Position numbers and translations under genes: made by a program. The notes beneath the pieces were generated by a model. That model was not told where the DNA came from. It saw only the letters and a program-made list of their open reading frames with translations, and did no database searches. Shown one piece after another: positions 1-64,000 of a stretch of 64,000 bases of DNA (position 1 is its first letter; every line of letters begins with the position of its first letter). The stretch spans positions 216,743 to 280,742 of the forward strand of contig JAJTXQ010000049.1 of assembly GCA_021462855.1 (NCBI GenBank). The letters run 5' to 3'. The DNA is from Dehalococcoidia bacterium (GTDB taxonomy: Bacteria > Chloroflexota > Dehalococcoidia > DSTF01 > JACRBR01).

Positions 1-2054
<2,054 letters not shown>

Positions 2055-2062
<8 letters not shown>

Positions 2063-2459
2063 TGTGATGACCGACCGTCAGCGGCGCTTTGTCGAGCAAC
2101 CGCGCATCGCCGTGCTGGCGAGCGTGCGTGCCGACGGCTCGCCGCATACGTCACCGGTGTGGTTCCGCTACGAGGACGGCGTGTTCAAGGTGCTGGTCGA
2201 CCGCGCGTCGCAGAAGCACCGTAACATCGCGCGCGACTCGCGGGTCGAGCTGTGCATCGATGACCGCGAGCGGCCGCCGTTCCACACCGTCATCGTGCGC
2301 GGGCGGGCCTCGCTGCGGCCGGCGCCGGACGCGGCGTGGAGGCGCGCGATCGCGTTGCACTACCTGGGCGAGGATCTCGGCCGGCGCTACGCGGAGTCGA
2401 CGCCGGCGGGGGACGCCGTGCTGGTGGTGATCACGCCGGAGCAGTTCGCCGGATGGTGA
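2055..2459 (+). CDS. PPOX-class pyridoxamine 5'-phosphate oxidase-fold protein
   Basis: A 134-residue split-barrel protein of the pyridoxamine-phosphate-oxidase superfamily, whose members bind FMN or F420 and act in redox reactions. Visible family features are the RIAVLASVRADGSPHTSPVW opening strand, the central KVLVDRASQKHRN segment and a C-terminal VITPEQFAGW. The ATG at 2055 lies inside the end of mutS and follows a GGAAAGG-like ribosome site, so it is preferred over an upstream in-frame GTG at 2010. Length and motifs suit the small F420-dependent type, but the cofactor cannot be fixed from sequence alone. Its link to mutS is positional only. Confidence 0.85.
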
Positions 2460-2470
2460 ACCGGCGGCCG

Positions 2471-3853
2471 CTAGTTGCGCGTGACGCCGGGCGCGCCGAT
2501 GCGGTACCTGAGGCGTAGCGCCCCAAGCATGTCGATGCGGCCGGCGCCGGCCCAGCCGGTCGTGTTTCCGTCAGGCAGGGGCGTGGCGCTGTACTTGATC
2601 GCGTCGATGACCTGGGCGGGCGACATCGGCCGGTGCGAGAGGATGAGCGCGGCGAGCCCGGTTACCTGCGGCGCGGAGAACGATGTCCCGTCGGCGAGGG
2701 CATACGGGCTGTTGTTGATGCACGGCAGGAACACGCGGCAGCCGCCGCGCGGCACCGTGCCGACGATGCGCTCGCCGACGGCGACCACGTCCACCTCCGG
2801 TCCGTACGCCGAGAACGGGGCGCGGGTGTCGGGGTCCGCGCCCGACGCCGCGCCGACCGCGAGCACGGTGTCGTAGCGCGCCGGGTAGGCGACTTTGGTC
2901 TCGCCGGAGTTGCCGGAGGCGGCGACAACGAGCGCGCCGAACTCGTCGTTCGCGCGGCGCACGGCTTCGCGCACCACCGCGGCGTCGCCGCTGCCGGCGA
3001 GGCTGACGTTGAGCACCTTCGCGCCGGACTTCGCGGCGTAGATGATGCCCTCGGCGAAGGCGAACGAGTTGCCCGTGCCGCTGCAGTCGAGCACCTTCAC
3101 CGGCATCACGGTGACGTTTCGCGCCACGCCGACCATGCCGGCGCCGTCGCCGTTCGCGGCGATCACGCCGGCGACAAACGTGCCGTGGCCGCGATCGTCG
3201 TCGACCTGGCCGCCGGAGGCAGGCGAGCACAGCGGCTGCGGGCTGTCGACGAAGGCGCAGCCGTGCAGGTCGTCGACGCAGCCGTTGGCATCGTCGTCGA
3301 GCCCGTTCTGTATCTCGGAGGGGTTGGTCCAGAAGCGCCCGGCGAGGTCTGGATGGCCGAGGTCCGCGCCGGTGTCGAGCACGGCGACGATCACCGAGGG
3401 GTCGCCCTGCTCGATGTCCCATGCCTTCGGCGCATTCACGGGGACGAGATAGTCTTGCTGGCGCGCGTACAGCGGGTCGGCGGGCGCGTCGGTGGCCGCC
3501 ATGCGGTACGAAGGCTCGCTGTAGAGCACGGCGCCGCTGCGCGCGAAGTCGGTCACGGCGCGTTGTACGGCGTCCGGCGATACCTTGACCTGCAGCGCGT
3601 TGAGGTCGTCGCTGCGCCGCGCGACGTCGTATCCGCGCGAGGCGGCGAGCCACGTGACGGCGTCGAGCTGGCCGAAGCGCGCGCGCACGGTGAGCGTGGT
3701 CAGGCTTCCGGCAGGGGCGGCTTTTGCGGGCGCGGCGGCGGAGGCCGGCGGCGGTGCGGGTGCGGTGTCATGCAGCGTGGTTGCCGCGGTCGCGGCGAGG
3801 AGCGCCAGCGCGGTGGCGCACGCAACGGCGCGCAGGTTGCGCACCATCCCCAT
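2471..3853 (-). CDS. Secreted subtilisin-like serine protease (S8 family, thermitase/fervidolysin-like)
   Basis: An exported peptidase of 460 residues. It begins with a signal peptide (NLRAVACATALALLAATAA), then an Ala/Pro-rich stretch and a fervidolysin-type propeptide of about 80 residues. The catalytic triad is visible: Asp near 160 in VLDTGADLGHPDL, His near 223 in RGHGTFVAG and Ser near 391 in DGTSFSAPQ. An insert with NGLDDDANGCVDD is typical of calcium-binding thermitase relatives. Start ATG 3853 has GGGAGG 11 bases upstream; ATG 3847 is an alternative. It is divergent from mutL and convergent with the PPOX gene, so it is probably a single-gene transcript. Confidence 0.93.
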   Translation of the reverse strand: MGMVRNLRAVACATALALLAATAATTLHDTAPAPPPASAAAPAKAAPAGSLTTLTVRARFGQLDAVTWLAASRGYDVARRSDDLNALQVKVSPDAVQRAVTDFARSGAVLYSEPSYRMAATDAPADPLYARQQDYLVPVNAPKAWDIEQGDPSVIVAVLDTGADLGHPDLAGRFWTNPSEIQNGLDDDANGCVDDLHGCAFVDSPQPLCSPASGGQVDDDRGHGTFVAGVIAANGDGAGMVGVARNVTVMPVKVLDCSGTGNSFAFAEGIIYAAKSGAKVLNVSLAGSGDAAVVREAVRRANDEFGALVVAASGNSGETKVAYPARYDTVLAVGAASGADPDTRAPFSAYGPEVDVVAVGERIVGTVPRGGCRVFLPCINNSPYALADGTSFSAPQVTGLAALILSHRPMSPAQVIDAIKYSATPLPDGNTTGWAGAGRIDMLGALRLRYRIGAPGVTRN

Positions 3854-3895
3854 CAACTCAGCAGCCTCCCGCTCGCGTGGACGATGACGTGCGCG

Positions 3896-3904
3896 AGCAT
3901 ACCA
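3896..3904 (-). promoter_or_regulatory. Predicted extended -10 promoter of the S8 protease gene
   Basis: On the minus strand TGGTATGCT reads as an extended -10 element (TG-n-TATGCT) about 43 bases before the protease ATG. No good -35 hexamer is visible. This is inference from sequence only. Confidence 0.4.
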
Positions 3905-3933
3905 TAAGCCCACCGGGAGGCGCGCGAAGCCCG

Positions 3934-3942
3934 TGCTACAAT
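3934..3942 (+). promoter_or_regulatory. Predicted extended -10 promoter of mutL
   Basis: TGCTACAAT is an extended -10 (TG-n-TACAAT). It ends 18 bases before the GTG start of mutL, so the mRNA leader would be about a dozen bases long and would just contain the GGAGG at 3950-3954. The same nonamer precedes the DapA-like gene at 36.2 kb. Confidence 0.5.
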
Positions 3943-3960
3943 CGCCGCTGGAGGCTGCCG

Positions 3961-5700
3961 GTGGCGATCCGCATCCTGTCCCCGCACGAGGCGGCGAAGA
4001 TCGCTGCGGGCGAAGTCATCGAGCGTCCTGCCTCCGTCGTCAAAGAACTCATCGAAAACTCACTGGATGCCGGCGCGACGCAGATCTCGGTCGAGGTCCG
4101 CGAGGGCGGCCTCGCGCTGATCCGTGTCGTCGACGATGGCTGCGGCATCGACCCGTCGGAACTGCGCCTCGCGTTCGAGCGGCACGCGACGAGCAAGGTG
4201 CGGTCGGAGGACGACCTCTGGCGCGTGGCCACGCTCGGGTTTCGCGGCGAGGCGCTCCCGAGCATCGCCGCGGCGGGCGATGTCGAGGGGCTGTCGCGCG
4301 TCGCCGGCAACGACGTCGGCGGGCGCATCCGCCTGCGGGGGGGCGAGATCGTGGACGAAGGGTCCGGCGCGTCGGCGCCCGGCACATCGTTCACGGTACG
4401 CGCGCTGTTCGTGGCGCAGCCCGCGCGACTGAAGTTCTTGCGGGCGCCGGCGTCGGAGGCGGCGCAGGTGTCGTCCGCGGTTACGCATTACGCGATGGCG
4501 TATCCGGAAGTGCGCTTCACGCTCGTCATCGATGGCCGCGTGACGCTGCAGACCCCCGGCAGCGGCGACCTGCGCGACGCCGTCGCCGCCGTGCACGGCG
4601 CGGATGTGGCGGAAGCCGCCATCGCCATCGACGCGCCGCCGGCGGTCGAGGGCGATACGGGCGTGCGCGGGGTTGTCGTCGAGCCACGGCTGCACCGCGC
4701 GACGCGCAACTACATCGGCCTGTACGTGAACCGGCGCTGGGTGCGCAACCGCGCGCTCACGTTCGCGGTGGAGGAGGCGTACCAGGGCATGCTGCCGGTG
4801 GGGCGGCACCCGATCGCGGTGCTCGACCTGCGCCTGCCGGCGGAGGAGGTCGACGTCAACGTGCACCCGACGAAGGCGGAGGTGCGGCTGCGGCGCGAGC
4901 GGGAGGTCTTCGGCGCGTTGCAGCGGGCCGTGCGCTCCGCGCTCTCGGCGCACGCGGCGGTGCCCTCGGCGTCGCCGGCGCTATGGGCCGGCGGCGGCGG
5001 TACGGCGACGGCCGCGCGGCCGCTGATCCTCCGGCCGCTGCCGGTGCAGCCGCCACTGGCGTCGGCGGTGCCGGAGCATCTGCGCGCGCCCGGCGCCGAG
5101 CCAGCGGCGCCGGCGCCAATGCTCGACCGGCTGCCGTTGCTCCGCGCGGTGGGGCAGGTTGGCAACACCTACATCATCGCCGAGGGGCCGGACGGGATGT
5201 ACCTGATCGACCAGCACGCGGCGCACGAGCGCGCGCTGTACGAGCGATTCCTGCAGGCGGCGCGCGACGGCGCGCCCGAGGTGCAGGCGCTGCTCTCGCC
5301 GGTGACGATCGAGGTCGGCGGCGCGCGCCGGGCGCTGCTGCACGAGCACGCCGCGTCGCTCGCGCGGATGGGCTTCGACATCGAGCACTTTGGCGACGCG
5401 GCGTACGTCGTCCGCGCGCTGCCCGCGGGGCTGGCCGGCGACGACGTCGGGCGGCGCGTGTGCGAACTGCTCGACCGCATGGCGCGGGACGACGGCCCGG
5501 ACGAGTCGGCGCATCGCGTCGCCGCGTCGCTTGCCTGCCACGCGGCGGTGCGCGCCGGCATGACGATGTCCGGGGAGGAGCAGCGGGAGTTGCTGCGGCT
5601 GCTCGAGGCGAGCGAATCGCCGCGCACGTGCCCGCACGGGCGGCCGACGATGGTGCACCTCACGGCGGATGCGCTCGCGCGCGAGTTCCGGCGCAGGTAG
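3961..5700 (+). CDS. mutL: DNA mismatch repair endonuclease MutL
   Basis: MutL (579 residues) couples mismatch recognition by MutS to strand incision. The N-terminal GHKL ATPase is clear: AAGEVIERPASVVKELIENS, the DGCGI motif and GFRGEAL. After a variable Ala/Pro-rich linker, the C-terminal domain has the metal-binding endonuclease motif DQHA-x2-E-x4-E starting near residue 417, together with the ACHAAVRAG and CPHGRPT elements. It should therefore nick DNA itself, as in organisms without MutH. The GTG at 3961 is chosen because GGAGG lies 6 bases upstream and the family's AIRILSPHEAAKIAAGE opening follows directly. The nearby mutS supports a shared pathway. Confidence 0.96.
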   Translation: MAIRILSPHEAAKIAAGEVIERPASVVKELIENSLDAGATQISVEVREGGLALIRVVDDGCGIDPSELRLAFERHATSKVRSEDDLWRVATLGFRGEALPSIAAAGDVEGLSRVAGNDVGGRIRLRGGEIVDEGSGASAPGTSFTVRALFVAQPARLKFLRAPASEAAQVSSAVTHYAMAYPEVRFTLVIDGRVTLQTPGSGDLRDAVAAVHGADVAEAAIAIDAPPAVEGDTGVRGVVVEPRLHRATRNYIGLYVNRRWVRNRALTFAVEEAYQGMLPVGRHPIAVLDLRLPAEEVDVNVHPTKAEVRLRREREVFGALQRAVRSALSAHAAVPSASPALWAGGGGTATAARPLILRPLPVQPPLASAVPEHLRAPGAEPAAPAPMLDRLPLLRAVGQVGNTYIIAEGPDGMYLIDQHAAHERALYERFLQAARDGAPEVQALLSPVTIEVGGARRALLHEHAASLARMGFDIEHFGDAAYVVRALPAGLAGDDVGRRVCELLDRMARDDGPDESAHRVAASLACHAAVRAGMTMSGEEQRELLRLLEASESPRTCPHGRPTMVHLTADALAREFRRR

Positions 5701-5820
5701 CTAGCGCAACGGCCTGCCGGGCGACGTGAACGGCCCGGCCACACGGTAGTGCGCGAGTTCCCGCTCGATGGTCGGCGCCGCCATGCGGCGCATGGTACGC
5801 GATTCGCCGTGCGCGGAGCG

Positions 5821-7272
5821 CTACTTCGCCGGGACGAACGCGTCCTCGCGGCGGGACTGCCAGCCGAGCAGGCGGACGATCGCCAGGGCGGCGGACTGCA
5901 CGCTGCTGAACGTCGCGAGGCCGCCGGCCGCCGCGTCTTCGAGGAAGACGAGCGTTGCCTCCATGCCGTTCGCCGACGTCGGATGTCGCGCCACGCCGAT
6001 GATCGGCTTGCCGGTCTCCCGCGACAGCTCGCCGAGCTTCGTCGCCTGCTCGCGCGCCATGGCCACGAAGTCGGGCATGCCCGGACGCATCGGCCCCCAG
6101 CCCCATGTCGTGTGGTAGATGACGTAGTCGATGTTCGGCGCGGACGCGACGATGCGGATCGTGTCGAGCATCGCCTTGTTGCCGTCGGGCCCCATGCCGA
6201 CGCTGGTGTCGACGGGATTGCGCACGCTCGTGCCGGCCGCCGGCGTAAAGTCGCGCAGTTGCTGCTGCGTCGGCTCAGGCAGGGCGGGCATCTGCAGGCC
6301 CGCTGCGCCGACTTCGTCGGACGCGAGCACGCTGTGGCCGCCGCCGCCGCCGACGATGCCGGCGCGCGGCCCGCGCAGGCCGCGCAGGAAGCGGGCGGCG
6401 ACGACCGAATCGATGAGCTCCTCCATGCGGTCGACGCGGATCGCGCCGGCCTGGCGCACCGCCGCGTCGAAGATCTGCAGCGAGCCGGCGAGGCTGCCGG
6501 TGTGCGAGTTCACCGCGCGCGTCCCCGCTTCGGTGCGGCCGCCCTTGAGGATGATGACCGGCTTGGCGGCGGCCGCCTTGCGCAGCGCGCGCATGAAGTG
6601 CGCGCCGTCGCGGATGCCTTCGATGTAGCAGGCGATGACGGACGTGGCCGGATCCTCGGCGACGTACTCGAGCAGCTCCGACTCGCGGACATCGGACCCG
6701 TTGCCGTAGCTGACGACCTTGCTATAGCGCAGGCCGCGCACGCTGCCGCTCCGGCAGAACTCGCCGGCGTTGGCGCCGCTCTGGGAGAGCAGGGCGATGT
6801 CGCCGGGCTCGGCCGGCAGGAATGGCATGAACGAGAGCCCGGACTCCGGCACGTAGAGGCCCATGCAGTTCGGGCCGATGACGCGCATCCCGAGTTCCTT
6901 CGCGCGGGCGAGGATGCGCGCCTCGAGCGCGGCGGCGTCCTCGTCGCCGGTCTCGCTGAAGCCCGCGGTGAAAAAGTGGATCACCTTCACGCCCTTGCGC
7001 CCGGCGTCCTCGACCAGTTGCTCGACGAATCGCAGCGGGACGCTCGAGATCACGTAGTCGACGTCGCCGGGAACGTCGCCCAGGCTCGGGTAGCACTTGA
7101 GGCCGTTGATCTCCTGCGCCTTGGGATTGACCGGGTAGAGGTCGCCCTTGAACCCCATCTGCTGGATGGCTTCGACAAACGAGCCGGGCCCCAGCGAGGT
7201 GGACGCGCCGACGACGGCGACGGAGCGGGGGTGGAACAGGTAATCGAGCGCGTCGAAAGAGCCTTCGGGCAT
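5821..7272 (-). CDS. Orphan CoA-binding protein, ADP-forming acyl-CoA synthetase alpha-like
   Basis: A 483-residue protein with the order seen in the alpha part of ADP-forming acetyl-CoA synthetases: a Rossmann CoA-binding domain (HPRSVAVVGAS near residue 15), a first flavodoxin-like succinyl-CoA-ligase domain (GPNCMGLY, LLSQSGANAG) and a second ligase domain. The phosphorylatable histidine is present in NSHTGSLAGS near residue 257. No ATP-grasp beta domain is fused and none lies beside it, so the energy-conserving half must be elsewhere or the protein has another CoA-related role. Start ATG 7272 has only a weak GGGGA upstream. Confidence 0.85.
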   Translation of the reverse strand: MPEGSFDALDYLFHPRSVAVVGASTSLGPGSFVEAIQQMGFKGDLYPVNPKAQEINGLKCYPSLGDVPGDVDYVISSVPLRFVEQLVEDAGRKGVKVIHFFTAGFSETGDEDAAALEARILARAKELGMRVIGPNCMGLYVPESGLSFMPFLPAEPGDIALLSQSGANAGEFCRSGSVRGLRYSKVVSYGNGSDVRESELLEYVAEDPATSVIACYIEGIRDGAHFMRALRKAAAAKPVIILKGGRTEAGTRAVNSHTGSLAGSLQIFDAAVRQAGAIRVDRMEELIDSVVAARFLRGLRGPRAGIVGGGGGHSVLASDEVGAAGLQMPALPEPTQQQLRDFTPAAGTSVRNPVDTSVGMGPDGNKAMLDTIRIVASAPNIDYVIYHTTWGWGPMRPGMPDFVAMAREQATKLGELSRETGKPIIGVARHPTSANGMEATLVFLEDAAAGGLATFSSVQSAALAIVRLLGWQSRREDAFVPAK

Positions 7273-7484
7273 GTGAATCGGTCCCCTCAGCGAGCGGCGG
7301 CGATCGAGCGGGGCCGCGGTCTGCTGGACATAAGTGCGCGGGATGCCGCCGTACGGCAGCCGTGCCGCATCGTAACGTGGCCCCCGTCCGCGGGCAAACG
7401 AGGCCAGCGCCTACGGCCCTGACAGGGAGTAAGGGTGCAGGCACCCGACATCGCCGGTCGCGGCGCGCGCGGATTCGGACCACC

Positions 7485-7511
7485 TCAAGAGCACCCCTAA
7501 GGGTGTCGAGC
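7485..7511 (+). promoter_or_regulatory. Predicted sigma-28-like promoter of the CAP-domain gene
   Basis: TCAAG (7485-7489), 16 bases, then TCGAGC (7506-7511) mirrors the TCAAG-16-CCGATGC arrangement before the ECF sigma gene. The -10 half is weak, so support comes mainly from the shared spacing and shared downstream leader. Confidence 0.35.
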
Positions 7512-7556
7512 ATTCCAGTGACGGATGGGGCGGGAGCCCCTAAGGGAATGCACGCA
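7510..7556 (+). promoter_or_regulatory. Structured leader element shared with the ECF sigma gene
   Basis: GCATTCC (7510-7516) pairs with GGAATGC (7545-7551). Inside it, GGGGC (7527-7531) and GCCCC (7536-7540) form a hairpin closed by a GNRA-type GGGA loop. The block 7532-7556 is almost identical to 12623-12648 before the ECF sigma gene. Function is unknown; a cis-regulatory RNA or protein site is inferred. Further upstream, 7273-7484 holds no recognisable gene. Confidence 0.4.
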
Positions 7557-7572
7557 CGCTGGGGGCTTCTTG

Positions 7573-8502
7573 ATGGACGACGACATCCGCCGGTCGTACT
7601 GGCAGCGCATCGCGAGCTCGCGGCGCGTGGGCGTGGCGTCCGTCTCGGCGATGGCGCTCGCCGTCGCAGCCGCGCTGGCGGCGCTCGGGTCGGCGACCGC
7701 GTCGGCTACGCAAGGACCGGCGGCGCCGACACCCACGCCCGTCACGACCGAGACGCCCGTCACGACCGAGACACCCGCCGCCACCACGCCGGCGCCCATG
7801 GGTGGGCCGGAGATCCTTTCAGGCTTCGGTTTGCCTCTGCAGTTCGCGTCCGGCGAAGCCGCGATCCTGCGCGCCATTATTGAGTTCACCGAAATCGCGG
7901 GCGCGCCAACCGCGACGGCGACGGCGCCGCTTCCACCGCCGCCGCCGCCCACGCCGACGCCGACCACGTCGCGTCCGGCCGCGCCGCCGCTGCCGACCGT
8001 CGCACTGCCTACGGCGGTACCGCCGACCGCGATTCCGCCGACGGCGACGGCTGTGCCGCCGACACCGGCGCCCGCGCCGTCATCGCTCGACACGTCGCCG
8101 ATGGATGCGTATGCGCGGAACCTGTTCGATTTGACGAACGCGAGGCGCGTCGCCGCCGGCCTGTCGCCGCTGCGCGAGAACGGTCTGCTCAACGGCATCG
8201 CGCGCATCCGCTCGGCGGAGATGGCGCAGTACAACTACTTCGCGCACGAGAGTCCGGTCACCGGCCACAACGCGTTCAGCCTGATGGACGTGCACGGTGT
8301 GCCTTATGCGTGGGCGGGAGAGAACCTGGCGAAGAACAACTACCCGGACGCCGAGGCGGTCGGGGTAGCGGAGCAGGCGCTCTGGGACAGCCAGGGGCAT
8401 CGCGAGAACACGCTCGGCCCGCACTACACCGACGTCGGCATGGCGCTGGTGATCGACGGCAGCGGGATGAAGTACTTCACGATCATCTTCACGGGGCCGT
8501 AG
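7573..8502 (+). CDS. Secreted CAP/SCP-domain protein with Thr/Pro-rich linker
   Basis: A 309-residue cell-surface or extracellular protein. An N-terminal hydrophobic segment (SAMALAVAAALAALGSATASA) serves as signal peptide or anchor. A long linker follows, rich in Thr, Pro and Ala, including a tandem TPVTTE repeat. The C-terminal 130 residues form a CAP domain: LFDLTNARRVAAGLSPL, AQYNYFAHESP, YAWAGENLAKN and the HRENTL signature. Bacterial CAP proteins are often cell-wall or matrix associated, but their activity is rarely known. The ATG at 7573 follows a purine run (GGGGGC). A shared promoter-leader block suggests co-regulation with the pilus genes downstream. Confidence 0.88.
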   Translation: MDDDIRRSYWQRIASSRRVGVASVSAMALAVAAALAALGSATASATQGPAAPTPTPVTTETPVTTETPAATTPAPMGGPEILSGFGLPLQFASGEAAILRAIIEFTEIAGAPTATATAPLPPPPPPTPTPTTSRPAAPPLPTVALPTAVPPTAIPPTATAVPPTPAPAPSSLDTSPMDAYARNLFDLTNARRVAAGLSPLRENGLLNGIARIRSAEMAQYNYFAHESPVTGHNAFSLMDVHGVPYAWAGENLAKNNYPDAEAVGVAEQALWDSQGHRENTLGPHYTDVGMALVIDGSGMKYFTIIFTGP

Positions 8503-8528
8503 CCCCGCGCTTATCCGAAGGCCGGAAT

Positions 8529-8556
8529 CGAGGGGGCGCCCATCGGCGCCCCTTCG
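8529..8556 (+). terminator. Hairpin terminator after the CAP-domain gene
   Basis: A 12-bp stem with one G-U pair (8529-8540 with 8545-8556) and a CATC loop follows the CAP stop by 26 bases. Only a weak T-rich tail (TTCGCGTT) is present. It also separates this gene from the convergent ATPase gene. Confidence 0.6.
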
Positions 8557-8627
8557 CGTTGCAAGCCGCGGGTGCGACGGCACGCGGGGCGCCGCGCACC
8601 TCTGCGCCAGGCCGGACGATGCGGGAG

Positions 8628-10049
8628 CTACGCCGCGGGCTCGAGTCCCGCGAACCGGGTCACGTTTTCGGGAGCGGTGAGCGATACGAAGTAGGAGTGG
8701 CACGCGGCATCGAGGTGGGCGCGCGTGAACGCCGGCTTCTCGCCGTGGTACGCGGCGATGTCGGCGACGAGGTCGACGATATCGCGCGGGTGGCAGCCCT
8801 TGAAGCCGCGCCCGGTCTGCACGTAATAGCGTTCGACCAGGTACTGCGCCGCCTGGGGGTCGATCTGCATCTCTCGCTGCTGGCAGACGCGCGACAGGAT
8901 CTCGAGGAACTGATCCCGCGTCGGGTCGGGGATCTCGATCTTGTGGCGGATGCGCCGGAAGAACGCCTCGTCGCCGAGCTGCGAGGGGTGCAGGTTCGTG
9001 GAGAAGATGAGCAGCACATCGAACGGCACTTCGACGACGTCGCCGGTGTGCAGCGAGAGGTGGTCGACGCGCTCCTCCATGGGCACGATCCAGCGGTTGA
9101 GCAGTTCCTTCGGCTGGATCATCTGCCGGCCGAAGTCGTCGACGATGAGGATGCCGCTGTTGGCTTTCCACTGCAGCGGCGCGATGTAGAACTGGGACTG
9201 CGGCGAATAGCGCAATTCGAGGTCCTTGAGCTGCAGCTCGCCGCCGACGCTCAGCATCGGCCGCCGTGCGACGACCCAGCGGCGGTCGCGGCGTCGCTCG
9301 ATGCCGGGCATGACGCCCGCATCGGCCCCGCGCCGGTCGCGCTGCTGGTCGAGCGGGATCTCGTTGTGCACGCGGGGGTCGAAGACCTTGACGATGATGC
9401 CGTTCAGGTCGACGGCGTACGGGATCAGCACTTCGCCCGGGAGCATGCGTCCGATCGCGGTCGTGATCGTGCTCTTGCCGTTGCCGGAGCCGCCGTACAG
9501 CAGCATCGACCGGCTCGAGTTCACGGCGGGGCCGAGCGCCCCGATGACGTCATCGGAGATCACGAGCTGGGACACGGCGGTCTTCACCGTGTCCGGCGTC
9601 ACGCGCATCGCGCGGATGGACTGCTTCTCGAGCACGGCCAGGTACACGGCGAACGGCACGGGCGCCGGGCCGATGTACTGGTTGCGGGAGAGCGCCTCTT
9701 CGGCCTTTTCGAACCCCTTGCTGGAGAGCGAGTACTGGTAGAGCTGCTCTCCCGTGCCGGACGACCCGACGACCTCGGCGAGTTGCTCGCGCTTGAGGAA
9801 CGTGAGCACTTCGTCGATCACCGGGAACGGCAGCGCGAGCTGCGCCGCGATCTGGCGCGCTGACGGCCGTCCGGCGAAGTAGATCGACTTGACGACGAGG
9901 TCGAGGATCATCGAGAGGTCGAGGCCCGTCTCCTCGATCGTCTGCGGCTGCGGGACGAACGGCGCGCCCTGCGCATCGCCGTGACCGTTGCCGTTGCCGT
10001 TCGATGCGGCGCCTGCGCGGACTTCGCCGCCCGCAATCTCGATGGTCAT
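8628..10049 (-). CDS. AAA+ ATPase with N-terminal winged-helix-like region
   Basis: A 473-residue cytoplasmic ATPase. The N-terminus has an Asn/Gly-rich start and then a helical segment resembling a winged helix (SARQIAAQLALPFPVIDEVL, SLSSKGFEKAEEALS). The AAA+ core has Walker A GGSGNGKST near residue 186, Walker B ILIVDDF near 299 and a sensor-1-like LLIFSTNL. ATG 10049 has GGAGAG upstream. It is divergent from a vWA-domain membrane protein, a pairing that recalls MoxR ATPases and their vWA partners, and it sits beside the Tad pilus operon. A role in assembling surface structures is inferred; the substrate is unknown. Confidence 0.8.
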   Translation of the reverse strand: MTIEIAGGEVRAGAASNGNGNGHGDAQGAPFVPQPQTIEETGLDLSMILDLVVKSIYFAGRPSARQIAAQLALPFPVIDEVLTFLKREQLAEVVGSSGTGEQLYQYSLSSKGFEKAEEALSRNQYIGPAPVPFAVYLAVLEKQSIRAMRVTPDTVKTAVSQLVISDDVIGALGPAVNSSRSMLLYGGSGNGKSTITTAIGRMLPGEVLIPYAVDLNGIIVKVFDPRVHNEIPLDQQRDRRGADAGVMPGIERRRDRRWVVARRPMLSVGGELQLKDLELRYSPQSQFYIAPLQWKANSGILIVDDFGRQMIQPKELLNRWIVPMEERVDHLSLHTGDVVEVPFDVLLIFSTNLHPSQLGDEAFFRRIRHKIEIPDPTRDQFLEILSRVCQQREMQIDPQAAQYLVERYYVQTGRGFKGCHPRDIVDLVADIAAYHGEKPAFTRAHLDAACHSYFVSLTAPENVTRFAGLEPAA

Positions 10050-10170
10050 GCACAGCTCTCCAGCACGCGCCTCGCCGTTGCGGTCGCGACGGCTCCCCGG
10101 GGCGGGGAGCGGCCGCGCTGACCGAAAGGCACGAGGGAAGAGCGGTGGCTCCCCCAAGTCCTCGACCTTA

Positions 10171-10177
10171 GTATCGG
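10171..10177 (-). promoter_or_regulatory. CCGATAC element upstream of the AAA+ ATPase gene
   Basis: On the minus strand CCGATAC occurs 121 bases before the ATPase start, the same heptamer as in the vWA and cpaB promoters. No matching TAAA or TCAA lies 15-16 bases further upstream, so this is the weakest member of the set. The predicted leader contains a 7-bp hairpin (10092-10098 with 10104-10110). Confidence 0.3.
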
Positions 10178-10214
10178 TATGGCGCAAGGAAAGTGGAGAT
10201 GCCGGGAAGGCAAC

Positions 10215-10353
10215 AAAAACGGCGCACCGCGTGCGCCGCGCATGGTTGCCGGTGAAACGGGTTGGGGCCAGGGGACGCCAGCCAGGCCCCGCCTCCTGAA
10301 CGCGCGTCCCCTGGACCCGTAGCCCCAACACAGGGCCTTCCCCTAGGGGAAGG
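10215..10353 (-). ncRNA. Candidate small RNA or attenuated leader with intrinsic terminator
   Basis: Read on the minus strand, this stretch has a perfect 18-base palindrome (10336-10353), then a long hairpin whose arms are 10322-10329 with 10260-10267 and 10304-10313 with 10269-10278, then an 8-bp hairpin (10231-10238 with 10220-10227) followed by five U residues. That is the layout of a short structured transcript ending at an intrinsic terminator. It ends before the ATPase promoter-like element, so it may be an independent RNA. No promoter for it is evident and I recognise no known family. Confidence 0.35.
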
Positions 10354-10427
10354 CGGGCGATGCGCGCGGACTACGGTCGCGCGGATCGCCGCATGGCCAA
10401 GCGCCGCCGACGGCGCGGCCCGCCGCC

Positions 10428-10454
10428 TCAATGCGGCCCTTCTTCGGCCGATAC
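10428..10454 (+). promoter_or_regulatory. Predicted sigma-28-like promoter of the vWA/FHA-like gene
   Basis: TCAAT (10428-10432), a 15-base spacer and CCGATAC (10448-10454) match the FliA/WhiG pattern of a TAAA or TCAA -35 and a GCCGATA-type -10. Transcription would start near 10461 and give a leader of about 160 bases. Confidence 0.45.
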
Positions 10455-10465
10455 TTATCAGTGAA

Positions 10466-10543
10466 ACAGCCCTTGCGGCTCCACCAGCACCATCTCGATG
10501 CCCCGCAAGGTGGGACGATTCTCCCATGGGCTCGGTGGGCTGT
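10466..10543 (+). promoter_or_regulatory. Multibranched structured 5' leader of the vWA/FHA-like gene
   Basis: Three helices can form in the predicted leader: ACAGC (10466-10470) with GCTGT (10539-10543) closes the element; CCTTGCGG (10471-10478) pairs with CCGCAAGG (10503-10510); TGGGA (10511-10515) pairs with TCCCA (10522-10526). Helices two and three abut without a linker, as in a three-way junction. It begins right after the predicted transcription start. The shape suggests a riboswitch or RNA operator, but I cannot assign a family. Confidence 0.4.
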
Positions 10544-10619
10544 CAAGAGGCCGAGGAAGCCTAACTTTACACGAAAAGACCGGGCGGATGATGTGCCGGG
10601 TGAAGCTGGAAGGCGAGCG

Positions 10620-12515
10620 TTGAACGTGCGCGTGGGCATCGCGCTGCTGGCCGTTGCGGCCGCGCTCTGCGGCGTCTTCGGCGCGCCGGCGGCGGCGCAG
10701 GAAGGCGCGCTCGGCCTGCAGGTGATCTCCGTTTCGGGCGACGCGTTCCCGTACGCGAAGGCGGTCGTGGCGATCGAGGACCAGGGCGGCGAGACGCCGC
10801 CGCTGGGCGCCGAGCAGTTCCGCGTGACGGTCGACGGGGCGCCGGCGCCCGTGCAATCCGCCGAGCTGGCGTCGAGTGACGCGGCGCCGCTCGACGCGCT
10901 CGTCGTGTTCGACACCTCGGGAAGCATGGAGGGCGCTCCGCTCGCCGCGGCGAAGGCCGCAGCGCACGCGCTGATCGCCGAGCTGGGGCCGCAGGACCGC
11001 GTCGCCGTCATGGAGTTCGGCGATGAGGTGCGTCTCTTGCAGGATTACACGGCGGACCGCGCAGCGCTCGCGGTGACGATCGATGGCCTGGTGGCGGCGG
11101 GCAACACGGCGTTGTACCAGGCGACGGCCGACGCCGCCGCGAGGGCGGCCGCCTCGACGGCGGCGCGCCGCGTCGTCGTGCTGCTGAGCGACGGCGCCGA
11201 CTTCGGCGGCCGCTCGCGCGCCACGCGGGAAGAGGCGACCACGGCGGCTGCGAACAGCGGCGTGCCGTTCTTCACGATCGCGCAGGGGACGGACCTGGAC
11301 CGGCCGTACCTCGAGTCGATCGCCGGGATCACACGCGGGCGCTTCCTCGAAGCGCCGTCGCCCGGCGATCTCGAGGCGCTGTACGCGGGCATCGGCCGGC
11401 TCCTGCGGAGCCAGTACGTCGTTCTGTTCGACGCGTCGGGCGCGCCGGCGAGCGATGTGACGGTCGAGATCAGCGTCGATGCGGGAGGGCGCACGGCGTC
11501 GGCGGCGAGCGCGCTGCACCTCGATGCAGCGTTCGCGCCGCAATTGATCGTGGAAGGTATTGCGCCGGGCGATTCGGTGGCCGCCGAGCGCGAGGTGCGC
11601 GTCACGACCGAGACGGGCGTCGCGCCGACGCGCGTCCGCTGGTATGTCGACGGCGCGCAGGTGTTCGAGAGCGTCGCCGCGCCGTTCGTCTACCGCTACG
11701 ACCCGCGGGAGGCGGGCGCCGGGGCGCGGACGATGCGCGTCGAAGCGGACTTTGGCCCGATCATGGCGGAGCGCGCGATCGAGTTCAGCGCCGCGCCGGC
11801 GGCGTCGGGTGGTGGCGGGTTCCCGCTGGCGCCGATCGCCGCGGTCGCCGCCGTCCTGGTCATCGGCGCGGCCGGCGCATGGTGGTTCGTCAACCGTCGG
11901 CGCAAGGGTGGCGCTCCCGCGGCCGAGCACCTGGCGCCGCTCACTGAGCAGATGAAGGCGGCAGCGCGGCGCGTCGTCATCCCGCAGCACGCAACCGAGA
12001 CGCCGGAAGCGGAAGCGATCGGCGAACCGATGGGGGTGTTGATCTCGCGCAGCGGCAGCGACATCGGCCGGGAGTACCTGGTCGGCGGCCGGCCGGTGAG
12101 CATCGGCTTCGGGGCGCTCTGCGGCGTGCGCGTCGATGACCCGGAGCTGGCGACCGAGGAGGCGCGCATCTGGGTGCGGGGCGGAAACCTGCTCGTGCAC
12201 CGCATGACTCGGCTGTCGGTCATCGCCGCCAATGGGGTGAGCGGCGGCTGGGTGATCCTCGAGCCGGGCGACACGTTCGATATTGGAGCGCACCGCTTCG
12301 AATTCAAGCTGCTGCCGGCCGGGGCGCCGGCGCCGGAGGCCGAAGCCGCGCCCGAGCCCGCAGCAGTGCCGAAGCGCGAGCGCAAGCGCAAGAAGCGGCC
12401 CGAAGCCCCGCCGGCCGTCGCCGAGTTGCCGAGCAACGTCATCCGCATGGCGGACCTGATGCCGAAGACCGACGGCGGCTTCACGCGGGAGGACCGCGAA
12501 CAAGAGGCGTCGTAA
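10620..12515 (+). CDS. Membrane protein with extracytoplasmic vWA domain and cytoplasmic FHA-like domain
   Basis: A protein of about 631 residues. After a signal peptide (GIALLAVAAALCGVFGAPAAA) comes a von Willebrand A domain with the metal-site motif DTSGS near residue 97 and LLSDGAD later. A beta-rich region and one membrane helix (PIAAVAAVLVIGAAGAWWFV, near 402-425) follow. The cytoplasmic tail has a domain resembling FHA (ISRSGSDIGREYLVGG onward) and a Lys/Arg/Glu-rich end. TTG 10620 is chosen because GGAAGG lies 5 bases upstream; GTG 10626 is possible. It could sense or bind surface components and signal inward. Its divergent AAA+ neighbour is a plausible partner. Confidence 0.82.
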   Translation: MNVRVGIALLAVAAALCGVFGAPAAAQEGALGLQVISVSGDAFPYAKAVVAIEDQGGETPPLGAEQFRVTVDGAPAPVQSAELASSDAAPLDALVVFDTSGSMEGAPLAAAKAAAHALIAELGPQDRVAVMEFGDEVRLLQDYTADRAALAVTIDGLVAAGNTALYQATADAAARAAASTAARRVVVLLSDGADFGGRSRATREEATTAAANSGVPFFTIAQGTDLDRPYLESIAGITRGRFLEAPSPGDLEALYAGIGRLLRSQYVVLFDASGAPASDVTVEISVDAGGRTASAASALHLDAAFAPQLIVEGIAPGDSVAAEREVRVTTETGVAPTRVRWYVDGAQVFESVAAPFVYRYDPREAGAGARTMRVEADFGPIMAERAIEFSAAPAASGGGGFPLAPIAAVAAVLVIGAAGAWWFVNRRRKGGAPAAEHLAPLTEQMKAAARRVVIPQHATETPEAEAIGEPMGVLISRSGSDIGREYLVGGRPVSIGFGALCGVRVDDPELATEEARIWVRGGNLLVHRMTRLSVIAANGVSGGWVILEPGDTFDIGAHRFEFKLLPAGAPAPEAEAAPEPAAVPKRERKRKKRPEAPPAVAELPSNVIRMADLMPKTDGGFTREDREQEAS

Positions 12516-12581
12516 ACGCGCCGCCAGGGCGCGCCGCGGGCCTCCTGCGGCCCGCATGCCGGGGTTGCGCCGGCCATCCAC

Positions 12582-12609
12582 TCAAGACAGCGCCCCCCAC
12601 TGCCGATGC
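12582..12609 (+). promoter_or_regulatory. Predicted sigma-28-like promoter of the ECF sigma gene
   Basis: TCAAG (12582-12586), 16 bases, then CCGATGC (12603-12609) fits a FliA/WhiG-type promoter. The leader would be about 95 bases and includes the block shared with the CAP gene. Confidence 0.45.
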
Positions 12610-12622
12610 TCATTGGGACGTA

Positions 12623-12648
12623 GGGAGCACCCGTAAGGGAATCACGCA
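12623..12648 (+). promoter_or_regulatory. Leader block shared with the CAP-domain gene
   Basis: Positions 12623-12648 match 7532-7556 except for two single-base insertions and one single-base deletion; both carry GGGAGC, TAAGGGAAT and CACGCA in order. In both places the block begins just downstream of the predicted transcription start. It may be bound by a protein or act in translation. Confidence 0.4.
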
Positions 12649-12710
12649 GGCGGCGCACCCAAGCGGATCTTCACGCGGACGTCCCGGCAGCAGGGGGAGT
12701 GCAACTGCCG

Positions 12711-13286
12711 ATGGTCAGCGCGAACACCGCCGTACCACGAGCCAATGACGATACGCCCATCGTGTTGCGCGCGATTCAGCGTGACCAGGAGGCGTTTGGC
12801 GAACTGTACGACCGCCACGTCGTCCGCGTGTACCGCCACATCTACTACATGGTGGGGAACGCCGCCGAAGCGGAGGACCTGACCTCGCAGACGTTCTTGC
12901 GGGCGTGGGAGGCGATCGACCGTTACCAGGTGCGGGGGGCGCCGTTCGTGTCGTGGCTGCTGCGCATCGCGCACAACCTCGGGGTGAGCCACCTGCGGGC
13001 GAAGCGCGAGACGTCGCAGGTCCACGAGGGCATCATCGACGACAAGCTGCCGCGGGACCCGGAGTGGGCGTACGCGCAGACCGCCGAGGAGGAGATGGTG
13101 CGGCAGGCGATCCTGGGACTGCGCGAGGAGCAGCGCCAGGTCATCCTCCTGCGATTCATCGAAGATTTAGATTACCGCGAAGTGGCCGACATTATTGGCA
13201 AGAGTGTCGCGGCGATCCGCGTCATTCAGCACCGCGCGCTCAATTCGCTGCGAAAGCAGATGAAGCTGCTCGACCCGGCGGTATAG
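12711..13286 (+). CDS. ECF-type RNA polymerase sigma factor
   Basis: A 191-residue group 4 sigma factor. Region 2 spans roughly residues 20-90 (FGELYDRHVVRVYRHIYYMV, AEDLTSQTFLRAW) and region 4 roughly 125-180 (LREEQRQVILLRFIEDLDYR and the helix-turn-helix VADIIGKSVAAIRVIQHRA). ATG 12711 is chosen: an in-frame GTG at 12699 abuts the GGGGGAG ribosome site too closely, while the ATG is 12 bases from it. No anti-sigma gene is adjacent, so control is probably at transcription or by an unlinked partner. It lies immediately before the Tad pilus operon and may regulate it. Confidence 0.93.
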   Translation: MVSANTAVPRANDDTPIVLRAIQRDQEAFGELYDRHVVRVYRHIYYMVGNAAEAEDLTSQTFLRAWEAIDRYQVRGAPFVSWLLRIAHNLGVSHLRAKRETSQVHEGIIDDKLPRDPEWAYAQTAEEEMVRQAILGLREEQRQVILLRFIEDLDYREVADIIGKSVAAIRVIQHRALNSLRKQMKLLDPAV

Positions 13287-13361
13287 GGGTTCCGGCGGGG
13301 GTGAGTGAGGTCTCCGGGCGCCGCACGGCCGCGCCGGGGGCAGGTTGGGGGTCCGGGGACA

Positions 13362-13388
13362 TAAAGCCGCGTCCCGAGTTTCCGATAC
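13362..13388 (+). promoter_or_regulatory. Predicted sigma-28-like promoter of the Tad pilus operon
   Basis: TAAAG (13362-13366), 15 bases, then CCGATAC (13382-13388). Counted as TAAA-N15-xCCGATA, this equals the textbook FliA/SigD/WhiG spacing and is the best of the set. It lies 52 bases before cpaB. Confidence 0.55.
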
Positions 13389-13439
13389 CTATACAGCCCG
13401 TTGGCAGGTAGCCAGATTCAGGACTTTGGGGGATACGCC

Positions 13440-14291
13440 ATGGCACGATCGATTGCGGCTTCGCAGGGGCGGACGAACCGGCGCTTCCTGTTCATCGCGT
13501 TGCTCCTCGCGGGGCTGAGCGCGGTGCTGATTTACGCGGTGCTCGCGCGGAACGGTTCCGGCGATGGGGGTGGTTCGAGCTCGTCTGGTCCGGGGTCGGC
13601 CGTTGTCGTTGCCCGGACGGCGATCAAGCAGAACACCGTCGTGACGGCGGAGATGCTGCAGCTGAAGGAAGTGCCGGCGGACGGCATCATCACGGGCGCG
13701 TACCTCGCGACGGAAGACGCCGTGGGCAAGGTGACGAAGTTCCCGATCGAGGCGAACCAGCAGGTCGTCGCGAGCTCGGTGATCGACCTCGAGAACCCGG
13801 CGTCGACCGACGCGCTGGCGGCGGTCGTGCCGGCGGGGCGCCGCGCGATCTCGGTCTCGGTGGGCCAGGTGACGAACGCCGGCGGTCTGATCTTGCCGGG
13901 CGACTTCGTCGACGTGGTGTGGACGTGCTGCGACGACAAGGAAGTCGTGGCGAAGACGATCCTCCGCAACGTGCAGGTCGCCGCGATCGCCCAGTCGAAG
14001 ATCGACAGCGGTCCGGCGGTCGGCGAAGGCAACACGAGCGGCCCGATCTCGGCCGGCGACGAAGAGCCAATCCCGGAGGCCGTGACGACGACGTTGCTGC
14101 TGACGCCGGACGAGGCGCAGGCGGCGGTCCTGGCCGAGCAGAGTGGCAAGCTGCGCTTCAGTCTGCGCGGTCTCGGCGACGAGCAGATCGTCGACCCGGA
14201 TTTCCTGCTCCTTACGGAGCTGCTCCCGGAAGCCGTCCTGGCGGGGCTGCCGGAGAACCTGAAGCCCGACGGCTACAAGCAGGAGCAGTAA
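13440..14291 (+). CDS. cpaB: Flp pilus assembly protein CpaB/RcpC
   Basis: A 283-residue CpaB/RcpC family protein, a periplasmic or cell-envelope component of Tad (type IVb) pilus assembly. One N-terminal membrane helix (FLFIALLLAGLSAVLIYAVLA, about residues 17-37) precedes a Gly/Ser linker and a SAF domain (VVVARTAIKQNTVVTAEML). The RcpC/CpaB region follows, with SVSVGQVTNAGGLILPGDFVD reshuffled in the usual way into VTTTLLLTPDEAQ and an acidic insert near residues 185-205. ATG 13440 has GGGGG upstream. It is the first gene of cpaB-cpaE-cpaF-tadB-tadC. Confidence 0.92.
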   Translation: MARSIAASQGRTNRRFLFIALLLAGLSAVLIYAVLARNGSGDGGGSSSSGPGSAVVVARTAIKQNTVVTAEMLQLKEVPADGIITGAYLATEDAVGKVTKFPIEANQQVVASSVIDLENPASTDALAAVVPAGRRAISVSVGQVTNAGGLILPGDFVDVVWTCCDDKEVVAKTILRNVQVAAIAQSKIDSGPAVGEGNTSGPISAGDEEPIPEAVTTTLLLTPDEAQAAVLAEQSGKLRFSLRGLGDEQIVDPDFLLLTELLPEAVLAGLPENLKPDGYKQEQ

Positions 14292-14346
14292 GGCAGAGGA
14301 TGTCTGGCCGGCCTGGCCGGTCCTGATGAGGCAGGAGACGTAGCCG

Positions 14347-15540
14347 ATGGCGCGAAATCCGGAGATCGTGACGGTAGACCCGGACCTCGGTAGCAGGGCC
14401 GAGACGAAGCGGGCGGCGCAGCTGGGCCACTTCACGGTGGTCGGCGAGTCCGGCTACGGCGTCGAAGCCGTGACCGTGGCCAAGGAGCACCACCCGGACG
14501 TCTTCCTCGTCGCGATGGAGGAGCCGGTGGCGCTGGCGCTCCAGACGATCGAGGCGCTCGCGGACGCGGTGCCAGCCGCGCCGGCGATCGTGTACTCCTC
14601 GCTCGCCGACGCCGGCTCGGTGCGCCGGGCGATGGTGGCGGGTGCGCGCGACTACATCGTGAAGCCGCTGAAGCCGGAGGACCTGAGCCGCGCCGTGTAC
14701 GGCGTGCTGGAGCAGGAAGAACGGAAGCGGCTGCGCGCCGACGGCCAGACGTCGGAGGCGCCGGCGCGCGGGACCGTGATCACCGTGTTCGGCGCGAAGG
14801 GCGGCATCGGCAAGACGACGATCTCGACGAACCTGGCGACGACGCTGGCGAAGATCACCGGCGCGAGCGTGTGCCTGCTCGACATGGACACGCGGTTCGG
14901 CGACGTGGCGATCATGATGGACGTGGCCGTGGAGGCGAGCATCGCCGACGTGGCGCGGCACATCGACGAGATCGATCGCGACAAGATCCGCGACTTCCTG
15001 GTCAAGCACTACAGCGGCGTGAGCATTCTGCCGGCGCCCCTCCACCCGACCGAGTGGCGGAACATGACGCCGCAGCACATCGAGAAGATCGTGGAGCTGC
15101 TGGCGCAGACGCACGACTACGTCGTCATCGACACGCCGGGCACGTTCAACGAGCTCATTGCGACCACGCTGGAGCTGGCAAGCCTGATCCTGCTCATCAC
15201 GAGCATGGATATCGCCAGCATCAAGGACACGGCGCTGGCGCTGGAGATGCTCCGCGCGGCCGCGGTGCCCGAGGACAAGGTGAAGCTGACGATCAACCAC
15301 TCGACCGCGGCGAACAGCCTGCGCGAGGAGGACGTGGCGCGGGTGCTGGAGTACGACGTGTTCTGGCGCATCCCGCACGACCTGAGTGTGTCGAGCAGCA
15401 CGCAGCTCGGCCAGCCGATCGTCGTCGCCAAGCCGTACGCGCGGGTGTCGCGGTCGATCATCGACCTGGCGCACACGCTGACGGGGACGCGACAGGAGAA
15501 GCGTGGATTCCTGGACCGGTTCCTGGGCCGGTCCGCGTAA
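14347..15540 (+). CDS. cpaE: Pilus localisation ATPase CpaE/TadZ
   Basis: A 397-residue protein with an N-terminal receiver-like domain (residues 5-120) and a C-terminal ParA/MinD ATPase (140-390). TadZ/CpaE proteins place the Tad machine at the pole or envelope. The deviant Walker A GAKGGIGKTT begins near residue 149 and VIDTPGTFNE marks the switch region. The receiver keeps the conserved Lys (IVKPLKPEDL), but the phosphoacceptor Asp at the end of strand 3 is replaced (LVAMEEP), so phosphorylation is unlikely. ATG 14347 follows GGAG at 8-9 bases. It is the second gene of the operon. Confidence 0.93.
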   Translation: MARNPEIVTVDPDLGSRAETKRAAQLGHFTVVGESGYGVEAVTVAKEHHPDVFLVAMEEPVALALQTIEALADAVPAAPAIVYSSLADAGSVRRAMVAGARDYIVKPLKPEDLSRAVYGVLEQEERKRLRADGQTSEAPARGTVITVFGAKGGIGKTTISTNLATTLAKITGASVCLLDMDTRFGDVAIMMDVAVEASIADVARHIDEIDRDKIRDFLVKHYSGVSILPAPLHPTEWRNMTPQHIEKIVELLAQTHDYVVIDTPGTFNELIATTLELASLILLITSMDIASIKDTALALEMLRAAAVPEDKVKLTINHSTAANSLREEDVARVLEYDVFWRIPHDLSVSSSTQLGQPIVVAKPYARVSRSIIDLAHTLTGTRQEKRGFLDRFLGRSA

Positions 15541-15581
15541 GAAGCATCTGCGCGTAAGGATCACCTGCGAAGGATGAGGCC

Positions 15582-16937
15582 ATGAGTCAGTTCCAATGGC
15601 AGTCGAGGAAAACCCAGTCGGGCGGCGGCAGCGCGTTCAACAACCGCCCCGGCCAGCTCTCGCAGAACGTCATCGCGCTGAATGAGCTGAAATTCACGCT
15701 GCACCAGCGCCTGATCGAGGAGCTCGACCCGAACAAGCTCGATGGGCTGGGCAAGGACAAGGCGCGCGAGGCGGTCGAGCAGGCCGCGCGCACGCTCATC
15801 GCGCAGGAGATGCCGGGCATCGTCGGCACGACGCGGGACGAGCTCGTCTCCGCGGTGGCCGACGAGGTGCTGGGCTTCGGCCCGATCGAGCCGTTGCTCC
15901 GCGATGCGAGCATCTCGGAAGTGATGGTGAACGCTCCGGACACGATCTTCTACGAGAAGGAAGGCCGCCTGTACCTGAGCTCGGTGCGCTTCCGCGATGA
16001 CCAGCACATCATGCGCATCGTCGAGCGCATCGTCGCGCCGCTCGGCCGCCGCGTCGACGAGTCTTCGCCGATGGTAGACGCGCGCCTGCCCGACGGGTCG
16101 CGCGTGAACATCATCATCCCGCCCGTCGCGCCGAAGAGCCCGACGGTGACCATCCGGAAGTTCCGGACCGACAAGATGACGATCAACGACCTGGTCGCGA
16201 CGGGCGCACTGACGAACGAACTCGCGGAGTTCTTCCGCGCCTGCGTGATGGCGAAGCTGAACATCATCATCTCCGGCGGTACGGGTTCCGGTAAGACGAC
16301 GATGCTCAACGCCCTGTCGGCGTTCATCCCCGACACCGAGCGCATCGTCACGATCGAGGACCCGACGGAGCTCCAGCTCCAGCAGGGTCACGTCGTGACG
16401 CTCGAAGCGCGGCCGGCGTCGCTGGAAGGCCGCGGCGAGGTGACGCAGCGCGATCTCGTGCGGAACTCGCTGCGCATGCGCCCGGACCGCATCCTGGTCG
16501 GCGAGGTCCGCGGGCCGGAGGCGTTCGACATGCTCCAGGCGATGAACACCGGCCACGAAGGCTCGCTCGGCACGGTGCACGCCAACACGCCGCGCGACGC
16601 GCTCGCCCGCATCGAAAACATGGTGATGATGGCGGGGTTCGAGCTGCCGGTGAAGGCGATCCGGGAGCAGATGCAGTCGGCGATCCACGTCGTAATCCAG
16701 ATCGCGCGGTTCCAGGACGGCACGCGCAAGGTCGTGTCGGTGGCCGAGGTGTCGGGCATGGAAGGCCAGGTGGTGACGATGCAGGACCTGTTCCGGTTCG
16801 AGCAGACCGGCATCGACTCCGATGGCCGGGTGCTCGGCGAGCTTCGCACGACCGGCATCCGCCCGCGGTTCACAGAGAAGTTCGAGGTCTCGGGTATTCA
16901 CCTGCCCGCGGACCTGTTCGCACCAGCGGGGTTCTAA
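15582..16937 (+). CDS. cpaF: Tad pilus secretion ATPase CpaF/TadA
   Basis: The 451-residue type II/IV secretion ATPase that powers Flp pilus assembly. The N-terminal helical domain (to about residue 130) precedes the PilT-like core. Walker A GGTGSGKTT is near residue 232, Walker B is in LRMRPDRILVGEVRGPEAFD, and the GHEGSLGTVHANTPRDAL histidine box is typical of the family. The start has GGATGAGG a few bases upstream. Only one ATPase is present, as expected of Tad systems, where TadA drives both extension and retraction. Confidence 0.96.
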   Translation: MSQFQWQSRKTQSGGGSAFNNRPGQLSQNVIALNELKFTLHQRLIEELDPNKLDGLGKDKAREAVEQAARTLIAQEMPGIVGTTRDELVSAVADEVLGFGPIEPLLRDASISEVMVNAPDTIFYEKEGRLYLSSVRFRDDQHIMRIVERIVAPLGRRVDESSPMVDARLPDGSRVNIIIPPVAPKSPTVTIRKFRTDKMTINDLVATGALTNELAEFFRACVMAKLNIIISGGTGSGKTTMLNALSAFIPDTERIVTIEDPTELQLQQGHVVTLEARPASLEGRGEVTQRDLVRNSLRMRPDRILVGEVRGPEAFDMLQAMNTGHEGSLGTVHANTPRDALARIENMVMMAGFELPVKAIREQMQSAIHVVIQIARFQDGTRKVVSVAEVSGMEGQVVTMQDLFRFEQTGIDSDGRVLGELRTTGIRPRFTEKFEVSGIHLPADLFAPAGF

Positions 16938-16940
16938 GAT

Positions 16941-17909
16941 ATGGATCCGCTTGCAGCAGTAGCGGCAATCTCGGTCATGAGCACGGTCGTCGTGACACTG
17001 TTCGCATTTTACGGCGCGACGGTGCCCTCGGCCGTGGCGCGTGGCCGTCTCCAGGGCCTGATGTCCGGGACGTCGGTGGTCGAGGCGACGGCGCCCGGCG
17101 CGCTGCGCAAGTCCGGCGATGGCCCGTCGTTCTTGCAGGGGCTGGCCAAGGGCGCGGTCGGCGAGAAGCTGGAGCTCCAGCTGGAGCGCGCGGACCTGAC
17201 GATCAGCCCGGGCGAGTTCGTGTTCGCGCGGATCGCGCTGGCGCTGATCCTCGCCGTGGTCCCGGTGTTCGCGATCCCGAGCGTGATGGCGTACGCCGTC
17301 GCCGTTGCGGGCCTGGTCGTCGGCTACAACCTGCCGAAGATCTGGCTCAACCGGCGACGCAAGTCGCGTATCGACAAGCTCAACCAACAGCTGCCCGAGG
17401 CGCTGACGATCATCTCGAACGCGCTGAAGGCGGGGTTCGGCCTGTTGCAGGCGCTGAACAACGCGGCGGACAACCTGCCGCACCCCCTGTCGACCGAGCT
17501 CTCGCGCACGATCCACGAGATGAACGTGGGTTCGAGCGCGGAGGAGGCGCTGGTCGGGTTGAGCGAGCGCGCGGGCAGCTACGACCTGGACATCGTCGTC
17601 ACGGCCATCCTGGTGCAGCGCACGGTCGGCGGCAACCTGGGCGAGATCCTGGACACCGTCGCGGGGACGATGCGCGAGCGCATCCGCATCCGCGGCGAGA
17701 TCCAGACGCTGACGGCGCAGCAGAAGCTCACCGGCATCGTCATCGGCTTGCTGCCGGTCGGCGTCGGCGTGATGTTCCAGGTCCTGAGCCCCGGTTACGT
17801 GGCGCCGCTGTTCACGACGTTGATCGGCCAGATTCTGCTCGGCGCAGCCGCCGTCCTGGAGGTCGTCGGCGTGATGATCATCCAGCGCATCCTGAACATC
17901 GAGGTGTAG
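16941..17909 (+). CDS. tadB: Tad inner-membrane platform protein TadB
   Basis: A 322-residue integral membrane protein of the type II secretion F superfamily. An N-terminal helix (about 5-27), a central helix pair (about 93-130) and two C-terminal helices flank the cytoplasmic F domain (LNQQLPEALTIISNALKAGF, NLGEILDTVAGTMRERIR). With TadC it forms the platform on which the ATPase acts. It starts three bases after cpaF stops and stops three bases before tadC, so translational coupling is likely. Confidence 0.92.
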   Translation: MDPLAAVAAISVMSTVVVTLFAFYGATVPSAVARGRLQGLMSGTSVVEATAPGALRKSGDGPSFLQGLAKGAVGEKLELQLERADLTISPGEFVFARIALALILAVVPVFAIPSVMAYAVAVAGLVVGYNLPKIWLNRRRKSRIDKLNQQLPEALTIISNALKAGFGLLQALNNAADNLPHPLSTELSRTIHEMNVGSSAEEALVGLSERAGSYDLDIVVTAILVQRTVGGNLGEILDTVAGTMRERIRIRGEIQTLTAQQKLTGIVIGLLPVGVGVMFQVLSPGYVAPLFTTLIGQILLGAAAVLEVVGVMIIQRILNIEV

Positions 17910-17912
17910 CTG

Positions 17913-18836
17913 ATGGACCCTCTCGCACTGATTACCTCGCTGGTTATCGCGGGCGCCGTGCTGGCGTTCTTCCTGGGATTCGCCGGACAGCGTGACCGCG
18001 GCGCGGTCGTCGCGCGCCAGCGGCTCGAGTCGTTCAAGCGCGGGGCTGCCGAGCCCGGGGCGCCCGACGAACGGGCGGGCGTGGGCACGCGCGTCATCGG
18101 GCCGGCGCTCCGCGGCGCCACGCGCACGCTGGGAAATCTGCTGCCGAAGTCCATGCTCAGCGGCGTGGAGCGCAAGCTCATTACCGCCGGGGAGCCGATG
18201 ACGATCAGCGGCTTCCTGACGATGCTCCTGCTCACGAGCACGGGGTCGGTGGGGTTCGGCTTCCTGATCGTGATCGCGATGGGCGGCACGTTCGGCGCCA
18301 TGCAGATCGGCGTGATGTGCATGCTCGCGGCGATCGGCTTCTACCTGCCGTTCTACATCGTCGCGTCGCGGGCGCGGCAGCGGCAATCGGCGATCATCAA
18401 GTCGTTGCCGGACGCGTTCGACCTGATCACGACGTGTGTCGAAGCGGGGCTCGGCCTGGACGCCGCGCTCTCGCGCGTGGCCGAGAAGGTCCAGGGTCCG
18501 TTCTCCGACGAGCTCTCGCGCTCGCTGCGCGATGTCGCGCTCGGGAAGTCGCGCAAGGAAGCGCTGAAGGAGCTTGGCGAGCGCACCCAGGTGCCGGACC
18601 TGATCCAGTTCACCAACGCCGTGATCCAGGCCGAGACGATGGGCTCATCGGTCGGCCAGGTGCTGCGCGTGCAGGCGGACCAGCTCCGCGTGCGGCGCCG
18701 CCAGCGCGCCGAGGAACAGGCGTACAAGGCGCCGGTGAAGATGCTCTTTCCGCTGGTGCTGTGCATTTTCCCGACGCTGTTCATCGTCATCCTGGGCCCG
18801 GCGGCGATCACGATCATGCAGGGCTTCCCGACGTAG
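17913..18836 (+). CDS. tadC: Tad inner-membrane platform protein TadC
   Basis: A 307-residue second type II secretion F-domain protein. It has an N-terminal helix, a helix pair near 95-150 and a C-terminal helix ending GPAAITIMQGFPT. The F domain shows IIKSLPDAFDLITTCVEAGL and LIQFTNAVIQAETMGSSVGQ. It is the last gene of the visible Tad operon. No Flp pilin, TadE/TadF pseudopilin, prepilin peptidase or secretin is nearby; an outer-membrane secretin would not be expected in a monoderm. Confidence 0.92.
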   Translation: MDPLALITSLVIAGAVLAFFLGFAGQRDRGAVVARQRLESFKRGAAEPGAPDERAGVGTRVIGPALRGATRTLGNLLPKSMLSGVERKLITAGEPMTISGFLTMLLLTSTGSVGFGFLIVIAMGGTFGAMQIGVMCMLAAIGFYLPFYIVASRARQRQSAIIKSLPDAFDLITTCVEAGLGLDAALSRVAEKVQGPFSDELSRSLRDVALGKSRKEALKELGERTQVPDLIQFTNAVIQAETMGSSVGQVLRVQADQLRVRRRQRAEEQAYKAPVKMLFPLVLCIFPTLFIVILGPAAITIMQGFPT

Positions 18837-18861
18837 CCCGGCCTGGTGCGGACATGAGGAG

Positions 18862-18891
18862 ATCCGTGGCTCCTTCGGCGGGGCCACGGAT
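18862..18891 (+). terminator. Terminator of the Tad operon
   Basis: ATCCGTGGC (18862-18870) pairs perfectly with GCCACGGAT (18883-18891) around a 12-base loop and is followed by TTCGTTTGT. It lies 26 bases after the tadC stop. Confidence 0.75.
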
Positions 18892-18973
18892 TTCGTTTGT
18901 ACGCCGGCGGCCGCGCCCTGCTTGGCGCGTGCCGTGCCGGCGCGCACGATTCTGTGTCACCCTTGTGGACTCG

Positions 18974-19216
18974 ATGGTTACCTCAATACCCGGGTTGTGG
19001 CAGCGGATCGGCGTCGTGGCGCGGCGTATTGCCGGCGTCGTGGTGCTGATCGCGGTCGTGCGGATCGGCGCCGGGCTTGCGGTCATCGCGCTGTTCGACC
19101 GCGACGCCGTGGCGTGGGGTCCCGAGGTGACGGCGATCGTCGTCGCGGCGGTCGCCGTGCCGGTGCTCGTCGCGCTGGCGGTGCGGCGATGGTCGCCGCG
19201 GCGGCGCGTTAGCTGA
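18974..19216 (+). CDS. Small two-helix membrane protein of unknown function
   Basis: An 80-residue open frame with two hydrophobic segments ([22 protein letters not shown] and [19 protein letters not shown]) separated by an acidic loop, ending in a basic tail. It resembles no family I know. The ribosome site is weak and the end overlaps the stop of the convergent slipin gene by 8 bases, so it could be spurious. Its hydrophobic pattern with charged flanks is the main argument that it is real. Confidence 0.4.
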
Positions 19217-20141
19217 CGGTGCCCTCGCGCGGCACGTCGCGCGGCGCCGTCTCCGGGGCCGGCCCGACGTGGATGCGCGGGCGGTCGCCGCCGCCGCCTC
19301 CGCCGTTCTGCGCCAGGCCCGTGGCGAACATCTGGATCAGGTCGATCGGCACGGGAAAGACGATCGTGCTGTTCTTCTCCGTGGCGACTTCGGACAGCGT
19401 CTGCAGGAAGCGGAGCTGCAGCGTTGCCGGCTCCGTGGCCATGATGCGGCCGGCCTCCGCGAGCCGCTCCGACGCCTGCAGTTCGCCCTCGGCGTTGATC
19501 ACCTTCGCGCGGCGCTCGCGTTCGGCCTCGGCCTGGCGCGCCATCGCGCGCTGCATGCCCTGCGGCAGCTCGACGTCCTTCACTTCGACCGTCGAGACCT
19601 TCACGCCCCACGGCTCGGTCTGCTCGTCGATGATCTGCTGCAGCTTGGCGTTGATCTGCTCGCGCTCGGAGAGCAATTCGTCGAGGTCGGACTGGCCGAG
19701 CACGCTGCGAAGCGTGGTCTGCGAGATCTGCGACGTCGCGCGGAAGTGGTCGAGCACCCGCGTCACGGAGTCCTCCGGGTTGACGACGCGGAAGTAGATG
19801 ACGGCGTTGACCTTCACGGTGACGTTGTCGCGGGTGATGCACTCCTGGCTCGGCACGTCCATGGTCACCGTGCGGAGGTCGACGGTCACCATCCGGTCGA
19901 CGATGGGCAGGATGACGAACAGCCCCGGGCCGCGCGCGCCGACGAGGCGGCCGAGGCGGAAGATCACGCCGCGCTCGTACTCGGCGACGATCTTCACCGA
20001 GTAGAACCAGACCAGGAATCCCCACGGCGGGATCAGCAGGAAGAACGCGAAGGCGGTGAGGAGCCAGCGGACGATCGCGGCGAGGCCGCCCTCGTCGGCT
20101 GCGCGCGGGTCGCGTTGCTCGGGCGGGGTTTCGATGGTCAC
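19209..20141 (-). CDS. SPFH/Band 7 protein (slipin, stomatin-like)
   Basis: A 310-residue membrane-microdomain protein. One hydrophobic hairpin ([21 protein letters not shown], about 27-48) anchors it, followed by the Band 7 domain ([33 protein letters not shown]) and a coiled, charged region ([20 protein letters not shown]). The tail is Gly-rich. Slipins often pair with an NfeD protease partner, but none is adjacent. The start is GTG 20141 with AAGGAG seven bases upstream. Confidence 0.92.
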
Positions 20142-20266
20142 GGCTGTGCTCCTTCGTTGCCGCGTCGCCTATTGCGTGCGCGCGTTGTATTCTACGCCAC
20201 CGGCGCCGTGCCGTTCACGTCAGGGCGCAGGGACTGGCAGAAGCACGACGCGAGAGGAGCGCCGGC

Positions 20267-21130
20267 ATGCTCGAGCACGTGGACCGCATGCAGATCGCCG
20301 TCACCGACCGCGCGGCGGCGGCGCAGACGTACATCGACGCGTTCGGCGCGGTGGTGGTGCGCGACGACGAGGTGCGCGCGCTCGGCGCGAAGCGCCGCGT
20401 GGTGCACGCGGGCACGAGCGAGTTCGAGCTGCTCGAACCGTCGGGCGATGGGCCGGTGCGCGACTACGTCTCGGCGTGGGGCGAAGGCCTGTTCGCCGCC
20501 GGCTTCTCGACGAACGATGTCGATGCGCTGGCGCGGCGACTCGACGCGAAAGGCGTGGCGTACACCGCCGAGGGCGGGCAGCTGCACATCGCGCCGGACC
20601 AGACGCCGGGGCTGCGGATGGTGATCTCCGCCGAGGCCGCGCGGCCGATGCACGGGCTCATCCGCTACCTGTACGAGGCGACGAACCTGATCGACGATCA
20701 TGCGGCTTGCGCCGCGTTCTACGCCGACCGCTTCGGGCTCGATGCCTCGCGCTTTGTGCCGATCACGAGCAAGGCGTACGGCTACACCGGCCAGCTGACG
20801 ATGTTCAACCCGCCCGAGCGGCTCGACCGCATCGAGCTGTCGCAGATCACCGACTGGGAGAAGGCGATGGGCCGCTTCATGAAGCGGCGCGGCGGGCAGA
20901 CGCTGTACATGTGCTACATCGAAGCGGAGGAGATCATGCCGATCGCCGAGCGCCTCGACGCGCGCGGGATGCGGTACGCGGGCCGCGACCCGAAGGATCC
21001 GCACCCCGCCGGCATCTTCATCCACCCGGCGACGTTCCACGGCGTGTTGATGGGCTGCAGCCGCACGAACCTCGCGTGGAGCTGGTCAGGCCGTCCGGAC
21101 CTTGCGGGCGCGGACGCGCCGGCGCACTAA
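20267..21130 (+). CDS. Two-domain VOC-superfamily protein (glyoxalase/dioxygenase fold)
   Basis: A 287-residue protein with two vicinal-oxygen-chelate modules: residues 3-125 (HVDRMQIAVTDRAAAAQTYI) and 130-270 (ATNLIDDHAACAAFYADRFG). The first module resembles methylmalonyl-CoA epimerase in FELLEPSGDGPV and GEGLF. However, the epimerase His pair after GEGL is replaced by Phe-Ala, and the second module has Thr where a metal-binding His is usual. Activity is therefore uncertain. It stands alone, with its end overlapping the convergent biotin ligase gene by four bases. Confidence 0.75.
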   Translation: MLEHVDRMQIAVTDRAAAAQTYIDAFGAVVVRDDEVRALGAKRRVVHAGTSEFELLEPSGDGPVRDYVSAWGEGLFAAGFSTNDVDALARRLDAKGVAYTAEGGQLHIAPDQTPGLRMVISAEAARPMHGLIRYLYEATNLIDDHAACAAFYADRFGLDASRFVPITSKAYGYTGQLTMFNPPERLDRIELSQITDWEKAMGRFMKRRGGQTLYMCYIEAEEIMPIAERLDARGMRYAGRDPKDPHPAGIFIHPATFHGVLMGCSRTNLAWSWSGRPDLAGADAPAH

Positions 21131-21903
21131 CGCCGCAGCGTGACGTCGCCCGCCTCGACGGTGACGCGGGCGCCGGCGGGCGTGCGGATGATCAGTGAGC
21201 CGTCATCATCGACGTCCTCGGCGACGCCCTCGACGCTGCCGGCTGGCGTCGTGGCGGTGACCTCGCGCCCGAGCGTGATCAGGCGGTCGCGCCAGCGCGC
21301 GCGGATGTCGTCGCCGGCGTCCGCGGCGGCGTACAGGTCCTCGAACGCGCGCAGGTACGCGGCGAGGATCGCCTCGCGGTCGCCGTCGCGGCCAAGCTCG
21401 GCACGCACACTGGTGGCGATGTCGCGTATCTCGGCGTGTCCGCGCGGGTCGAAGTTCACGTTGATCCCGGCGCCGACGAGCACGACGGCCGCGCCGCCGC
21501 TGGAGAGTGTCTCAATGAGCACGCCCGCAAGCTTCTTTTCGTCGCCCGCGAGCACGTCGTTCGGCCACTTGAGCGCGCAGCGCACGCCCGCCGCCTCGAC
21601 CGCGGCGGCGATGGCGAGCGGCGCGATCATCGCGATTGCGCGCATGACGGGCGCGCGCGGGCGCAGCACGAGCGTTGACGCGAGGTTGGCCGCCGGCGGC
21701 GTGATCCAGCCGCGACCGAGGCGGCCGCGTCCGGCGGTCTGCTCGTCGGCGAGGGCGAGCGTGCCCTCCGGCGCCCCGTGCATCGCCGCGTCGCGTGCGA
21801 TGTCCATCGTCGACGTGGTGGTAGCCTCGAACATCAGGTTCTGGCCGAACGAGCGTGTCTGCAGCAGCGCGTTGAAGCGCGTGAGGTCGAACGGGGCGTT
21901 CAT
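21127..21903 (-). CDS. birA: Biotin--[acetyl-CoA carboxylase] ligase
   Basis: A 258-residue enzyme that activates biotin as biotinyl-AMP and attaches it to biotin-carrier proteins. The catalytic GRGRLGR loop, KWPNDVL and GVLIETL are all present, followed by the C-terminal SH3-like domain. The N-terminal helix-turn-helix of the E. coli repressor type is absent, so this is a ligase only. A TACAAT element on the minus strand (21915-21910) ends six bases before the ATG, suggesting a leaderless mRNA. Confidence 0.93.
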   Translation of the reverse strand: MNAPFDLTRFNALLQTRSFGQNLMFEATTTSTMDIARDAAMHGAPEGTLALADEQTAGRGRLGRGWITPPAANLASTLVLRPRAPVMRAIAMIAPLAIAAAVEAAGVRCALKWPNDVLAGDEKKLAGVLIETLSSGGAAVVLVGAGINVNFDPRGHAEIRDIATSVRAELGRDGDREAILAAYLRAFEDLYAAADAGDDIRARWRDRLITLGREVTATTPAGSVEGVAEDVDDDGSLIIRTPAGARVTVEAGDVTLRR

Positions 21904-22040
21904 TCGACGATTGTAGCCGTGACGCGCGCAGGACGCACCGGCGAATGACGCATCGAGCCGGGCTCGTGGCACACGGCCGAGGTCGCGCAGCGCCTTACGA
22001 GGAGCTGCTCGGCGCGCCGGGACGCGGCGGGGAGCGGGGG

Positions 22041-23876
<1,836 letters not shown>

Positions 23877-23921
23877 GCGCCTGCATCGTATCAGGCGGGG
23901 TGTGGAGTCACACGGCGGCGG

Positions 23922-24686
23922 TCAGGCGGTGCGGCTGCGCAGCGCGAGCGCGACGAGCCCGCCGGTGAATGCGCCAAGTCCGGCGATCGCCCCGAACGCG
24001 GCGGCGAGCGAGCCGGCGTCCCAGCCATCGAGCACCAGGCCGCGCATGCCTTCGAGCACGTAGGTCACGGGGTTGATCGTCGCGAGGAACTCGAGCCAGC
24101 CGGCGAAGATCTCCTTCGGCGCGAACGCCGGCGAAAGGAAGAGCAGGGGGAAGAACAGGAGGAAGCCGGTCTGCGCCGCCTGTGCGCTGCCGGTCTTCAG
24201 CGCGATCGCCACGCCGATGCAGGCGTAGGTCAGGCCGAAGAGCCCGCTCATGAACAACAGCACGACGATGCCGAGCGGCCCCGACTCCATGCCCGACCCG
24301 GCGATGATGCCGACGAGGACGATCGCCGCCGTCAGCACGGTGACGCGGATCCCGTCGGCGGCGAGCCGCCCGAGCACGAGCGACAGCCGCGGCGTCGGCG
24401 TGAGCAGCAACTTGTCGAAGTAGCCGCGCTCGATGTCCGTGGTCATTCCGAGGCCGGATGCGCCCGCCGCGCCGGCGGCCGCCTGCAGGATGGCCACCGG
24501 CATTTGGAACGCCGTGTAGTTCTCGACGCCGAACGCGCGGCCGGCGACGTTGCCGATCGCGCCGACGGTGACCGCGAAGAAGAACATCGGGATGAAGATG
24601 TTCGTGATCTCGAACACCGGCTGGCGGATCGTCTCGCGCAGCGCGCGAAGCGTGAGCCACCAGGTGTCGGCGATGAGCCTGGTCAT
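23922..24686 (-). CDS. ABC-2 type transporter permease (DrrB-like)
   Basis: A 254-residue integral membrane protein with six predicted helices and the ABC-2 layout of drug, lipid or polysaccharide exporters. The N-terminus (TWWLTLRALRETIRQPVFEI) is the cytoplasmic amphipathic start typical of DrrB-like permeases, and NPVTYVLEGMRGLVLDG lies near the C-terminus. Its ATG overlaps the stop of the ATPase gene by four bases, so the two are translated together. The substrate cannot be inferred. Confidence 0.9.
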   Translation of the reverse strand: MTRLIADTWWLTLRALRETIRQPVFEITNIFIPMFFFAVTVGAIGNVAGRAFGVENYTAFQMPVAILQAAAGAAGASGLGMTTDIERGYFDKLLLTPTPRLSLVLGRLAADGIRVTVLTAAIVLVGIIAGSGMESGPLGIVVLLFMSGLFGLTYACIGVAIALKTGSAQAAQTGFLLFFPLLFLSPAFAPKEIFAGWLEFLATINPVTYVLEGMRGLVLDGWDAGSLAAAFGAIAGLGAFTGGLVALALRSRTA

Positions 24687-25669
24687 GGTTTCCTCCCGCC
24701 CACGGGCTGCGGCACGGCGTGATCTTCTTCGAGGTGATGGCCGGTGGCGCGCAGGAACACATCGTCAAGCGTGGGCTGGGCGACCGACACCTCGCGCGCG
24801 CGCATGCCAGCCTCGTTGAGCATCAGCACGATGCGGGCGACGGCGGCGGCGCCATCGGGCACGTAGACGATCAGCGTGTCGGCGACGGTGCGCGTGTCGC
24901 CGACGCCTTCGAGCCGGCGGATCACGGCGGCCGCCCGATCGAGCTCGGCATCGCTGCCATCGAGCGCCACCGTCACGCGGTCGTTGCCGATACTCGCTTT
25001 GAGCGCGGCCGGCGACCCCTGCGCGACGATGCACCCGGCGTCCATGATGGCGACGTCGTCGGCGAGGCGGTCGGCTTCTTCCAGGTACTGGGTGGTGAGG
25101 AAGAATGTCACGCCCTCGTTCTGGTTCAGCTCGCGGACGTAGCGCCAGATCGCCTCGCGGCTGATCGGGTCAAGGCCGGTGGTGGGCTCGTCGAGGAACA
25201 CCACCTTCGGGCGATGGACGAGGGCGGCGGCGAGGTCGAGGCGCCGCTGCATGCCGCCGGAGTACGTCTTGATGGCGCGGTCGGCGGCGTCCTCGAGGTC
25301 GACGACGCGCAGCAGCTGTTGCACGCGCGCCGCCAGGTCGCGCGGCTGCACGCCGTAGAGGCGCGCCTGCAGCGTCAACAGCTCGCGCCCCGTCTGGAGG
25401 TCGTCGAGCCCGGCCTCCTGCAGCGCGACGCCGATGGCGTGGCGGACCTGCGCCGCCTGCCGCGCCACGTCGAGCCCGGCGACGCGCGCCGTGCCGGCGG
25501 TCGGGCGGAGCAGCGTCGTCAGCATGCGGACAGTCGTCGTCTTGCCGGAACCGTTTTGGCCAAGGAAGCCGAAGATGGCGCCGTCGCCGATCGCCAGGTC
25601 GATGCCGTCGACGGCGCGGATATCCGGCGCGAAGTGCTTCTGGAGCCCCTCGGCGAAAATCGCGGTCAG
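24683..25669 (-). CDS. ABC transporter ATPase (DrrA-like), apparent CTG start
   Basis: The ATPase partner of the downstream permease, 328 residues. The first ATG in frame (25525) lies after the Walker A and would give a broken protein. The frame stays open upstream and encodes AVDGIDLAIGDGAIFGFLG followed by QNGSGKTTT, the complete P-loop. No ATG, GTG or TTG occurs in that stretch. A CTG at 25669, five bases after GGGGAGG, gives a normal N-terminus, so initiation at CTG is inferred. The signature YSGGMQRRL, Walker B VVFLDEPTTGLDP and the DrrA-type C-terminal domain are present. Confidence 0.85.
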   Translation of the reverse strand: MTAIFAEGLQKHFAPDIRAVDGIDLAIGDGAIFGFLGQNGSGKTTTVRMLTTLLRPTAGTARVAGLDVARQAAQVRHAIGVALQEAGLDDLQTGRELLTLQARLYGVQPRDLAARVQQLLRVVDLEDAADRAIKTYSGGMQRRLDLAAALVHRPKVVFLDEPTTGLDPISREAIWRYVRELNQNEGVTFFLTTQYLEEADRLADDVAIMDAGCIVAQGSPAALKASIGNDRVTVALDGSDAELDRAAAVIRRLEGVGDTRTVADTLIVYVPDGAAAVARIVLMLNEAGMRAREVSVAQPTLDDVFLRATGHHLEEDHAVPQPVGGRKP

Positions 25670-25793
25670 AGCGTCCTCCCCTGCGGCCGTATGGGCGCGG
25701 CGGCGTCTCAGTCTACCGGCCGGACGCCGTCACGCCGCACGGGCGCGATTGCGGGATCCGCAACGGCGCCCGGATCTTGGGGATCACCCTGTC

Positions 25794-25823
25794 TTGAAAC
25801 TGGCCCGGCGAGTTCCGTATACT
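25794..25823 (+). promoter_or_regulatory. Sigma-70-type promoter of the nusA-infB operon
   Basis: TTGAAA (25794-25799), an 18-base spacer and TATACT (25818-25823) form one of the clearest promoters in the window. Transcription would start near 25830 and give a leader of about 65 bases. Confidence 0.75.
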
Positions 25824-25854
25824 GGCGACGAACTCTGAAGATTCCGATTCAGAA

Positions 25855-25876
25855 GTGGGCCTGCGCCCACTTTTTT
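25855..25876 (+). terminator. Attenuator-like intrinsic terminator in the nusA leader
   Basis: GTGGGC (25855-25860) pairs with GCCCAC (25865-25870) around CTGC and is followed by six T residues. It lies after the promoter and 18 bases before the nusA ATG, so it must be read through for expression. Similar short terminators occur in rimP-nusA leaders of other bacteria and may let NusA levels control the operon. Confidence 0.75.
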
Positions 25877-25894
25877 GTTCGCTACAGGGGTGCG

Positions 25895-27436
25895 ATGAAG
25901 AGCGAGTTCATTACGGCGATCACGGCGCTTGCCGCCGAGAAGAACCTGCCGAGGGATGTGGTACTCGAGGCGGTCGAAGTTGCGCTTGCGTCGGCGTACA
26001 AAAAGGACAACCTCGCGCAGTCGAACGTGGTGGTGAAGATCAGCCCGGACGACGGCTCGGTGCACGTCTACACGCAGAAGGACGTCGTCGAAGAAGTCGA
26101 GGACGACAAGGTGCAGATGACCGTCGACGAGGCGCGCCCGTACAAGCCGGACGCGCGCATCGGCGACACGCTGCTGTTCGACGCGACGCCGGCCAACGCC
26201 GGGCGCATCGCCGCGCAGACGGCGAAGCAGGTCGTGCTGCAGCGCCTGCGCGAAGCCGAGCGCGAGGTGGTGTACGAGGAGTACTCCGGCAAGGAGAGCG
26301 ACATCGTCTCCGGCCTGGTGCAGCGGCTCGAAGGACGCAACGTCATCATCGACCTGGGGCGGACGGAGGGCGTGCTGCCGCCGGCTGAGCAGGTGCGCGC
26401 CGAGCACTACCGCGCCGGCCAGCGGCTGAAGGTGCTGCTCGTCGAGGTGTCGAAGGCGACGAAGGGGCCGCAGATCCTCGTCTCGCGCACGCACAAGGAC
26501 CTGTTGCGCCGCCTGTTCGAGCTCGAAGTGCCGGAGATCTTCAAGGGCATCGTCGAGATCAAGTCGATCGCGCGGGAGGCGGGGTATCGCTCGAAGGTCG
26601 CGGTATGGTCGCGGCAGGAGGGCGTCGATCCGGTCGGCGCGTGCGTGGGGATGCGCGGGATCCGCATCCAGAACGTGGTGAATGAGCTTAACGGCGAGCG
26701 CATCGACGTCGTGCAATGGGACCCGGAGCCGTCGCGGTTCGTGGCGAACGCGCTCAGCCCGGCGCAGGTCGTCAGCGTCTTCACGCACGAGGAGGAGAAC
26801 ACCGCGGAGGTCGTGGTGCCGGACCGGCAGTTGTCGCTCGCGATCGGCAAGGAAGGGCAGAACGCGCGGCTGGCGGCGAAGCTCACCGGCTGGCGCATCG
26901 ACATCAAGAGCCAGAGCGCCTACGAGGAGGAGCTCGCGGCCAAGGGCATCACGCCGGAGCAGGCGGCGGCGTCGCTGCGCGAGGAGCAGCTGCGGCGCTC
27001 GCGCGAGGCAGCTGCGGCGGCCGCGGAACAGGCCCGCGTGGCCGCGGCGTCGCGCCCGCTGACGCCCGAGGAGGAGGTCGCGCTCCAATACGCCGAGACA
27101 GACGCAGAGACCGCGGTCGGGGAGGTGGCGCCGGAACCGGCGGCCGCGGCCGCGACCACGGCGGCTCCGCCGACGCCCGAGCCCGCGGCGCCCGGCGTCA
27201 AGCCGGCCATCCGGTTCGCCGAGGAGCTCGTGCGGCCACCGCTCGAGGATCTGCGCCCGGGCGTGAAGAAGAAGGCGAGCAGCGGCGGGACGCCCGGCCG
27301 CCGCCGCGACGAAGAGGAGCGGGAGCGCGCCGCCGCCGCGAAGCGCGCCAAGGGAGGCGGCGGCTCGAAGCGCATCCTGCCGGACATGGACGAAGAAGAC
27401 GAAGACGGGCAAGACGAGTACAGCGACCCTATCTAG
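25895..27436 (+). CDS. nusA: Transcription termination/antitermination factor NusA
   Basis: A 513-residue NusA. The N-terminal polymerase-binding domain (residues 1-125), an S1 domain (IVSGLVQRLEGRNVIIDLG, about 135-200) and two KH domains (VGACVGMRGIRIQNVVNELN; LSLAIGKEGQNARLAAKL, to about 345) are intact. The last 165 residues are a low-complexity Ala/Glu/Pro/Arg-rich tail instead of the acidic repeats of Proteobacteria. It is the first gene of its operon; rimP, usually upstream, is absent here. ATG 25895 starts the conserved KSEFITAITALAAEKNL. Confidence 0.97.
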   Translation: MKSEFITAITALAAEKNLPRDVVLEAVEVALASAYKKDNLAQSNVVVKISPDDGSVHVYTQKDVVEEVEDDKVQMTVDEARPYKPDARIGDTLLFDATPANAGRIAAQTAKQVVLQRLREAEREVVYEEYSGKESDIVSGLVQRLEGRNVIIDLGRTEGVLPPAEQVRAEHYRAGQRLKVLLVEVSKATKGPQILVSRTHKDLLRRLFELEVPEIFKGIVEIKSIAREAGYRSKVAVWSRQEGVDPVGACVGMRGIRIQNVVNELNGERIDVVQWDPEPSRFVANALSPAQVVSVFTHEEENTAEVVVPDRQLSLAIGKEGQNARLAAKLTGWRIDIKSQSAYEEELAAKGITPEQAAASLREEQLRRSREAAAAAAEQARVAAASRPLTPEEEVALQYAETDAETAVGEVAPEPAAAAATTAAPPTPEPAAPGVKPAIRFAEELVRPPLEDLRPGVKKKASSGGTPGRRRDEEERERAAAAKRAKGGGGSKRILPDMDEEDEDGQDEYSDPI

Positions 27437-27440
27437 TACC

Positions 27441-27740
27441 ATGACAAAGGCAACGTCAGGCGCCCGCCCACGCACCGTGCCGCAGCGCACGTGCATCGCC
27501 TGCAGGAGCACCGAGGCGAAGCGCGCGCTCGTGCGGGTCGTGCGCACGCCGGAAGGCCGCGTCGAGCTGGACCCGACGGGGAAGAAGAACGGCCGCGGCG
27601 CCTACGTGCACGAGCAACGCGCCTGCTGGGACGAGGCGCTGAAGAAGGACCGCCTGGCGCGCGCGCTCAAGGTGCAGGTGCCGGCGCCGGACCTCGCGGA
27701 GCTGAAGGCGCACGCTGAGACGCTGGCCGCAACATCGTGA
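27441..27740 (+). CDS. rnpM: RNase P modulator RnpM (YlxR, DUF448)
   Basis: A 99-residue protein with the DUF448 signature [20 protein letters not shown] and the GRGAYVH element. YlxR proteins bind RNA; the Bacillus subtilis member has been reported to modulate RNase P. The gene sits in its usual place between nusA and infB and starts four bases after the nusA stop, pointing to translational coupling. Confidence 0.92.
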
Positions 27741-27751
27741 AACGGGTGTAG

Positions 27752-29536
27752 ATGACTACCAACGCGCAACCGAAGCAGGTCGATATCCCGCGAGTGCTTT
27801 CCGTGAAGGAGCTCGGGGAGTTGCTTGGCATCTCGCCGGTCGAGGTGATCAAGGAGTTGATGAAGAACGGCGTCATGGCGTCCATCAACCAGGTGATCGA
27901 CTTCGACACGGCGGCGATCGTGGCGACGGACCTGGGGTTCGACGCCACCGAGGCGCGCACGGCGGAGCAGGCCGAAGTCGTCATTGACCGCGCCGACGGG
28001 AAGATGGACATCCCCGAGGAGGAGGGCGCGGCGCTGGCGTCGCGCCCGCCGGTCGTGACCATCATGGGCCACGTCGACCACGGCAAGACGAGCCTCCTCG
28101 ACGCGATCCGCGAGACGAAGGTGACGGCCAGCGAGGCCGGCGGCATCACGCAGCACATCGGCGCGTACCAGGTGCACTACAACGACCACGACATCACCTT
28201 CCTGGACACGCCGGGACACGAGGCATTCACGGCGATGCGGGCGCGCGGCGCGCAGGTGACCGACGTCGCCGTGCTGGTCGTCGCCGCGGACGACGGCGTG
28301 ATGCCGCAGACGAAGGAAGCGATCGACCACGCGAAGGCGGCCGGCGTGCCGATCGTGGTGGCGATGAACAAGGTTGACCTTGAGAACGCGAACCCGGACC
28401 GCGTGAAGAAGGAGCTGTCCGACAACGGCGTGGTGATCGAGGAGTGGGGCGGCGAGACGCCGCTCGTCCCGGTTTCGGCGAAGACGAGGACGGGGCTCGA
28501 CGAGCTTCTGGAGAACATCCTCGTGGTGTCCGAGGTGCTGGAGCTGAAGGCGAATCCGGACCGGAGCGCCGTCGGCATCGTCGTCGAGGCAGAGTTGAGC
28601 AAGACGCGCGGGCCGCTGGCGACGGTGCTCGTGAAGACGGGCACGCTGAACGCCGGCGACTACGTCGTCGTCGGCGAGACGATGGGGCGCATCAAGGCGA
28701 TGCACAATGAGCACGGCAAGCGGATCAAGTCCGCGGGCCCGTCTGCGCCGGCGGAGATTCTCGGCCTGCAGAGCGTGCCGAAAGCCGGCGAGATGGTGCA
28801 GGTCGTTGGCGACGAGAAGACAGGGCGGCAGATGGTGCTGGAGCGCATCCGCGAGCGCGAGGCGGCGGCGATGCACCAGCAGCAGCGCGTGTCGCTCGAC
28901 TCGCTGTTCGGCGAGATCAGCGCGGGCAAGCTGAAGGAACTGAACATCATCCTCAAGACCGACGTGCAGGGCTCGATCGAGCCGATCCGGAACTCGCTCG
29001 AGCGGCTGTCGAACGAGCAGGTGAAGGTGAAGATCATCCACACCGGCTCGGGATCGGTGACGGAGTCGGACGTGATGCTGGCGGTCGCGTCGAAGGGGAT
29101 CGTGATCGCGTTCAACACGGGGATGGAGGGGGGCGCGGAGCGACTGGCGCAGTCCGAAAAGGTCGACATAAGGCGATACAGCGTCATCTATAACATCGTC
29201 GAGGACGTCGAGAAGGCGCTGAAGGGCATGCTGGAGCCGACGTTCAAGGAAGTGGTCACGGCGCATGCCGAGGTGCGGCAGGTGTTCCGCGTCGCGCGCA
29301 AGAGTTCCATCGCCGGCGCCTACGTGCGCGACGGCGCCGTGACGCGCACGGACACGGCGCGCGTGCTGCGCAACGACGCGGTGATCCACGAAGGCCGCAT
29401 CGCCTCGCTCAAGCGCTTCCAGGAGGACGTGCGCGAGGTGCAGACGAACTTCGAGTGTGGTGTGCAGGTCGACGGATTCGACAGCTTCGAGCCCGGCGAC
29501 GTCATCGAGTTCTTCAAGATGGAACGCGAGAGCTAG
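27752..29536 (+). CDS. infB: Translation initiation factor IF-2 (short form)
   Basis: A 594-residue IF-2 that delivers initiator tRNA to the ribosome. One short IF2N domain ([20 protein letters not shown], residues 13-65) leads almost directly into the GTPase: [19 protein letters not shown] and NKVDLEN. Domains II, III and the fMet-tRNA-binding C-terminal domain are complete. The long N-terminal extension of many bacteria is missing, as in other compact IF-2 forms. It starts 11 bases after rnpM. Confidence 0.97.
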
Positions 29537-29560
29537 CCGGCCCGCGTACGGGCTCCCGAC

Positions 29561-29920
29561 ATGTCCCGAAGGACCGAACGCATCAACGCGCAGCTGCGCG
29601 AGGAGATCAGTGACCTCCTCCGCGAAGACCTCGACGATCCGCGGATCGCGGGGCTCGTGTCGGTGACACACGTCGACGTCTCGCCGGACATGCGGCGCGC
29701 CACGGCGTACGTGAGCGTGCTCGGCACCGACGAGGAGCGCGCGTCGACGCTTGCCGGGCTGGCGAGCGCGCGGCCGTTCTTCCGCCGGGAGCTGGGCCGC
29801 CGCCTGCACATCAAGCAGGTGCCGGACGTTGACTTCGTGGCCGACATGTCGCTTGAACGGGCGCAGGAGCTGACGGATATGATGCGTCGCAACGCGGCGG
29901 AGCGCGGGGAGTTGATGTAA
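29561..29920 (+). CDS. rbfA: Ribosome-binding factor A
   Basis: A 119-residue KH-fold protein needed for late 30S maturation and cold adaptation. RTERINAQLREEISDLLRED and LVSVTHVDVSPDMRRATAYV are typical, as is the end (VPDVDFVADMSLERAQELTD). There is no obvious ribosome site, so translation may be coupled to infB. Its TAA overlaps the next ATG by one base. Confidence 0.95.
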   Translation: MSRRTERINAQLREEISDLLREDLDDPRIAGLVSVTHVDVSPDMRRATAYVSVLGTDEERASTLAGLASARPFFRRELGRRLHIKQVPDVDFVADMSLERAQELTDMMRRNAAERGELM

Positions 29921-30519
29921 TGGCATGGATCGCCGGCGAGAAGGTGATGTTGCGGGCGTGGGAGCGCGAGGACGTGCGCTCACGCTGGGAAGCCGACCAG
30001 ACCGCGGACAGCACGGAGATCCGGCTGCGTGACTGGCACGAGCCGCCGCGCTCGCTCCAGCAGCGCGAGGCGGAGTTCGACGCCCAGCAGGCAGACCCCG
30101 ACCCGGCGACCGTCGCGCTGATCATCGAGGCGGAGGGGCGCGTTGTCGGCGACGTGAACCTGTTCCATTACGACGCGAAGAACCGCAACGCCTCGATCGG
30201 CCTGAGCATCTGGCGGCGCGAAGACCGCGACCGCGGCTACGGCACCGACGCGATGCGCGCGCTGATGCGCTGGGGCTTCCGCGAGTTCAACCTGCACCGC
30301 ATCGAGCTGTCGGTCGCGCCGGAGAACGAGCGGGCGCTGCACGTGTACGCGAAGCTCGGGTTTGCGCTCGAAGGGCGGCGCCGCGAGTCCGCGTACGCGG
30401 ACGGCCGCTACAACGACGAGGTCATCATGGGTGTCCTGCGCGCGGAGTTCGAGGCGCGCGACCATGCCGGGACGCGCGAGACGGCGGCGGGACGCACGCA
30501 GAGCGCGTCGACGGCGTGA
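29920..30519 (+). CDS. GNAT-family N-acetyltransferase (RimJ/RimL-like)
   Basis: A 199-residue acetyltransferase. VMLRAWEREDVRSRWEADQT is the RimJ/RimL-type opening, and the acetyl-CoA site is in REDRDRGYGTDAMRALMRWG, followed by NLHRIELSVAPENERALHVY. Members acetylate N-termini, amino acids or small molecules, and the substrate here is unknown. It lies between rbfA and truB, where many bacteria carry a DHH-family nanoRNase instead. It overlaps both neighbours (1 and 4 bases), so it belongs to the translation operon. Confidence 0.9.
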   Translation: MAWIAGEKVMLRAWEREDVRSRWEADQTADSTEIRLRDWHEPPRSLQQREAEFDAQQADPDPATVALIIEAEGRVVGDVNLFHYDAKNRNASIGLSIWRREDRDRGYGTDAMRALMRWGFREFNLHRIELSVAPENERALHVYAKLGFALEGRRRESAYADGRYNDEVIMGVLRAEFEARDHAGTRETAAGRTQSASTA

Positions 30520-31427
30520 CCTTCGACGGCTTCTTCGTCGTCGACAAGCCTTCGGGCGTCACCTCGTTTTCGATCGTCTCACTGGCGCGGCGTCTGACGG
30601 GCGTGCGCCGCGTCGGTCACGCGGGGACGCTTGACCCGCTCGCCAGCGGCGTGCTGCCGATCGCCGTCGGCGTCGCCGCCCGGCTCATCGAGTACCTCGA
30701 CGAGGACCGCAAGACCTACCTCGCCACCGTACGGCTCGGCATCGCGACGGATACGTACGACGCCGAGGGCGCCGTCACCGCCGAAGCCGACGCATCGGAC
30801 GTCGACGAGGCGGCCGTGCGGGACGCGCTCCGGTCGTTTGTCGGTGTGATCGAGCAGACGCCGCCGGTGTACAGCGCCATCAAGGTCGCGGGGAAGCCGC
30901 TCTATCGCTACGCGCGCGCCGGGGGGGAGGTGCCGCGGCCGCGCGCGCGCACGGTGCGCATCGACGCGATCGAGCTCCTGCGGTTCGAGCCGCCGGTGGT
31001 GGAGTTCGAGGTGCGTTGCGGCGGCGGGACGTACATCCGGTCGCTGGCGCACGACCTGGGCGGGCGGCTGGGATGCGGCGCGCACCTGGCGGCGCTCCGG
31101 CGCACGCGCAGCGGCGGCTTCGGCATCGGAGACGCGCACACGCCCGAGGCGTTGCGCGAAGCGGCGGAGGGCGGGTGCCTGGAGGACCTGCTGCTGGCGC
31201 CCGACCGGGCGGTAGAGCGGCTGCCCGCGGCCATCCTTGGCGGCGCGCGCACGCGAGACGTGGCGGACGGGCGCGAGGTGACGCTCGACCGCGCGTCCGA
31301 CGCCCCGTCGTGCCGCGCGTACAGCGTCGAAGGGGCGCTCGTGGCGATGCTCGCGCCGGCGGCGGCGGGCCGTTGGCGGCCCCGAAAAGTGCTCCTGGAG
31401 CGGACAAAACAGGCCGATCAGGCGTGA
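30516..31427 (+). CDS. truB: tRNA pseudouridine(55) synthase TruB
   Basis: A 303-residue enzyme that makes pseudouridine 55 in the T loop of tRNAs. The catalytic Asp (about residue 40) lies in GHAGTLDPLASGVLPI, with KTYLATVRLG and RCGGGTYIRSLAHDLG further on and a PUA-like C-terminus. The start is GTG 30516, overlapping the TGA of the previous gene. It is the last gene of the operon. Confidence 0.96.
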   Translation: MTFDGFFVVDKPSGVTSFSIVSLARRLTGVRRVGHAGTLDPLASGVLPIAVGVAARLIEYLDEDRKTYLATVRLGIATDTYDAEGAVTAEADASDVDEAAVRDALRSFVGVIEQTPPVYSAIKVAGKPLYRYARAGGEVPRPRARTVRIDAIELLRFEPPVVEFEVRCGGGTYIRSLAHDLGGRLGCGAHLAALRRTRSGGFGIGDAHTPEALREAAEGGCLEDLLLAPDRAVERLPAAILGGARTRDVADGREVTLDRASDAPSCRAYSVEGALVAMLAPAAAGRWRPRKVLLERTKQADQA

Positions 31428-31474
31428 ATTTCGCGCATCTGGCCAGATTCGGCCCAGATTCGCCCGCGATTCGC

Positions 31475-31502
31475 TTGACAACTTCCGGGCCGGGTCTATT
31501 AT
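31475..31502 (+). promoter_or_regulatory. Strong sigma-70-type promoter of the DUF5679 gene
   Basis: A consensus TTGACA (31475-31480), 16 bases, then TATTAT (31497-31502). It is the closest match to the consensus seen in the window, and the leader is about 85 bases. Confidence 0.8.
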
Positions 31503-31594
31503 GCGAACGACCCGAGGCAAACGAGCAGAACTGCTCATCAGCGTAATCGGTAGTCCGACCGGTGCCGACGCCAAGCCGAATAGGAGGGAAATCC

Positions 31595-31738
31595 GTGGAA
31601 GCCTACTGCCTGAAGTGCCGGACGCAGCGCGAGATGAAGGACCCGTCCGCGGTGACGATGAAGAATGGCAAGCCCGCGACGAAGGGCACGTGCCCCGTCT
31701 GCGGCACAGGGATGTACAAGATCGGCAAGGCGAAGTAA
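31595..31738 (+). CDS. DUF5679-type mini zinc-ribbon protein (47 residues)
   Basis: GTG 31595, with AGGAGGG seven bases upstream, opens a 47-residue protein with two Cys pairs (C5-x2-C8 and C33-x2-C36), a zinc ribbon with the middle TMKNGKPATKGTCPVCG. I recognise it as the DUF5679 family known from Chloroflexota and relatives; function is unknown. It has its own near-consensus promoter and a strong terminator, so it is probably an abundant single-gene transcript. The small size and high Lys content would suit a nucleic-acid or ribosome-associated role, which is only inference. Confidence 0.88.
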   Translation: MEAYCLKCRTQREMKDPSAVTMKNGKPATKGTCPVCGTGMYKIGKAK

Positions 31739-31761
31739 CCGCCTCGCCTCAGGCACAACGA

Positions 31762-31792
31762 CGAAGGGGACGGCGCGCAGCCGTCCCCTTCG
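31762..31792 (+). terminator. Terminator of the DUF5679 gene
   Basis: A perfect 13-bp stem (31762-31774 with 31780-31792) with a GCGCA loop, followed by GTTTCG. It lies 24 bases after the stop codon. Confidence 0.85.
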
Positions 31793-31870
31793 GTTTCGCG
31801 TCCCGCCGCCCACGGCGGTTAACCTTCCGCGCCGCCGCGCGTTTTGATCGATCAGGAGGCGCGAAAGCGG

Positions 31871-32539
31871 ATGGCGCGGCGCAGGATGCAGGCACTCGCC
31901 GGAGCGGTGGCCCTCGCCGCGCTGGCGCTGGTTGCCGCGGGGTTCACGCTGCGCGTCGCCGGCCCGCAGGCGTCGTGGAACGTGTTCGCCGCCGACACGG
32001 CGACGCCGACGCCCAGCGCAACGCCGACGCGCACGCCGACCGCGACGCTCACCGCCACGCGCACGCCGACGCCGACCGACACGCCGCTTCCCACGGCGAC
32101 GGCGACGCCCGCCATCCCGGCGCCAAACCCGCCCGCGGTGCCCGGGCCGGATGTCGCGGGCGAGCGCTGGGTGCTCGTCGACCTGGCAAGCCAGACCGCG
32201 TCGGCGATGGTCGGCGACGCGCCGCTGTACACGGCGCTGGTCACGACCGGCAAGGACGGCTGGCTGACACCGCGCGGCACGTTCTCCATCGTGTCGCGGG
32301 TCGAGAACGAGACGATGACCTCGGCAGCGATCGGGGCCGAGGAGGAGTACGTGCTGACGGACGTGCTGTACACGCAGTACTTCACGAACCGCGGGCACGC
32401 GCTGCACCTGAACTACTGGCGCGATGACTGGTACTTCGGGCGAATCCGATCGAGCCACGGCTGCGTGGGCATGCGCTACGCCGACGCGGAGTTCTTCTGG
32501 CGGTTCGCGGGGGTGGGCACGCGCGTGGAGATCCGCTGA
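31871..32539 (+). CDS. L,D-transpeptidase (YkuD domain), exported
   Basis: A 222-residue envelope enzyme that would form 3-3 peptidoglycan cross-links or attach proteins. A signal or anchor helix (AGAVALAALALVAAGFTLRVA) is followed by a Thr/Pro/Ala linker of about 45 residues and the YkuD domain. The active-site motif SSHGCVGM carries His196 and Cys198. ATG 31871 is chosen with AGGAGG eleven bases upstream; an in-frame TTG at 31844 lies before that site. The linker style matches the CAP proteins in this window. Confidence 0.93.
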   Translation: MARRRMQALAGAVALAALALVAAGFTLRVAGPQASWNVFAADTATPTPSATPTRTPTATLTATRTPTPTDTPLPTATATPAIPAPNPPAVPGPDVAGERWVLVDLASQTASAMVGDAPLYTALVTTGKDGWLTPRGTFSIVSRVENETMTSAAIGAEEEYVLTDVLYTQYFTNRGHALHLNYWRDDWYFGRIRSSHGCVGMRYADAEFFWRFAGVGTRVEIR

Positions 32540-32545
32540 CGCGGC

Positions 32546-32899
32546 CTATTCGAACCAGACGTCGGTCTGCTCGCCGGCGGGCACGCCGAAGATCAGCACG
32601 TCCATCTTGCCATCGGATGTGTGCCACGTGCCGGGGCGGATGACGACGAGGTCGCCGGCCGCGATCGGCCGCTTTTCGCCGTCGAGGGTGATCGTGCCAC
32701 CGCCGTTGAGCACGTAGTAGTACTCCGTCATCTCGCGGTGGTAGTGGTACTTGCTGTCGTCGATGGCGAGGTGCGAGACATTGGCGACTGGCGTGTCGTC
32801 GTGGCTGATGAGCGTGCGGCGCCAGCCGCAGACCCCGCGTTCGACCGGGACCTCGCCGAGGCGGCGAATGATGTAGCGCTCGTTGGTCTCGGCAGGCAT
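32546..32899 (-). CDS. Small cupin-domain protein
   Basis: A 117-residue single-domain cupin. Motif 1 is HYHREMTEYYYVLNGGG and motif 2 is PGTWHTSD, giving the usual His, Glu and His metal ligands. Such proteins can be sugar or acid isomerases, dioxygenases or binding proteins. GGAGG precedes the ATG. It is the last gene of an operon with a DUF6807 protein, a Gfo/Idh/MocA dehydrogenase and a DapA-like aldolase, so a role in carbohydrate or sugar-acid catabolism is likely. Confidence 0.9.
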   Translation of the reverse strand: MPAETNERYIIRRLGEVPVERGVCGWRRTLISHDDTPVANVSHLAIDDSKYHYHREMTEYYYVLNGGGTITLDGEKRPIAAGDLVVIRPGTWHTSDGKMDVLIFGVPAGEQTDVWFE

Positions 32900-32912
32900 G
32901 GCGGTCCTCCGT

Positions 32913-34106
32913 TCAGATCACGCTGGCGGGCACGGGGTTCGCGTACTCGTCGAACCGGTCCGCCACGCCGCCCTCGGCGGCGTATCCCTGGTGGATGTAC
33001 ATGCGGTGGCGAAGCCTCCACGCCTCGCCCGGCGCGAGGGTGAGCGCGCCGTCGAAGTACGGCAGATTGGCGCCGACGGGGCCATACCCGCGCACGAACC
33101 AGGCGTTCGGGTGGTTGCGGTTCGACGGGTGGTCGAGCATGGCGATGCCGAAGACCTCGGGGTCGTGGCCGGGTGCACGGGCGAGCGGTCCGCTGCAGTC
33201 CGCCCACTGGGCGCGCTCGCCGAAGCAATTCGCCGAGCCGCTGATCCCGGTGGAAAGCGACATCGTGCCGCCGTCCCACTCGTCGATGATGTCGGCGACG
33301 CGCATCAACGGCAGCGCGTTCTCGTTCGTCTGGCCGAACGTGACGGCGGCGTCGCGCGCCGTGAACGTCGCCTCGATGTCCCAGAGGCGGATGCGGCCCT
33401 TCAGCCGGTACATGCGAAAGCGCCGTACGTCGTCGAGCAGGACGGCGCCGCCGGGCGCGACCCACGCCGCGCGCTGCTGGAACCCGCCCCACGCCGGGCC
33501 GGAGACCATCCAGTCGAACCCGCCGTGGACGATGCGGCCGTAGCCGGTGCCGACGTGCGGGCCGTAGCCTTCGGCGAAGGCGGCGGGCTCGAGGTAGAAG
33601 TCGACGCCGTTGAGGTCGCCGCAGGCGTACCAGAGCGAGCGATGCCACGTGTGGTCGGGCGGACCGTCGTCGGTGATGGACTTCGGCTGCGAGCCGTCCA
33701 TGCTGGTGACGTTCGAGCCGGCGCGGCCCGCGGGGGCGACGTTCGGCGCGAAGTATGGCCGGTAGTTCGGCATGCCATAGTGGTAGATCGTCTGCAGCGC
33801 GCCGCCGTAGTAGACGACCACGCGCCCGTTCTCGGCCTGGTCGTCGAGACTGATGCCGCGCGGCGCCTCGCCGTCGTCGGGCTGCAGTTCGTAGAGGCGC
33901 TTCTCCCCGGGGGCGAGCTCCTTCACGAACCAGCTCAGGCGCGGCGCGCCCTCGACCGCGTCGATCTGTGCGGGCACGGCATCGCCGCTCGTGGTGTCGA
34001 CCATGCGCCAGCGGCTGTTCGCCGCCGCGTCCGCGGAGAGCGCCGCTTCGGCGATGAAGTTGTCGCGCGGCGTGGTGCACGGGCCCAGCTCGATGGTGAT
34101 CGTCAC
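32913..34106 (-). CDS. DUF6807 (PmoA-like) family protein
   Basis: A 397-residue protein of the family annotated DUF6807 or PmoA, often found with sugar dehydrogenases; biochemical function is not established to my knowledge. Recognisable parts are the near N-terminal APRLSWFVKELAPGEKRLY, the central DHTWHRSLWYACGDLNG with a His-x2-His, and the C-terminal FGIAMLDHPSNRNHPNAWFV. No signal peptide is visible. The GTG at 34106 has GAGGAG upstream and overlaps the preceding dehydrogenase gene by four bases. Confidence 0.8.
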   Translation of the reverse strand: MTITIELGPCTTPRDNFIAEAALSADAAANSRWRMVDTTSGDAVPAQIDAVEGAPRLSWFVKELAPGEKRLYELQPDDGEAPRGISLDDQAENGRVVVYYGGALQTIYHYGMPNYRPYFAPNVAPAGRAGSNVTSMDGSQPKSITDDGPPDHTWHRSLWYACGDLNGVDFYLEPAAFAEGYGPHVGTGYGRIVHGGFDWMVSGPAWGGFQQRAAWVAPGGAVLLDDVRRFRMYRLKGRIRLWDIEATFTARDAAVTFGQTNENALPLMRVADIIDEWDGGTMSLSTGISGSANCFGERAQWADCSGPLARAPGHDPEVFGIAMLDHPSNRNHPNAWFVRGYGPVGANLPYFDGALTLAPGEAWRLRHRMYIHQGYAAEGGVADRFDEYANPVPASVI

Positions 34107-35233
34107 GAAGCGTACTCCTCGCTTGTGGCCACCGGCGCGAGGCCGAACCCCTGGGGCGGGATGGACGCGTAGAACGGATCCGTCGACGGGATGGGGAAGG
34201 TGACGCGCTGCCCGGTCATCGCCGAGCGGTACATGCCGGTGATGATCTCCATCGACCGGCGGCACTCGCTGACCGGCACGAGCGGCGCGCGCTCGCCGCG
34301 GGCGGCGGCGAGGAAGTCCGACATCATCGGCACGTGCAGGTGCTTCGTCTCTTCGGGGAACAGCCGCGCGGCCTCGTCGCGGGCGGCGCCGGCGGCGCCA
34401 GCTTCGAGCGATGCGAAGGTGAACGGGGCGGCCGTCGGGTCGTACGGCGATTCCGATGACACGGCCTGGAGTCCGTCCCCGTAGACCTCGAGGCGGCTTC
34501 GGTTGTCCTGCGCGTTGACCGTGACGATGATCTGGCCGACCGCGCCGTTCCGGAAGCGCACGATCGCCGCGGACGTATCCTCGACGGCGATCTCGAGCTT
34601 GACGGTCGCGGCATCGGCGACGAGCGATGCCGGGTCGCCCATGAGCCACGCCAGCATGTCGATACCGTGGATGCCGTGGCCCATCGTCACGCCGCCGCAC
34701 TCCTGCGCCCAGGTGCCGCGCCACCAGACGTCGTAGTACGCCTGGGGCCGCTGCCAGAGCGTCTCCGTCATGCCGAAGCGCAGGCGGCCGAAGCGCCCGG
34801 CATCGATCAGCGCCTTGACCTGCTGCGCGCCCTGGCCGGCGCGGTGCTGAAACACGCCCTCGAAGGTGGCGCCGGACTCCCGTTGCGCCTCGGCGATGGC
34901 GTCGAGGCCGGCGAGGGTGGGCGCGACGGGTTTCTCGCACAGCACGTGCTTGCCGGCGCGCAACGCCGCAACCGACTGCTCGACGTGCAGGAAGGGCGGC
35001 GTGCAGATGCACACGGCCTGCACATCGGGCGAGGCGAGCATGTCGCGGTAGTCCTGGTACACGCGGTCGATGGCGTACGTGTCGGCCTGCTGCTTTGCGC
35101 GCGCCTCGTCGATGTCGGCGATGGCGACGGCGCGCGCGGTGTCGCGGTTCGCGCGGCTGCGCAGCGCCAGCAGGTGCGAGTGCGAGATGCCGCCCGCGCC
35201 GATGATGCCGACGCCCAGTGGCGCGCCGTTCAC
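34103..35233 (-). CDS. Gfo/Idh/MocA family NAD(P)-dependent oxidoreductase
   Basis: A 376-residue dehydrogenase of the glucose-fructose oxidoreductase/inositol dehydrogenase family. The Rossmann fold opens with VGIIGAGGISHSHLLAL and the conserved catalytic lysine is in HVLCEKPVAPTLAG. The C-terminal alpha/beta domain has GHGIHGIDMLAWLMGD. It probably oxidises a sugar, inositol or sugar acid. Four-base overlaps on both sides place it within the operon. Confidence 0.93.
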   Translation of the reverse strand: MNGAPLGVGIIGAGGISHSHLLALRSRANRDTARAVAIADIDEARAKQQADTYAIDRVYQDYRDMLASPDVQAVCICTPPFLHVEQSVAALRAGKHVLCEKPVAPTLAGLDAIAEAQRESGATFEGVFQHRAGQGAQQVKALIDAGRFGRLRFGMTETLWQRPQAYYDVWWRGTWAQECGGVTMGHGIHGIDMLAWLMGDPASLVADAATVKLEIAVEDTSAAIVRFRNGAVGQIIVTVNAQDNRSRLEVYGDGLQAVSSESPYDPTAAPFTFASLEAGAAGAARDEAARLFPEETKHLHVPMMSDFLAAARGERAPLVPVSECRRSMEIITGMYRSAMTGQRVTFPIPSTDPFYASIPPQGFGLAPVATSEEYAS

Positions 35234-36171
35234 AGCCGCACCGGCGACGCCATGCGGACGCGCGCCAGCGCCTCGGCGACGGCGCGGCGCTCTGCGTTGT
35301 CGAGCGGGAGCAGCGGCGGCCGCATGTGCGCCCCGGCGATGACGCCGAGCTGCGCCAGCGCCTCCTTCATCCGCGCCCGGTAGTTGCGCACGGGCGTCGC
35401 GAACAGCGCGTCGGCCAGCGGCCGCACGACGTACTCATTGATGCGCGCGGCGCCGGCGAGATCGCCCGCGGCGATGCGCGCGAACATCTCGACCTGCTCG
35501 GCGACGGCGATCGTGCCGAAGCCGATAAGCGCGCCCTCGGCGCCGAGGACGAACGACTCGAAGATGAAGTTGTCGTTCCCGGTGAGCAGCTGGATACGGC
35601 GCGGCGCTTCGTCGAGGATCCGGCGGGTGGCGACGAACCGCACCGCGTCGAACGAGGCTTCCTTGATCGCGATGACGTTCGGGATGTCGATGAGCCGCAG
35701 CAACGCCTCGCGCGAGAACAGCACGCCGGCGAGGGCGGGTTGCAGCTGGAACAGCACCATCGGCAGCGGCGCCGCTTCGGCAACGGCGCGGTGGTATTCG
35801 TACGGCACGTCGGGCGGCAGCGGCTCTCCGGCGAACGCGGGTATCGGGAAGACGACCGTGCCCGACGCGCCCAGCTCCTCGGCGTCGCGCGCGAGGTCGA
35901 CGGCCTCGGCGGTGTAGCGCGCGCCGATGCCGGCGAGCAGTGGCACGCGCCGGCCGACCTCGTCGGCGTAGGTGGCCAGGACGCGGCGCTTCTCATCGCG
36001 CGAGAGGTGGGGGCCCTCGCCGGTGTCCATGTTGACGGCGAGCGCCTTCAGGCCGTCGTAGCCGAGCAGCCAGCGGATGTACCCGCGCAGTGCCGGCTCG
36101 TCGACCTGGTGGTCCGCGGTGAGCGGCAGCAGCGTGGCGGGGACGAGCCCGCGCAGGTCGAGGTCGTTCAT
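35230..36171 (-). CDS. DapA-like (dihydrodipicolinate synthase family) aldolase
   Basis: A 313-residue TIM-barrel lyase of the DHDPS/NAL superfamily. The Schiff-base lysine is in NVIAIKEASFD and the Gly-rich opening of the barrel is present (GLVPATLLPLT). The YNxP motif of true DapA is replaced by LFQLQPAL, and the operon holds sugar-type genes rather than lysine genes. A 2-keto-sugar-acid aldolase or dehydratase is therefore more likely than DapA. GGAG lies upstream of ATG 36171. It is the first gene of the operon. Confidence 0.88.
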   Translation of the reverse strand: MNDLDLRGLVPATLLPLTADHQVDEPALRGYIRWLLGYDGLKALAVNMDTGEGPHLSRDEKRRVLATYADEVGRRVPLLAGIGARYTAEAVDLARDAEELGASGTVVFPIPAFAGEPLPPDVPYEYHRAVAEAAPLPMVLFQLQPALAGVLFSREALLRLIDIPNVIAIKEASFDAVRFVATRRILDEAPRRIQLLTGNDNFIFESFVLGAEGALIGFGTIAVAEQVEMFARIAAGDLAGAARINEYVVRPLADALFATPVRNYRARMKEALAQLGVIAGAHMRPPLLPLDNAERRAVAEALARVRMASPVRL

Positions 36172-36198
36172 TCGTGCTCCAGGCGGCGTGGTGGGGCG

Positions 36199-36207
36199 AT
36201 TGTAGCA
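36199..36207 (-). promoter_or_regulatory. Predicted extended -10 promoter of the DapA-like operon
   Basis: Minus-strand TGCTACAAT (TG-n-TACAAT) lies 27 bases before the ATG and is the same nonamer as in the mutL promoter. The rest of 36172-36377 contains no gene. Confidence 0.5.
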
Positions 36208-36325
36208 GCGGGGTGCGAAGTGTTCATCCCTGTTTAGGCCGCGCTTAACACGCCGGGCCTAGAGTGGGCGCCAGGGATACATGCGAGGACAACTGCTCCC
36301 CCGTCCCCGCATGCTCGCCCGAACG

Positions 36326-36373
36326 CATGGGCCGGGACGCGCCGCCCCGCATGGATGCGCCAACCGGCCCATG
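36326..36373 (-). terminator. Large inverted repeat after the thiolase-like gene
   Basis: CATGGGCCGG (36326-36335) and CCGGCCCATG (36364-36373) are perfect 10-base arms around a 28-base GC-rich loop that can itself pair. It starts four bases after the stop of the thiolase-like gene on the minus strand. No U tract follows, so it may be a stability hairpin or a factor-dependent terminator. Confidence 0.45.
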
Positions 36374-36377
36374 GCCG

Positions 36378-37880
36378 TCACGCCGGCGCGAAGATGTTCC
36401 GTCCGTCCTTGCCGCGTGCGACCGTGCCCTGCGTGCCCACCATTTCGCGCTTCGTCATCGACTCGAGGAGGCGCCGGTCGTCGGGCGTGTTGGCGATGAA
36501 GCGCGCGCCCGATTCTGTGCGGCCAATGATGATCGCGCGCTCCGGCGCGTCGCGGCCAAACAGCACGGTGTAGGTCTCGACGGTCGCCGGCCCGGCCGGT
36601 GTCTCATCGAGCGGCGGATGGGGCTCGGCGTCGACGCGCGCCTGGTCGGGCTTCGGGTCGCTGCGCGCCCACGGCCGCTCGGGCGGGCGGCATGAATAGA
36701 TGCCGATGGAGTGCTTCGTGACGTGCCAGCCGTTCGCCGTGACGAGACCAAAGGCGCCGCGGTCGCCGCGCAGGCGCTCGACCATGGATGCGATGCTGTG
36801 GCTCACGTAGTTATTGCCCGGGCCGCCGAAGTAGGGCAGGCCGCCGGTCACGGTCAGCGGGCGCGGGTCGTCGTGCGGGATGCCGAGCGCGTCGCGCGTG
36901 ATCTGGACGGCCGACGGGAAGCACGAGTACAGGTCGAAGTGGGCGATGTCGGCCACGGTGACGCCGGCCATCGCAAAGGCGCGCTGTCCGGCGGCGGCGA
37001 TTGCCGGCGAGGAGTGGTAGTCCACACGCTCGGTGATGAACCAGTGGTCGTTGGCGTCTCCGCAGCCATGCAGGTACACCCAGCGATCCTCCGGCACGCC
37101 GAGGCGCCGCGCCTCGCCGGCGCTCGTCATGAGGATCGCCGCACCCTGGTCGACATCGATGATCGAGTTCATGAACTTGGTGTACGGGAAGCCGATATAG
37201 CGGTTGTCCGTCGTCGGCGTGGCGATGGTGTGCGCGCCGCGCGCTTCGCGGAACCAGGCGTGCGGGTTGCCGGCGGCGACGGCGCTGAATGGCGCCATGA
37301 GTTCGCCGAGCGCGCGCTGGTGTTCCTCGATCGTGCGGCCGTAGTGCGCGCGGAGCGCGTTCTCGAACAGCGGGTAGATCTGCGCCGGCAGGGCGGCGCC
37401 GTGCGCGACTTCGTGCGGCGTCGAGCCGGGGCGCGTGTCGCCGACGTCGGGCGCCGGGTTGCCGCGCGGCGACCACGCGAGGTCGATGCCCTGCTGGCGG
37501 GCGCGGCGGGCGGAGTACACGGCGTCGGCGCCGGCGATGAGGACGAGGCTGGCGTCCCCGGCATGGATGGCGGCGGCCGCGTCGTTCACCATCCACTGCG
37601 GGCCGTTGCCGCCGACGGCGGTGTACAGCTGCTCGCGCGGGGCGACGGCGAGCGCGCGCGACAGGTCGTGCGCCGGCGCGCGCGACGGCCACGACAGGAC
37701 GTTGATCACGCGCAGCGAGTCCAGCGCGTGCAGGAGGTCGCCTGCGCCGGCATCGGCCTCGGCGGCGCGCGCGGCATCGGCCATGAGCGCGAGGGGCTCG
37801 CGCGGGCGCTCGGCGCCGGGACGCTGCGTCACCTGCCCGACGCCGATGATCACGGGCAGGAGGTCGTCGTTCTGTGGCAT
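36378..37880 (-). CDS. Thiolase-superfamily protein (acetyl-CoA acetyltransferase-like)
   Basis: A 500-residue protein resembling the long acetyl-CoA acetyltransferase-like family of lipid and acid catabolism. The first thiolase half runs from VIIGVGQVTQRPGAERPREP; the C-terminal part carries GGPGNNYVSHSIASMVERLR with the expected His. The segment that normally holds the nucleophilic Cys reads GGNGPQWMVNDAA here, so classical thiolysis is doubtful. ATG 37880 is preferred over GTG 37898; neither has a clear ribosome site. Confidence 0.85.
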   Translation of the reverse strand: MPQNDDLLPVIIGVGQVTQRPGAERPREPLALMADAARAAEADAGAGDLLHALDSLRVINVLSWPSRAPAHDLSRALAVAPREQLYTAVGGNGPQWMVNDAAAAIHAGDASLVLIAGADAVYSARRARQQGIDLAWSPRGNPAPDVGDTRPGSTPHEVAHGAALPAQIYPLFENALRAHYGRTIEEHQRALGELMAPFSAVAAGNPHAWFREARGAHTIATPTTDNRYIGFPYTKFMNSIIDVDQGAAILMTSAGEARRLGVPEDRWVYLHGCGDANDHWFITERVDYHSSPAIAAAGQRAFAMAGVTVADIAHFDLYSCFPSAVQITRDALGIPHDDPRPLTVTGGLPYFGGPGNNYVSHSIASMVERLRGDRGAFGLVTANGWHVTKHSIGIYSCRPPERPWARSDPKPDQARVDAEPHPPLDETPAGPATVETYTVLFGRDAPERAIIIGRTESGARFIANTPDDRRLLESMTKREMVGTQGTVARGKDGRNIFAPA

Positions 37881-37944
37881 TGCGCTGGAAGCAAACACCG
37901 CGCCGGGCCGGCGTGCAAGCGCGAGCGGCGGCGCGCGCGCGCGT

Positions 37945-37953
37945 TGTTATACT
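37945..37953 (+). promoter_or_regulatory. Extended -10 promoter of tRNA-Glu
   Basis: TGTTATACT is an extended -10 (TG-n-TATACT) ending 11 bases before the mature tRNA 5' end. No -35 is evident in the GC-only stretch upstream. Confidence 0.6.
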
Positions 37954-37964
37954 GCGTTCCGCGT

Positions 37965-38041
37965 GGCGCCATCGTCTAGAGGCCCAGGACGCCGCCCTTT
38001 CAAGGCGGAGATCGCGGGTTCGAATCCCGCTGGCGCTACCA
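37965..38041 (+). tRNA. tRNA-Glu (anticodon UUC)
   Basis: A 77-nt tRNA with encoded CCA at 38039-38041. The anticodon stem CCGCC/GGCGG holds the loop CTTTCAA with anticodon TTC at 37999-38001. The T arm shows GGTTCGAATCC. The acceptor stem pairs GGCGCCA with TGGCGCT, leaving a G-U first pair. The D arm CGTCTAGAGGCCCAGGACG is standard for bacterial tRNA-Glu. Confidence 0.97.
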
Positions 38042-38107
38042 TCTCCCCCTTCATCTCCGGCTCCGCCGCGAGCGGCGCCGATCGGACCGGCGGCCGGGCG
38101 GGCGCGC

Positions 38108-39382
38108 ATGCGTGACGTGACCGGCCAGCGATGGCCGCAGGCGATGCTGGCGGCGGCGATCGCGCTGCACGCCGCCATGCTCGTCTCGCTGTTTACCGGG
38201 TATCTGAACTTCCTGTTCGATGATGCGAGCCGGTTCTCGCGCGGGATCGACTTCTACGGCATCTACCAGGGCGGCACGTACGCGCTCGAAGGGCACACGA
38301 TCTATGACTGGGCGGTGGCCGACACCGTCCCGTATTCGACGCCGTACCGGTATCTGCCGTTCTTCGCTCACACGGTGGGGGCCGCGTTCAACGCGATCCC
38401 CGCGCGGGGGGCGTACTGGGTGTGGGTTGTCTGCATCGAGCTGATGGTTGCGGTCAACGCGTGGGGCGCGCTGCGGTTCACCGATGCGGGGAAGTGGCGA
38501 TACGCCGGGGCGGCGTGCTGGTACGCGTTCACGCCGCTCTACCTGGAGATCTACATGGGCCAGTGGTCGATCCTGATGGCGACGCTCACCTGGTGGACCG
38601 GCCTGCTGCTCGTGCGCGGGGCGCCCATCCGCGCCGCCGTGCCGTGGGTGGCGTCGCTGCTCGTGAAGACGAACAGCGCGCTGCTCGGGCCGCTGTGGCT
38701 GCGGCTCGGGCAGTGGCGCATGCTGGCCGTCGCCGCGGTGATCATCGTCCTGCTGAATGCGCCGTACTTCCTGTTCCGGCCCGACGACTGGGACACGTTC
38801 CTCCGGCTGAACTTCGGGAGCTACTACGGCGAGGAGGTCCGTGACCGGGCGGTCCTGACCATATCCGGCGACCTGAGCGGCAAGGCGTTCGTGCGCGCCG
38901 TCTGGTTCGCGGTCGATGGCCAGGCCGACCACGTGCCGCGCCTCGTCGAGCGGGCATACCTCGTCGCGATCGTCGGGGCGTCGCTCGCGGCGACATTCCT
39001 CCCGCGGCGGGTGGACGTGATCGCGCTGATTTCGGTGTGGACGTGCGTGTTCTTCCTTGGCTACCCCGCGTGGGAGCACCACTACGTGATGATGCTGCCG
39101 GCGCTCACCCTGCTCATCGTCGCACGCCCGGAGTACCGAACGGTTGCGCTCGTCGTGTTCGTCCTGTGCGCGTCGCCGACGCCCTACGCCCTCGGCGAGC
39201 TGGCGGCGGGCGACCATCCGCGCGACCCGTTGCTGAGCGATGAGAACTACTGGCCGGCGTGGGCCTCGGTGCTGCACCACGCCTCAAAGGCACTGCCGGT
39301 CGCGTGGCTGTGGGCGGTGCTGGCGCTCAGCCAGCTCGCGCCGGCGTGGCGCTCGCGGGTGGACAAGGCGCGCCCCGTGTAG
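38108..39382 (+). CDS. Polytopic membrane glycosyltransferase (GT87/DUF2029-like)
   Basis: A 424-residue protein with about ten hydrophobic segments, resembling the GT87 (DUF2029) polyprenol-phosphate-mannose-dependent transferases. Visible points are the short cytoplasmic start, an extracytoplasmic loop with SRGIDFYGIYQGGTYALEGH, the aromatic YTPLYLEIYMGQ-like segment (FTPLYLEIYMGQWS) and YPAWEHHYVMMLPAL near the C-terminus. It probably adds a sugar to envelope glycolipids or proteins; donor and acceptor are unknown. ATG 38108 follows tRNA-Glu by 66 bases with a poor ribosome site. Confidence 0.78.
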   Translation: MRDVTGQRWPQAMLAAAIALHAAMLVSLFTGYLNFLFDDASRFSRGIDFYGIYQGGTYALEGHTIYDWAVADTVPYSTPYRYLPFFAHTVGAAFNAIPARGAYWVWVVCIELMVAVNAWGALRFTDAGKWRYAGAACWYAFTPLYLEIYMGQWSILMATLTWWTGLLLVRGAPIRAAVPWVASLLVKTNSALLGPLWLRLGQWRMLAVAAVIIVLLNAPYFLFRPDDWDTFLRLNFGSYYGEEVRDRAVLTISGDLSGKAFVRAVWFAVDGQADHVPRLVERAYLVAIVGASLAATFLPRRVDVIALISVWTCVFFLGYPAWEHHYVMMLPALTLLIVARPEYRTVALVVFVLCASPTPYALGELAAGDHPRDPLLSDENYWPAWASVLHHASKALPVAWLWAVLALSQLAPAWRSRVDKARPV

Positions 39383-39509
39383 GCTCGCCGCCTGCGGGCA
39401 GGCTCTCTCCTCGCCGCTGGCCGTTGCGGATTCCGCATCGAGGGGAGTGGCGGCGGGGCGGGACTCGTGCGACGATGCTCTGCGCGCCTCGCGCTCGGGG
39501 AGGATCGCC

Positions 39510-40763
39510 ATGACATCGACACACGAGGGCGCGCCGGCGCCCGGGCTGCTGTACAACCCGTTCGACGTCGCATTTCGCGGCGACCCGTACCCGGTATACA
39601 AGCGGATGCGGGATGAGGCGCCCGCGTACCTGACCCCGCTCGGGTTCGTGATGCTCAGCCGGTATGCGGACTGCGTCGCGCTGCTGCGGCACCCGCTTGC
39701 GAGCAGCGATGCGACGAAGTCCGACGCGTTCGCCGCCGAGATGCGGCGGCAGGGCCGTGACCCGGTGGAGGCGGCGGCCGAGGCCCGGCGGCCGTTCCTG
39801 TTCATGGACCCGCCGGACCACACGCGCCTCCGCGGACTGGTCAGCAAGGCGTTCACGCCGCGCGTCATCGAAGGGCTGCGCCCGCGGATCGCGGCGATCG
39901 TCGACGAGCTGCTCGCGGCTTCGGCGCGCGAGGGCTCCATCGAGGTGATCGAGGATCTGGCGTACCCGCTGCCAGTGCGCATCATCTCGGAGATGCTCGG
40001 GGTGCCGGCGGAGGACCACGGCAAGTTCACCGCCTGGTCCCGGGTGATGGCGCGCAACCTCGACCCTGACGCGTTCGTCTCACCGGAGGAGTCGGAGCGG
40101 CGGCTGGCGGCCGTCGGCGCATTCTCGGAATACGTCGCCGGGATGATTGCGAAGCGGCGCGCCGACCCGGGCGACGACCTTGTCAGCGGGCTGATCGCGG
40201 CGGAGGACGAGGGCGCGAAGCTCACCGAGGTGGAGTTGATCTCCACGTGCATCCTGTTGCTGATCGCGGGCCACGAGACGACGGTCAGCCTGATCGGCAA
40301 CGGCACGCTGGCGCTGCTGCGGCATCCCGACCAGCTGGCGCTGCTGCGGGACGACCCGCTGCTGATCAGGAGCGCGGTCGAGGAGTTGCTGCGCTACGAC
40401 CCGCCGGTGCAGCTCACCGGCCGTAACGCGCTGGGGACGATCGAGCTCGAGAACGTGACGCTCGAGCGCGGCCAGCAGGCGGTCGTCCTGCTCGGCTCGG
40501 CGAACCGCGACGAGCGCCAGTTCGCCGGCGCCGAGGGTCTCGACATCCGGCGCGAGGACAACCGGCATGTCGCGTTCGGCATGGGGGTCCACTTCTGTCT
40601 TGGCGCGCCCCTGGCGCGCGTCGAGGGCGCGATCGCAATCGGTGCGCTGGCGTCGCGGCTCGTGCGCCCCGAACTCGCGGGCCCGCCGGTGTACAAGGAG
40701 AACATCACGCTGCGGGGGCTCGCTTCGCTGCCGGTGTCGTTCGGGGCCGTGCTGCCAGCCTAG
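39510..40763 (+). CDS. Cytochrome P450
   Basis: A 417-residue bacterial class I P450. The I-helix motif LLIAGHETTVS, the K-helix Glu-x-x-Arg (EELLRYDPP) and the heme-ligand loop FGMGVHFCLGAPLAR (Cys near residue 363) are intact. ATG 39510 follows GGGGAGG. Soluble ferredoxin-dependent P450s of this kind hydroxylate lipids, terpenoids or xenobiotics. No dedicated ferredoxin or reductase lies next to it. The following flavin oxygenase and hydrolases suggest a catabolic neighbourhood. Confidence 0.96.
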   Translation: MTSTHEGAPAPGLLYNPFDVAFRGDPYPVYKRMRDEAPAYLTPLGFVMLSRYADCVALLRHPLASSDATKSDAFAAEMRRQGRDPVEAAAEARRPFLFMDPPDHTRLRGLVSKAFTPRVIEGLRPRIAAIVDELLAASAREGSIEVIEDLAYPLPVRIISEMLGVPAEDHGKFTAWSRVMARNLDPDAFVSPEESERRLAAVGAFSEYVAGMIAKRRADPGDDLVSGLIAAEDEGAKLTEVELISTCILLLIAGHETTVSLIGNGTLALLRHPDQLALLRDDPLLIRSAVEELLRYDPPVQLTGRNALGTIELENVTLERGQQAVVLLGSANRDERQFAGAEGLDIRREDNRHVAFGMGVHFCLGAPLARVEGAIAIGALASRLVRPELAGPPVYKENITLRGLASLPVSFGAVLPA

Positions 40764-41242
40764 CCGAACGTGATGCGCGTGGCGCTGTTCACGAAATCGG
40801 CCTCGCGCCAGAGCAGCGCGCGGTCGGCGACGAAGCGGTACAGCGGATCACTCTCGGACGGCCGTAACCCGTACTTCGCCTCGTACGCGTCGAGCACGTC
40901 GGACATCGCGCGCGGATGCGCCCGTGCGACGCGCCCTTCGAGGATCACGACGTCGTCGCCGCTCTCGAGGTGGACGACGGCGTACGGGATCGCAGCGAGG
41001 TTGCGCGCCTTCACCGAGCGTGCGTCGGCGCCGAACCAGATCGCGTCGTCGTGCCACACGCCCCAGACCGGCGTCGCGTGCGCGCGGCCGTCGTCGCGGG
41101 CGGTGGCGATCCAGTAGTTGCGCGACGCCACGAGCTGCTCGCGCGCCCACTGCCAGGTGAGCGCCGCCGCGCCCGGCGCGCCGGTGATGCCGTAGCTCTC
41201 GGGCATGTGGGGGCGGTCGATGCGATGCGCGCGGTCGGTCAA
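40760..41242 (-). CDS. Pyridoxamine 5'-phosphate oxidase-family protein
   Basis: A 160-residue split-barrel flavin/F420-type protein with NYWIATARDDGRAHATPVWGVW, the AVVHLESGDDVVILEG strand and a C-terminal ITFG. TTG 41242 is chosen because GGAGG lies four bases upstream; the first ATG (41206) lacks a ribosome site. It is convergent with the P450 (4-base overlap) and divergent from the LLM gene. The enzymatic role is unknown. Confidence 0.85.
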   Translation of the reverse strand: MTDRAHRIDRPHMPESYGITGAPGAAALTWQWAREQLVASRNYWIATARDDGRAHATPVWGVWHDDAIWFGADARSVKARNLAAIPYAVVHLESGDDVVILEGRVARAHPRAMSDVLDAYEAKYGLRPSESDPLYRFVADRALLWREADFVNSATRITFG

Positions 41243-41351
41243 GCGTCCTCCGGCGGTTGGAAGGGCATCGTAGCGCAGATCGCCGCGCATTGACCGCGGC
41301 CGGTGCGCGGGGATACGATCGGGCTTCCTGCCTGGGGAGGAGGAAACCAGC

Positions 41352-42518
41352 GTGCGATTCTTCAGCTTCCATCTCGCGCCGTACCCTGCGTTGCCGGCGG
41401 ACTACGAAGGCCCGGCGTGGGTGACGTGCCCGAACGAACTCTTCGATCCGGCGATCGGCGCCGAAGTCTACAACCGCTACCTCGATGAGCTGGTCTACGC
41501 CGAGGAACTCGGGTTCGACGGCGTGTGCGTGAACGAGCATCACCAGAACGCGTACGGCATCATGCCGTCGCCGAACCTGATGGCCGCGATCCTCGCGCGG
41601 CAGACGGCGCGCGTGAAGATCGCGATCGTCGGCAACGCGCTGCCGCTGTACGACCCGCCGACGCGCGTCGCGGAGGAGTTCGCGATGATCGACAACATCT
41701 CCCGCGGCCGGTTGATCGCGGGGTTCGTCGTCGGCGGCGGGCCGGAGTACTACTCGTTCTCGATCAACCCGGCGCATGCCCGCGAGCGGTTCCAGGAAGC
41801 GCACGACATCATCATCAAGGCGTGGACGGAGCCGGGGCCGCAGGAGTACATCGGCAAGCACTACAAGTTGCGCTTCCTGAACACGTGGCCGCGGCCGTAC
41901 CAGCAGCCGCACCCGGAGGTGTGGATCCCCGGCGCGGGGTCGCTGGAGACGATGGAGTTCGTCGCGAAGCACCGCTACGCGTACATGGGCATCCCGTACT
42001 TCCACATGGACGTGTTCGACCGCAGCTTCCGCATGTTCCGCGAGGCGTGCGAGCGGGAGGGCTACCAGTACGACCCGAAGCAGGCGGGCTGGCTCGCGCC
42101 GATCTACGTCGCCGAGACCGACGAAGAGGCGCGCCGGCAGTACGAGGAGCACTGGTGGTACTTCACGAAGCGGCTCCTGCCCGGGATCAACATCAATCCG
42201 CCGGGCTACACATCGTTGCGGTCGATGGAGAACATCATGAAGGGCGTCGGGTCGTTCGCGCTGAGCCTGCGCGACTGGCAGGAGGTGGTTGACGGCGAGT
42301 ACGCGATCGTCGGGTCGCCCTCGACCGTGCTCGAGAAGCTCGAGAGGAACCTCGCACGGCTCGGGACGGGGAACCTGCTCGGCCTGTTTCAGCTGGGGAC
42401 GCTGCCGGCCGGCCTGACGCGGCGCAACCTCGAGCTGTTTGCGACGGAGGTCATGCCGAAGCTCCGCGCGCGCTTTCCCGATGGCAAGCCGATGCTCGAA
42501 GCGAGCGGTGTGGCATGA
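41352..42518 (+). CDS. LLM-class flavin-dependent monooxygenase
   Basis: A 388-residue luciferase-like TIM-barrel enzyme using reduced FMN or F420. It opens with MRFFSFHLAPYP, has the EHHQNAYGIMPSPNLMAAIL substrate/flavin region, RGRLIAGFVVGGGPEY and the late GSPSTVLEKLERNLARLGTG. The GTG start follows a strong GGGGAGGAGG. Its stop overlaps the next hydrolase by four bases. The pairing of an LLM oxygenase with two alpha/beta hydrolases suggests oxygenative cleavage followed by hydrolysis of an ester, lactone or ketone, with the substrate unknown. Confidence 0.93.
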   Translation: MRFFSFHLAPYPALPADYEGPAWVTCPNELFDPAIGAEVYNRYLDELVYAEELGFDGVCVNEHHQNAYGIMPSPNLMAAILARQTARVKIAIVGNALPLYDPPTRVAEEFAMIDNISRGRLIAGFVVGGGPEYYSFSINPAHARERFQEAHDIIIKAWTEPGPQEYIGKHYKLRFLNTWPRPYQQPHPEVWIPGAGSLETMEFVAKHRYAYMGIPYFHMDVFDRSFRMFREACEREGYQYDPKQAGWLAPIYVAETDEEARRQYEEHWWYFTKRLLPGININPPGYTSLRSMENIMKGVGSFALSLRDWQEVVDGEYAIVGSPSTVLEKLERNLARLGTGNLLGLFQLGTLPAGLTRRNLELFATEVMPKLRARFPDGKPMLEASGVA

Positions 42519-43333
42519 CGACGACGATGCTCGCCGCCGATTACATCGATACGCACGTTGGGAAGGCGGAGGTCCGGCGCGGCGGCGCGGGGGCGCCGCT
42601 CGTCTACCTGCACTCGGCGTCGGGAGAAGGCGCCGGGCTGCCGTTCCTCGACGAGCTTGCGCGCGGGCATGACGTCATCGCGCCGATGTTTCCGGGGTTC
42701 GGTGCGTCGGAGGGCATCGAACAGATCGATGACATGGAGGACGCCGTCTTCCACCTCCTCGACCTGTTCGAGCGGCTCGGGCTCGAAGCGCCTGCCGTCG
42801 CCGGCATGTCGCTCGGCGGCTGGATGGCCGCGGAGATCGCGACGCGCTACCCGGAACGCGTGTCGCAGCTCGTGCTGATCAACGCGGCGGGACTGTACAT
42901 CAAGGGCGCGGAGATCAAGGACATCTTCGGCCGGTCGCCAGGTGAGATGGCGCGCGACATGTTCGCCGACCTGCGGCACCCGATGGCGGCGATGATGCTC
43001 GAGCTGGACCGCATGGTGCGCGAGGGTGGGTCGCGTTTCGTGCTGCCGTTCGAGGCGATGAAGCCGCAACTCCAGACGATGGCGGCGACGGCGCGGCTCG
43101 GCTGGGACCCGTACCTGCACAACCCGAAGCTGCGGAAACGGCTTCATCGCATCACCGCGCCGACGCTGGTCGTGCGGGCGGCGCAAGACACGCTGATCCC
43201 GGCCGCGCACGCCGAGACGTATGCGCGCGAAATCCCGGGCGCGCGGCTGGCCGAGTTGCCGGACGCGGCGCATCTCGCCGCGATCGAGCGGCCGGCCGAG
43301 CTGGCGGCGCTGATCGCGCGATTCCTGGCATGA
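42515..43333 (+). CDS. Alpha/beta-hydrolase (MhpC-like)
   Basis: A 272-residue alpha/beta hydrolase. The nucleophile elbow is GMSLGGW (Ser near residue 97), the acid region is in TLVVRAAQDTLIP and the His is in PDAAHLAAIERP. The oxyanion side reads LVYLHSASGEGAGLPFLDEL. It overlaps both its neighbours by four bases, so it forms a three-gene operon with the LLM oxygenase and the next esterase. C-C bond, ester or lactone hydrolysis are all possible. Confidence 0.93.
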   Translation: MTTTMLAADYIDTHVGKAEVRRGGAGAPLVYLHSASGEGAGLPFLDELARGHDVIAPMFPGFGASEGIEQIDDMEDAVFHLLDLFERLGLEAPAVAGMSLGGWMAAEIATRYPERVSQLVLINAAGLYIKGAEIKDIFGRSPGEMARDMFADLRHPMAAMMLELDRMVREGGSRFVLPFEAMKPQLQTMAATARLGWDPYLHNPKLRKRLHRITAPTLVVRAAQDTLIPAAHAETYAREIPGARLAELPDAAHLAAIERPAELAALIARFLA

Positions 43334-44292
43334 TTTCGGCGGACGACCTGCGGCCCGCCGCGCCGCCCGAGGTGCAGGCGGTGATGCAGCAGCTGCGCGC
43401 CGCGCGGCAGGGCGGCGCGGGCCGCGCGATAGACCCGCTGGCGATGCAGGCCGCGGACATGGCGAGCGCGGCGTGGTTCAACCACGGCGAGCCTGCGACG
43501 CCGGAAGCGCGCGAGGTCACGATCCCGGCCGGCGGTGGCGTGCGCGCGCTCGTGTTCGCGCCGGACGGCGGCGCGTCGCACGGGTCGCCGGTGCTGTTGT
43601 ACATGCACGGCGGCGCGTTCATCGTCTGGAGCCCGGAGGTGTTGGCGGCGGTCACGCGGGCGATCGCGACGAAGTCCGGCGTGGTCGTCGTCAGCATCGA
43701 CTACCGGCGGGCGCCACAGCACACGCATCCATCGGCGCTCGACGACACCGTCGCGGCGTACCGCTGGCTGCGCGAACACGCCGCGGCCGTCGGCGGCGAC
43801 CCGCGACGGGTTGCCATCGGCGGCGATTCGGCGGGGGCGATGCTCGCCGCGGGAGCGGTCCACCGCCTGCGCGACGAGGGCGGCGTGCCGCCGGAGGCGA
43901 TGGTGCTCATCTGCGCGTGGCTCGACATGGCGATGGACTCGCCGTCGTTTCGCGCGCTCGGGCCGGACGACCCGCTGATCGACGACACGATCATGCGGTT
44001 CGCGCGGTCGTGCTACGCACCGGACCCGGCGTCCTGGGCGCACCCGTACGTCAGTCCGCTGCTTGGCGACGTGTCGTCGCTCCCGCCGGCGTGTGTCGTC
44101 GCGGCGGGCCTGGACCCGTTGTTCGACGAGGCGCGCATGTTCGCCGGAAGGATGCGCGCCGCCGGGCGGGTCGTCGCGCTGCACGAGCACGCGGGCATGC
44201 TGCACGACTTCGTGCTGTTTCCGACGATCGAGCGGCGGCATCGTGCTACGGATCAAATCGCCGCGTTCCTGCGCGAGCATCTCGCTGGTTGA
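43330..44292 (+). CDS. Alpha/beta-hydrolase, hormone-sensitive-lipase (GDXG) family
   Basis: A 320-residue esterase of the HSL family. HGGAF (near residue 93) supplies the oxyanion hole, GGDSAGA (Ser near 167) is the GDXG nucleophile motif, and the Asp and His follow in AAGLDPLFDEAR and EHAGMLHDF. Such enzymes hydrolyse short-chain acyl esters. It is the last gene of the LLM operon. Confidence 0.95.
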   Translation: MISADDLRPAAPPEVQAVMQQLRAARQGGAGRAIDPLAMQAADMASAAWFNHGEPATPEAREVTIPAGGGVRALVFAPDGGASHGSPVLLYMHGGAFIVWSPEVLAAVTRAIATKSGVVVVSIDYRRAPQHTHPSALDDTVAAYRWLREHAAAVGGDPRRVAIGGDSAGAMLAAGAVHRLRDEGGVPPEAMVLICAWLDMAMDSPSFRALGPDDPLIDDTIMRFARSCYAPDPASWAHPYVSPLLGDVSSLPPACVVAAGLDPLFDEARMFAGRMRAAGRVVALHEHAGMLHDFVLFPTIERRHRATDQIAAFLREHLAG

Positions 44293-44299
44293 CGGAACG

Positions 44300-44328
44300 T
44301 TGACGCCGTGATCGGCGCTCCATAGACT
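44300..44328 (+). promoter_or_regulatory. Sigma-70-type promoter of the mutase gene, leaderless
   Basis: TTGACG (44300-44305), 17 bases, TAGACT (44323-44328). Only five bases separate the -10 from the ATG, so transcription should begin at or next to the start codon. Confidence 0.75.
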
Positions 44329-44333
44329 GCGGC

Positions 44334-45956
44334 ATGACCACCGACAACAGGGAATCGCGAGCCGGCGAGCGCGATGTGCCGTTCGAAACATCGTCCGGCA
44401 AGCCGGTGAAGCTCGAGTACACGCCCGCCGACGCCGCCGGCCTCGATTACCTCGACGACCTGGGGTTTCCAGGCGAGTTTCCCTTCACGCGCGGCGTACA
44501 GCCGACGATGTACCGGGGCCGCTTCTGGACGATGCGCCAGTACGCCGGCTTCTCCGATGCCGAGGAGTCCAACCGCCGCTACAAATACCTGCTCTCGCAA
44601 GGCCAGACGGGCCTGTCGGTCGCGTTCGACCTGCCGACGCAGATCGGCTACGACCCGGACGACGCGATGGCGGAGGGGGAGGTCGGCAAGGTCGGCGTGT
44701 CAATCGCCTCGATCGAGGACATGGAGACGCTGTTCCGCGACATTCCACTCGAGACGGTGACGACGTCGATGACGATCAACGCCACGGCGTCGGTGCTGCT
44801 GGCGCTGTACGTCGCGGTGGCGAAGAAGCAGGGCGCTGACCTGTCAAAGGTCGGCGGGACGACGCAGAACGACATCCTCAAGGAGTATATCGCGCGGGGG
44901 ACGTACATCTTCCCGCCGCGGCCGTCGCTGCGGCTGATCACGGACATCTTCGCGTGGTGCAACGAGAACCTGCCGCAATGGAACACGATCAGCATCAGCG
45001 GCTACCACATGCGCGAAGCGGGGTGCACGGCGGCGCAGGAAGTCGGTTTCACGATCGCCGACGCGATCCAGTACACCCAGGCGGCGCTGGATCGCGGCCT
45101 GAAGATCGATGACTTCGCGCCGCGGCTGGCGTTCTTCTTCGCCTGCCACAGCAACTTCCTCGAGGAGATCGCGAAGTTCCGCGCGGCGCGGCGGATGTGG
45201 GCGCGCATCGTGAAGGAGCGGTTCGGCGCGAAGGATCCGCGATCGATGATGTTGCGCTTCCACACGCAGACGGGCGGCGCGACGCTGACGGCGCAACAGC
45301 CGGTGAACAACCTCGTCCGCACGGCGCTGCAAGGCCTGTCGGCGGTGCTCGGCGGCACGCAGTCGCTGCACACCAACAGCTACGACGAGGCGCTGTCATT
45401 GCCGAGCCAGCACGCGGCGGAGCTGGCGCTGCGCACGCAACAGATCATCGCGTACGAGAGCGGCGTCGGCGATACGATCGACCCGCTGGCGGGCTCGTGG
45501 TACATCGAGAGCCTCACCGACCAGGTCGAGGCTGAAGCGATGGAGTATGTGCGCCGGATCGACGACATGGGTGGCGCGCTCGCAGCGGTCGAGACAGGTT
45601 TCCAGGCGAACGAGATCCACGAAAACGCGTTCCGCATTCAGCGCGATATCGAGGCGCGGCGCAAGATCGTCGTCGGCGTCAACGAGTTCGTCGATGACGA
45701 ACCGCCGCCGGAGGGCCTGCACAAGCACGACATCGAAGTCGGGAGGCGGCGCGCCGAGCAGATGCGGCGCATTCGCGCCGGCCGCGACGCATCCGCGGCG
45801 GAGGCATCGATGCGCCGGCTGGACGATGCCGCGCGGGGCGCCGACAACATGATGCCGCTGATCATCGAGGCGGTGGAGAACTACGTGACACTCGGCGAAA
45901 TCTGCGCGCGACTGCGCGGGGTCTGGGGCGAGCAGTGGGAGAAGGCCGGGCTGTAG
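44334..45956 (+). CDS. Methylmalonyl-CoA mutase, large (catalytic) subunit
   Basis: A 540-residue catalytic subunit without the B12-binding domain, as in two-subunit mutases. It interconverts methylmalonyl-CoA and succinyl-CoA, or possibly ethylmalonyl-CoA and methylsuccinyl-CoA. Residues known from methylmalonyl-CoA mutase are kept: Tyr in MRQYAGF (Y70), Arg in PPRPSLRLI and His in [11 protein letters not shown]. Isobutyryl-CoA mutase would have Phe and Gln at the first two. The small cobalamin subunit and MeaB chaperone are not in the window. A strong promoter abuts the ATG. The ethylmalonyl-pathway-like operon begins 1.3 kb downstream. Confidence 0.93.
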
Positions 45957-46015
45957 ACGGCCCCCTTCATCATCGCCAGCCTTCGAGGTCGACCAGAGGC
46001 GCCAGGTGGTGTAGC

Positions 46016-46050
46016 AAAAAAAGGGACGGGGTGTGCGCTCCCCGTCCCTT
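46016..46050 (-). terminator. Intrinsic terminator between the mutase and CAP genes
   Basis: An 11-bp perfect stem (46021-46031 with 46040-46050) with an 8-base loop. On the minus strand it continues into a run of seven T residues (46022-46016), a textbook terminator for the CAP-domain gene. On the plus strand it may also end the mutase transcript. Confidence 0.85.
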
Positions 46051-46071
46051 CGTTCATCGGCCCACCCGCCT

Positions 46072-47118
46072 TCAGTGGGTGATGGTGATGGTCGTGCCGT
46101 TGCTGGACCCGTCGGGATCGTGGTTCAGCGGCGCGGCGTAGGGACGCGTCGGGGACGTCACGCTCGTCACGGAGAACTTCACGGACGGCCCCGACGAGAA
46201 CTGCGGCGACCAGATGATGCAATAGCCGACGCTGTTCGTCGTGCAGGACGCGTACTTCACCCCGTACCACTTGCCCTTGACCGCCGCGCCGGCGACCGGG
46301 CGTTCCGCGGCATCGTGCACCCACACGGCGATCACGGCGCGCCACCGGGAGCCGCCGGCGGCCGTGGCGCCGTCGATGTCGCTGACGTGCGCGCTGGTGC
46401 CGGATGGCGCGGTCGCGGTGGCCGTCGGCGCCGCGGGCGCCGCCGTGCGGGTCGGCGTTGGCGGCACGGCGGTGCGTGTCGGCGTTGGCGGCACGGCCGT
46501 GCGCGTGGGCGTGGCGGTCGCGGTGCGCGTGGGTGTGGACGTGCGCGTCGGCGTGCTCGTCGCGGGCGTGCCCGAAGGCCAGCCGTCGGAGACGCTGCCG
46601 AACTCGTTCGTCCAGTACCAGCCGTAGGGCGCGCCCGCGGCGTACGCCCGGCCGATGCCAATGGCGGTGTAGTTCGCGTTCAGCATGTTGTCGTTGTGCG
46701 CCGGGCTGTTCTTCCACTGGTTGAACGTCGCCAGTGCGCCGCTGTTGCCGGCCGCGATGTTCTCGCCGATCCAGGCGTTGTAGCCGTAGCCGCAGTCGCG
46801 GATGCGCTGGGACCACGAGCGGGTCAGATCATCGTGCGCGAAGTACCGGTTCGTCGCCATGTCCTGCGACTTCCACTGCGCCGCCTTCGACAGCGTGTGC
46901 GAAGGCGCCAGCGAACCCCGCCCGTTCTGCGCGCGATAGTCGTTGATGAGCTGCAAGAAATACAGCTCCTCAGTATCGAGCGCCGGGTCGACGGTGCAGT
47001 CGCCTGCCGCCAAGCCCTGAGTCGTCATGCCGGCGCGCCCGATGGAGACGGCGCCGGCGATGAGCAGCGCGGCCAGCGCGATGGGCGCGGCCACGCGAAG
47101 TGCGCGTGAACGAATCAT
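46072..47118 (-). CDS. Secreted CAP/SCP-domain protein with Thr/Pro repeat linker
   Basis: A 348-residue exported protein. The signal peptide is RVAAPIALAALLIAGAVSIGRAG. The CAP domain spans about 45-170 (LQLINDYRAQNGRGSLAPS; TNRYFAHDDLT; NAWIGENIAAGN; HNDNMLNANYTAIGIG), followed by a linker of TPTRT repeats (about 183-240) and a C-terminal immunoglobulin-like or invasin-like domain (AHVSDIDGATAAGGSRWRAV). It shares CAP domain and linker style with the protein at 7.6-8.5 kb, but the domain order is reversed. It lies between the mutase and mesaconyl-CoA hydratase genes on the opposite strand, apparently unrelated to them. Confidence 0.88.
   Translation of the reverse strand: MIRSRALRVAAPIALAALLIAGAVSIGRAGMTTQGLAAGDCTVDPALDTEELYFLQLINDYRAQNGRGSLAPSHTLSKAAQWKSQDMATNRYFAHDDLTRSWSQRIRDCGYGYNAWIGENIAAGNSGALATFNQWKNSPAHNDNMLNANYTAIGIGRAYAAGAPYGWYWTNEFGSVSDGWPSGTPATSTPTRTSTPTRTATATPTRTAVPPTPTRTAVPPTPTRTAAPAAPTATATAPSGTSAHVSDIDGATAAGGSRWRAVIAVWVHDAAERPVAGAAVKGKWYGVKYASCTTNSVGYCIIWSPQFSSGPSVKFSVTSVTSPTRPYAAPLNHDPDGSSNGTTITITH
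46451..46504. repeat. Tandem 2 x 27-bp repeat in the CAP linker
   Basis: Two adjacent 27-base units (46451-46477 and 46478-46504) differ at only two or three positions. They encode the repeated linker unit TRTAVPPTP, and further degenerate TPTRT units continue on the N-terminal side. Confidence 0.8.
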
Positions 47119-47128
47119 GAGACCCCCA

Positions 47129-47164
47129 AACGTCCAATTCCCCGTAGCTCATGAATCGGACGTT
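47129..47164. promoter_or_regulatory. Operator-like inverted repeat between divergent genes
   Basis: AACGTCC (47129-47135) and GGACGTT (47158-47164) are perfect arms. One mismatch further in, ATTC (47137-47140) pairs with GAAT (47153-47156). The dyad lies just upstream of the CAP gene and 100 bases before the mesaconyl-CoA hydratase gene, so either could be its target. Confidence 0.4.
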
Positions 47165-47263
47165 GGAGCGACATCTGAACCGGGCCGGGCGAAGTTCCGC
47201 CTCGCGCGCGGCTGCGGTATACAGACGCATCCCCGCATCCGGACGTGAGGCAGGCAGGCGGGC

Positions 47264-48349
47264 GTGAAGATCGGCGGCAACTTCTTCGAGGACCTCGGGC
47301 CGGGGCAGACGCTCGTCAACCCGGTGCCGCGCACGATCACGCCCGGCGATGTCGCCATGTACATCGCGCTCTACGGCGACCGGAATCCCCTGTATTGCTC
47401 CGACGAGTTCGCGCGCAGCCTGGGATTTGAGCGTGCGCCGGTGGCTTCGCTGCTGGTATTCCACATCGTCTTTGGCCGGACCGTCGGCGAGATCTCGCTC
47501 AACTCGCCGGGAAACCTGGGATATGCCGACCTGCGGTTCCTGCGGCCCGTGTACACGGGCGACACGCTCCGCGCCGAGACCGAGACGCTGGGCTGGCGCG
47601 AGACATCGAAGGGCGACACCGGCGTGGTGTGGGTGCGGACCACGGGGCTGAACCAGCGCGGCGAGCCGGTGCTCCAGTTCTACCGCTGGGTGATGGTCAA
47701 CAAGCGCGACCCGGGCACGCCGACCCACGCCGACGACGCGCCCGAGATGCCTTCGACGGCATCGCTGGAGGTGGTCTCGTTCCCGGCGATCGAGCGTTTC
47801 GACGCGCGCGCGACGGGCAGCACGACGGCGTGGGAGGACTACGCCGCGGGTCAGCGCATCGCGCATCCGCAGGGGATCACGATCGAAGAAGCGGAGCACC
47901 AGATGGCGACGCGCCTGTACCAGAACAGCGCGCGCGTGCACTTCAATCAGCACCAGCAGCAGGCATCGCGTCACGGCCGGCGCATCGTATACGGCGGGCA
48001 CGTGATCTCGACGGCCCACGCGCTGACGTTCGACGGACTCGAGAACGAGCTGGGGATCGCGGCGTGGAACGCCGGTTCGCACACCAACCCGACGTTCGCG
48101 GGCGATACGCTGTTCGCTTGGACCGACGTCCTCGAGCCGGTTGACCTCGGCCGGCCGGATATCGGCGCGCTGCGGCTGCGGCTGGTGGCGGTGAAGAACG
48201 TCGATCCGGGCGCCGAGCCCGTCGAACTCAAGGTGCGCGACGAGCAGAGCGGCCGCGAGCGATACCATCAGAACGTTGTGCTGGACCTCGATTTCGTCGC
48301 GCTCGTCCCGAAGCGCGCAGTCATCGCCGGACAGGAGGCGCGTACATGA
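47264..48349 (+). CDS. Mesaconyl-CoA hydratase (beta-methylmalyl-CoA dehydratase), MaoC type
   Basis: A 361-residue double hot-dog protein that I recognise as Mch-like. It should hydrate mesaconyl-CoA to beta-methylmalyl-CoA. Family points are GNFFEDLGPGQTLVNPVPRT at the start, FHIVFGRTVGEISLNSPGN, LGYADLRFLRPVYTGDTL, TTGLNQRGEPVLQFYRWVMV and the C-terminal NSARVHFNQ with IVYGGHVISTAHAL. These are much closer to Mch than to simple enoyl-CoA hydratases. The start is GTG 47264. Its stop overlaps the dehydrogenase gene by four bases, the partner that would supply its substrate. Confidence 0.88.
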   Translation: MKIGGNFFEDLGPGQTLVNPVPRTITPGDVAMYIALYGDRNPLYCSDEFARSLGFERAPVASLLVFHIVFGRTVGEISLNSPGNLGYADLRFLRPVYTGDTLRAETETLGWRETSKGDTGVVWVRTTGLNQRGEPVLQFYRWVMVNKRDPGTPTHADDAPEMPSTASLEVVSFPAIERFDARATGSTTAWEDYAAGQRIAHPQGITIEEAEHQMATRLYQNSARVHFNQHQQQASRHGRRIVYGGHVISTAHALTFDGLENELGIAAWNAGSHTNPTFAGDTLFAWTDVLEPVDLGRPDIGALRLRLVAVKNVDPGAEPVELKVRDEQSGRERYHQNVVLDLDFVALVPKRAVIAGQEART

Positions 48350-50004
48350 CATCGGACACTGCGACCGGCGCGCTCGCCGGGGCGCGGGGGCTCGCCGAAG
48401 CCGCGCGCCGTTTCGCCGGCGCTGCGGTGGCCCGCGCGGCCGATCTCACGGCCGGCGGCGAGGACATCGACGGGCACCAGGCGCTGTGCTCGCGTCTCGC
48501 CCATGTCGCCACGGAGGCGCGCGCGGCCGCGTCGCTCACGGCGTACGCCGAACGGCTCGCGGCCGAAGGCAAGGCCGACGCGAACGCCGAAAACCAGGCG
48601 TTCGCGTTCGCGGCCGAGGTCGCGCACAGGCTGGCCGCCCTGGCCGATGCGCATCCCGGCGACTTCGCCGATGCGCCGGCGCTGAGCGCGGACGAGCGTG
48701 AACTCATCGGCGCCGGCCTCGACGATGGCCGCATCCGCGGCATCGGCGCACGGACGATCGAAAGCCGCGGCATCAACGCCAGCGACCTGTTCGATGACGA
48801 CGCCGCCCAGACGCGCACGTTCACGCGTCAGTTCGCCAGGCAGGAGCTGCTGCGCGAAGAAGACGGCATCGCCATCGCCGACCTCATCCACCGCGATGAC
48901 CTGCTGATCCCCGAGTCGTGGATCAAGCAGTACGCGGAGCTTGGATTCTTCGGCAGTTCGGTGCCCGACGCGTACGGCGGCACCGAGATGGGCTACCTGA
49001 CGATGATCGTGCTGACGGAGGAGCTGTCCGCCGCATCGTTGATCGCGGGGAGCCTGCTGACGCGCTCCGAGATCCTGACGCGCGCGCTCCTCGAGGGCGG
49101 CACCGATGCGCAGAAACAGGCTTGGCTTCCGCGCCTTGCCACCGGCGAGGTGCTTGTCGGCATCGCCGTCACGGAACCCGACATTGGCTCGCACAACGCC
49201 GGCACCCAGTGCAAGGCGACGCGCGGCGAGCGCGACGGCAGGCAAGGCTGGCTCATCAACGGCGCGAAGGCGTGGTGCACGTTCGCGGGCCGTGCCAACG
49301 TCCTCGCGCTCCTGGCACGCACCGACCCCGTGCCGAACGGCAACCGCGGGCTCTCGCTGTTCATCGTCCCGAAGGCGCCGTTCGACGGTCACAAGTTCGC
49401 GTATCGCCAGCCGGAGGGCGGCCTGATGACCGGCGAGGCGATCCCCACGCCGGGCTACCGCGGCATGCACTCGTACATCCTCAACATCGAGGACTACTTC
49501 GTCCCGGCGGAGAACCTCGTCGGCGAGGACGCGGGCGAAGGACGCGGGTTTTACCTGACGCTTGGCGGATTTGCGATCGGCCGGCTGCAGACGGGCGGAC
49601 GGGCGCTGGGGGTGGCCCAGGCGGCGCTGGAGAAGGCGTGCGCGTACGTCTCGCAGCGCGTGCAGTTCAACCAGCTCATCGGGGAGTTCCAGCTCACCCA
49701 GTACCAGGTGGGCCTCATGGCGACGCGCATCGCCGCGGCGCGGCAACTGACGTACGACTGCGCGCGCACGACGGACCCCAGGGGCAAGGCGCCGCTCGGC
49801 CCCGCGATGGCGAAGCTCTTCGCTTCGGATGTCGCGGTGGAGGTTACGCAGGCGGCGCAACTGCTCCACGGCGGCTGGGGGTACGCGGAGGAGGACCGCA
49901 TCACGCGCTACGTCGTCGATGCGCAGGTGCTGCCGATCTTCGAAGGCGTCAAAGCCATTCTCGAACTCAAGGTGATCGCAAAGGCGCTTGTCGCGCCGGC
50001 GTGA
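48346..50004 (+). CDS. (2S)-Methylsuccinyl-CoA dehydrogenase-like acyl-CoA dehydrogenase
   Basis: A 552-residue FAD enzyme. Standard acyl-CoA dehydrogenases have about 380 residues; the extra 150 N-terminal residues form a helical domain as in methylsuccinyl-CoA dehydrogenase (Mcd). The core shows VGIAVTEPDIGSHNAGTQ, GWLINGAKAWCTFAGRANVL, TPGYRGMHSYILNIEDYFVP and GRLQTGGRALGVAQAAL. PIFEGVKAILELK places a Glu (about 533) at the catalytic base site. It should oxidise methylsuccinyl-CoA to mesaconyl-CoA, the substrate of the hydratase encoded just upstream. The assignment rests on length, these motifs and operon context. Confidence 0.85.
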   Translation: MTSDTATGALAGARGLAEAARRFAGAAVARAADLTAGGEDIDGHQALCSRLAHVATEARAAASLTAYAERLAAEGKADANAENQAFAFAAEVAHRLAALADAHPGDFADAPALSADERELIGAGLDDGRIRGIGARTIESRGINASDLFDDDAAQTRTFTRQFARQELLREEDGIAIADLIHRDDLLIPESWIKQYAELGFFGSSVPDAYGGTEMGYLTMIVLTEELSAASLIAGSLLTRSEILTRALLEGGTDAQKQAWLPRLATGEVLVGIAVTEPDIGSHNAGTQCKATRGERDGRQGWLINGAKAWCTFAGRANVLALLARTDPVPNGNRGLSLFIVPKAPFDGHKFAYRQPEGGLMTGEAIPTPGYRGMHSYILNIEDYFVPAENLVGEDAGEGRGFYLTLGGFAIGRLQTGGRALGVAQAALEKACAYVSQRVQFNQLIGEFQLTQYQVGLMATRIAAARQLTYDCARTTDPRGKAPLGPAMAKLFASDVAVEVTQAAQLLHGGWGYAEEDRITRYVVDAQVLPIFEGVKAILELKVIAKALVAPA

Positions 50005-50032
50005 CCGAGCAGCGAACACAAGGGGAGGCACG

Positions 50033-51061
50033 ATGTACGTCCTGCAGAAGCTCAACCGGTTCGTCATCCCGCGCACGGAACTGACGTACCCGGCGCACAC
50101 GCTGAAGATGAACGAGAAGGCGTCGGCCGCGCCGGTCGACCATGTGATGCCGGACTTCGAGGACGCGTGCCCGTACGAGTTCAAGGGCGAGAAGAGCCGG
50201 GCGGTGCTCGTCGAGGCGCTGAACACGCTCGACTACGGCGGCAAGGTCATCGCCATCCGGCCGAATAACATCCGCTCGAAGTACTTCCTGGGCGACGTGC
50301 AGGCGATCATGCTCGGCGCGCCGGACCGCTTCCACGGCATCATCCTGCCGAAGACGGAGACGCCGGAGGACATCGTGCACCTGTCGCGGCTGCTCGACGC
50401 GCTGGAGGAGCAGGGCGGCTGGACGACGACGGTGCAGATCGAGGCGCTGATCGAGACGCCGCTCGCGGTCGTGAACGCGTACGACATCGCGACGTCGTCG
50501 CCGCGGATGGCGGGGCTGATCTTCGGCATCGCCGACTTTAGCGCGGCGATGGGCGTCCGCGAGATGATCGACAACCAGAACCGGAACTTCCACTATGCGA
50601 AGCAGGCGACGGTCGTCGCGGCGAAGGCGGCCGGGTTGCACGCGATCGACAACGCGTACCTGCGGCTGGTGCGGCCGGACACGCCGGCCGGCGAGGCCGA
50701 CGCGATCCGCGCGGGGCTGCGCGAAAAGAACGAGCAGTCGCGCGACCTCGGCATGGACGGCACGTGGGTGATCCACCCCGCGCAGGCCGACATCGCCAAT
50801 GACGTGTTCACGCCGACGGAGGAGGAGATCGAGGCGACGAAGCGCTCGCTCGACGTGTACCACCGGCTCGGCGGCGGGTCGATCGCCGACCCGGAGACGG
50901 GCGAGTTCTACGATGAAGCGACGACGAAGATGATGCTCATGCAGCTCGCGAAGGCAGCACAGGCCGGCAGGGTGTCGTACGACTACCTGGGCGAGCTGTC
51001 GGCGAAGTCGAAGGAAGTGTCCGGCTACGACATCCTCGAAGTGATGGGCCGGGTGGCGTAG
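50033..51061 (+). CDS. CoA-ester lyase of the CitE/malyl-CoA lyase family
   Basis: A 342-residue TIM-barrel lyase. The metal ligands expected of CitE/Mcl enzymes are Glu131 (ALIETPLAV) and Asp158 (FGIADFS), and VIHPAQADIANDVFTP is the usual late CoA-lyase motif. The first barrel strand HVMPDFEDACPYEFKG replaces the LDLEDAV of classical Mcl, so it is a divergent branch. In this operon it would cleave beta-methylmalyl-CoA to glyoxylate and propionyl-CoA and/or malyl-CoA to glyoxylate and acetyl-CoA. ATG 50033 has AGGGGAGG five bases upstream. Confidence 0.87.
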   Translation: MYVLQKLNRFVIPRTELTYPAHTLKMNEKASAAPVDHVMPDFEDACPYEFKGEKSRAVLVEALNTLDYGGKVIAIRPNNIRSKYFLGDVQAIMLGAPDRFHGIILPKTETPEDIVHLSRLLDALEEQGGWTTTVQIEALIETPLAVVNAYDIATSSPRMAGLIFGIADFSAAMGVREMIDNQNRNFHYAKQATVVAAKAAGLHAIDNAYLRLVRPDTPAGEADAIRAGLREKNEQSRDLGMDGTWVIHPAQADIANDVFTPTEEEIEATKRSLDVYHRLGGGSIADPETGEFYDEATTKMMLMQLAKAAQAGRVSYDYLGELSAKSKEVSGYDILEVMGRVA

Positions 51062-51070
51062 GGAGCAGCG

Positions 51071-51469
51071 ATGGTTACGAACCGGAAGGTCAACCCCTGG
51101 ACATGGCAGGATGCGGCCGGCTTCTCGCAGGCGATCGAGACGACGGGGCACCAGCGCGTGTTGCGCTGCGCCGGGCAGACATCGGTGAACGCCGACGGCG
51201 AGCCGCAACACGCCGGCGACATGGCCGCGCAGGTTGCGCTGGCGATGGACAACCTCGAAGAGGTGTTGGAGGCCGCGGGCATGACCCTCGCGAACGTGGT
51301 GCGGCTGAACTACTACACGACGGACGTTGACCTGTTCCTGGCGAACAAGGGCGAGGTCGGACAGCGGACGGCGGCGGCGGGCATCCAGCCCGCGGGCACG
51401 CTGCTGGGGGTGACACGGCTGGCGTTTGAGGGCCTGATGATCGAGATCGAAGCGGACGCGGTCGCATGA
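51071..51469 (+). CDS. Rid-family (YjgF/RutC) protein
   Basis: A 132-residue Rid-fold protein. True RidA hydrolyses enamine or imine intermediates using a conserved Arg in a PARS motif; here the segment reads QPAGTLLGVTRLAF, so that Arg is apparently missing and deaminase activity is doubtful. The end LMIEIEADAVA is typical of the fold. It lies 9 bases after the lyase gene, and its stop overlaps the ligase beta gene by four bases. A role linked to the CoA-ester chemistry of the operon is possible but unproven. Confidence 0.88.
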   Translation: MVTNRKVNPWTWQDAAGFSQAIETTGHQRVLRCAGQTSVNADGEPQHAGDMAAQVALAMDNLEEVLEAAGMTLANVVRLNYYTTDVDLFLANKGEVGQRTAAAGIQPAGTLLGVTRLAFEGLMIEIEADAVA

Positions 51470-52674
51470 GGTTCTACGAGTACGAGGCGAAGGCGGTGCT
51501 GGCGAAGAGGGGCGTCCCCGTCGCCAGGGGCGGCGTCGCGCACTCGCCGGACGAAGCGGAGCGCATCGCGCGCGAGGTTGGCGGCGAGGTCGTGCTCAAG
51601 TCGCAGGTGCTCACCGGCGGCCGGATGAAGGCCGGCGGCGTGCAGTTCGCGTCGACGCCGGAAGAGGCGCGCGCGCACGCCGATGCCATCCTCAGGCTCG
51701 AGATCAACGGCCAGTCGCCGCGCGGCGTGCTCGTCGAGGCGAAGTCGCCGGTGAAGAAGGAGTTCTACGCCGGCGTCATCTACGACGCCGTGGCGAAGCT
51801 GCCGGTCGCGATCTTCAGCGACATGGGCGGCATCGACATCGAGCAGGTGGCGGAGGAACATCCGGAGCATGTGGCGCGCGCCCACTTCTCCACGTTCCAG
51901 CCGTTCCAGGAATTCAGGATGAAGGAGCTCGTGGCGTCGCTCGGGGTCAGCGGCAATGAGCTCGGCGCGCTCACTCGCGTGATGTCGAAGCTGGCGCAGA
52001 CGTTCCTGGCGCACGGGCTGACGCTCGCTGAGATCAACCCGCTCGCGCAGCTCGAGGACGGCAGCTTCATTGCCTTGGATTCGCACCTGGACATGGAAGA
52101 CGAGGCGCGCGACGGGCAGGCGGCGCTGCTCGCGGAACTGGGCATTGGCAAGGAGGAGACGCGACAGGCGCGCCCGCCGACGCCATTCGAGATCCGCGGG
52201 GCGGAGGTCGACGCGTCGGACCACCGCGGGGTCGCCGGCCGCGTCGTTGAGTTCGACGGGAATCTCGGCTGCGTGATCGGCGCGGGCGGCGGCAGCCTCA
52301 CGATCTTCGATGCGCTGCGCAAGCACGGCGGACGGCCGGCGAACTACTGCGAGATCGGCGGCAACCCGAGCGTGAAGAAGGCGTGCGGGCTCACCAAGCT
52401 GATCCTCAGCAAGCCCGGCGTCGAGAAGATCTGCGTGATCATGAACGTCGTGAGCAACACGCGCGTGGATATCGTCGCGCGAGGCGTGATCAAGGGCGTT
52501 GTCGAGTCGGGCTATGACCCGGCGGAGAAGATCGCGATCTTCCGCATTCCGGGATCATGGGAAGACGAGGGATTCAAGATCCTGGAGAAGTACGGCGTGG
52601 ACTACTGCGACCGCACCGTGCCGATGTCGGAGGCCGCGCGGCGCGCTGTCGAGAAGGTGAAGGCGGGGGCGTAG
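51466..52674 (+). CDS. Acyl-CoA ligase beta subunit (SucC/MtkA/ATP-citrate-lyase-like ATP-grasp)
   Basis: A 402-residue ATP-grasp subunit pairing with the next gene. The N-terminus matches succinyl-CoA ligase beta (FYEYEAKAVLAKRGVPVARG; LTGGRMKAGGVQF). The C-terminal ligase domain differs: the NGAGLAM motif of SucC and malate-CoA ligase is GAGGGSL here, followed by ANYCEIGGNPS, which looks closer to ATP-citrate lyase or citryl-CoA synthetase. A dicarboxylate or hydroxy-dicarboxylate substrate such as malate is inferred from the neighbouring lyase. It ends directly before the alpha subunit. Confidence 0.85.
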   Translation: MRFYEYEAKAVLAKRGVPVARGGVAHSPDEAERIAREVGGEVVLKSQVLTGGRMKAGGVQFASTPEEARAHADAILRLEINGQSPRGVLVEAKSPVKKEFYAGVIYDAVAKLPVAIFSDMGGIDIEQVAEEHPEHVARAHFSTFQPFQEFRMKELVASLGVSGNELGALTRVMSKLAQTFLAHGLTLAEINPLAQLEDGSFIALDSHLDMEDEARDGQAALLAELGIGKEETRQARPPTPFEIRGAEVDASDHRGVAGRVVEFDGNLGCVIGAGGGSLTIFDALRKHGGRPANYCEIGGNPSVKKACGLTKLILSKPGVEKICVIMNVVSNTRVDIVARGVIKGVVESGYDPAEKIAIFRIPGSWEDEGFKILEKYGVDYCDRTVPMSEAARRAVEKVKAGA

Positions 52675-53583
52675 ATGTCCATCCTGATCGACGAGGACAC
52701 GACGTTCATCATCCAGGGCATCACCGGCCGCGAGGCGGTGAACATGGCGCGCGAGTGCCTTGACTACGGCTCGAAGCTGGTCGGCGGCGTGACGCCGGGG
52801 CGCGGCGGCCGCGACGTGCACGGCGTGCCGGTGTTCGACACGGTGAAGGAGATCACGTCGAAGCAGCGGGTCGACGCGTCGGTGATCTCGGTGCCGCCGG
52901 CGTTCGTGCGCGACGCGGCGTTCGAGGCGGTGGAGAACGGCATCAAGCTCGTCGTCATTGTCACGGAGCGCATCCCGCGGCTGGAGGTGGCGCAGCTGAT
53001 CGAGTTCGCGCGCCGGCACGGCGCGCGGGTCATCGGCCCGAACTGCCTCGGCGTGCTGTCGCCGGGGAAGTCGCGCGTCGGAGGCATGGGCGGCGCCGCG
53101 GTGGCGGCGCGGCGGGCGTACCAGCCGGGGCCGATCGGCATCATGTCGCGCTCAGGGGGCATGACGACGGAGATCGCCAACGCGCTCACGGCGGCCGGGC
53201 TCGGCCAGAGCACCGCCGTGAGCATCGGCGGCGACGCGATCGTCGGGTCGGCATACGCGGAGCTGTTGCCGCTGTTCGAAGCGGACCCGGACACGAAGGC
53301 GATCGTCGTCTACTCCGAGCCCGGCGGGCCGATGGAGGCGCAGCTGGCGAAGTACGTGAAGGAACGCGGCACGCGCCTGCCGATCGTCGCGTTCATGGCC
53401 GGGCGGTTCATGGATGAGATGCCCGGCATGCGGTTCGGGCACGCCGGCACGATCGTCGAGGGCAAGGCGGACACGACATCGGAGAAGATCGCGCGGCTGC
53501 TCGACGCCGGCATCTCGGTCGCCGAAGAGATCGCGGACATCCCGGGCATCGTCAAGCAGCGCCTGGGCGAGGTGAAGGGCTGA
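52675..53583 (+). CDS. Acyl-CoA ligase alpha subunit (SucD/MtkB-like)
   Basis: A 302-residue CoA-binding subunit of the succinyl-CoA/malate-CoA ligase type. The CoA-binding domain has FIIQGITGREAVN and VGGVTPGRGG. The ligase domain has IGPNCLGVLSPGK, GIMSRSGGMTTE and the phosphohistidine motif FGHAGTIVEG with His256. It starts at the base after the beta-subunit stop and overlaps the ferredoxin gene by one base. With the beta subunit it would join an acid to CoA using ATP or GTP. Confidence 0.9.
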   Translation: MSILIDEDTTFIIQGITGREAVNMARECLDYGSKLVGGVTPGRGGRDVHGVPVFDTVKEITSKQRVDASVISVPPAFVRDAAFEAVENGIKLVVIVTERIPRLEVAQLIEFARRHGARVIGPNCLGVLSPGKSRVGGMGGAAVAARRAYQPGPIGIMSRSGGMTTEIANALTAAGLGQSTAVSIGGDAIVGSAYAELLPLFEADPDTKAIVVYSEPGGPMEAQLAKYVKERGTRLPIVAFMAGRFMDEMPGMRFGHAGTIVEGKADTTSEKIARLLDAGISVAEEIADIPGIVKQRLGEVKG

Positions 53584-53837
53584 TGGCAACGCACGAAGGC
53601 TCGGGCATGTTCATCCGCGTCGAGGTCGGCGAGCCGCTCGCGAGCGACGCCGAGTCGGCGAAACGGCTCGCCGGCATCTGCCCGGTGGACATCTTCGCGG
53701 CGGCGCCGGAAGGGGTCGGCATCGTGGACGAGAACCTCGACGAGTGCATCCTCTGCGGGCTGTGCCTGGCCGTCGGGCCAGCGGGCGCGGTGCGCATCAT
53801 CAAGCTGTACGACAACAACGCGCCGCTCGAGGCATAG
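53583..53837 (+). CDS. FixX-like single-cluster ferredoxin
   Basis: An 84-residue protein with exactly four Cys: C33 in GICPVDIF and C55, C58 and C61 in ECILCGLCLAVGP. The usual fourth Cys of the CxxCxxCxxxCP motif is a Gly, so one [4Fe-4S] cluster formed from the two motifs, as in FixX, is expected. FixX proteins work with electron-transfer-flavoprotein:quinone oxidoreductases. Here it ends the methylsuccinyl-CoA dehydrogenase operon and could carry electrons from that step toward the quinone pool. This is inference. Confidence 0.85.
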   Translation: MATHEGSGMFIRVEVGEPLASDAESAKRLAGICPVDIFAAAPEGVGIVDENLDECILCGLCLAVGPAGAVRIIKLYDNNAPLEA

Positions 53838-53841
53838 CGAA

Positions 53842-53866
53842 ACGCGCGGCCGCGGTGGCCGCGCGT
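53842..53866 (+). terminator. Hairpin ending the CoA-ester operon
   Basis: A perfect 10-bp GC stem (53842-53851 with 53857-53866) and a 5-base loop begin five bases after the ferredoxin stop, in the gap to the convergent malic enzyme gene. There is no T tract. Confidence 0.6.
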
Positions 53867-53892
53867 CGCGTCGGTAGAGCCGGCCGCCCGGA

Positions 53893-55350
53893 CTACACGA
53901 AGATCGGGATCGCTTTCTTCTCGCGCTCGGCGACGCCGGTGTTGATCGCCGCCTCGGCGACGCCCCGGGCGACGTTCTTGAACACCGTGGAGTGGAACAC
54001 GCTCGGGATGATGTACTCGGGCGATAGCTCGGTCTTGCTGACCGCGGCAGCGATCGCCTCGGCGGCGGCGAGCTTCATCTCCTCGTTGATCTGCCGCGCG
54101 CGCACGTCGAGGACACCGCGGAACAGGCCGGGGAAGCACAGCACGTTGTTGATCTGGTTCGGGAAGTCCGAGCGCCCTGTCGCCATCACGCGGACGTAGG
54201 GGCCGGCGAGCTCGGGGCGGATCTCCGGGTCGGGGTTGGCCATCGCCATCACGATCGGGTCGCGGTTCATCTTCTTCACGTCGTCGACGGTGATCATGTT
54301 CGGGCCGGCGAGGCCGAGGAACAGGTCGGCGCCTTCCATGGCATCGCTGACGCTGCCGCTCACGCCCTCGAGGTTCGTGTTCTCGGCGAACCAGTCCTTC
54401 ATGAAGTTCATGTTCTCGGTGCGGCCCTTGTGGATGATGCCCGCGCGGTCGCATCCGATGATGTTCTTGACGCCCGCTGACATGAGGATCTTCGAACAGG
54501 CGACGCCCGCCGCGCCGACGCCCAGCACGACGACCTTGATCTGGTTGATGTCCTTGTGGACGATCTTCAGCGCGTTGATCACCGCCGCGAGGACGACGAC
54601 GGCCGTGCCGTGCTGGTCGTCGTGGAAGACCGGGATGTCCATCTCCTTCTTCAGCCGCTCCTCGATGTAGAAGCAGCGCGGCGCGGAGATGTCCTCGAGG
54701 TTCACGCCGCCGAAGCCGGGCGCGAGTTTCTTGACGATCTCGACGATCTCATCCGGGTCTTTCGTGTCGAGGCAGATCGGCCAGGCATCGACGCCGCCGA
54801 ACGCCTTGAACAGCATCGCCTTGCCCTCCATGACGGGCATCGCCGCCTTCGGGCCCAGGTCGCCGAGGCCGAGGATCGCCGTGCCGTCGCTGACGACGGC
54901 GACCGTGTTGCCCTTGATCGTCATCGAGTACGCGGCGTCGGGGTCCTTGTCGATGGCGAGGCAGACGCGGGCGACGCCGGGCGTGTAGACGACGGACAGG
55001 TCGCGCCGGCTGGTGACCGGCACCTTGTTGCGGATCTCGATCTTGCCGCCGCGGTGGCTGAGGAAGACGCGGTCGAACACCTGCTTGATGGCGACGCCCT
55101 TGATCGCCCTGACGTGTTCGACGATCTCGCGCGCGTGCTCGCTGTCGCGCGCCGACACGCTGATCTCGCGGAGCATCATCGTGCCCGTTGACTTGACAAC
55201 GTCGATGTCGCCGATGCTGCCTCCGCAGTCGCCGACGGCGGTAGCGATCTGGGCAAGCATGCCGGGCTTGTTCGGGTACTGCGCCTGGAAGCTGAAGGTG
55301 TACGTCGCCGCCGGGAGTTCGTTCGGATTGCTGCCGTTCTTGCGTGCCAT
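53893..55350 (-). CDS. NAD(P)-dependent malic enzyme with N-terminal ACT domain
   Basis: A 485-residue oxidative decarboxylase converting malate to pyruvate. An ACT-type regulatory domain (residues 14-90, SFQAQYPNKPGMLAQIATAV) precedes the malic N domain (SVVYTPGVARVCLAI; GDLGPKAAMPVMEGKA; ISAPRCFYIEERLKKEM; HDDQHGTAVV) and the NAD domain (VVVLGVGAAGVACSKILM). The ACT domain suggests allosteric control, perhaps by an amino acid. ATG 55350 has GAGGAT upstream. Convergent with the CoA-ester operon, it would turn malate arising there or in the citric acid cycle into pyruvate. Confidence 0.95.
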   Translation of the reverse strand: MARKNGSNPNELPAATYTFSFQAQYPNKPGMLAQIATAVGDCGGSIGDIDVVKSTGTMMLREISVSARDSEHAREIVEHVRAIKGVAIKQVFDRVFLSHRGGKIEIRNKVPVTSRRDLSVVYTPGVARVCLAIDKDPDAAYSMTIKGNTVAVVSDGTAILGLGDLGPKAAMPVMEGKAMLFKAFGGVDAWPICLDTKDPDEIVEIVKKLAPGFGGVNLEDISAPRCFYIEERLKKEMDIPVFHDDQHGTAVVVLAAVINALKIVHKDINQIKVVVLGVGAAGVACSKILMSAGVKNIIGCDRAGIIHKGRTENMNFMKDWFAENTNLEGVSGSVSDAMEGADLFLGLAGPNMITVDDVKKMNRDPIVMAMANPDPEIRPELAGPYVRVMATGRSDFPNQINNVLCFPGLFRGVLDVRARQINEEMKLAAAEAIAAAVSKTELSPEYIIPSVFHSTVFKNVARGVAEAAINTGVAEREKKAIPIFV

Positions 55351-55515
55351 GTCTATCCTCGCTGTCCCGCGGTATCGACGCGGGCACGACATTCTAGGCA
55401 CGCGCGACGTTAGAACCAATCGACGGACGGCACGTTTTCGGCCCGCGAAGGTTGCGCCACGAGTGCGCCGCGCGTAGTGTCAGTGCTGCGCGTATTGCTG
55501 CGATAGGAGGCTTCG

Positions 55516-56361
55516 ATGGCGGTTGCGGACGCGAGCGCGCGGGTCAGCGTGGAACACGGCGTTGTGGTCGGGACAGGCGGCGCGCGTGCGCTGCACGCCG
55601 ACGTGTACACGCCGCCGCCCGGCACGGCGAACGGCGCTGGCGTGCTGCTGGTCCATGGCGGCGGCTGGGCGAACGGGGACCGCAGCCAGCTGCGCGGGTA
55701 CGGCATCCTGCTCGGTCGCATGGGGTATGCGTCGGTGGCGTGCGAGTACCGCCTGTCCGGCGAGGCGAGGTGGCCCGCGCAGATCCACGATGTGAAGGCG
55801 GCGCTGCGCTGGATGCGCGCCAATGCGCGTGAACTCGGTGTCGACCCGGCGAAAATCGCCGTCTCGGGGAACTCGGCAGGCGGGCACCTGGCGCTGATGG
55901 TCGCCGGCACGCCGCACGTCGCGGAGTTCGAAGGCGAAGGCGGCAACGCCGGCGTCCCGACCGGCGTCGCGGCCGCGATCGCCTTCTACGCGCCGACGAT
56001 GCTCGCCCGCCCCGGCGGCGTCCTCAATCAGGTTGTGCGGCTGCTGCTCGGGCACGACGCGCCGGAGGCGCGGGTCGCGGAAGCGAGCCCGATCACGTAT
56101 GCGCGCGCGGATTTTCCGCCGACGATGCTGCTGACGGGCAACCGCGATGAGTTGGTGCCCGATGAGTCCAGCCTGCGCATGTACGCCGCGCTCTCAGGAG
56201 CGGGCGCGAGCGCCGAGATCCACGTCTACGACGGCGCGCCGCACGCGTTCGATGCGATCCCGGAGTTCGGGCGGCAGTGCGCGGCGCTGATGGCGCTCTT
56301 CCTCGACCGCACGGTGGTGCGTCCGCGGGCGGTGGTGCTTTCCGCGGCCACGGCAGGATAG
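55516..56361 (+). CDS. Alpha/beta-hydrolase (BD-FAE/esterase-like)
   Basis: A 281-residue esterase. The oxyanion motif LVHGGGWANGD is near residue 43, the nucleophile GNSAGGH near 122, and the Asp and His follow in GNRDELVPDESS and DGAPHAFDAIP. WPAQIHDVKAALRWMRANA is common to carbohydrate-ester and kynurenine-formamidase-like hydrolases. No signal peptide is visible. ATG 55516 follows TAGGAGG. It stands alone, divergent from the malic enzyme. Confidence 0.93.
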   Translation: MAVADASARVSVEHGVVVGTGGARALHADVYTPPPGTANGAGVLLVHGGGWANGDRSQLRGYGILLGRMGYASVACEYRLSGEARWPAQIHDVKAALRWMRANARELGVDPAKIAVSGNSAGGHLALMVAGTPHVAEFEGEGGNAGVPTGVAAAIAFYAPTMLARPGGVLNQVVRLLLGHDAPEARVAEASPITYARADFPPTMLLTGNRDELVPDESSLRMYAALSGAGASAEIHVYDGAPHAFDAIPEFGRQCAALMALFLDRTVVRPRAVVLSAATAG

Positions 56362-56500
56362 GCCGATCGGCCCTTTGGAACCTGACACACGGCCATCGAA
56401 CGCCCCGGGGCGCGGCTGGTAGCGTAGGGGTGAAAGATCGAGGTGATGGCAACCGGTGACGCGAAGCCGGGAGCTTAGCCTCGCTCCTCCCCTAGGGCAG

Positions 56501-56537
56501 GCGTGCTGGCTCCGGCGGCTGGCACGCTTGTCCGCTT
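56501..56537 (+). terminator. Terminator after the alpha/beta-hydrolase
   Basis: A 10-bp stem with two G-U pairs (56501-56510 with 56518-56527) is followed by TTGTCCGCTTTT. The 140 bases between the hydrolase stop and this hairpin are GC-rich and could fold, but hold no gene. Confidence 0.65.
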
Positions 56538-56543
56538 TTCGCC

Positions 56544-57056
56544 CTAGCCCGAGTAGGTCCAGCCGAGATCGTCGTCGCGGAGCGGGCGGCCGTGGCTGAT
56601 CTGCCCGCCGTCGGTGATGCGCGCGACGATGAGCGTATGGTCGCCGACCGGCAGGCCGCCCTCGACCTCGCATTCGAACCAGGCGAGGGCGGCGCGCAGG
56701 ATCGGGCACCCCGTGGCCATCGACTTGTGGGGGACGCCGGCGAGCTTGTCGACGATCGGCGCGCCGGCCGCGGTCCGGCCGATGATCTTGCGCGGGTCGG
56801 AGGGCTGCAGGAACGACGCGATCAGGTCCATGCTGTCGTCGCCCATAATGTTGACGCTGAAGACGCGCGTCTCGCGCACATTGGCGAGCGTGCGTGCGTC
56901 GTTTTCGAGCGAGAGCGCGACCATGCGGGGCTTGAACGACACCTGCATCAGCCAGTGTGCGGCCATCACGTTCATGCCCGCGGGCCCCCGCGAGCCGATG
57001 ACGTACATGCCGTAGTTCATCATGTCGAGCGCGGGCGTGGCGTTCTCTTCGGGCAT
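56544..57056 (-). CDS. Flavin reductase-like (FMN-binding split barrel) protein
   Basis: A 170-residue flavin-reductase-family protein: NYGMYVIGSRGPAGMNVMAA, NDARTLANVRETRVFSVNIM and AWFECEVEGGLPVGDHTLIV. Such proteins supply reduced FMN or FAD to two-component monooxygenases. The LLM enzyme at 41.4 kb is a possible but unlinked client. AAGGAG precedes ATG 57056, and a minus-strand TACAAT lies 26 bases upstream of it. Confidence 0.9.
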   Translation of the reverse strand: MPEENATPALDMMNYGMYVIGSRGPAGMNVMAAHWLMQVSFKPRMVALSLENDARTLANVRETRVFSVNIMGDDSMDLIASFLQPSDPRKIIGRTAAGAPIVDKLAGVPHKSMATGCPILRAALAWFECEVEGGLPVGDHTLIVARITDGGQISHGRPLRDDDLGWTYSG

Positions 57057-57114
57057 CGGCGCTCCTTCGTGGTGGTTCGCTGATTGTACCGGCAGGGCGG
57101 CCGGGCGCGTGCGC

Positions 57115-57120
57115 TATGCT
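57115..57120 (+). promoter_or_regulatory. Predicted -10 of a leaderless mutM transcript
   Basis: TATGCT ends six bases before the mutM ATG and no ribosome site is present, consistent with transcription starting at the start codon. No -35 is evident. Confidence 0.45.
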
Positions 57121-57126
57121 CGGCGC

Positions 57127-58026
57127 ATGCCCGAACTGCCGGAAGTCGAAACCTTGCGCCGCGACCTGGAAGCGCGTGTGCTCGGGCGGCGCATCACCTC
57201 GTGCGCGGTGTCGGCGGATGCGCCGCGGCTGGTGCAGCTGGTGACGCGCGACGAGTTCTGCCGGCAGTTGCGGGGGAGGGCAATCGCCGGGCTGCGGCGC
57301 CGCGGCAAGTACCTGATCGTCGACCTCGATGATGGACGGGCGTGGGTGATCCACCGGCGGATGTCCGGCAACCTGCTGTATCGCGCGCCGGATGACGCGC
57401 CGGACGCCTTCACGCGCGCGGTCTTCGGGCTCGACGACGGGCATGAGTTGCGGTGGACTGACCTGCGCAAGTTCGGGACCATGTGGCTCGTCGAGGACGC
57501 GACGATGGTGATGGAGTCGCTGGGCCCCGAGCCGCTGGACGCCGCGTTCACGCCAGGTGTGCTGCGCGAGCGCGCCGGACGGCGATCTGCGCCGGTCAAG
57601 GCGGTGCTGCTCGACCAGACGGTGCTCGCGGGCATGGGCAACCTGTACGCCGATGAGGCGCTCCACCACGCGCGCATCCACCCCCTGCGGCCGGCGAACC
57701 GCCTGCGGGCGGCGGAGTTCGAGCGGCTGCACGCGGGCATCCTCGCCGCGCTGCGCATGGGGATCGAGGGCCGCGGGAGCAGTCTCGGCACGACGCTGCG
57801 CGACCACATCAACCTCGACGGCGCGCCGGGCGCGAGCCAGGAGACCGTCCGCGCCTACGGGCGCGAGGGTGAGCCTTGCTACGCGTGCGGGACGCTGATG
57901 CGGCGCATCAAGGTCCGGGGGCGGAGCAGCGTCTTCTGCCCGAGGTGCCAGCCGGCGCCGCGCGCGGGCCGCGGCGCCACGGCCGCGCGAAGGAAGCGGG
58001 CCGCACCGAAGCGGCGTCCGGCTTGA
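57127..58026 (+). CDS. mutM: Formamidopyrimidine-DNA glycosylase
   Basis: A 299-residue base-excision enzyme removing oxidised purines such as 8-oxoguanine. The mature N-terminus PELPEVETLRRDLE supplies the catalytic Pro and Glu, the beta-clamp Lys is in RRGKYLIVDL and the helix-two-turn-helix region contains AGMGNLYADEALHHARIHP. The C-terminal zinc finger is C-x2-C-x16-C-x2-C (CYACG to FCPRC). A basic Arg/Lys/Ala tail of about 25 residues extends beyond the usual length. ATG 57127 gives the conserved MPELPE start. Confidence 0.97.
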   Translation: MPELPEVETLRRDLEARVLGRRITSCAVSADAPRLVQLVTRDEFCRQLRGRAIAGLRRRGKYLIVDLDDGRAWVIHRRMSGNLLYRAPDDAPDAFTRAVFGLDDGHELRWTDLRKFGTMWLVEDATMVMESLGPEPLDAAFTPGVLRERAGRRSAPVKAVLLDQTVLAGMGNLYADEALHHARIHPLRPANRLRAAEFERLHAGILAALRMGIEGRGSSLGTTLRDHINLDGAPGASQETVRAYGREGEPCYACGTLMRRIKVRGRSSVFCPRCQPAPRAGRGATAARRKRAAPKRRPA

Positions 58027-58096
58027 CAGGCGGGGCGCCGCGGCGTCACCGTGACGGCATGGCCCGGCGTGCCGCCCGGGCACGGGGAGGGTTCGC

Positions 58097-58963
58097 GTGG
58101 ATGAGCGGTCGCTCGAAACGGTGTGCCGTGAGTGCGGCAGGCCGGTGTCATCACATCGCGACGACCGCGCGGTGCGCTGCGCCGCGTGCTTCGACGACTT
58201 CCTCAGCGAGCGCGATGCGGAGTTCCTGGGCAGCTACAGCGAGATCGGCGTCACGTCGCGCCGCATCGTCGCCGAGACGTGCTTTCGTGCGCTGGTGATG
58301 GAATCACCGCCACATCGCAAGGTGCTGGCGATGAACATCATGGAACAGTACGCGCTGGCGGCGAGCGACCTCGTCGCGCTGTACCACGCGCTGAAGCAGC
58401 GTGGCCGAGCGCCGGTGATGCGCACGATGTCGCAGTTCAAGCTCGACCGCGCGTCGGCGATGGGCTTCTTCCACGAGATCATGAACACGCCAACCCTCGA
58501 ACTCCTCGAGGGGCTCGGCCTGCCGATGCCCGATGCCGTCGCGGCGCGTTGTCCGTCGCTGCCCGAGCGCGACGTGAAGGAGATGAAGCGCGTCGTCGAG
58601 CAGATGCTGTACGACTTGCAGTTCACCGGCAGGATGGGCGAGATGGCCGCGCTCGCGCTCGCGCAGATGGCGGGCCAGAACCGCGATGGCTCTGCGCTCG
58701 TGCAGCAGTCGGCGTGGCTGGACAACTACGGGCTGCGAGGCGACCAGGTGGCGGCGATGTCGATCGACGAGGAGCGTCGCACGGTCAACGTGAACGCGAT
58801 CGCCGTCGACGAGAAGAAGCTCGAGCACATCGTCACGTCGATCAACGCCATGACGCGCGCGGCGCAGAACATGATCTACGCGGCGCTGACCATGTACCAG
58901 GAGGACGAGCGCGCCGGCCGCCGCACGCGGAAGGACGGCCGCCCGGCGCCGGACCGCCGCTAG
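58097..58963 (+). CDS. Unknown protein with N-terminal zinc ribbon and helical body
   Basis: A 288-residue protein that I cannot assign. It opens with a zinc-ribbon pattern C10-x2-C13-x14-C28-x2-C31, then a mostly helical region (IVAETCFRALVMESPPHRKV, NIMEQYALAASDLVALYHAL, MGFFHEIMNTPTLELLEGLG) and ends with a basic tail (GRRTRKDGRPAPDRR). There is no signal or membrane segment. The GTG at 58097 follows GGGGAGG by six bases, so translation looks real. It lies between mutM and a DmpA-type peptidase with no evident functional link. Confidence 0.75.
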   Translation: MDERSLETVCRECGRPVSSHRDDRAVRCAACFDDFLSERDAEFLGSYSEIGVTSRRIVAETCFRALVMESPPHRKVLAMNIMEQYALAASDLVALYHALKQRGRAPVMRTMSQFKLDRASAMGFFHEIMNTPTLELLEGLGLPMPDAVAARCPSLPERDVKEMKRVVEQMLYDLQFTGRMGEMAALALAQMAGQNRDGSALVQQSAWLDNYGLRGDQVAAMSIDEERRTVNVNAIAVDEKKLEHIVTSINAMTRAAQNMIYAALTMYQEDERAGRRTRKDGRPAPDRR

Positions 58964-59006
58964 GACCGCCGGAAGGACCGTCGCTGCGCGCGCGACGCGT
59001 GCCGTT

Positions 59007-59012
59007 TACACT
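59007..59012 (+). promoter_or_regulatory. Predicted -10 of a leaderless peptidase transcript
   Basis: TACACT ends seven bases before ATG 59020 and there is no ribosome site, so a leaderless message is likely. Confidence 0.4.
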
Positions 59013-59019
59013 CTCCCCG

Positions 59020-60021
59020 ATGCAACGAGGCTCGATCACCGACGTCCCGGGCATTCGCGTCGGGCACTGGAGCGACCGGCGCGCGATCACCGGCTGCACG
59101 GTCGTGCTGCCGGACGGGCCCGCCGTCGCCGGCGCCGACGTGCGCGGCGGCGCGCCCGGGACGCGCGAGACGGACCTACTGCGGCCCGGCAACCTCGTCG
59201 AGCGGGTGCATGCCGTCGTGCTTGCGGGCGGCAGCGCGTACGGCCTGGCAGCGGCGGACGGCGTGATGCGCTGGCTGTCGGAGCGCGGCATCGGGTTCCC
59301 GTTCGGGCGCGGTGTCGTGCCGATCGTGCCGGCGGCAATCCTGTTCGACCTCGGCATCGGCCGGCCGGACCGCTGGCCGGACGCCGACGCCGGATACCGC
59401 GCATGCGGCGCCGCGCGCCGGTCGTGCGCCGAAGGCAACGTGGGCGCGGGCACCGGGGCGACGGCCGGCAAGGCGCTCGGTCCGGCGCGCGCGATGAAGG
59501 CGGGCATTGGCACGGCGAGCAGCCGCGCGTTCCACGGCTTGCTCGCCGGAGCGATCGCGGCGGTGAACGCATCCGGCGACATCGTCGACCCGGCCACGGG
59601 ACGGATCATCGCCGGCGCGCGCGAGGAGGACGGCGCATTCGCCGACGCGGTCGAAGTGCTGCGTAGCGGCCGCATCTGGCAGCCCGAGGTGGCGGCTCAG
59701 AACACCGTCCTCGTCGCCGTCGCGACGAACGCCGCGCTGACGAAGGAGCAGGCGAATCGCCTCGCCACCGTGTGTCACGACGGCATCGCGCGCGCGGTGC
59801 GGCCGGCGCACACGCCGAGCGATGGCGACATCGTCTTCACGCTCGCCACGGGCGAGCACACGCTCGATGGCGCGGATTACCGCATCCTCGAGGCGCTGGC
59901 GACGCACGCGGTGGAGCGCGCCATCGTGGGCGGCGTCGAGTCGGCCGAGTCGCTCGGCGGCTACCCGGCCATGGGCGACGTGGCCCGGCGCAATGCACGC
60001 GCGCCGAAGCGCCGCCGTTGA
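59020..60021 (+). CDS. P1-family (S58, DmpA/NylC-like) autoprocessing peptidase
   Basis: A 333-residue Ntn-fold hydrolase. The opening GSITDVPGIRVGHWSDRRAI and GTRETDLLRPGNLVERVHAV are characteristic. Self-cleavage should occur at the Asn-Thr in AAQNTVLVAVATNA, freeing Thr as the nucleophile, as in NylC, where DmpA uses Ser. NVGAGTGATAGK is also conserved. Members are aminopeptidases or amidases acting on small peptides, beta-peptides or nylon oligomers; the physiological substrate here is unknown. No signal peptide is present. Confidence 0.92.
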   Translation: MQRGSITDVPGIRVGHWSDRRAITGCTVVLPDGPAVAGADVRGGAPGTRETDLLRPGNLVERVHAVVLAGGSAYGLAAADGVMRWLSERGIGFPFGRGVVPIVPAAILFDLGIGRPDRWPDADAGYRACGAARRSCAEGNVGAGTGATAGKALGPARAMKAGIGTASSRAFHGLLAGAIAAVNASGDIVDPATGRIIAGAREEDGAFADAVEVLRSGRIWQPEVAAQNTVLVAVATNAALTKEQANRLATVCHDGIARAVRPAHTPSDGDIVFTLATGEHTLDGADYRILEALATHAVERAIVGGVESAESLGGYPAMGDVARRNARAPKRRR

Positions 60022-60134
60022 CACGGGCGCGCCAGGCGCCGCCGCCGCCGCGCAGAGGACTCTGACCGTCCGCGCTTGACTGCGGCGGCGGGCTGCTCGC
60101 GTGAGGCAGGCTGGCGCGTCGGACGGGAGCGTCC

Positions 60135-61106
60135 CTACGGGCAGGCGGAGGGCTGCGCGAACGCCCAGTCGAGCAGGCGCGCTGCGTCCGCGTAGCGGTC
60201 CTGGCTGCGCATGAGCGAGGCGATGATCTGCCTGCCGCCGCGCGTGGCCGATGCGACGATCGTCTGCTGCGACTCTTCGGTGTAGCCGATCTTCACGCCG
60301 TCGGCGCCCTCGTACTCGGCGATGAACTTGTTGCCGTTCCACATCGGCGGGCCGTCCCATGCCGGCTGCCATTCGATGGTCTTGACCACCTGGCGCAGGT
60401 CGGCGTTCTGCATCATGTAGCGCGCGAGCATCGCCATGTCGTGCGCGCTGGAAAGCAGGTCGGGGTGGTCGAGGCCATGCGGGTTGGTGAAGTTCGTCTC
60501 GTCGAGGCCGAGCGATTCGGCCTTCTGGTTCATCAGATCGACGAACTTCTCCTCGCTGCCGGCAACGCCCTCGGCGATGGCGATTGCGGCATCGTTGCCG
60601 GAGGGGAGCATCAGCCCGTACAGCAGGTCGCGCAGGCTGAGCTCCATGCCGGGCGTCAGTCCCATGATCGTCGAGCCGGTCGTGTCGTACATCGCCGCGC
60701 CGTCGACGTTGCTGGTGATCATGGTGTCGAGGCTGGCGTTCTCGACGGCGACCGCGGCGGTCATGATCTTTGTCAGGCTCGCGGGCGGCAGGCGCAGGTG
60801 CTCTTCGCGACCGTAGATCGTGGCGCCGCATCCGCCCTCGATGATGGCGATCGAGCGCGCGCTGACGAAGGGGAACCCGGCCGGAAGCGTCGGCGTCGGT
60901 TCGGGCGTGCTGGTGGGCGTCCCGGGGGCGTCGTGTGACTCGGCGAGGGCGGGGGACGCGCACTGGCCGACGCAGCCGTCGGCGGCGATGACGCGCTCGT
61001 AGACTGCGGCGGACGCCCAACCGGCGGTCAGCGCGATGGCAGTGACCGCAAGTGCGACAGCAACCGCACCCACCCCGCCACGGGTCGCGCGGCTGAGTTG
61101 CTCCAT
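60135..61106 (-). CDS. D-alanyl-D-alanine carboxypeptidase (S11, PBP5-like)
   Basis: A 323-residue exported penicillin-binding protein. A membrane anchor (GAVAVALAVTAIALTAGWASA) is followed by a Thr/Pro linker and the S11 domain: SLTK with Ser110 and Lys113, SGN at 169-171 and, at the third motif, K272-I-G274 (VKIGYTEES) instead of the usual KTG. GLDHPDLLSSAHDMAMLARY is typical. The C-terminal PBP5 domain is absent. It should trim peptidoglycan stem peptides. A minus-strand TATACT at 61122-61117 lies 10 bases before the ATG. Confidence 0.92.
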   Translation of the reverse strand: MEQLSRATRGGVGAVAVALAVTAIALTAGWASAAVYERVIAADGCVGQCASPALAESHDAPGTPTSTPEPTPTLPAGFPFVSARSIAIIEGGCGATIYGREEHLRLPPASLTKIMTAAVAVENASLDTMITSNVDGAAMYDTTGSTIMGLTPGMELSLRDLLYGLMLPSGNDAAIAIAEGVAGSEEKFVDLMNQKAESLGLDETNFTNPHGLDHPDLLSSAHDMAMLARYMMQNADLRQVVKTIEWQPAWDGPPMWNGNKFIAEYEGADGVKIGYTEESQQTIVASATRGGRQIIASLMRSQDRYADAARLLDWAFAQPSACP

Positions 61107-61205
61107 ATTTCCGGCGAGTATAGCTTCACCGGCTGTGGATGTATAGCCCTTCGATCATCGATCTGATCAGATCTTTGGCGGGCAGGTGATCCGTTTCGTC
61201 GATAG

Positions 61206-62318
61206 CTACGCCGGGACGACGACGCCGCGGTTAACCTTCGTGGCCTCGCCGTCGCGCATCCACTCGCTGTTCTGAAACGCCTCGTTGATGTCGGCGAGCT
61301 TGAACTTGTGCGAGACGACGTCGCCGTGCGGGTACTTGTCCTTCGTCCGCACGAGGAAGTCGAGCGCCTGCGGGATCACCCACGGGTCGTACATGATCAC
61401 GCCGCGGATGCACTTGGAGCCCCATACGAGCGCTGAAGGGTCGATCGGCGCCATTCTGCCGAAGGAGATGTTGCCCATTTCGAGGTACGTGCCGCCCTCC
61501 CGGAGCATGCCGAGCCCTTCGTTGACGACGTCCGGCACACCGACGACCTCGACGACGATGTCGCCGCCGCGGTTGCCGGTCAGCTGGCGCACGCGCGCGA
61601 TGCGGTCCATCGGGCTGGCGACCTGTGTGATGTCGATCGTCTCGTCGGCGCCGAAGCGCTTCGCCAGCTCGAGGCGGCTCGGCACGCCGTCGATCGCGAT
61701 GACGGCGTCGGCGCCCATCTCCTTCGCGACGGCGATGGCGTTCAGGCCGAGCCCGCCCGCGCCCTGCACGACGACGGTGTCGCCGTAGCGCATGCCCGCG
61801 CGCTGCAGTCCGTACGTGACCTGCGAAAGCGCGCAGTTGACGGGCGTGGCCATCTCGTCGGTGATGGCGTCCGGGACCTTGAATACCCAGCCGCCCGGCT
61901 TCACGTAGTAGTACTCGCCGTAGGCGCCGCTGAAGCGGCTGATCGACGGGCCCATCGTGGCGAGCTTGTTGGGACAGGTGGCGAACTCGGAACGGTTGCA
62001 CTGGTAGCAGCGGCCGCACGGGTAGAAGTACGCGTACGCGATACGGTCGCCTTCCTTCAGCGGCTGGCCGAGGGAGTCCGTGCTGACGCCGGCGCCGAGC
62101 GCGTGCACGCGGCCCGTCATCTCGTGGCCGGCGACGTTGCCGGCCATCGCGGCGAACACCGGTGAATCGCCGCGCCAGATGTGCAGGTCCGACCCGCAGA
62201 TGCCGCCCATCGACACCTTGACGACGATGCCGCCGGGCTCGGGCGTCGGGACTTCGAATTCCTGGATCTCGTAGCCCTTGCCCGGGCCGAGGAGGACTGC
62301 GGCTTTGCCGGTCGCCAT
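61206..62318 (-). CDS. Zinc-dependent alcohol dehydrogenase family protein
   Basis: A 370-residue MDR-family dehydrogenase. The catalytic zinc region is GGICGSDLHIWRGD and GHEMTGRV; the structural zinc site is CGRCYQCNRSEFATC; the NAD(P) site is VVVQGAGGLGLNAIAVAKEM. ATG 62318 is chosen because GAGGTGAT, a full anti-Shine-Dalgarno match, lies correctly spaced upstream; ATG 62324 would overlap that site. The substrate is unknown and no pathway partner is adjacent. Confidence 0.94.
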   Translation of the reverse strand: MATGKAAVLLGPGKGYEIQEFEVPTPEPGGIVVKVSMGGICGSDLHIWRGDSPVFAAMAGNVAGHEMTGRVHALGAGVSTDSLGQPLKEGDRIAYAYFYPCGRCYQCNRSEFATCPNKLATMGPSISRFSGAYGEYYYVKPGGWVFKVPDAITDEMATPVNCALSQVTYGLQRAGMRYGDTVVVQGAGGLGLNAIAVAKEMGADAVIAIDGVPSRLELAKRFGADETIDITQVASPMDRIARVRQLTGNRGGDIVVEVVGVPDVVNEGLGMLREGGTYLEMGNISFGRMAPIDPSALVWGSKCIRGVIMYDPWVIPQALDFLVRTKDKYPHGDVVSHKFKLADINEAFQNSEWMRDGEATKVNRGVVVPA

Positions 62319-62524
62319 GAACATCACCTCGTTGCTCGTTGTTGCGGATGTGCGCGCGTGCGCGGATCGCAGTGTCGTGCGTGCGTCGCGCAGTGTCAAC
62401 GAACGCCGATTGCTTGACCGGGCATCGCCCCCGTGCTACTCGTGTCTGGCGGAGCGATGCTCAGCGAGCGATTCGTGACGCATTCGGGGAGGGGTTTCGG
62501 CCGCCGGCGGCGGTCCGCATCACG

Positions 62525-63478
62525 ATGAGCTGGTTCCAGCGTCTCTTGCTCGTGACGATCTTCGCCACGTTCGTGCTCGTGGTGATCGGCGGCACCGTGC
62601 GCGCGACGGACTCCGGGCTCGGCTGCCCGGACTGGCCGCAGTGCCACGGCGAGTGGATCCCGCCGGCCGAGTACCACACGCTGATCGAGTTCTCGCACCG
62701 GACGGCGGCGTCGATCGTCGGAGTGCTGTTCCTGGGCGTCACGTTCTTCACGTTCAAGACCGAGCGGAAGCGTCCGCTCGTATTCTGGCTCGCGTTCACG
62801 GCGGGGTTGCTGCTCGTGGCGCAAATCGCGCTGGGCGGCGTCACGGTGGTGAACGAGCTGCCGCCGGAGATCGTGGCGGCGCACCTGGGCACGGCCATGA
62901 CGTTCATGGGCGTGCTCATCGTCACCGCGGCGATCTCGCTGATGCGGGCGCGCGGGGCGAGCGTGCCGGCGGGGGCGCTGGATTCGCCGTTCGCGCGCCT
63001 GGCGATCGTGACGGCGGGGACGGCGTTCGTGACGCTCGTGCTCGGCTCATACATCTCCGGCACCGATGCGTCGCTGGCGTGCGGCGGGTGGCCGCTGTGC
63101 AACGGCTCGCTGGTCCCGGGCGGCGACAGCGCGGAGGGGCTGCACTTCCTGCACCGGCTCGTCGCGGGGCTGCTCGGCATCATGCTGCTGGGACTGATCT
63201 ACGAGGGCTTCGCCGAACGGCGCGCGATGTGGCTGATGGCGGGGTCGATTGGCGCCGGCGCCGTGTTCGTCGCGCAGGCGCTGATCGGCGCGGCGAACAT
63301 CTGGACGGAGCTGGCGGCGGGCGTCGTCGTCGCGCACCTGTCGCTCGCGGCGCTGCTCTGGTGCATGATGGTCGCGATCTCCGCTCTGGCGTTCTACATT
63401 CCGGGCAATGAATCGGCGACGGACGACGCGCGCGAACGCGATCGGCGCTCCGGAAAGGTGACGGGATGGGCGCGATAA
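62525..63478 (+). CDS. ctaA: Heme A synthase (CtaA/COX15)
   Basis: A 317-residue integral membrane enzyme converting heme O to heme A. Two homologous four-helix halves are visible. The heme-ligand histidines lie in EFSHRTAAS, AAHLGTAMTF, LHFLHRLVAG and VVAHLSLAAL. Cys pairs occur in the external loops (GCPDWPQCHG and ACGGWPLCNG), as in Bacillus-type CtaA. ATG 62525 lacks a clear ribosome site. Its end overlaps ctaB by 13 bases. The pair implies an aa3-type cytochrome oxidase, so the organism respires oxygen. Confidence 0.94.
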   Translation: MSWFQRLLLVTIFATFVLVVIGGTVRATDSGLGCPDWPQCHGEWIPPAEYHTLIEFSHRTAASIVGVLFLGVTFFTFKTERKRPLVFWLAFTAGLLLVAQIALGGVTVVNELPPEIVAAHLGTAMTFMGVLIVTAAISLMRARGASVPAGALDSPFARLAIVTAGTAFVTLVLGSYISGTDASLACGGWPLCNGSLVPGGDSAEGLHFLHRLVAGLLGIMLLGLIYEGFAERRAMWLMAGSIGAGAVFVAQALIGAANIWTELAAGVVVAHLSLAALLWCMMVAISALAFYIPGNESATDDARERDRRSGKVTGWAR

Positions 63479-64000
63479 ACGCGCCGCTGGCGCGACCGGC
63501 AACGCTGCGCCTGCGCGAGACCGCGGCGGCGTACGTGGCGCTCACCAAGCCTCGCATCATCTCGCTCCTGCTGGTCACGACGATCCCGGCGATGATCCTG
63601 GCGAACGACGGCTGGCCGTCGGCGTGGCTCGTGCTGGCGACCGTCGCCGGCGGCACGCTTGCCGCGGGCGGCGCCAACGCGATCAACTGCTGGTTCGACC
63701 GTGACATCGACGAACTGATGCACCGCACGCAGGGGCGGCCGCTGCCGCGAGGCCGCATCGACCCGCAGCACGCGCTGATCTTCGCGCTCGTGCTCGAGGT
63801 CGCGGCGTTCGCGCTGCTGAGCGGGACGTCGAACGTGCTCGCCGGGGCGCTCGCGCTTTCGGCAACCGCGTTCTACGTGTTCGTGTACACGATGTGGCTG
63901 AAACGGTCGAGCCGGCAGAACATCGTCATCGGCGGCGCGGCCGGGGCGATGCCGCCGCTCGTCGGCTGGGCGGCGGTGACCGGCGACATTGCGTGGCCGG
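63466..64000 (+). CDS. ctaB: Protoheme IX farnesyltransferase (3' end beyond window)
   Basis: The first 178 residues of a UbiA-family prenyltransferase that makes heme O from heme B. The opening AAYVALTKPRIISLLLVTTI and the prenyl-diphosphate motif NCWFDRDIDELMHRTQGRPL are diagnostic, with YTMWLKRSSRQNIVIGGAAG later. The gene runs off the right edge; the full protein is usually about 300 residues. The overlapping ctaA upstream makes the substrate-product link direct. Oxidase structural genes are likely further downstream. Confidence 0.94.
   Translation, partial: MGAINAPLARPATLRLRETAAAYVALTKPRIISLLLVTTIPAMILANDGWPSAWLVLATVAGGTLAAGGANAINCWFDRDIDELMHRTQGRPLPRGRIDPQHALIFALVLEVAAFALLSGTSNVLAGALALSATAFYVFVYTMWLKRSSRQNIVIGGAAGAMPPLVGWAAVTGDIAWP

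Follow-up and report, generated by a model that had tools for sequence, protein, structure and literature searches.

The predicted promoter sites that precede the Tad pilus operon and its neighboring surface genes in a 64,000-nucleotide stretch of Dehalococcoidia DNA (the window) very probably serve RNA polymerase carrying a FliA/WhiG-type (group 3, sigma-28) factor, as part of a surface program that is wired to c-di-GMP. Two such factors, encoded by sigA and sigB, would be retained for this program by an order that apparently lacks flagella. The evidence comes from the 3.0-Mb genome that contains the window (G000) and its relatives in the same order (the set G000-G017, in families f1 to f4, with the window in f1). 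The genomes compared are largely MAGs with completeness of 54-99%.

The locus can be recognized as a Tad pilus locus because genes for RcpC/CpaB, a CpaE-like ATPase, CpaF (T2SSE) and TadB/TadC (T2SSF) share a single operon. A sequence-only reading of the window had picked out five motifs by eye, before the CAP, AAA+, vWA, ECF and cpaB genes, and likened them to sigma-28 promoters. Each motif was found at its reported position, and the spacers, counted from TNNA (the -35 tetramer) to an 8-base -10 box, have sigma-28 lengths of 15 for cpaB, vWA and AAA+ and 16 for ECF and CAP. The flagellar-type consensus for sigma-28 and WhiG is TAAA-N15-GCCGATAA (PMC8325347). The -10 boxes end in C or T (GCCGATAC) instead of the A of this consensus, and the ECF and CAP sites deviate further, combining the 16-base spacer with GCCGATGC and TCGAGCA. 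Because of these departures, a second promoter or sigma class may be mixed in. A leader motif common to CAP and ECF, CCC-TAAGGG, was discarded since it is not consistently conserved.

Features of the pilus and surface locus, sigma genes and predicted sites elsewhere (window positions unless a genome and contig are given)
Feature	Location	Strand	Detail
CAP gene, predicted sigma-28-type promoter	7485..7512	+	TCAA-N16-GTCGAGCA; weakest of set
CAP/SCP-domain protein, secreted	7573..8502	+	Pfam CAP
AAA+ ATPase-type gene, 473 aa	8628..10049	-	Walker-type sequence by eye; no Pfam match
AAA+ gene, predicted sigma-28-type promoter	10171..10197	-	TCCA-N15-ACCGATAC
vWA gene, predicted sigma-28-type promoter	10428..10454	+	TCAA-N15-GCCGATAC
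vWA-domain protein, secreted/membrane	10620..12515	+	Pfam VWA
ECF sigma gene, predicted sigma-28-type promoter	12582..12609	+	TCAA-N16-GCCGATGC
ECF sigma factor gene	12711..13286	+	closest to the NCBIfam BldN family model at 140.6 bits (cut-off 206 not reached)
cpaB/Tad operon, predicted sigma-28-type promoter	13362..13388	+	TAAA-N15-TCCGATAC
cpaB/rcpC, first gene of Tad operon	13440..14291	+	Pfam RcpC 84.9 bits, SAF
cpaE-like gene, Tad operon	14347-15540	+	after cpaB
T2SSE/cpaF, Tad operon	15582-16937	+	Pfam T2SSE
T2SSF genes (tadB, tadC), Tad operon	16941-17909 and 17913-18836	+	Pfam T2SSF
sigA	G000:C35:104701-105510	+	TIGR02479 194.2 bits, above cut-off 189.6
sigB	G000:C64:101512-102201	-	TIGR02479 180.3 bits, just below cut-off 189.6; TIGR02479 is best family
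Training-set site before GGDEF gene	G000:C13:72992-73018	-	pattern search
Model match before HD-GYP gene	G008:C2		
Model match before HD-GYP gene	G003:C1		
Model match before PAS-GGDEF-EAL gene	G004:C36		
Model match before PAS-GGDEF gene	G011:C38		
Model match before alanine-dehydrogenase-like gene	G000:C30		gene named by eye
Model match apparently within coding region	G015:C172		

Within one genome, the sites are distinguished from background in part. Scored against the full spaced consensus (maximum 11.2), the window holds three sites at 9.7 or above where first-order Markov shuffles predict 0.18: those of cpaB (10.0) and vWA (9.7), and one at 37172. The ECF (8.4), AAA+ (8.0) and CAP (6.9) sites would not stand out on the window alone. 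The sequence-only reading would have given way had the spaced motif been no commoner than in shuffled sequence. At high score it is commoner, whereas the bare CCGATAC heptamer shows no enrichment (5 occurrences versus 6.2 expected). Its caution that the likeness might be fortuitous was sound for single-genome evidence, since just cpaB and vWA of the five sites beat chance in the window. Enrichment by frequency was also rejected as a proof on the genomic scale, where TMAA-N15/16-GCCGATRC gave five matches versus four in a reversed control. Proof of the predicted sites rests on conservation; frequency by itself proves nothing.

Tad loci were located through CpaB in 30 genomes. The first locus occurs in 17 genomes of the order. 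Its cpaB gene is preceded by a site scoring 9.7-10.7 in 15 of them, and in the other two, which make up family f3 here (G009 and G011), the site is weaker or degenerate (9.2). Most of these sites lie no more than 140 bases from the matched part of cpaB; the one in G011 is farther out because its cpaB match begins late. Shuffled upstream regions equal the first-locus scores in 0-2.5% of trials. A second Tad type provides a negative control, as 10 of the 11 regions upstream of its cpaB genes are unremarkable (p 0.3-0.95). The exception, in G008 (p 0.035), has its site 390 bases away.

The gene order CoA-ligase-like, CAP, AAA, vWA, ECF, cpaB, cpaE is largely kept among relatives, so that the remaining sites can be compared at orthologous positions. 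There, the ECF, AAA, vWA and CAP sites are kept among the members of f1 and, in part, outside that family. The conserved cpaB class reads TAAAGC-N13-GCCGATAC, its last base differing from that of the sigma-28 consensus. The ECF site TCAAGC-N14-GCCGAT is kept in f1 and has related forms in G008, G009, G010 and G011. The AAA site is conserved in f1 as TCCAGCTTT-N-CCGATAC, and vWA sites in f1 and f4 take the form TCA(A/G/T) or TGAA-N15-GTCGATAC. Several relatives carry the CAP site as TCAA-N16-GCCGA(G/C)CA, with TCAA-N16-GCCGATAT in G012 and G017. Within the window's family, every orthologous site retains its own spacing and sequence variant.

Scoring the sites in relatives, as the sequence-only reading had proposed, reveals boxes that persist at orthologous positions while the spacers between them diverge. 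Pairwise identities of the -35 box, spacer and -10 box in the window's family are 1.00, 0.34 and 0.94 for cpaB (0.36 upstream), 0.94, 0.39 and 0.86 for ECF, 0.85, 0.45 and 0.91 for AAA, and 0.81, 0.53 and 0.93 for vWA; the compared rows were picked by motif, which inflates box identity, and it is the contrast with spacers and flanks that counts. Flanks upstream of the sites share 28-40% identity in this family. Spacers this diverged indicate that the genomes are distant enough for conservation of the boxes to mean selection.

Group 3 sigma factors consist of regions 2, 3 and 4, lack the long region 1 found in RpoD, and are about 250-270 amino acids long. Four proteins with sigma region 3 are encoded in the window's genome, two of them RpoD-like and two of them short and of FliA/WhiG type. 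The latter pair, sigA and sigB, each match the Pfam models for sigma-70 regions 2, 3 and 4, lack the long RpoD region 1, and have S. venezuelae WhiG and then E. coli FliA as their nearest structures. Both occur through the order. In a phylogenetic tree each forms a well-supported, order-specific clade apart from the FliA-type genes of flagellated relatives, the Tepidiforma-type pair, WhiG and FliA, with the flagellar rows on long branches whose placement is unsure. Residues aligned to R74, D81, R84 and R91 of E. coli FliA, which we take from mutational work on FliA to be those that read the -10 box, are identical in all sigA and sigB proteins. The proposal that a flagellar- or sporulation-class sigma factor controls Tad pili, which would have failed had the genome encoded no group 3 factor, thus gains computational support from two such genes and from a motif that precedes the Tad operon in 17 of 17 genomes.

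FlhA, the one flagellar marker used, was not found in any of the 18 genomes of the order. It is present in four genomes from other orders (G019, G020, G021 and G024), in each case about 2 kb or less from a FliA-type gene. As no genome of the order has FlhA, sigA and sigB are probably not flagellar regulators. There is no sigma-28-type site upstream of sigA that would suggest autoregulation, and apparent sites upstream of sigB were set aside because they coincide with riboswitch sequence. An exact-motif DNA search of G000 for the anti-sigma factor RsiG (E-x3-S-x2-R-x3-Q-x3-D) yielded no convincing candidate: there were five matches versus one in the control, several of which proved on codon reading not to encode the motif, and none of which looks coiled-coil-like. 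A diverged RsiG may nevertheless be encoded.

The leader of sigB contains a predicted c-di-GMP riboswitch, which the sequence-only reading had missed. Rfam models detected a c-di-GMP-I class aptamer upstream of sigB at each of the ten loci examined, with scores of 56.7-81.2 bits that exceed the gathering score, and a genome search gave 72.3 bits for RF01051 in G000 and added aptamers before sigB in G010, G012, G013, G015 and G016. The arrangement spans three of the four families (f1, f2 and f4), wherever sigB was found in them. Family f3 yielded no riboswitch match in the genome search, though sigB is present, and neither sigB nor the riboswitch was recovered from the incomplete genome G005. 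The c-di-GMP-I-GGC variant is the best model for eight of ten sigB leaders and the standard model for the other two. Inspected by eye, the leaders contain GGCAAAC, CGCAA and CCGAA segments, and their key bases look standard, the ligand-contacting ones being presumably G20, A47 and C92 (Vc2 numbering). A second c-di-GMP-I riboswitch in G000 precedes a gene for a secreted protein. No riboswitch occurs at sigA, in the window, or at FliA-type loci in Tepidiforma-like or flagellated relatives, and an Rfam scan of positions 7000-14500, which cover the CAP, ECF and cpaB leaders, returned sub-threshold chance matches only.

Candidate expression platforms lie between the aptamer and sigB. A terminator-like hairpin followed by a T-rich run is clear in G001, G002 and G008 and weaker in G000 and G003, while the leader in G006 and G007 has a stretch able to pair with the ribosome binding site. 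Directly downstream of sigB, and oriented like it, lies a gene whose product is an HD-GYP protein according to Pfam in G000, G002 and G008 and, judged by position, HD-GYP-like in G003, G006 and G017; G014 is an exception. In other cases, a sigma-28-type site and a riboswitch fall on one predicted transcript. These transcripts carry a TadE-like gene in G014 (L283, site score 9.7), a TasA-like gene in G012 (L280, 10.7) and, in another order, the Flp pilin gene of G019 (L260, 10.5).

The predicted regulon reaches c-di-GMP enzymes, beyond the surface genes to which the sequence-only reading had confined it. A promoter model built from 21 sites with 15-base spacers was searched over 18 genomes. The cpaB sites top this search because they belong to the training set, which also includes a site before a GGDEF gene. 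Among the best six non-training matches (E<0.1), four lie upstream of genes for c-di-GMP enzymes. Pattern searches added sites before HD-GYP genes in G013 and G017 and CAP genes in G012 and G017; G012 also has one before a TasA/camelysin-like gene. Ten GGDEF domains are encoded in G000.

These components can be assembled into a mechanism. The targets of sigA and sigB would include the first Tad operon from cpaB onward, the ECF sigma, vWA, AAA+ and CAP genes, and genes for the synthesis and breakdown of c-di-GMP. The level of c-di-GMP would act on the riboswitch in the sigB mRNA leader and so determine how much sigB is made; sigB, alone or together with sigA, would then direct expression of the Tad and surface genes and of c-di-GMP enzymes, which would feed back on c-di-GMP. 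A closed circuit of this kind, in which the riboswitch sets the supply of a FliA/WhiG sigma for Tad, surface proteins and c-di-GMP enzymes, and some targets (TadE-like, TasA-like) are gated again by a second riboswitch, is on balance probable. The sequences show the conserved promoter architecture, the sigma genes, the lack of FlhA, the riboswitch and what the target genes are. Recognition of the sites by sigA or sigB is inferred, as are any sharing of work between the two, whether the switch turns expression ON or OFF, and the feedback.

One refinement of this explanation is that sigA and sigB have overlapping regulons with slightly different promoters, of which only one is under c-di-GMP control. 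The promoter classes would then be cpaB, AAA and vWA, with 15-base spacers and CGATAC, and ECF and CAP, with 16-base spacers and GCCGA followed by other bases, and these spacer classes may reflect the two sigmas. Retention by each orthologous site of its own form within the family fits such a split, as do the old, separate clades of the two factors and the presence of the riboswitch on sigB only. However, the residues aligned to the -10-reading positions of FliA are the same in both proteins. Both the split into two regulons and this assignment of sites to classes seem possible, and we hold them tentatively.

It is improbable that the boxes are read by another sigma factor (RpoD/group 2 or the local ECF protein) or bound by a transcription factor, with convergent likeness to sigma-28 promoters. 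An ECF gene does sit inside the cluster, the genome also encodes group 1/2 sigmas, and the last base of the -10 box is C or T rather than A. Nevertheless, both boxes and their spacing agree with TAAA/GCCGATAA, the flagellar consensus applied to WhiG (PMC8325347), two FliA/WhiG sigmas are conserved alongside the sites in genomes without FlhA, and sites of this class also precede c-di-GMP enzyme genes, as in Rubrobacter. Least credible by far is chance similarity to a heptamer common in GC-rich sequence and read by eye, which the background frequency of CCGATAC and the inconspicuous ECF, AAA and CAP sites would allow within the window, but which does not account for position- and spacing-specific conservation over 17 genomes with diverged spacers, nor for paralogous second-type cpaB genes without a consistent site. 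From this conservation, chance is already refuted for the predicted cpaB, ECF, AAA and vWA sites, with CAP the weakest case.

The preferred reading, recognition by a FliA/WhiG-type factor, implies that a flagellar-class sigma was retained by a lineage apparently without flagella and reassigned to Tad pili. It also gives an uncultured group a directly testable predicted regulon. In the open-licence literature, we found nothing that connects Tad pili with a c-di-GMP riboswitch in front of a FliA/WhiG sigma gene and no description of such a circuit in Chloroflexota.

Individual parts of the circuit have precedents. Type IV pili of Actinoplanes are controlled by FliA-family sigma factors (as cited in PMC8325347), which resembles the placement of pilus genes under a flagellar-family sigma proposed here. 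Actinoplanes differs in also having flagella, and that source reports no link to a c-di-GMP riboswitch. In Bdellovibrio, FliA directs the TAD operon, as tested with reporters in E. coli (PMC5430801). This is likewise a Tad/Flp operon under a flagellar sigma, a relation predicted here from sequence, but Bdellovibrio FliA also serves flagellin promoters, and the available part of the account describes no sigma-gene riboswitch. In C. difficile, the c-di-GMP-I riboswitch Cd1 precedes the flgB operon, which includes sigD, and c-di-GMP turns the operon off (PMC5386303). In both systems, the message from which a sigma-28 factor is made has a class I c-di-GMP riboswitch in its leader. The C. difficile transcript is an early flagellar operon (PMC5386303), whereas here the sigma gene comes first, most often with an HD-GYP gene behind it, and the order lacks FlhA.

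The closest parallel is found in Rubrobacter, where type IV pili are under the control of WhiG and RsiG and WhiG-type promoters have been confirmed by transcript mapping (PMC8325347). In both cases, a non-flagellar FliA/WhiG-type sigma appears to be associated with flagellar-type promoters before pilus genes and several genes for c-di-GMP synthases and phosphodiesterases (PMC8325347). In Rubrobacter, too, c-di-GMP sets sigma activity (PMC8325347), the corresponding input here being a predicted riboswitch. However, Rubrobacter belongs to the Actinobacteria, its c-di-GMP works through the anti-sigma factor RsiG, and its pili are pil-type (PMC8325347), in contrast to the c-di-GMP-I riboswitch in sigma mRNA and the Tad pilus of this Chloroflexota group. 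Rubrobacter, Bdellovibrio and C. difficile each provide a precedent for parts of the circuit; the combination is new. It suggests an older, or more often re-invented, link between c-di-GMP, a flagellar-family sigma and a surface appendage than was thought. The Rubrobacter WhiG pattern would thereby extend to Chloroflexota, with a riboswitch on the sigma mRNA replacing RsiG as the c-di-GMP input.

Within the order, families f1, f2 and f4 keep the c-di-GMP-I riboswitch in the leader of sigB, the second FliA/WhiG sigma gene, and an HD-GYP gene lies downstream of sigB. The genome's second riboswitch of this class has ATCAG-N-GCCGATGT immediately upstream; a similar form precedes riboswitches in G003, and G006 has a looser likeness. 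Tandem arrangements, in which a c-di-GMP-I riboswitch lies within about 25-60 bases downstream of a sigma-28-type promoter, precede a Flp pilin gene in another order (L260, G019) and, within the order, a TadE-like gene (L283, G014) and a TasA-like gene (L280, G012).

In Tepidiforma-type and 'Anaerolinea sp.' genomes, which carry one or two FliA/WhiG genes over the cut-off, the site before cpaB reads TGTAG-N-CCGCCGATATAGCAAGGG or nearly so (loci L224, L225, L226 and L222; score 8.4). This is a promoter class related to, but different from, the order's sites.

Riboswitches, a spaced site and a sigma gene (maximum site score 11.2)
Feature	Location	Strand	Remarks
c-di-GMP-I riboswitch, sigB leader	G000:C64:102325-102401 (L131:6325-6401)	minus	
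Second c-di-GMP-I riboswitch	G000:C33:56526-56613 (L272)		Precedes long leader and secreted protein
TGAA-N15-GCCGATAT, another high-scoring spaced site	window 37172	+	Score 9.7
ECF sigma gene	window 12711-13286		Nearest to BldN family; sigma-28-type promoter upstream

Between the vWA promoter and gene (window 10540-10580) lies TGTCAAGAGGC...CTTTACACG, kept in G003 and partly in G002, which is possibly a regulator site or a second promoter. The promoter upstream of the ECF gene may set up a sigma cascade resembling Streptomyces development genes.
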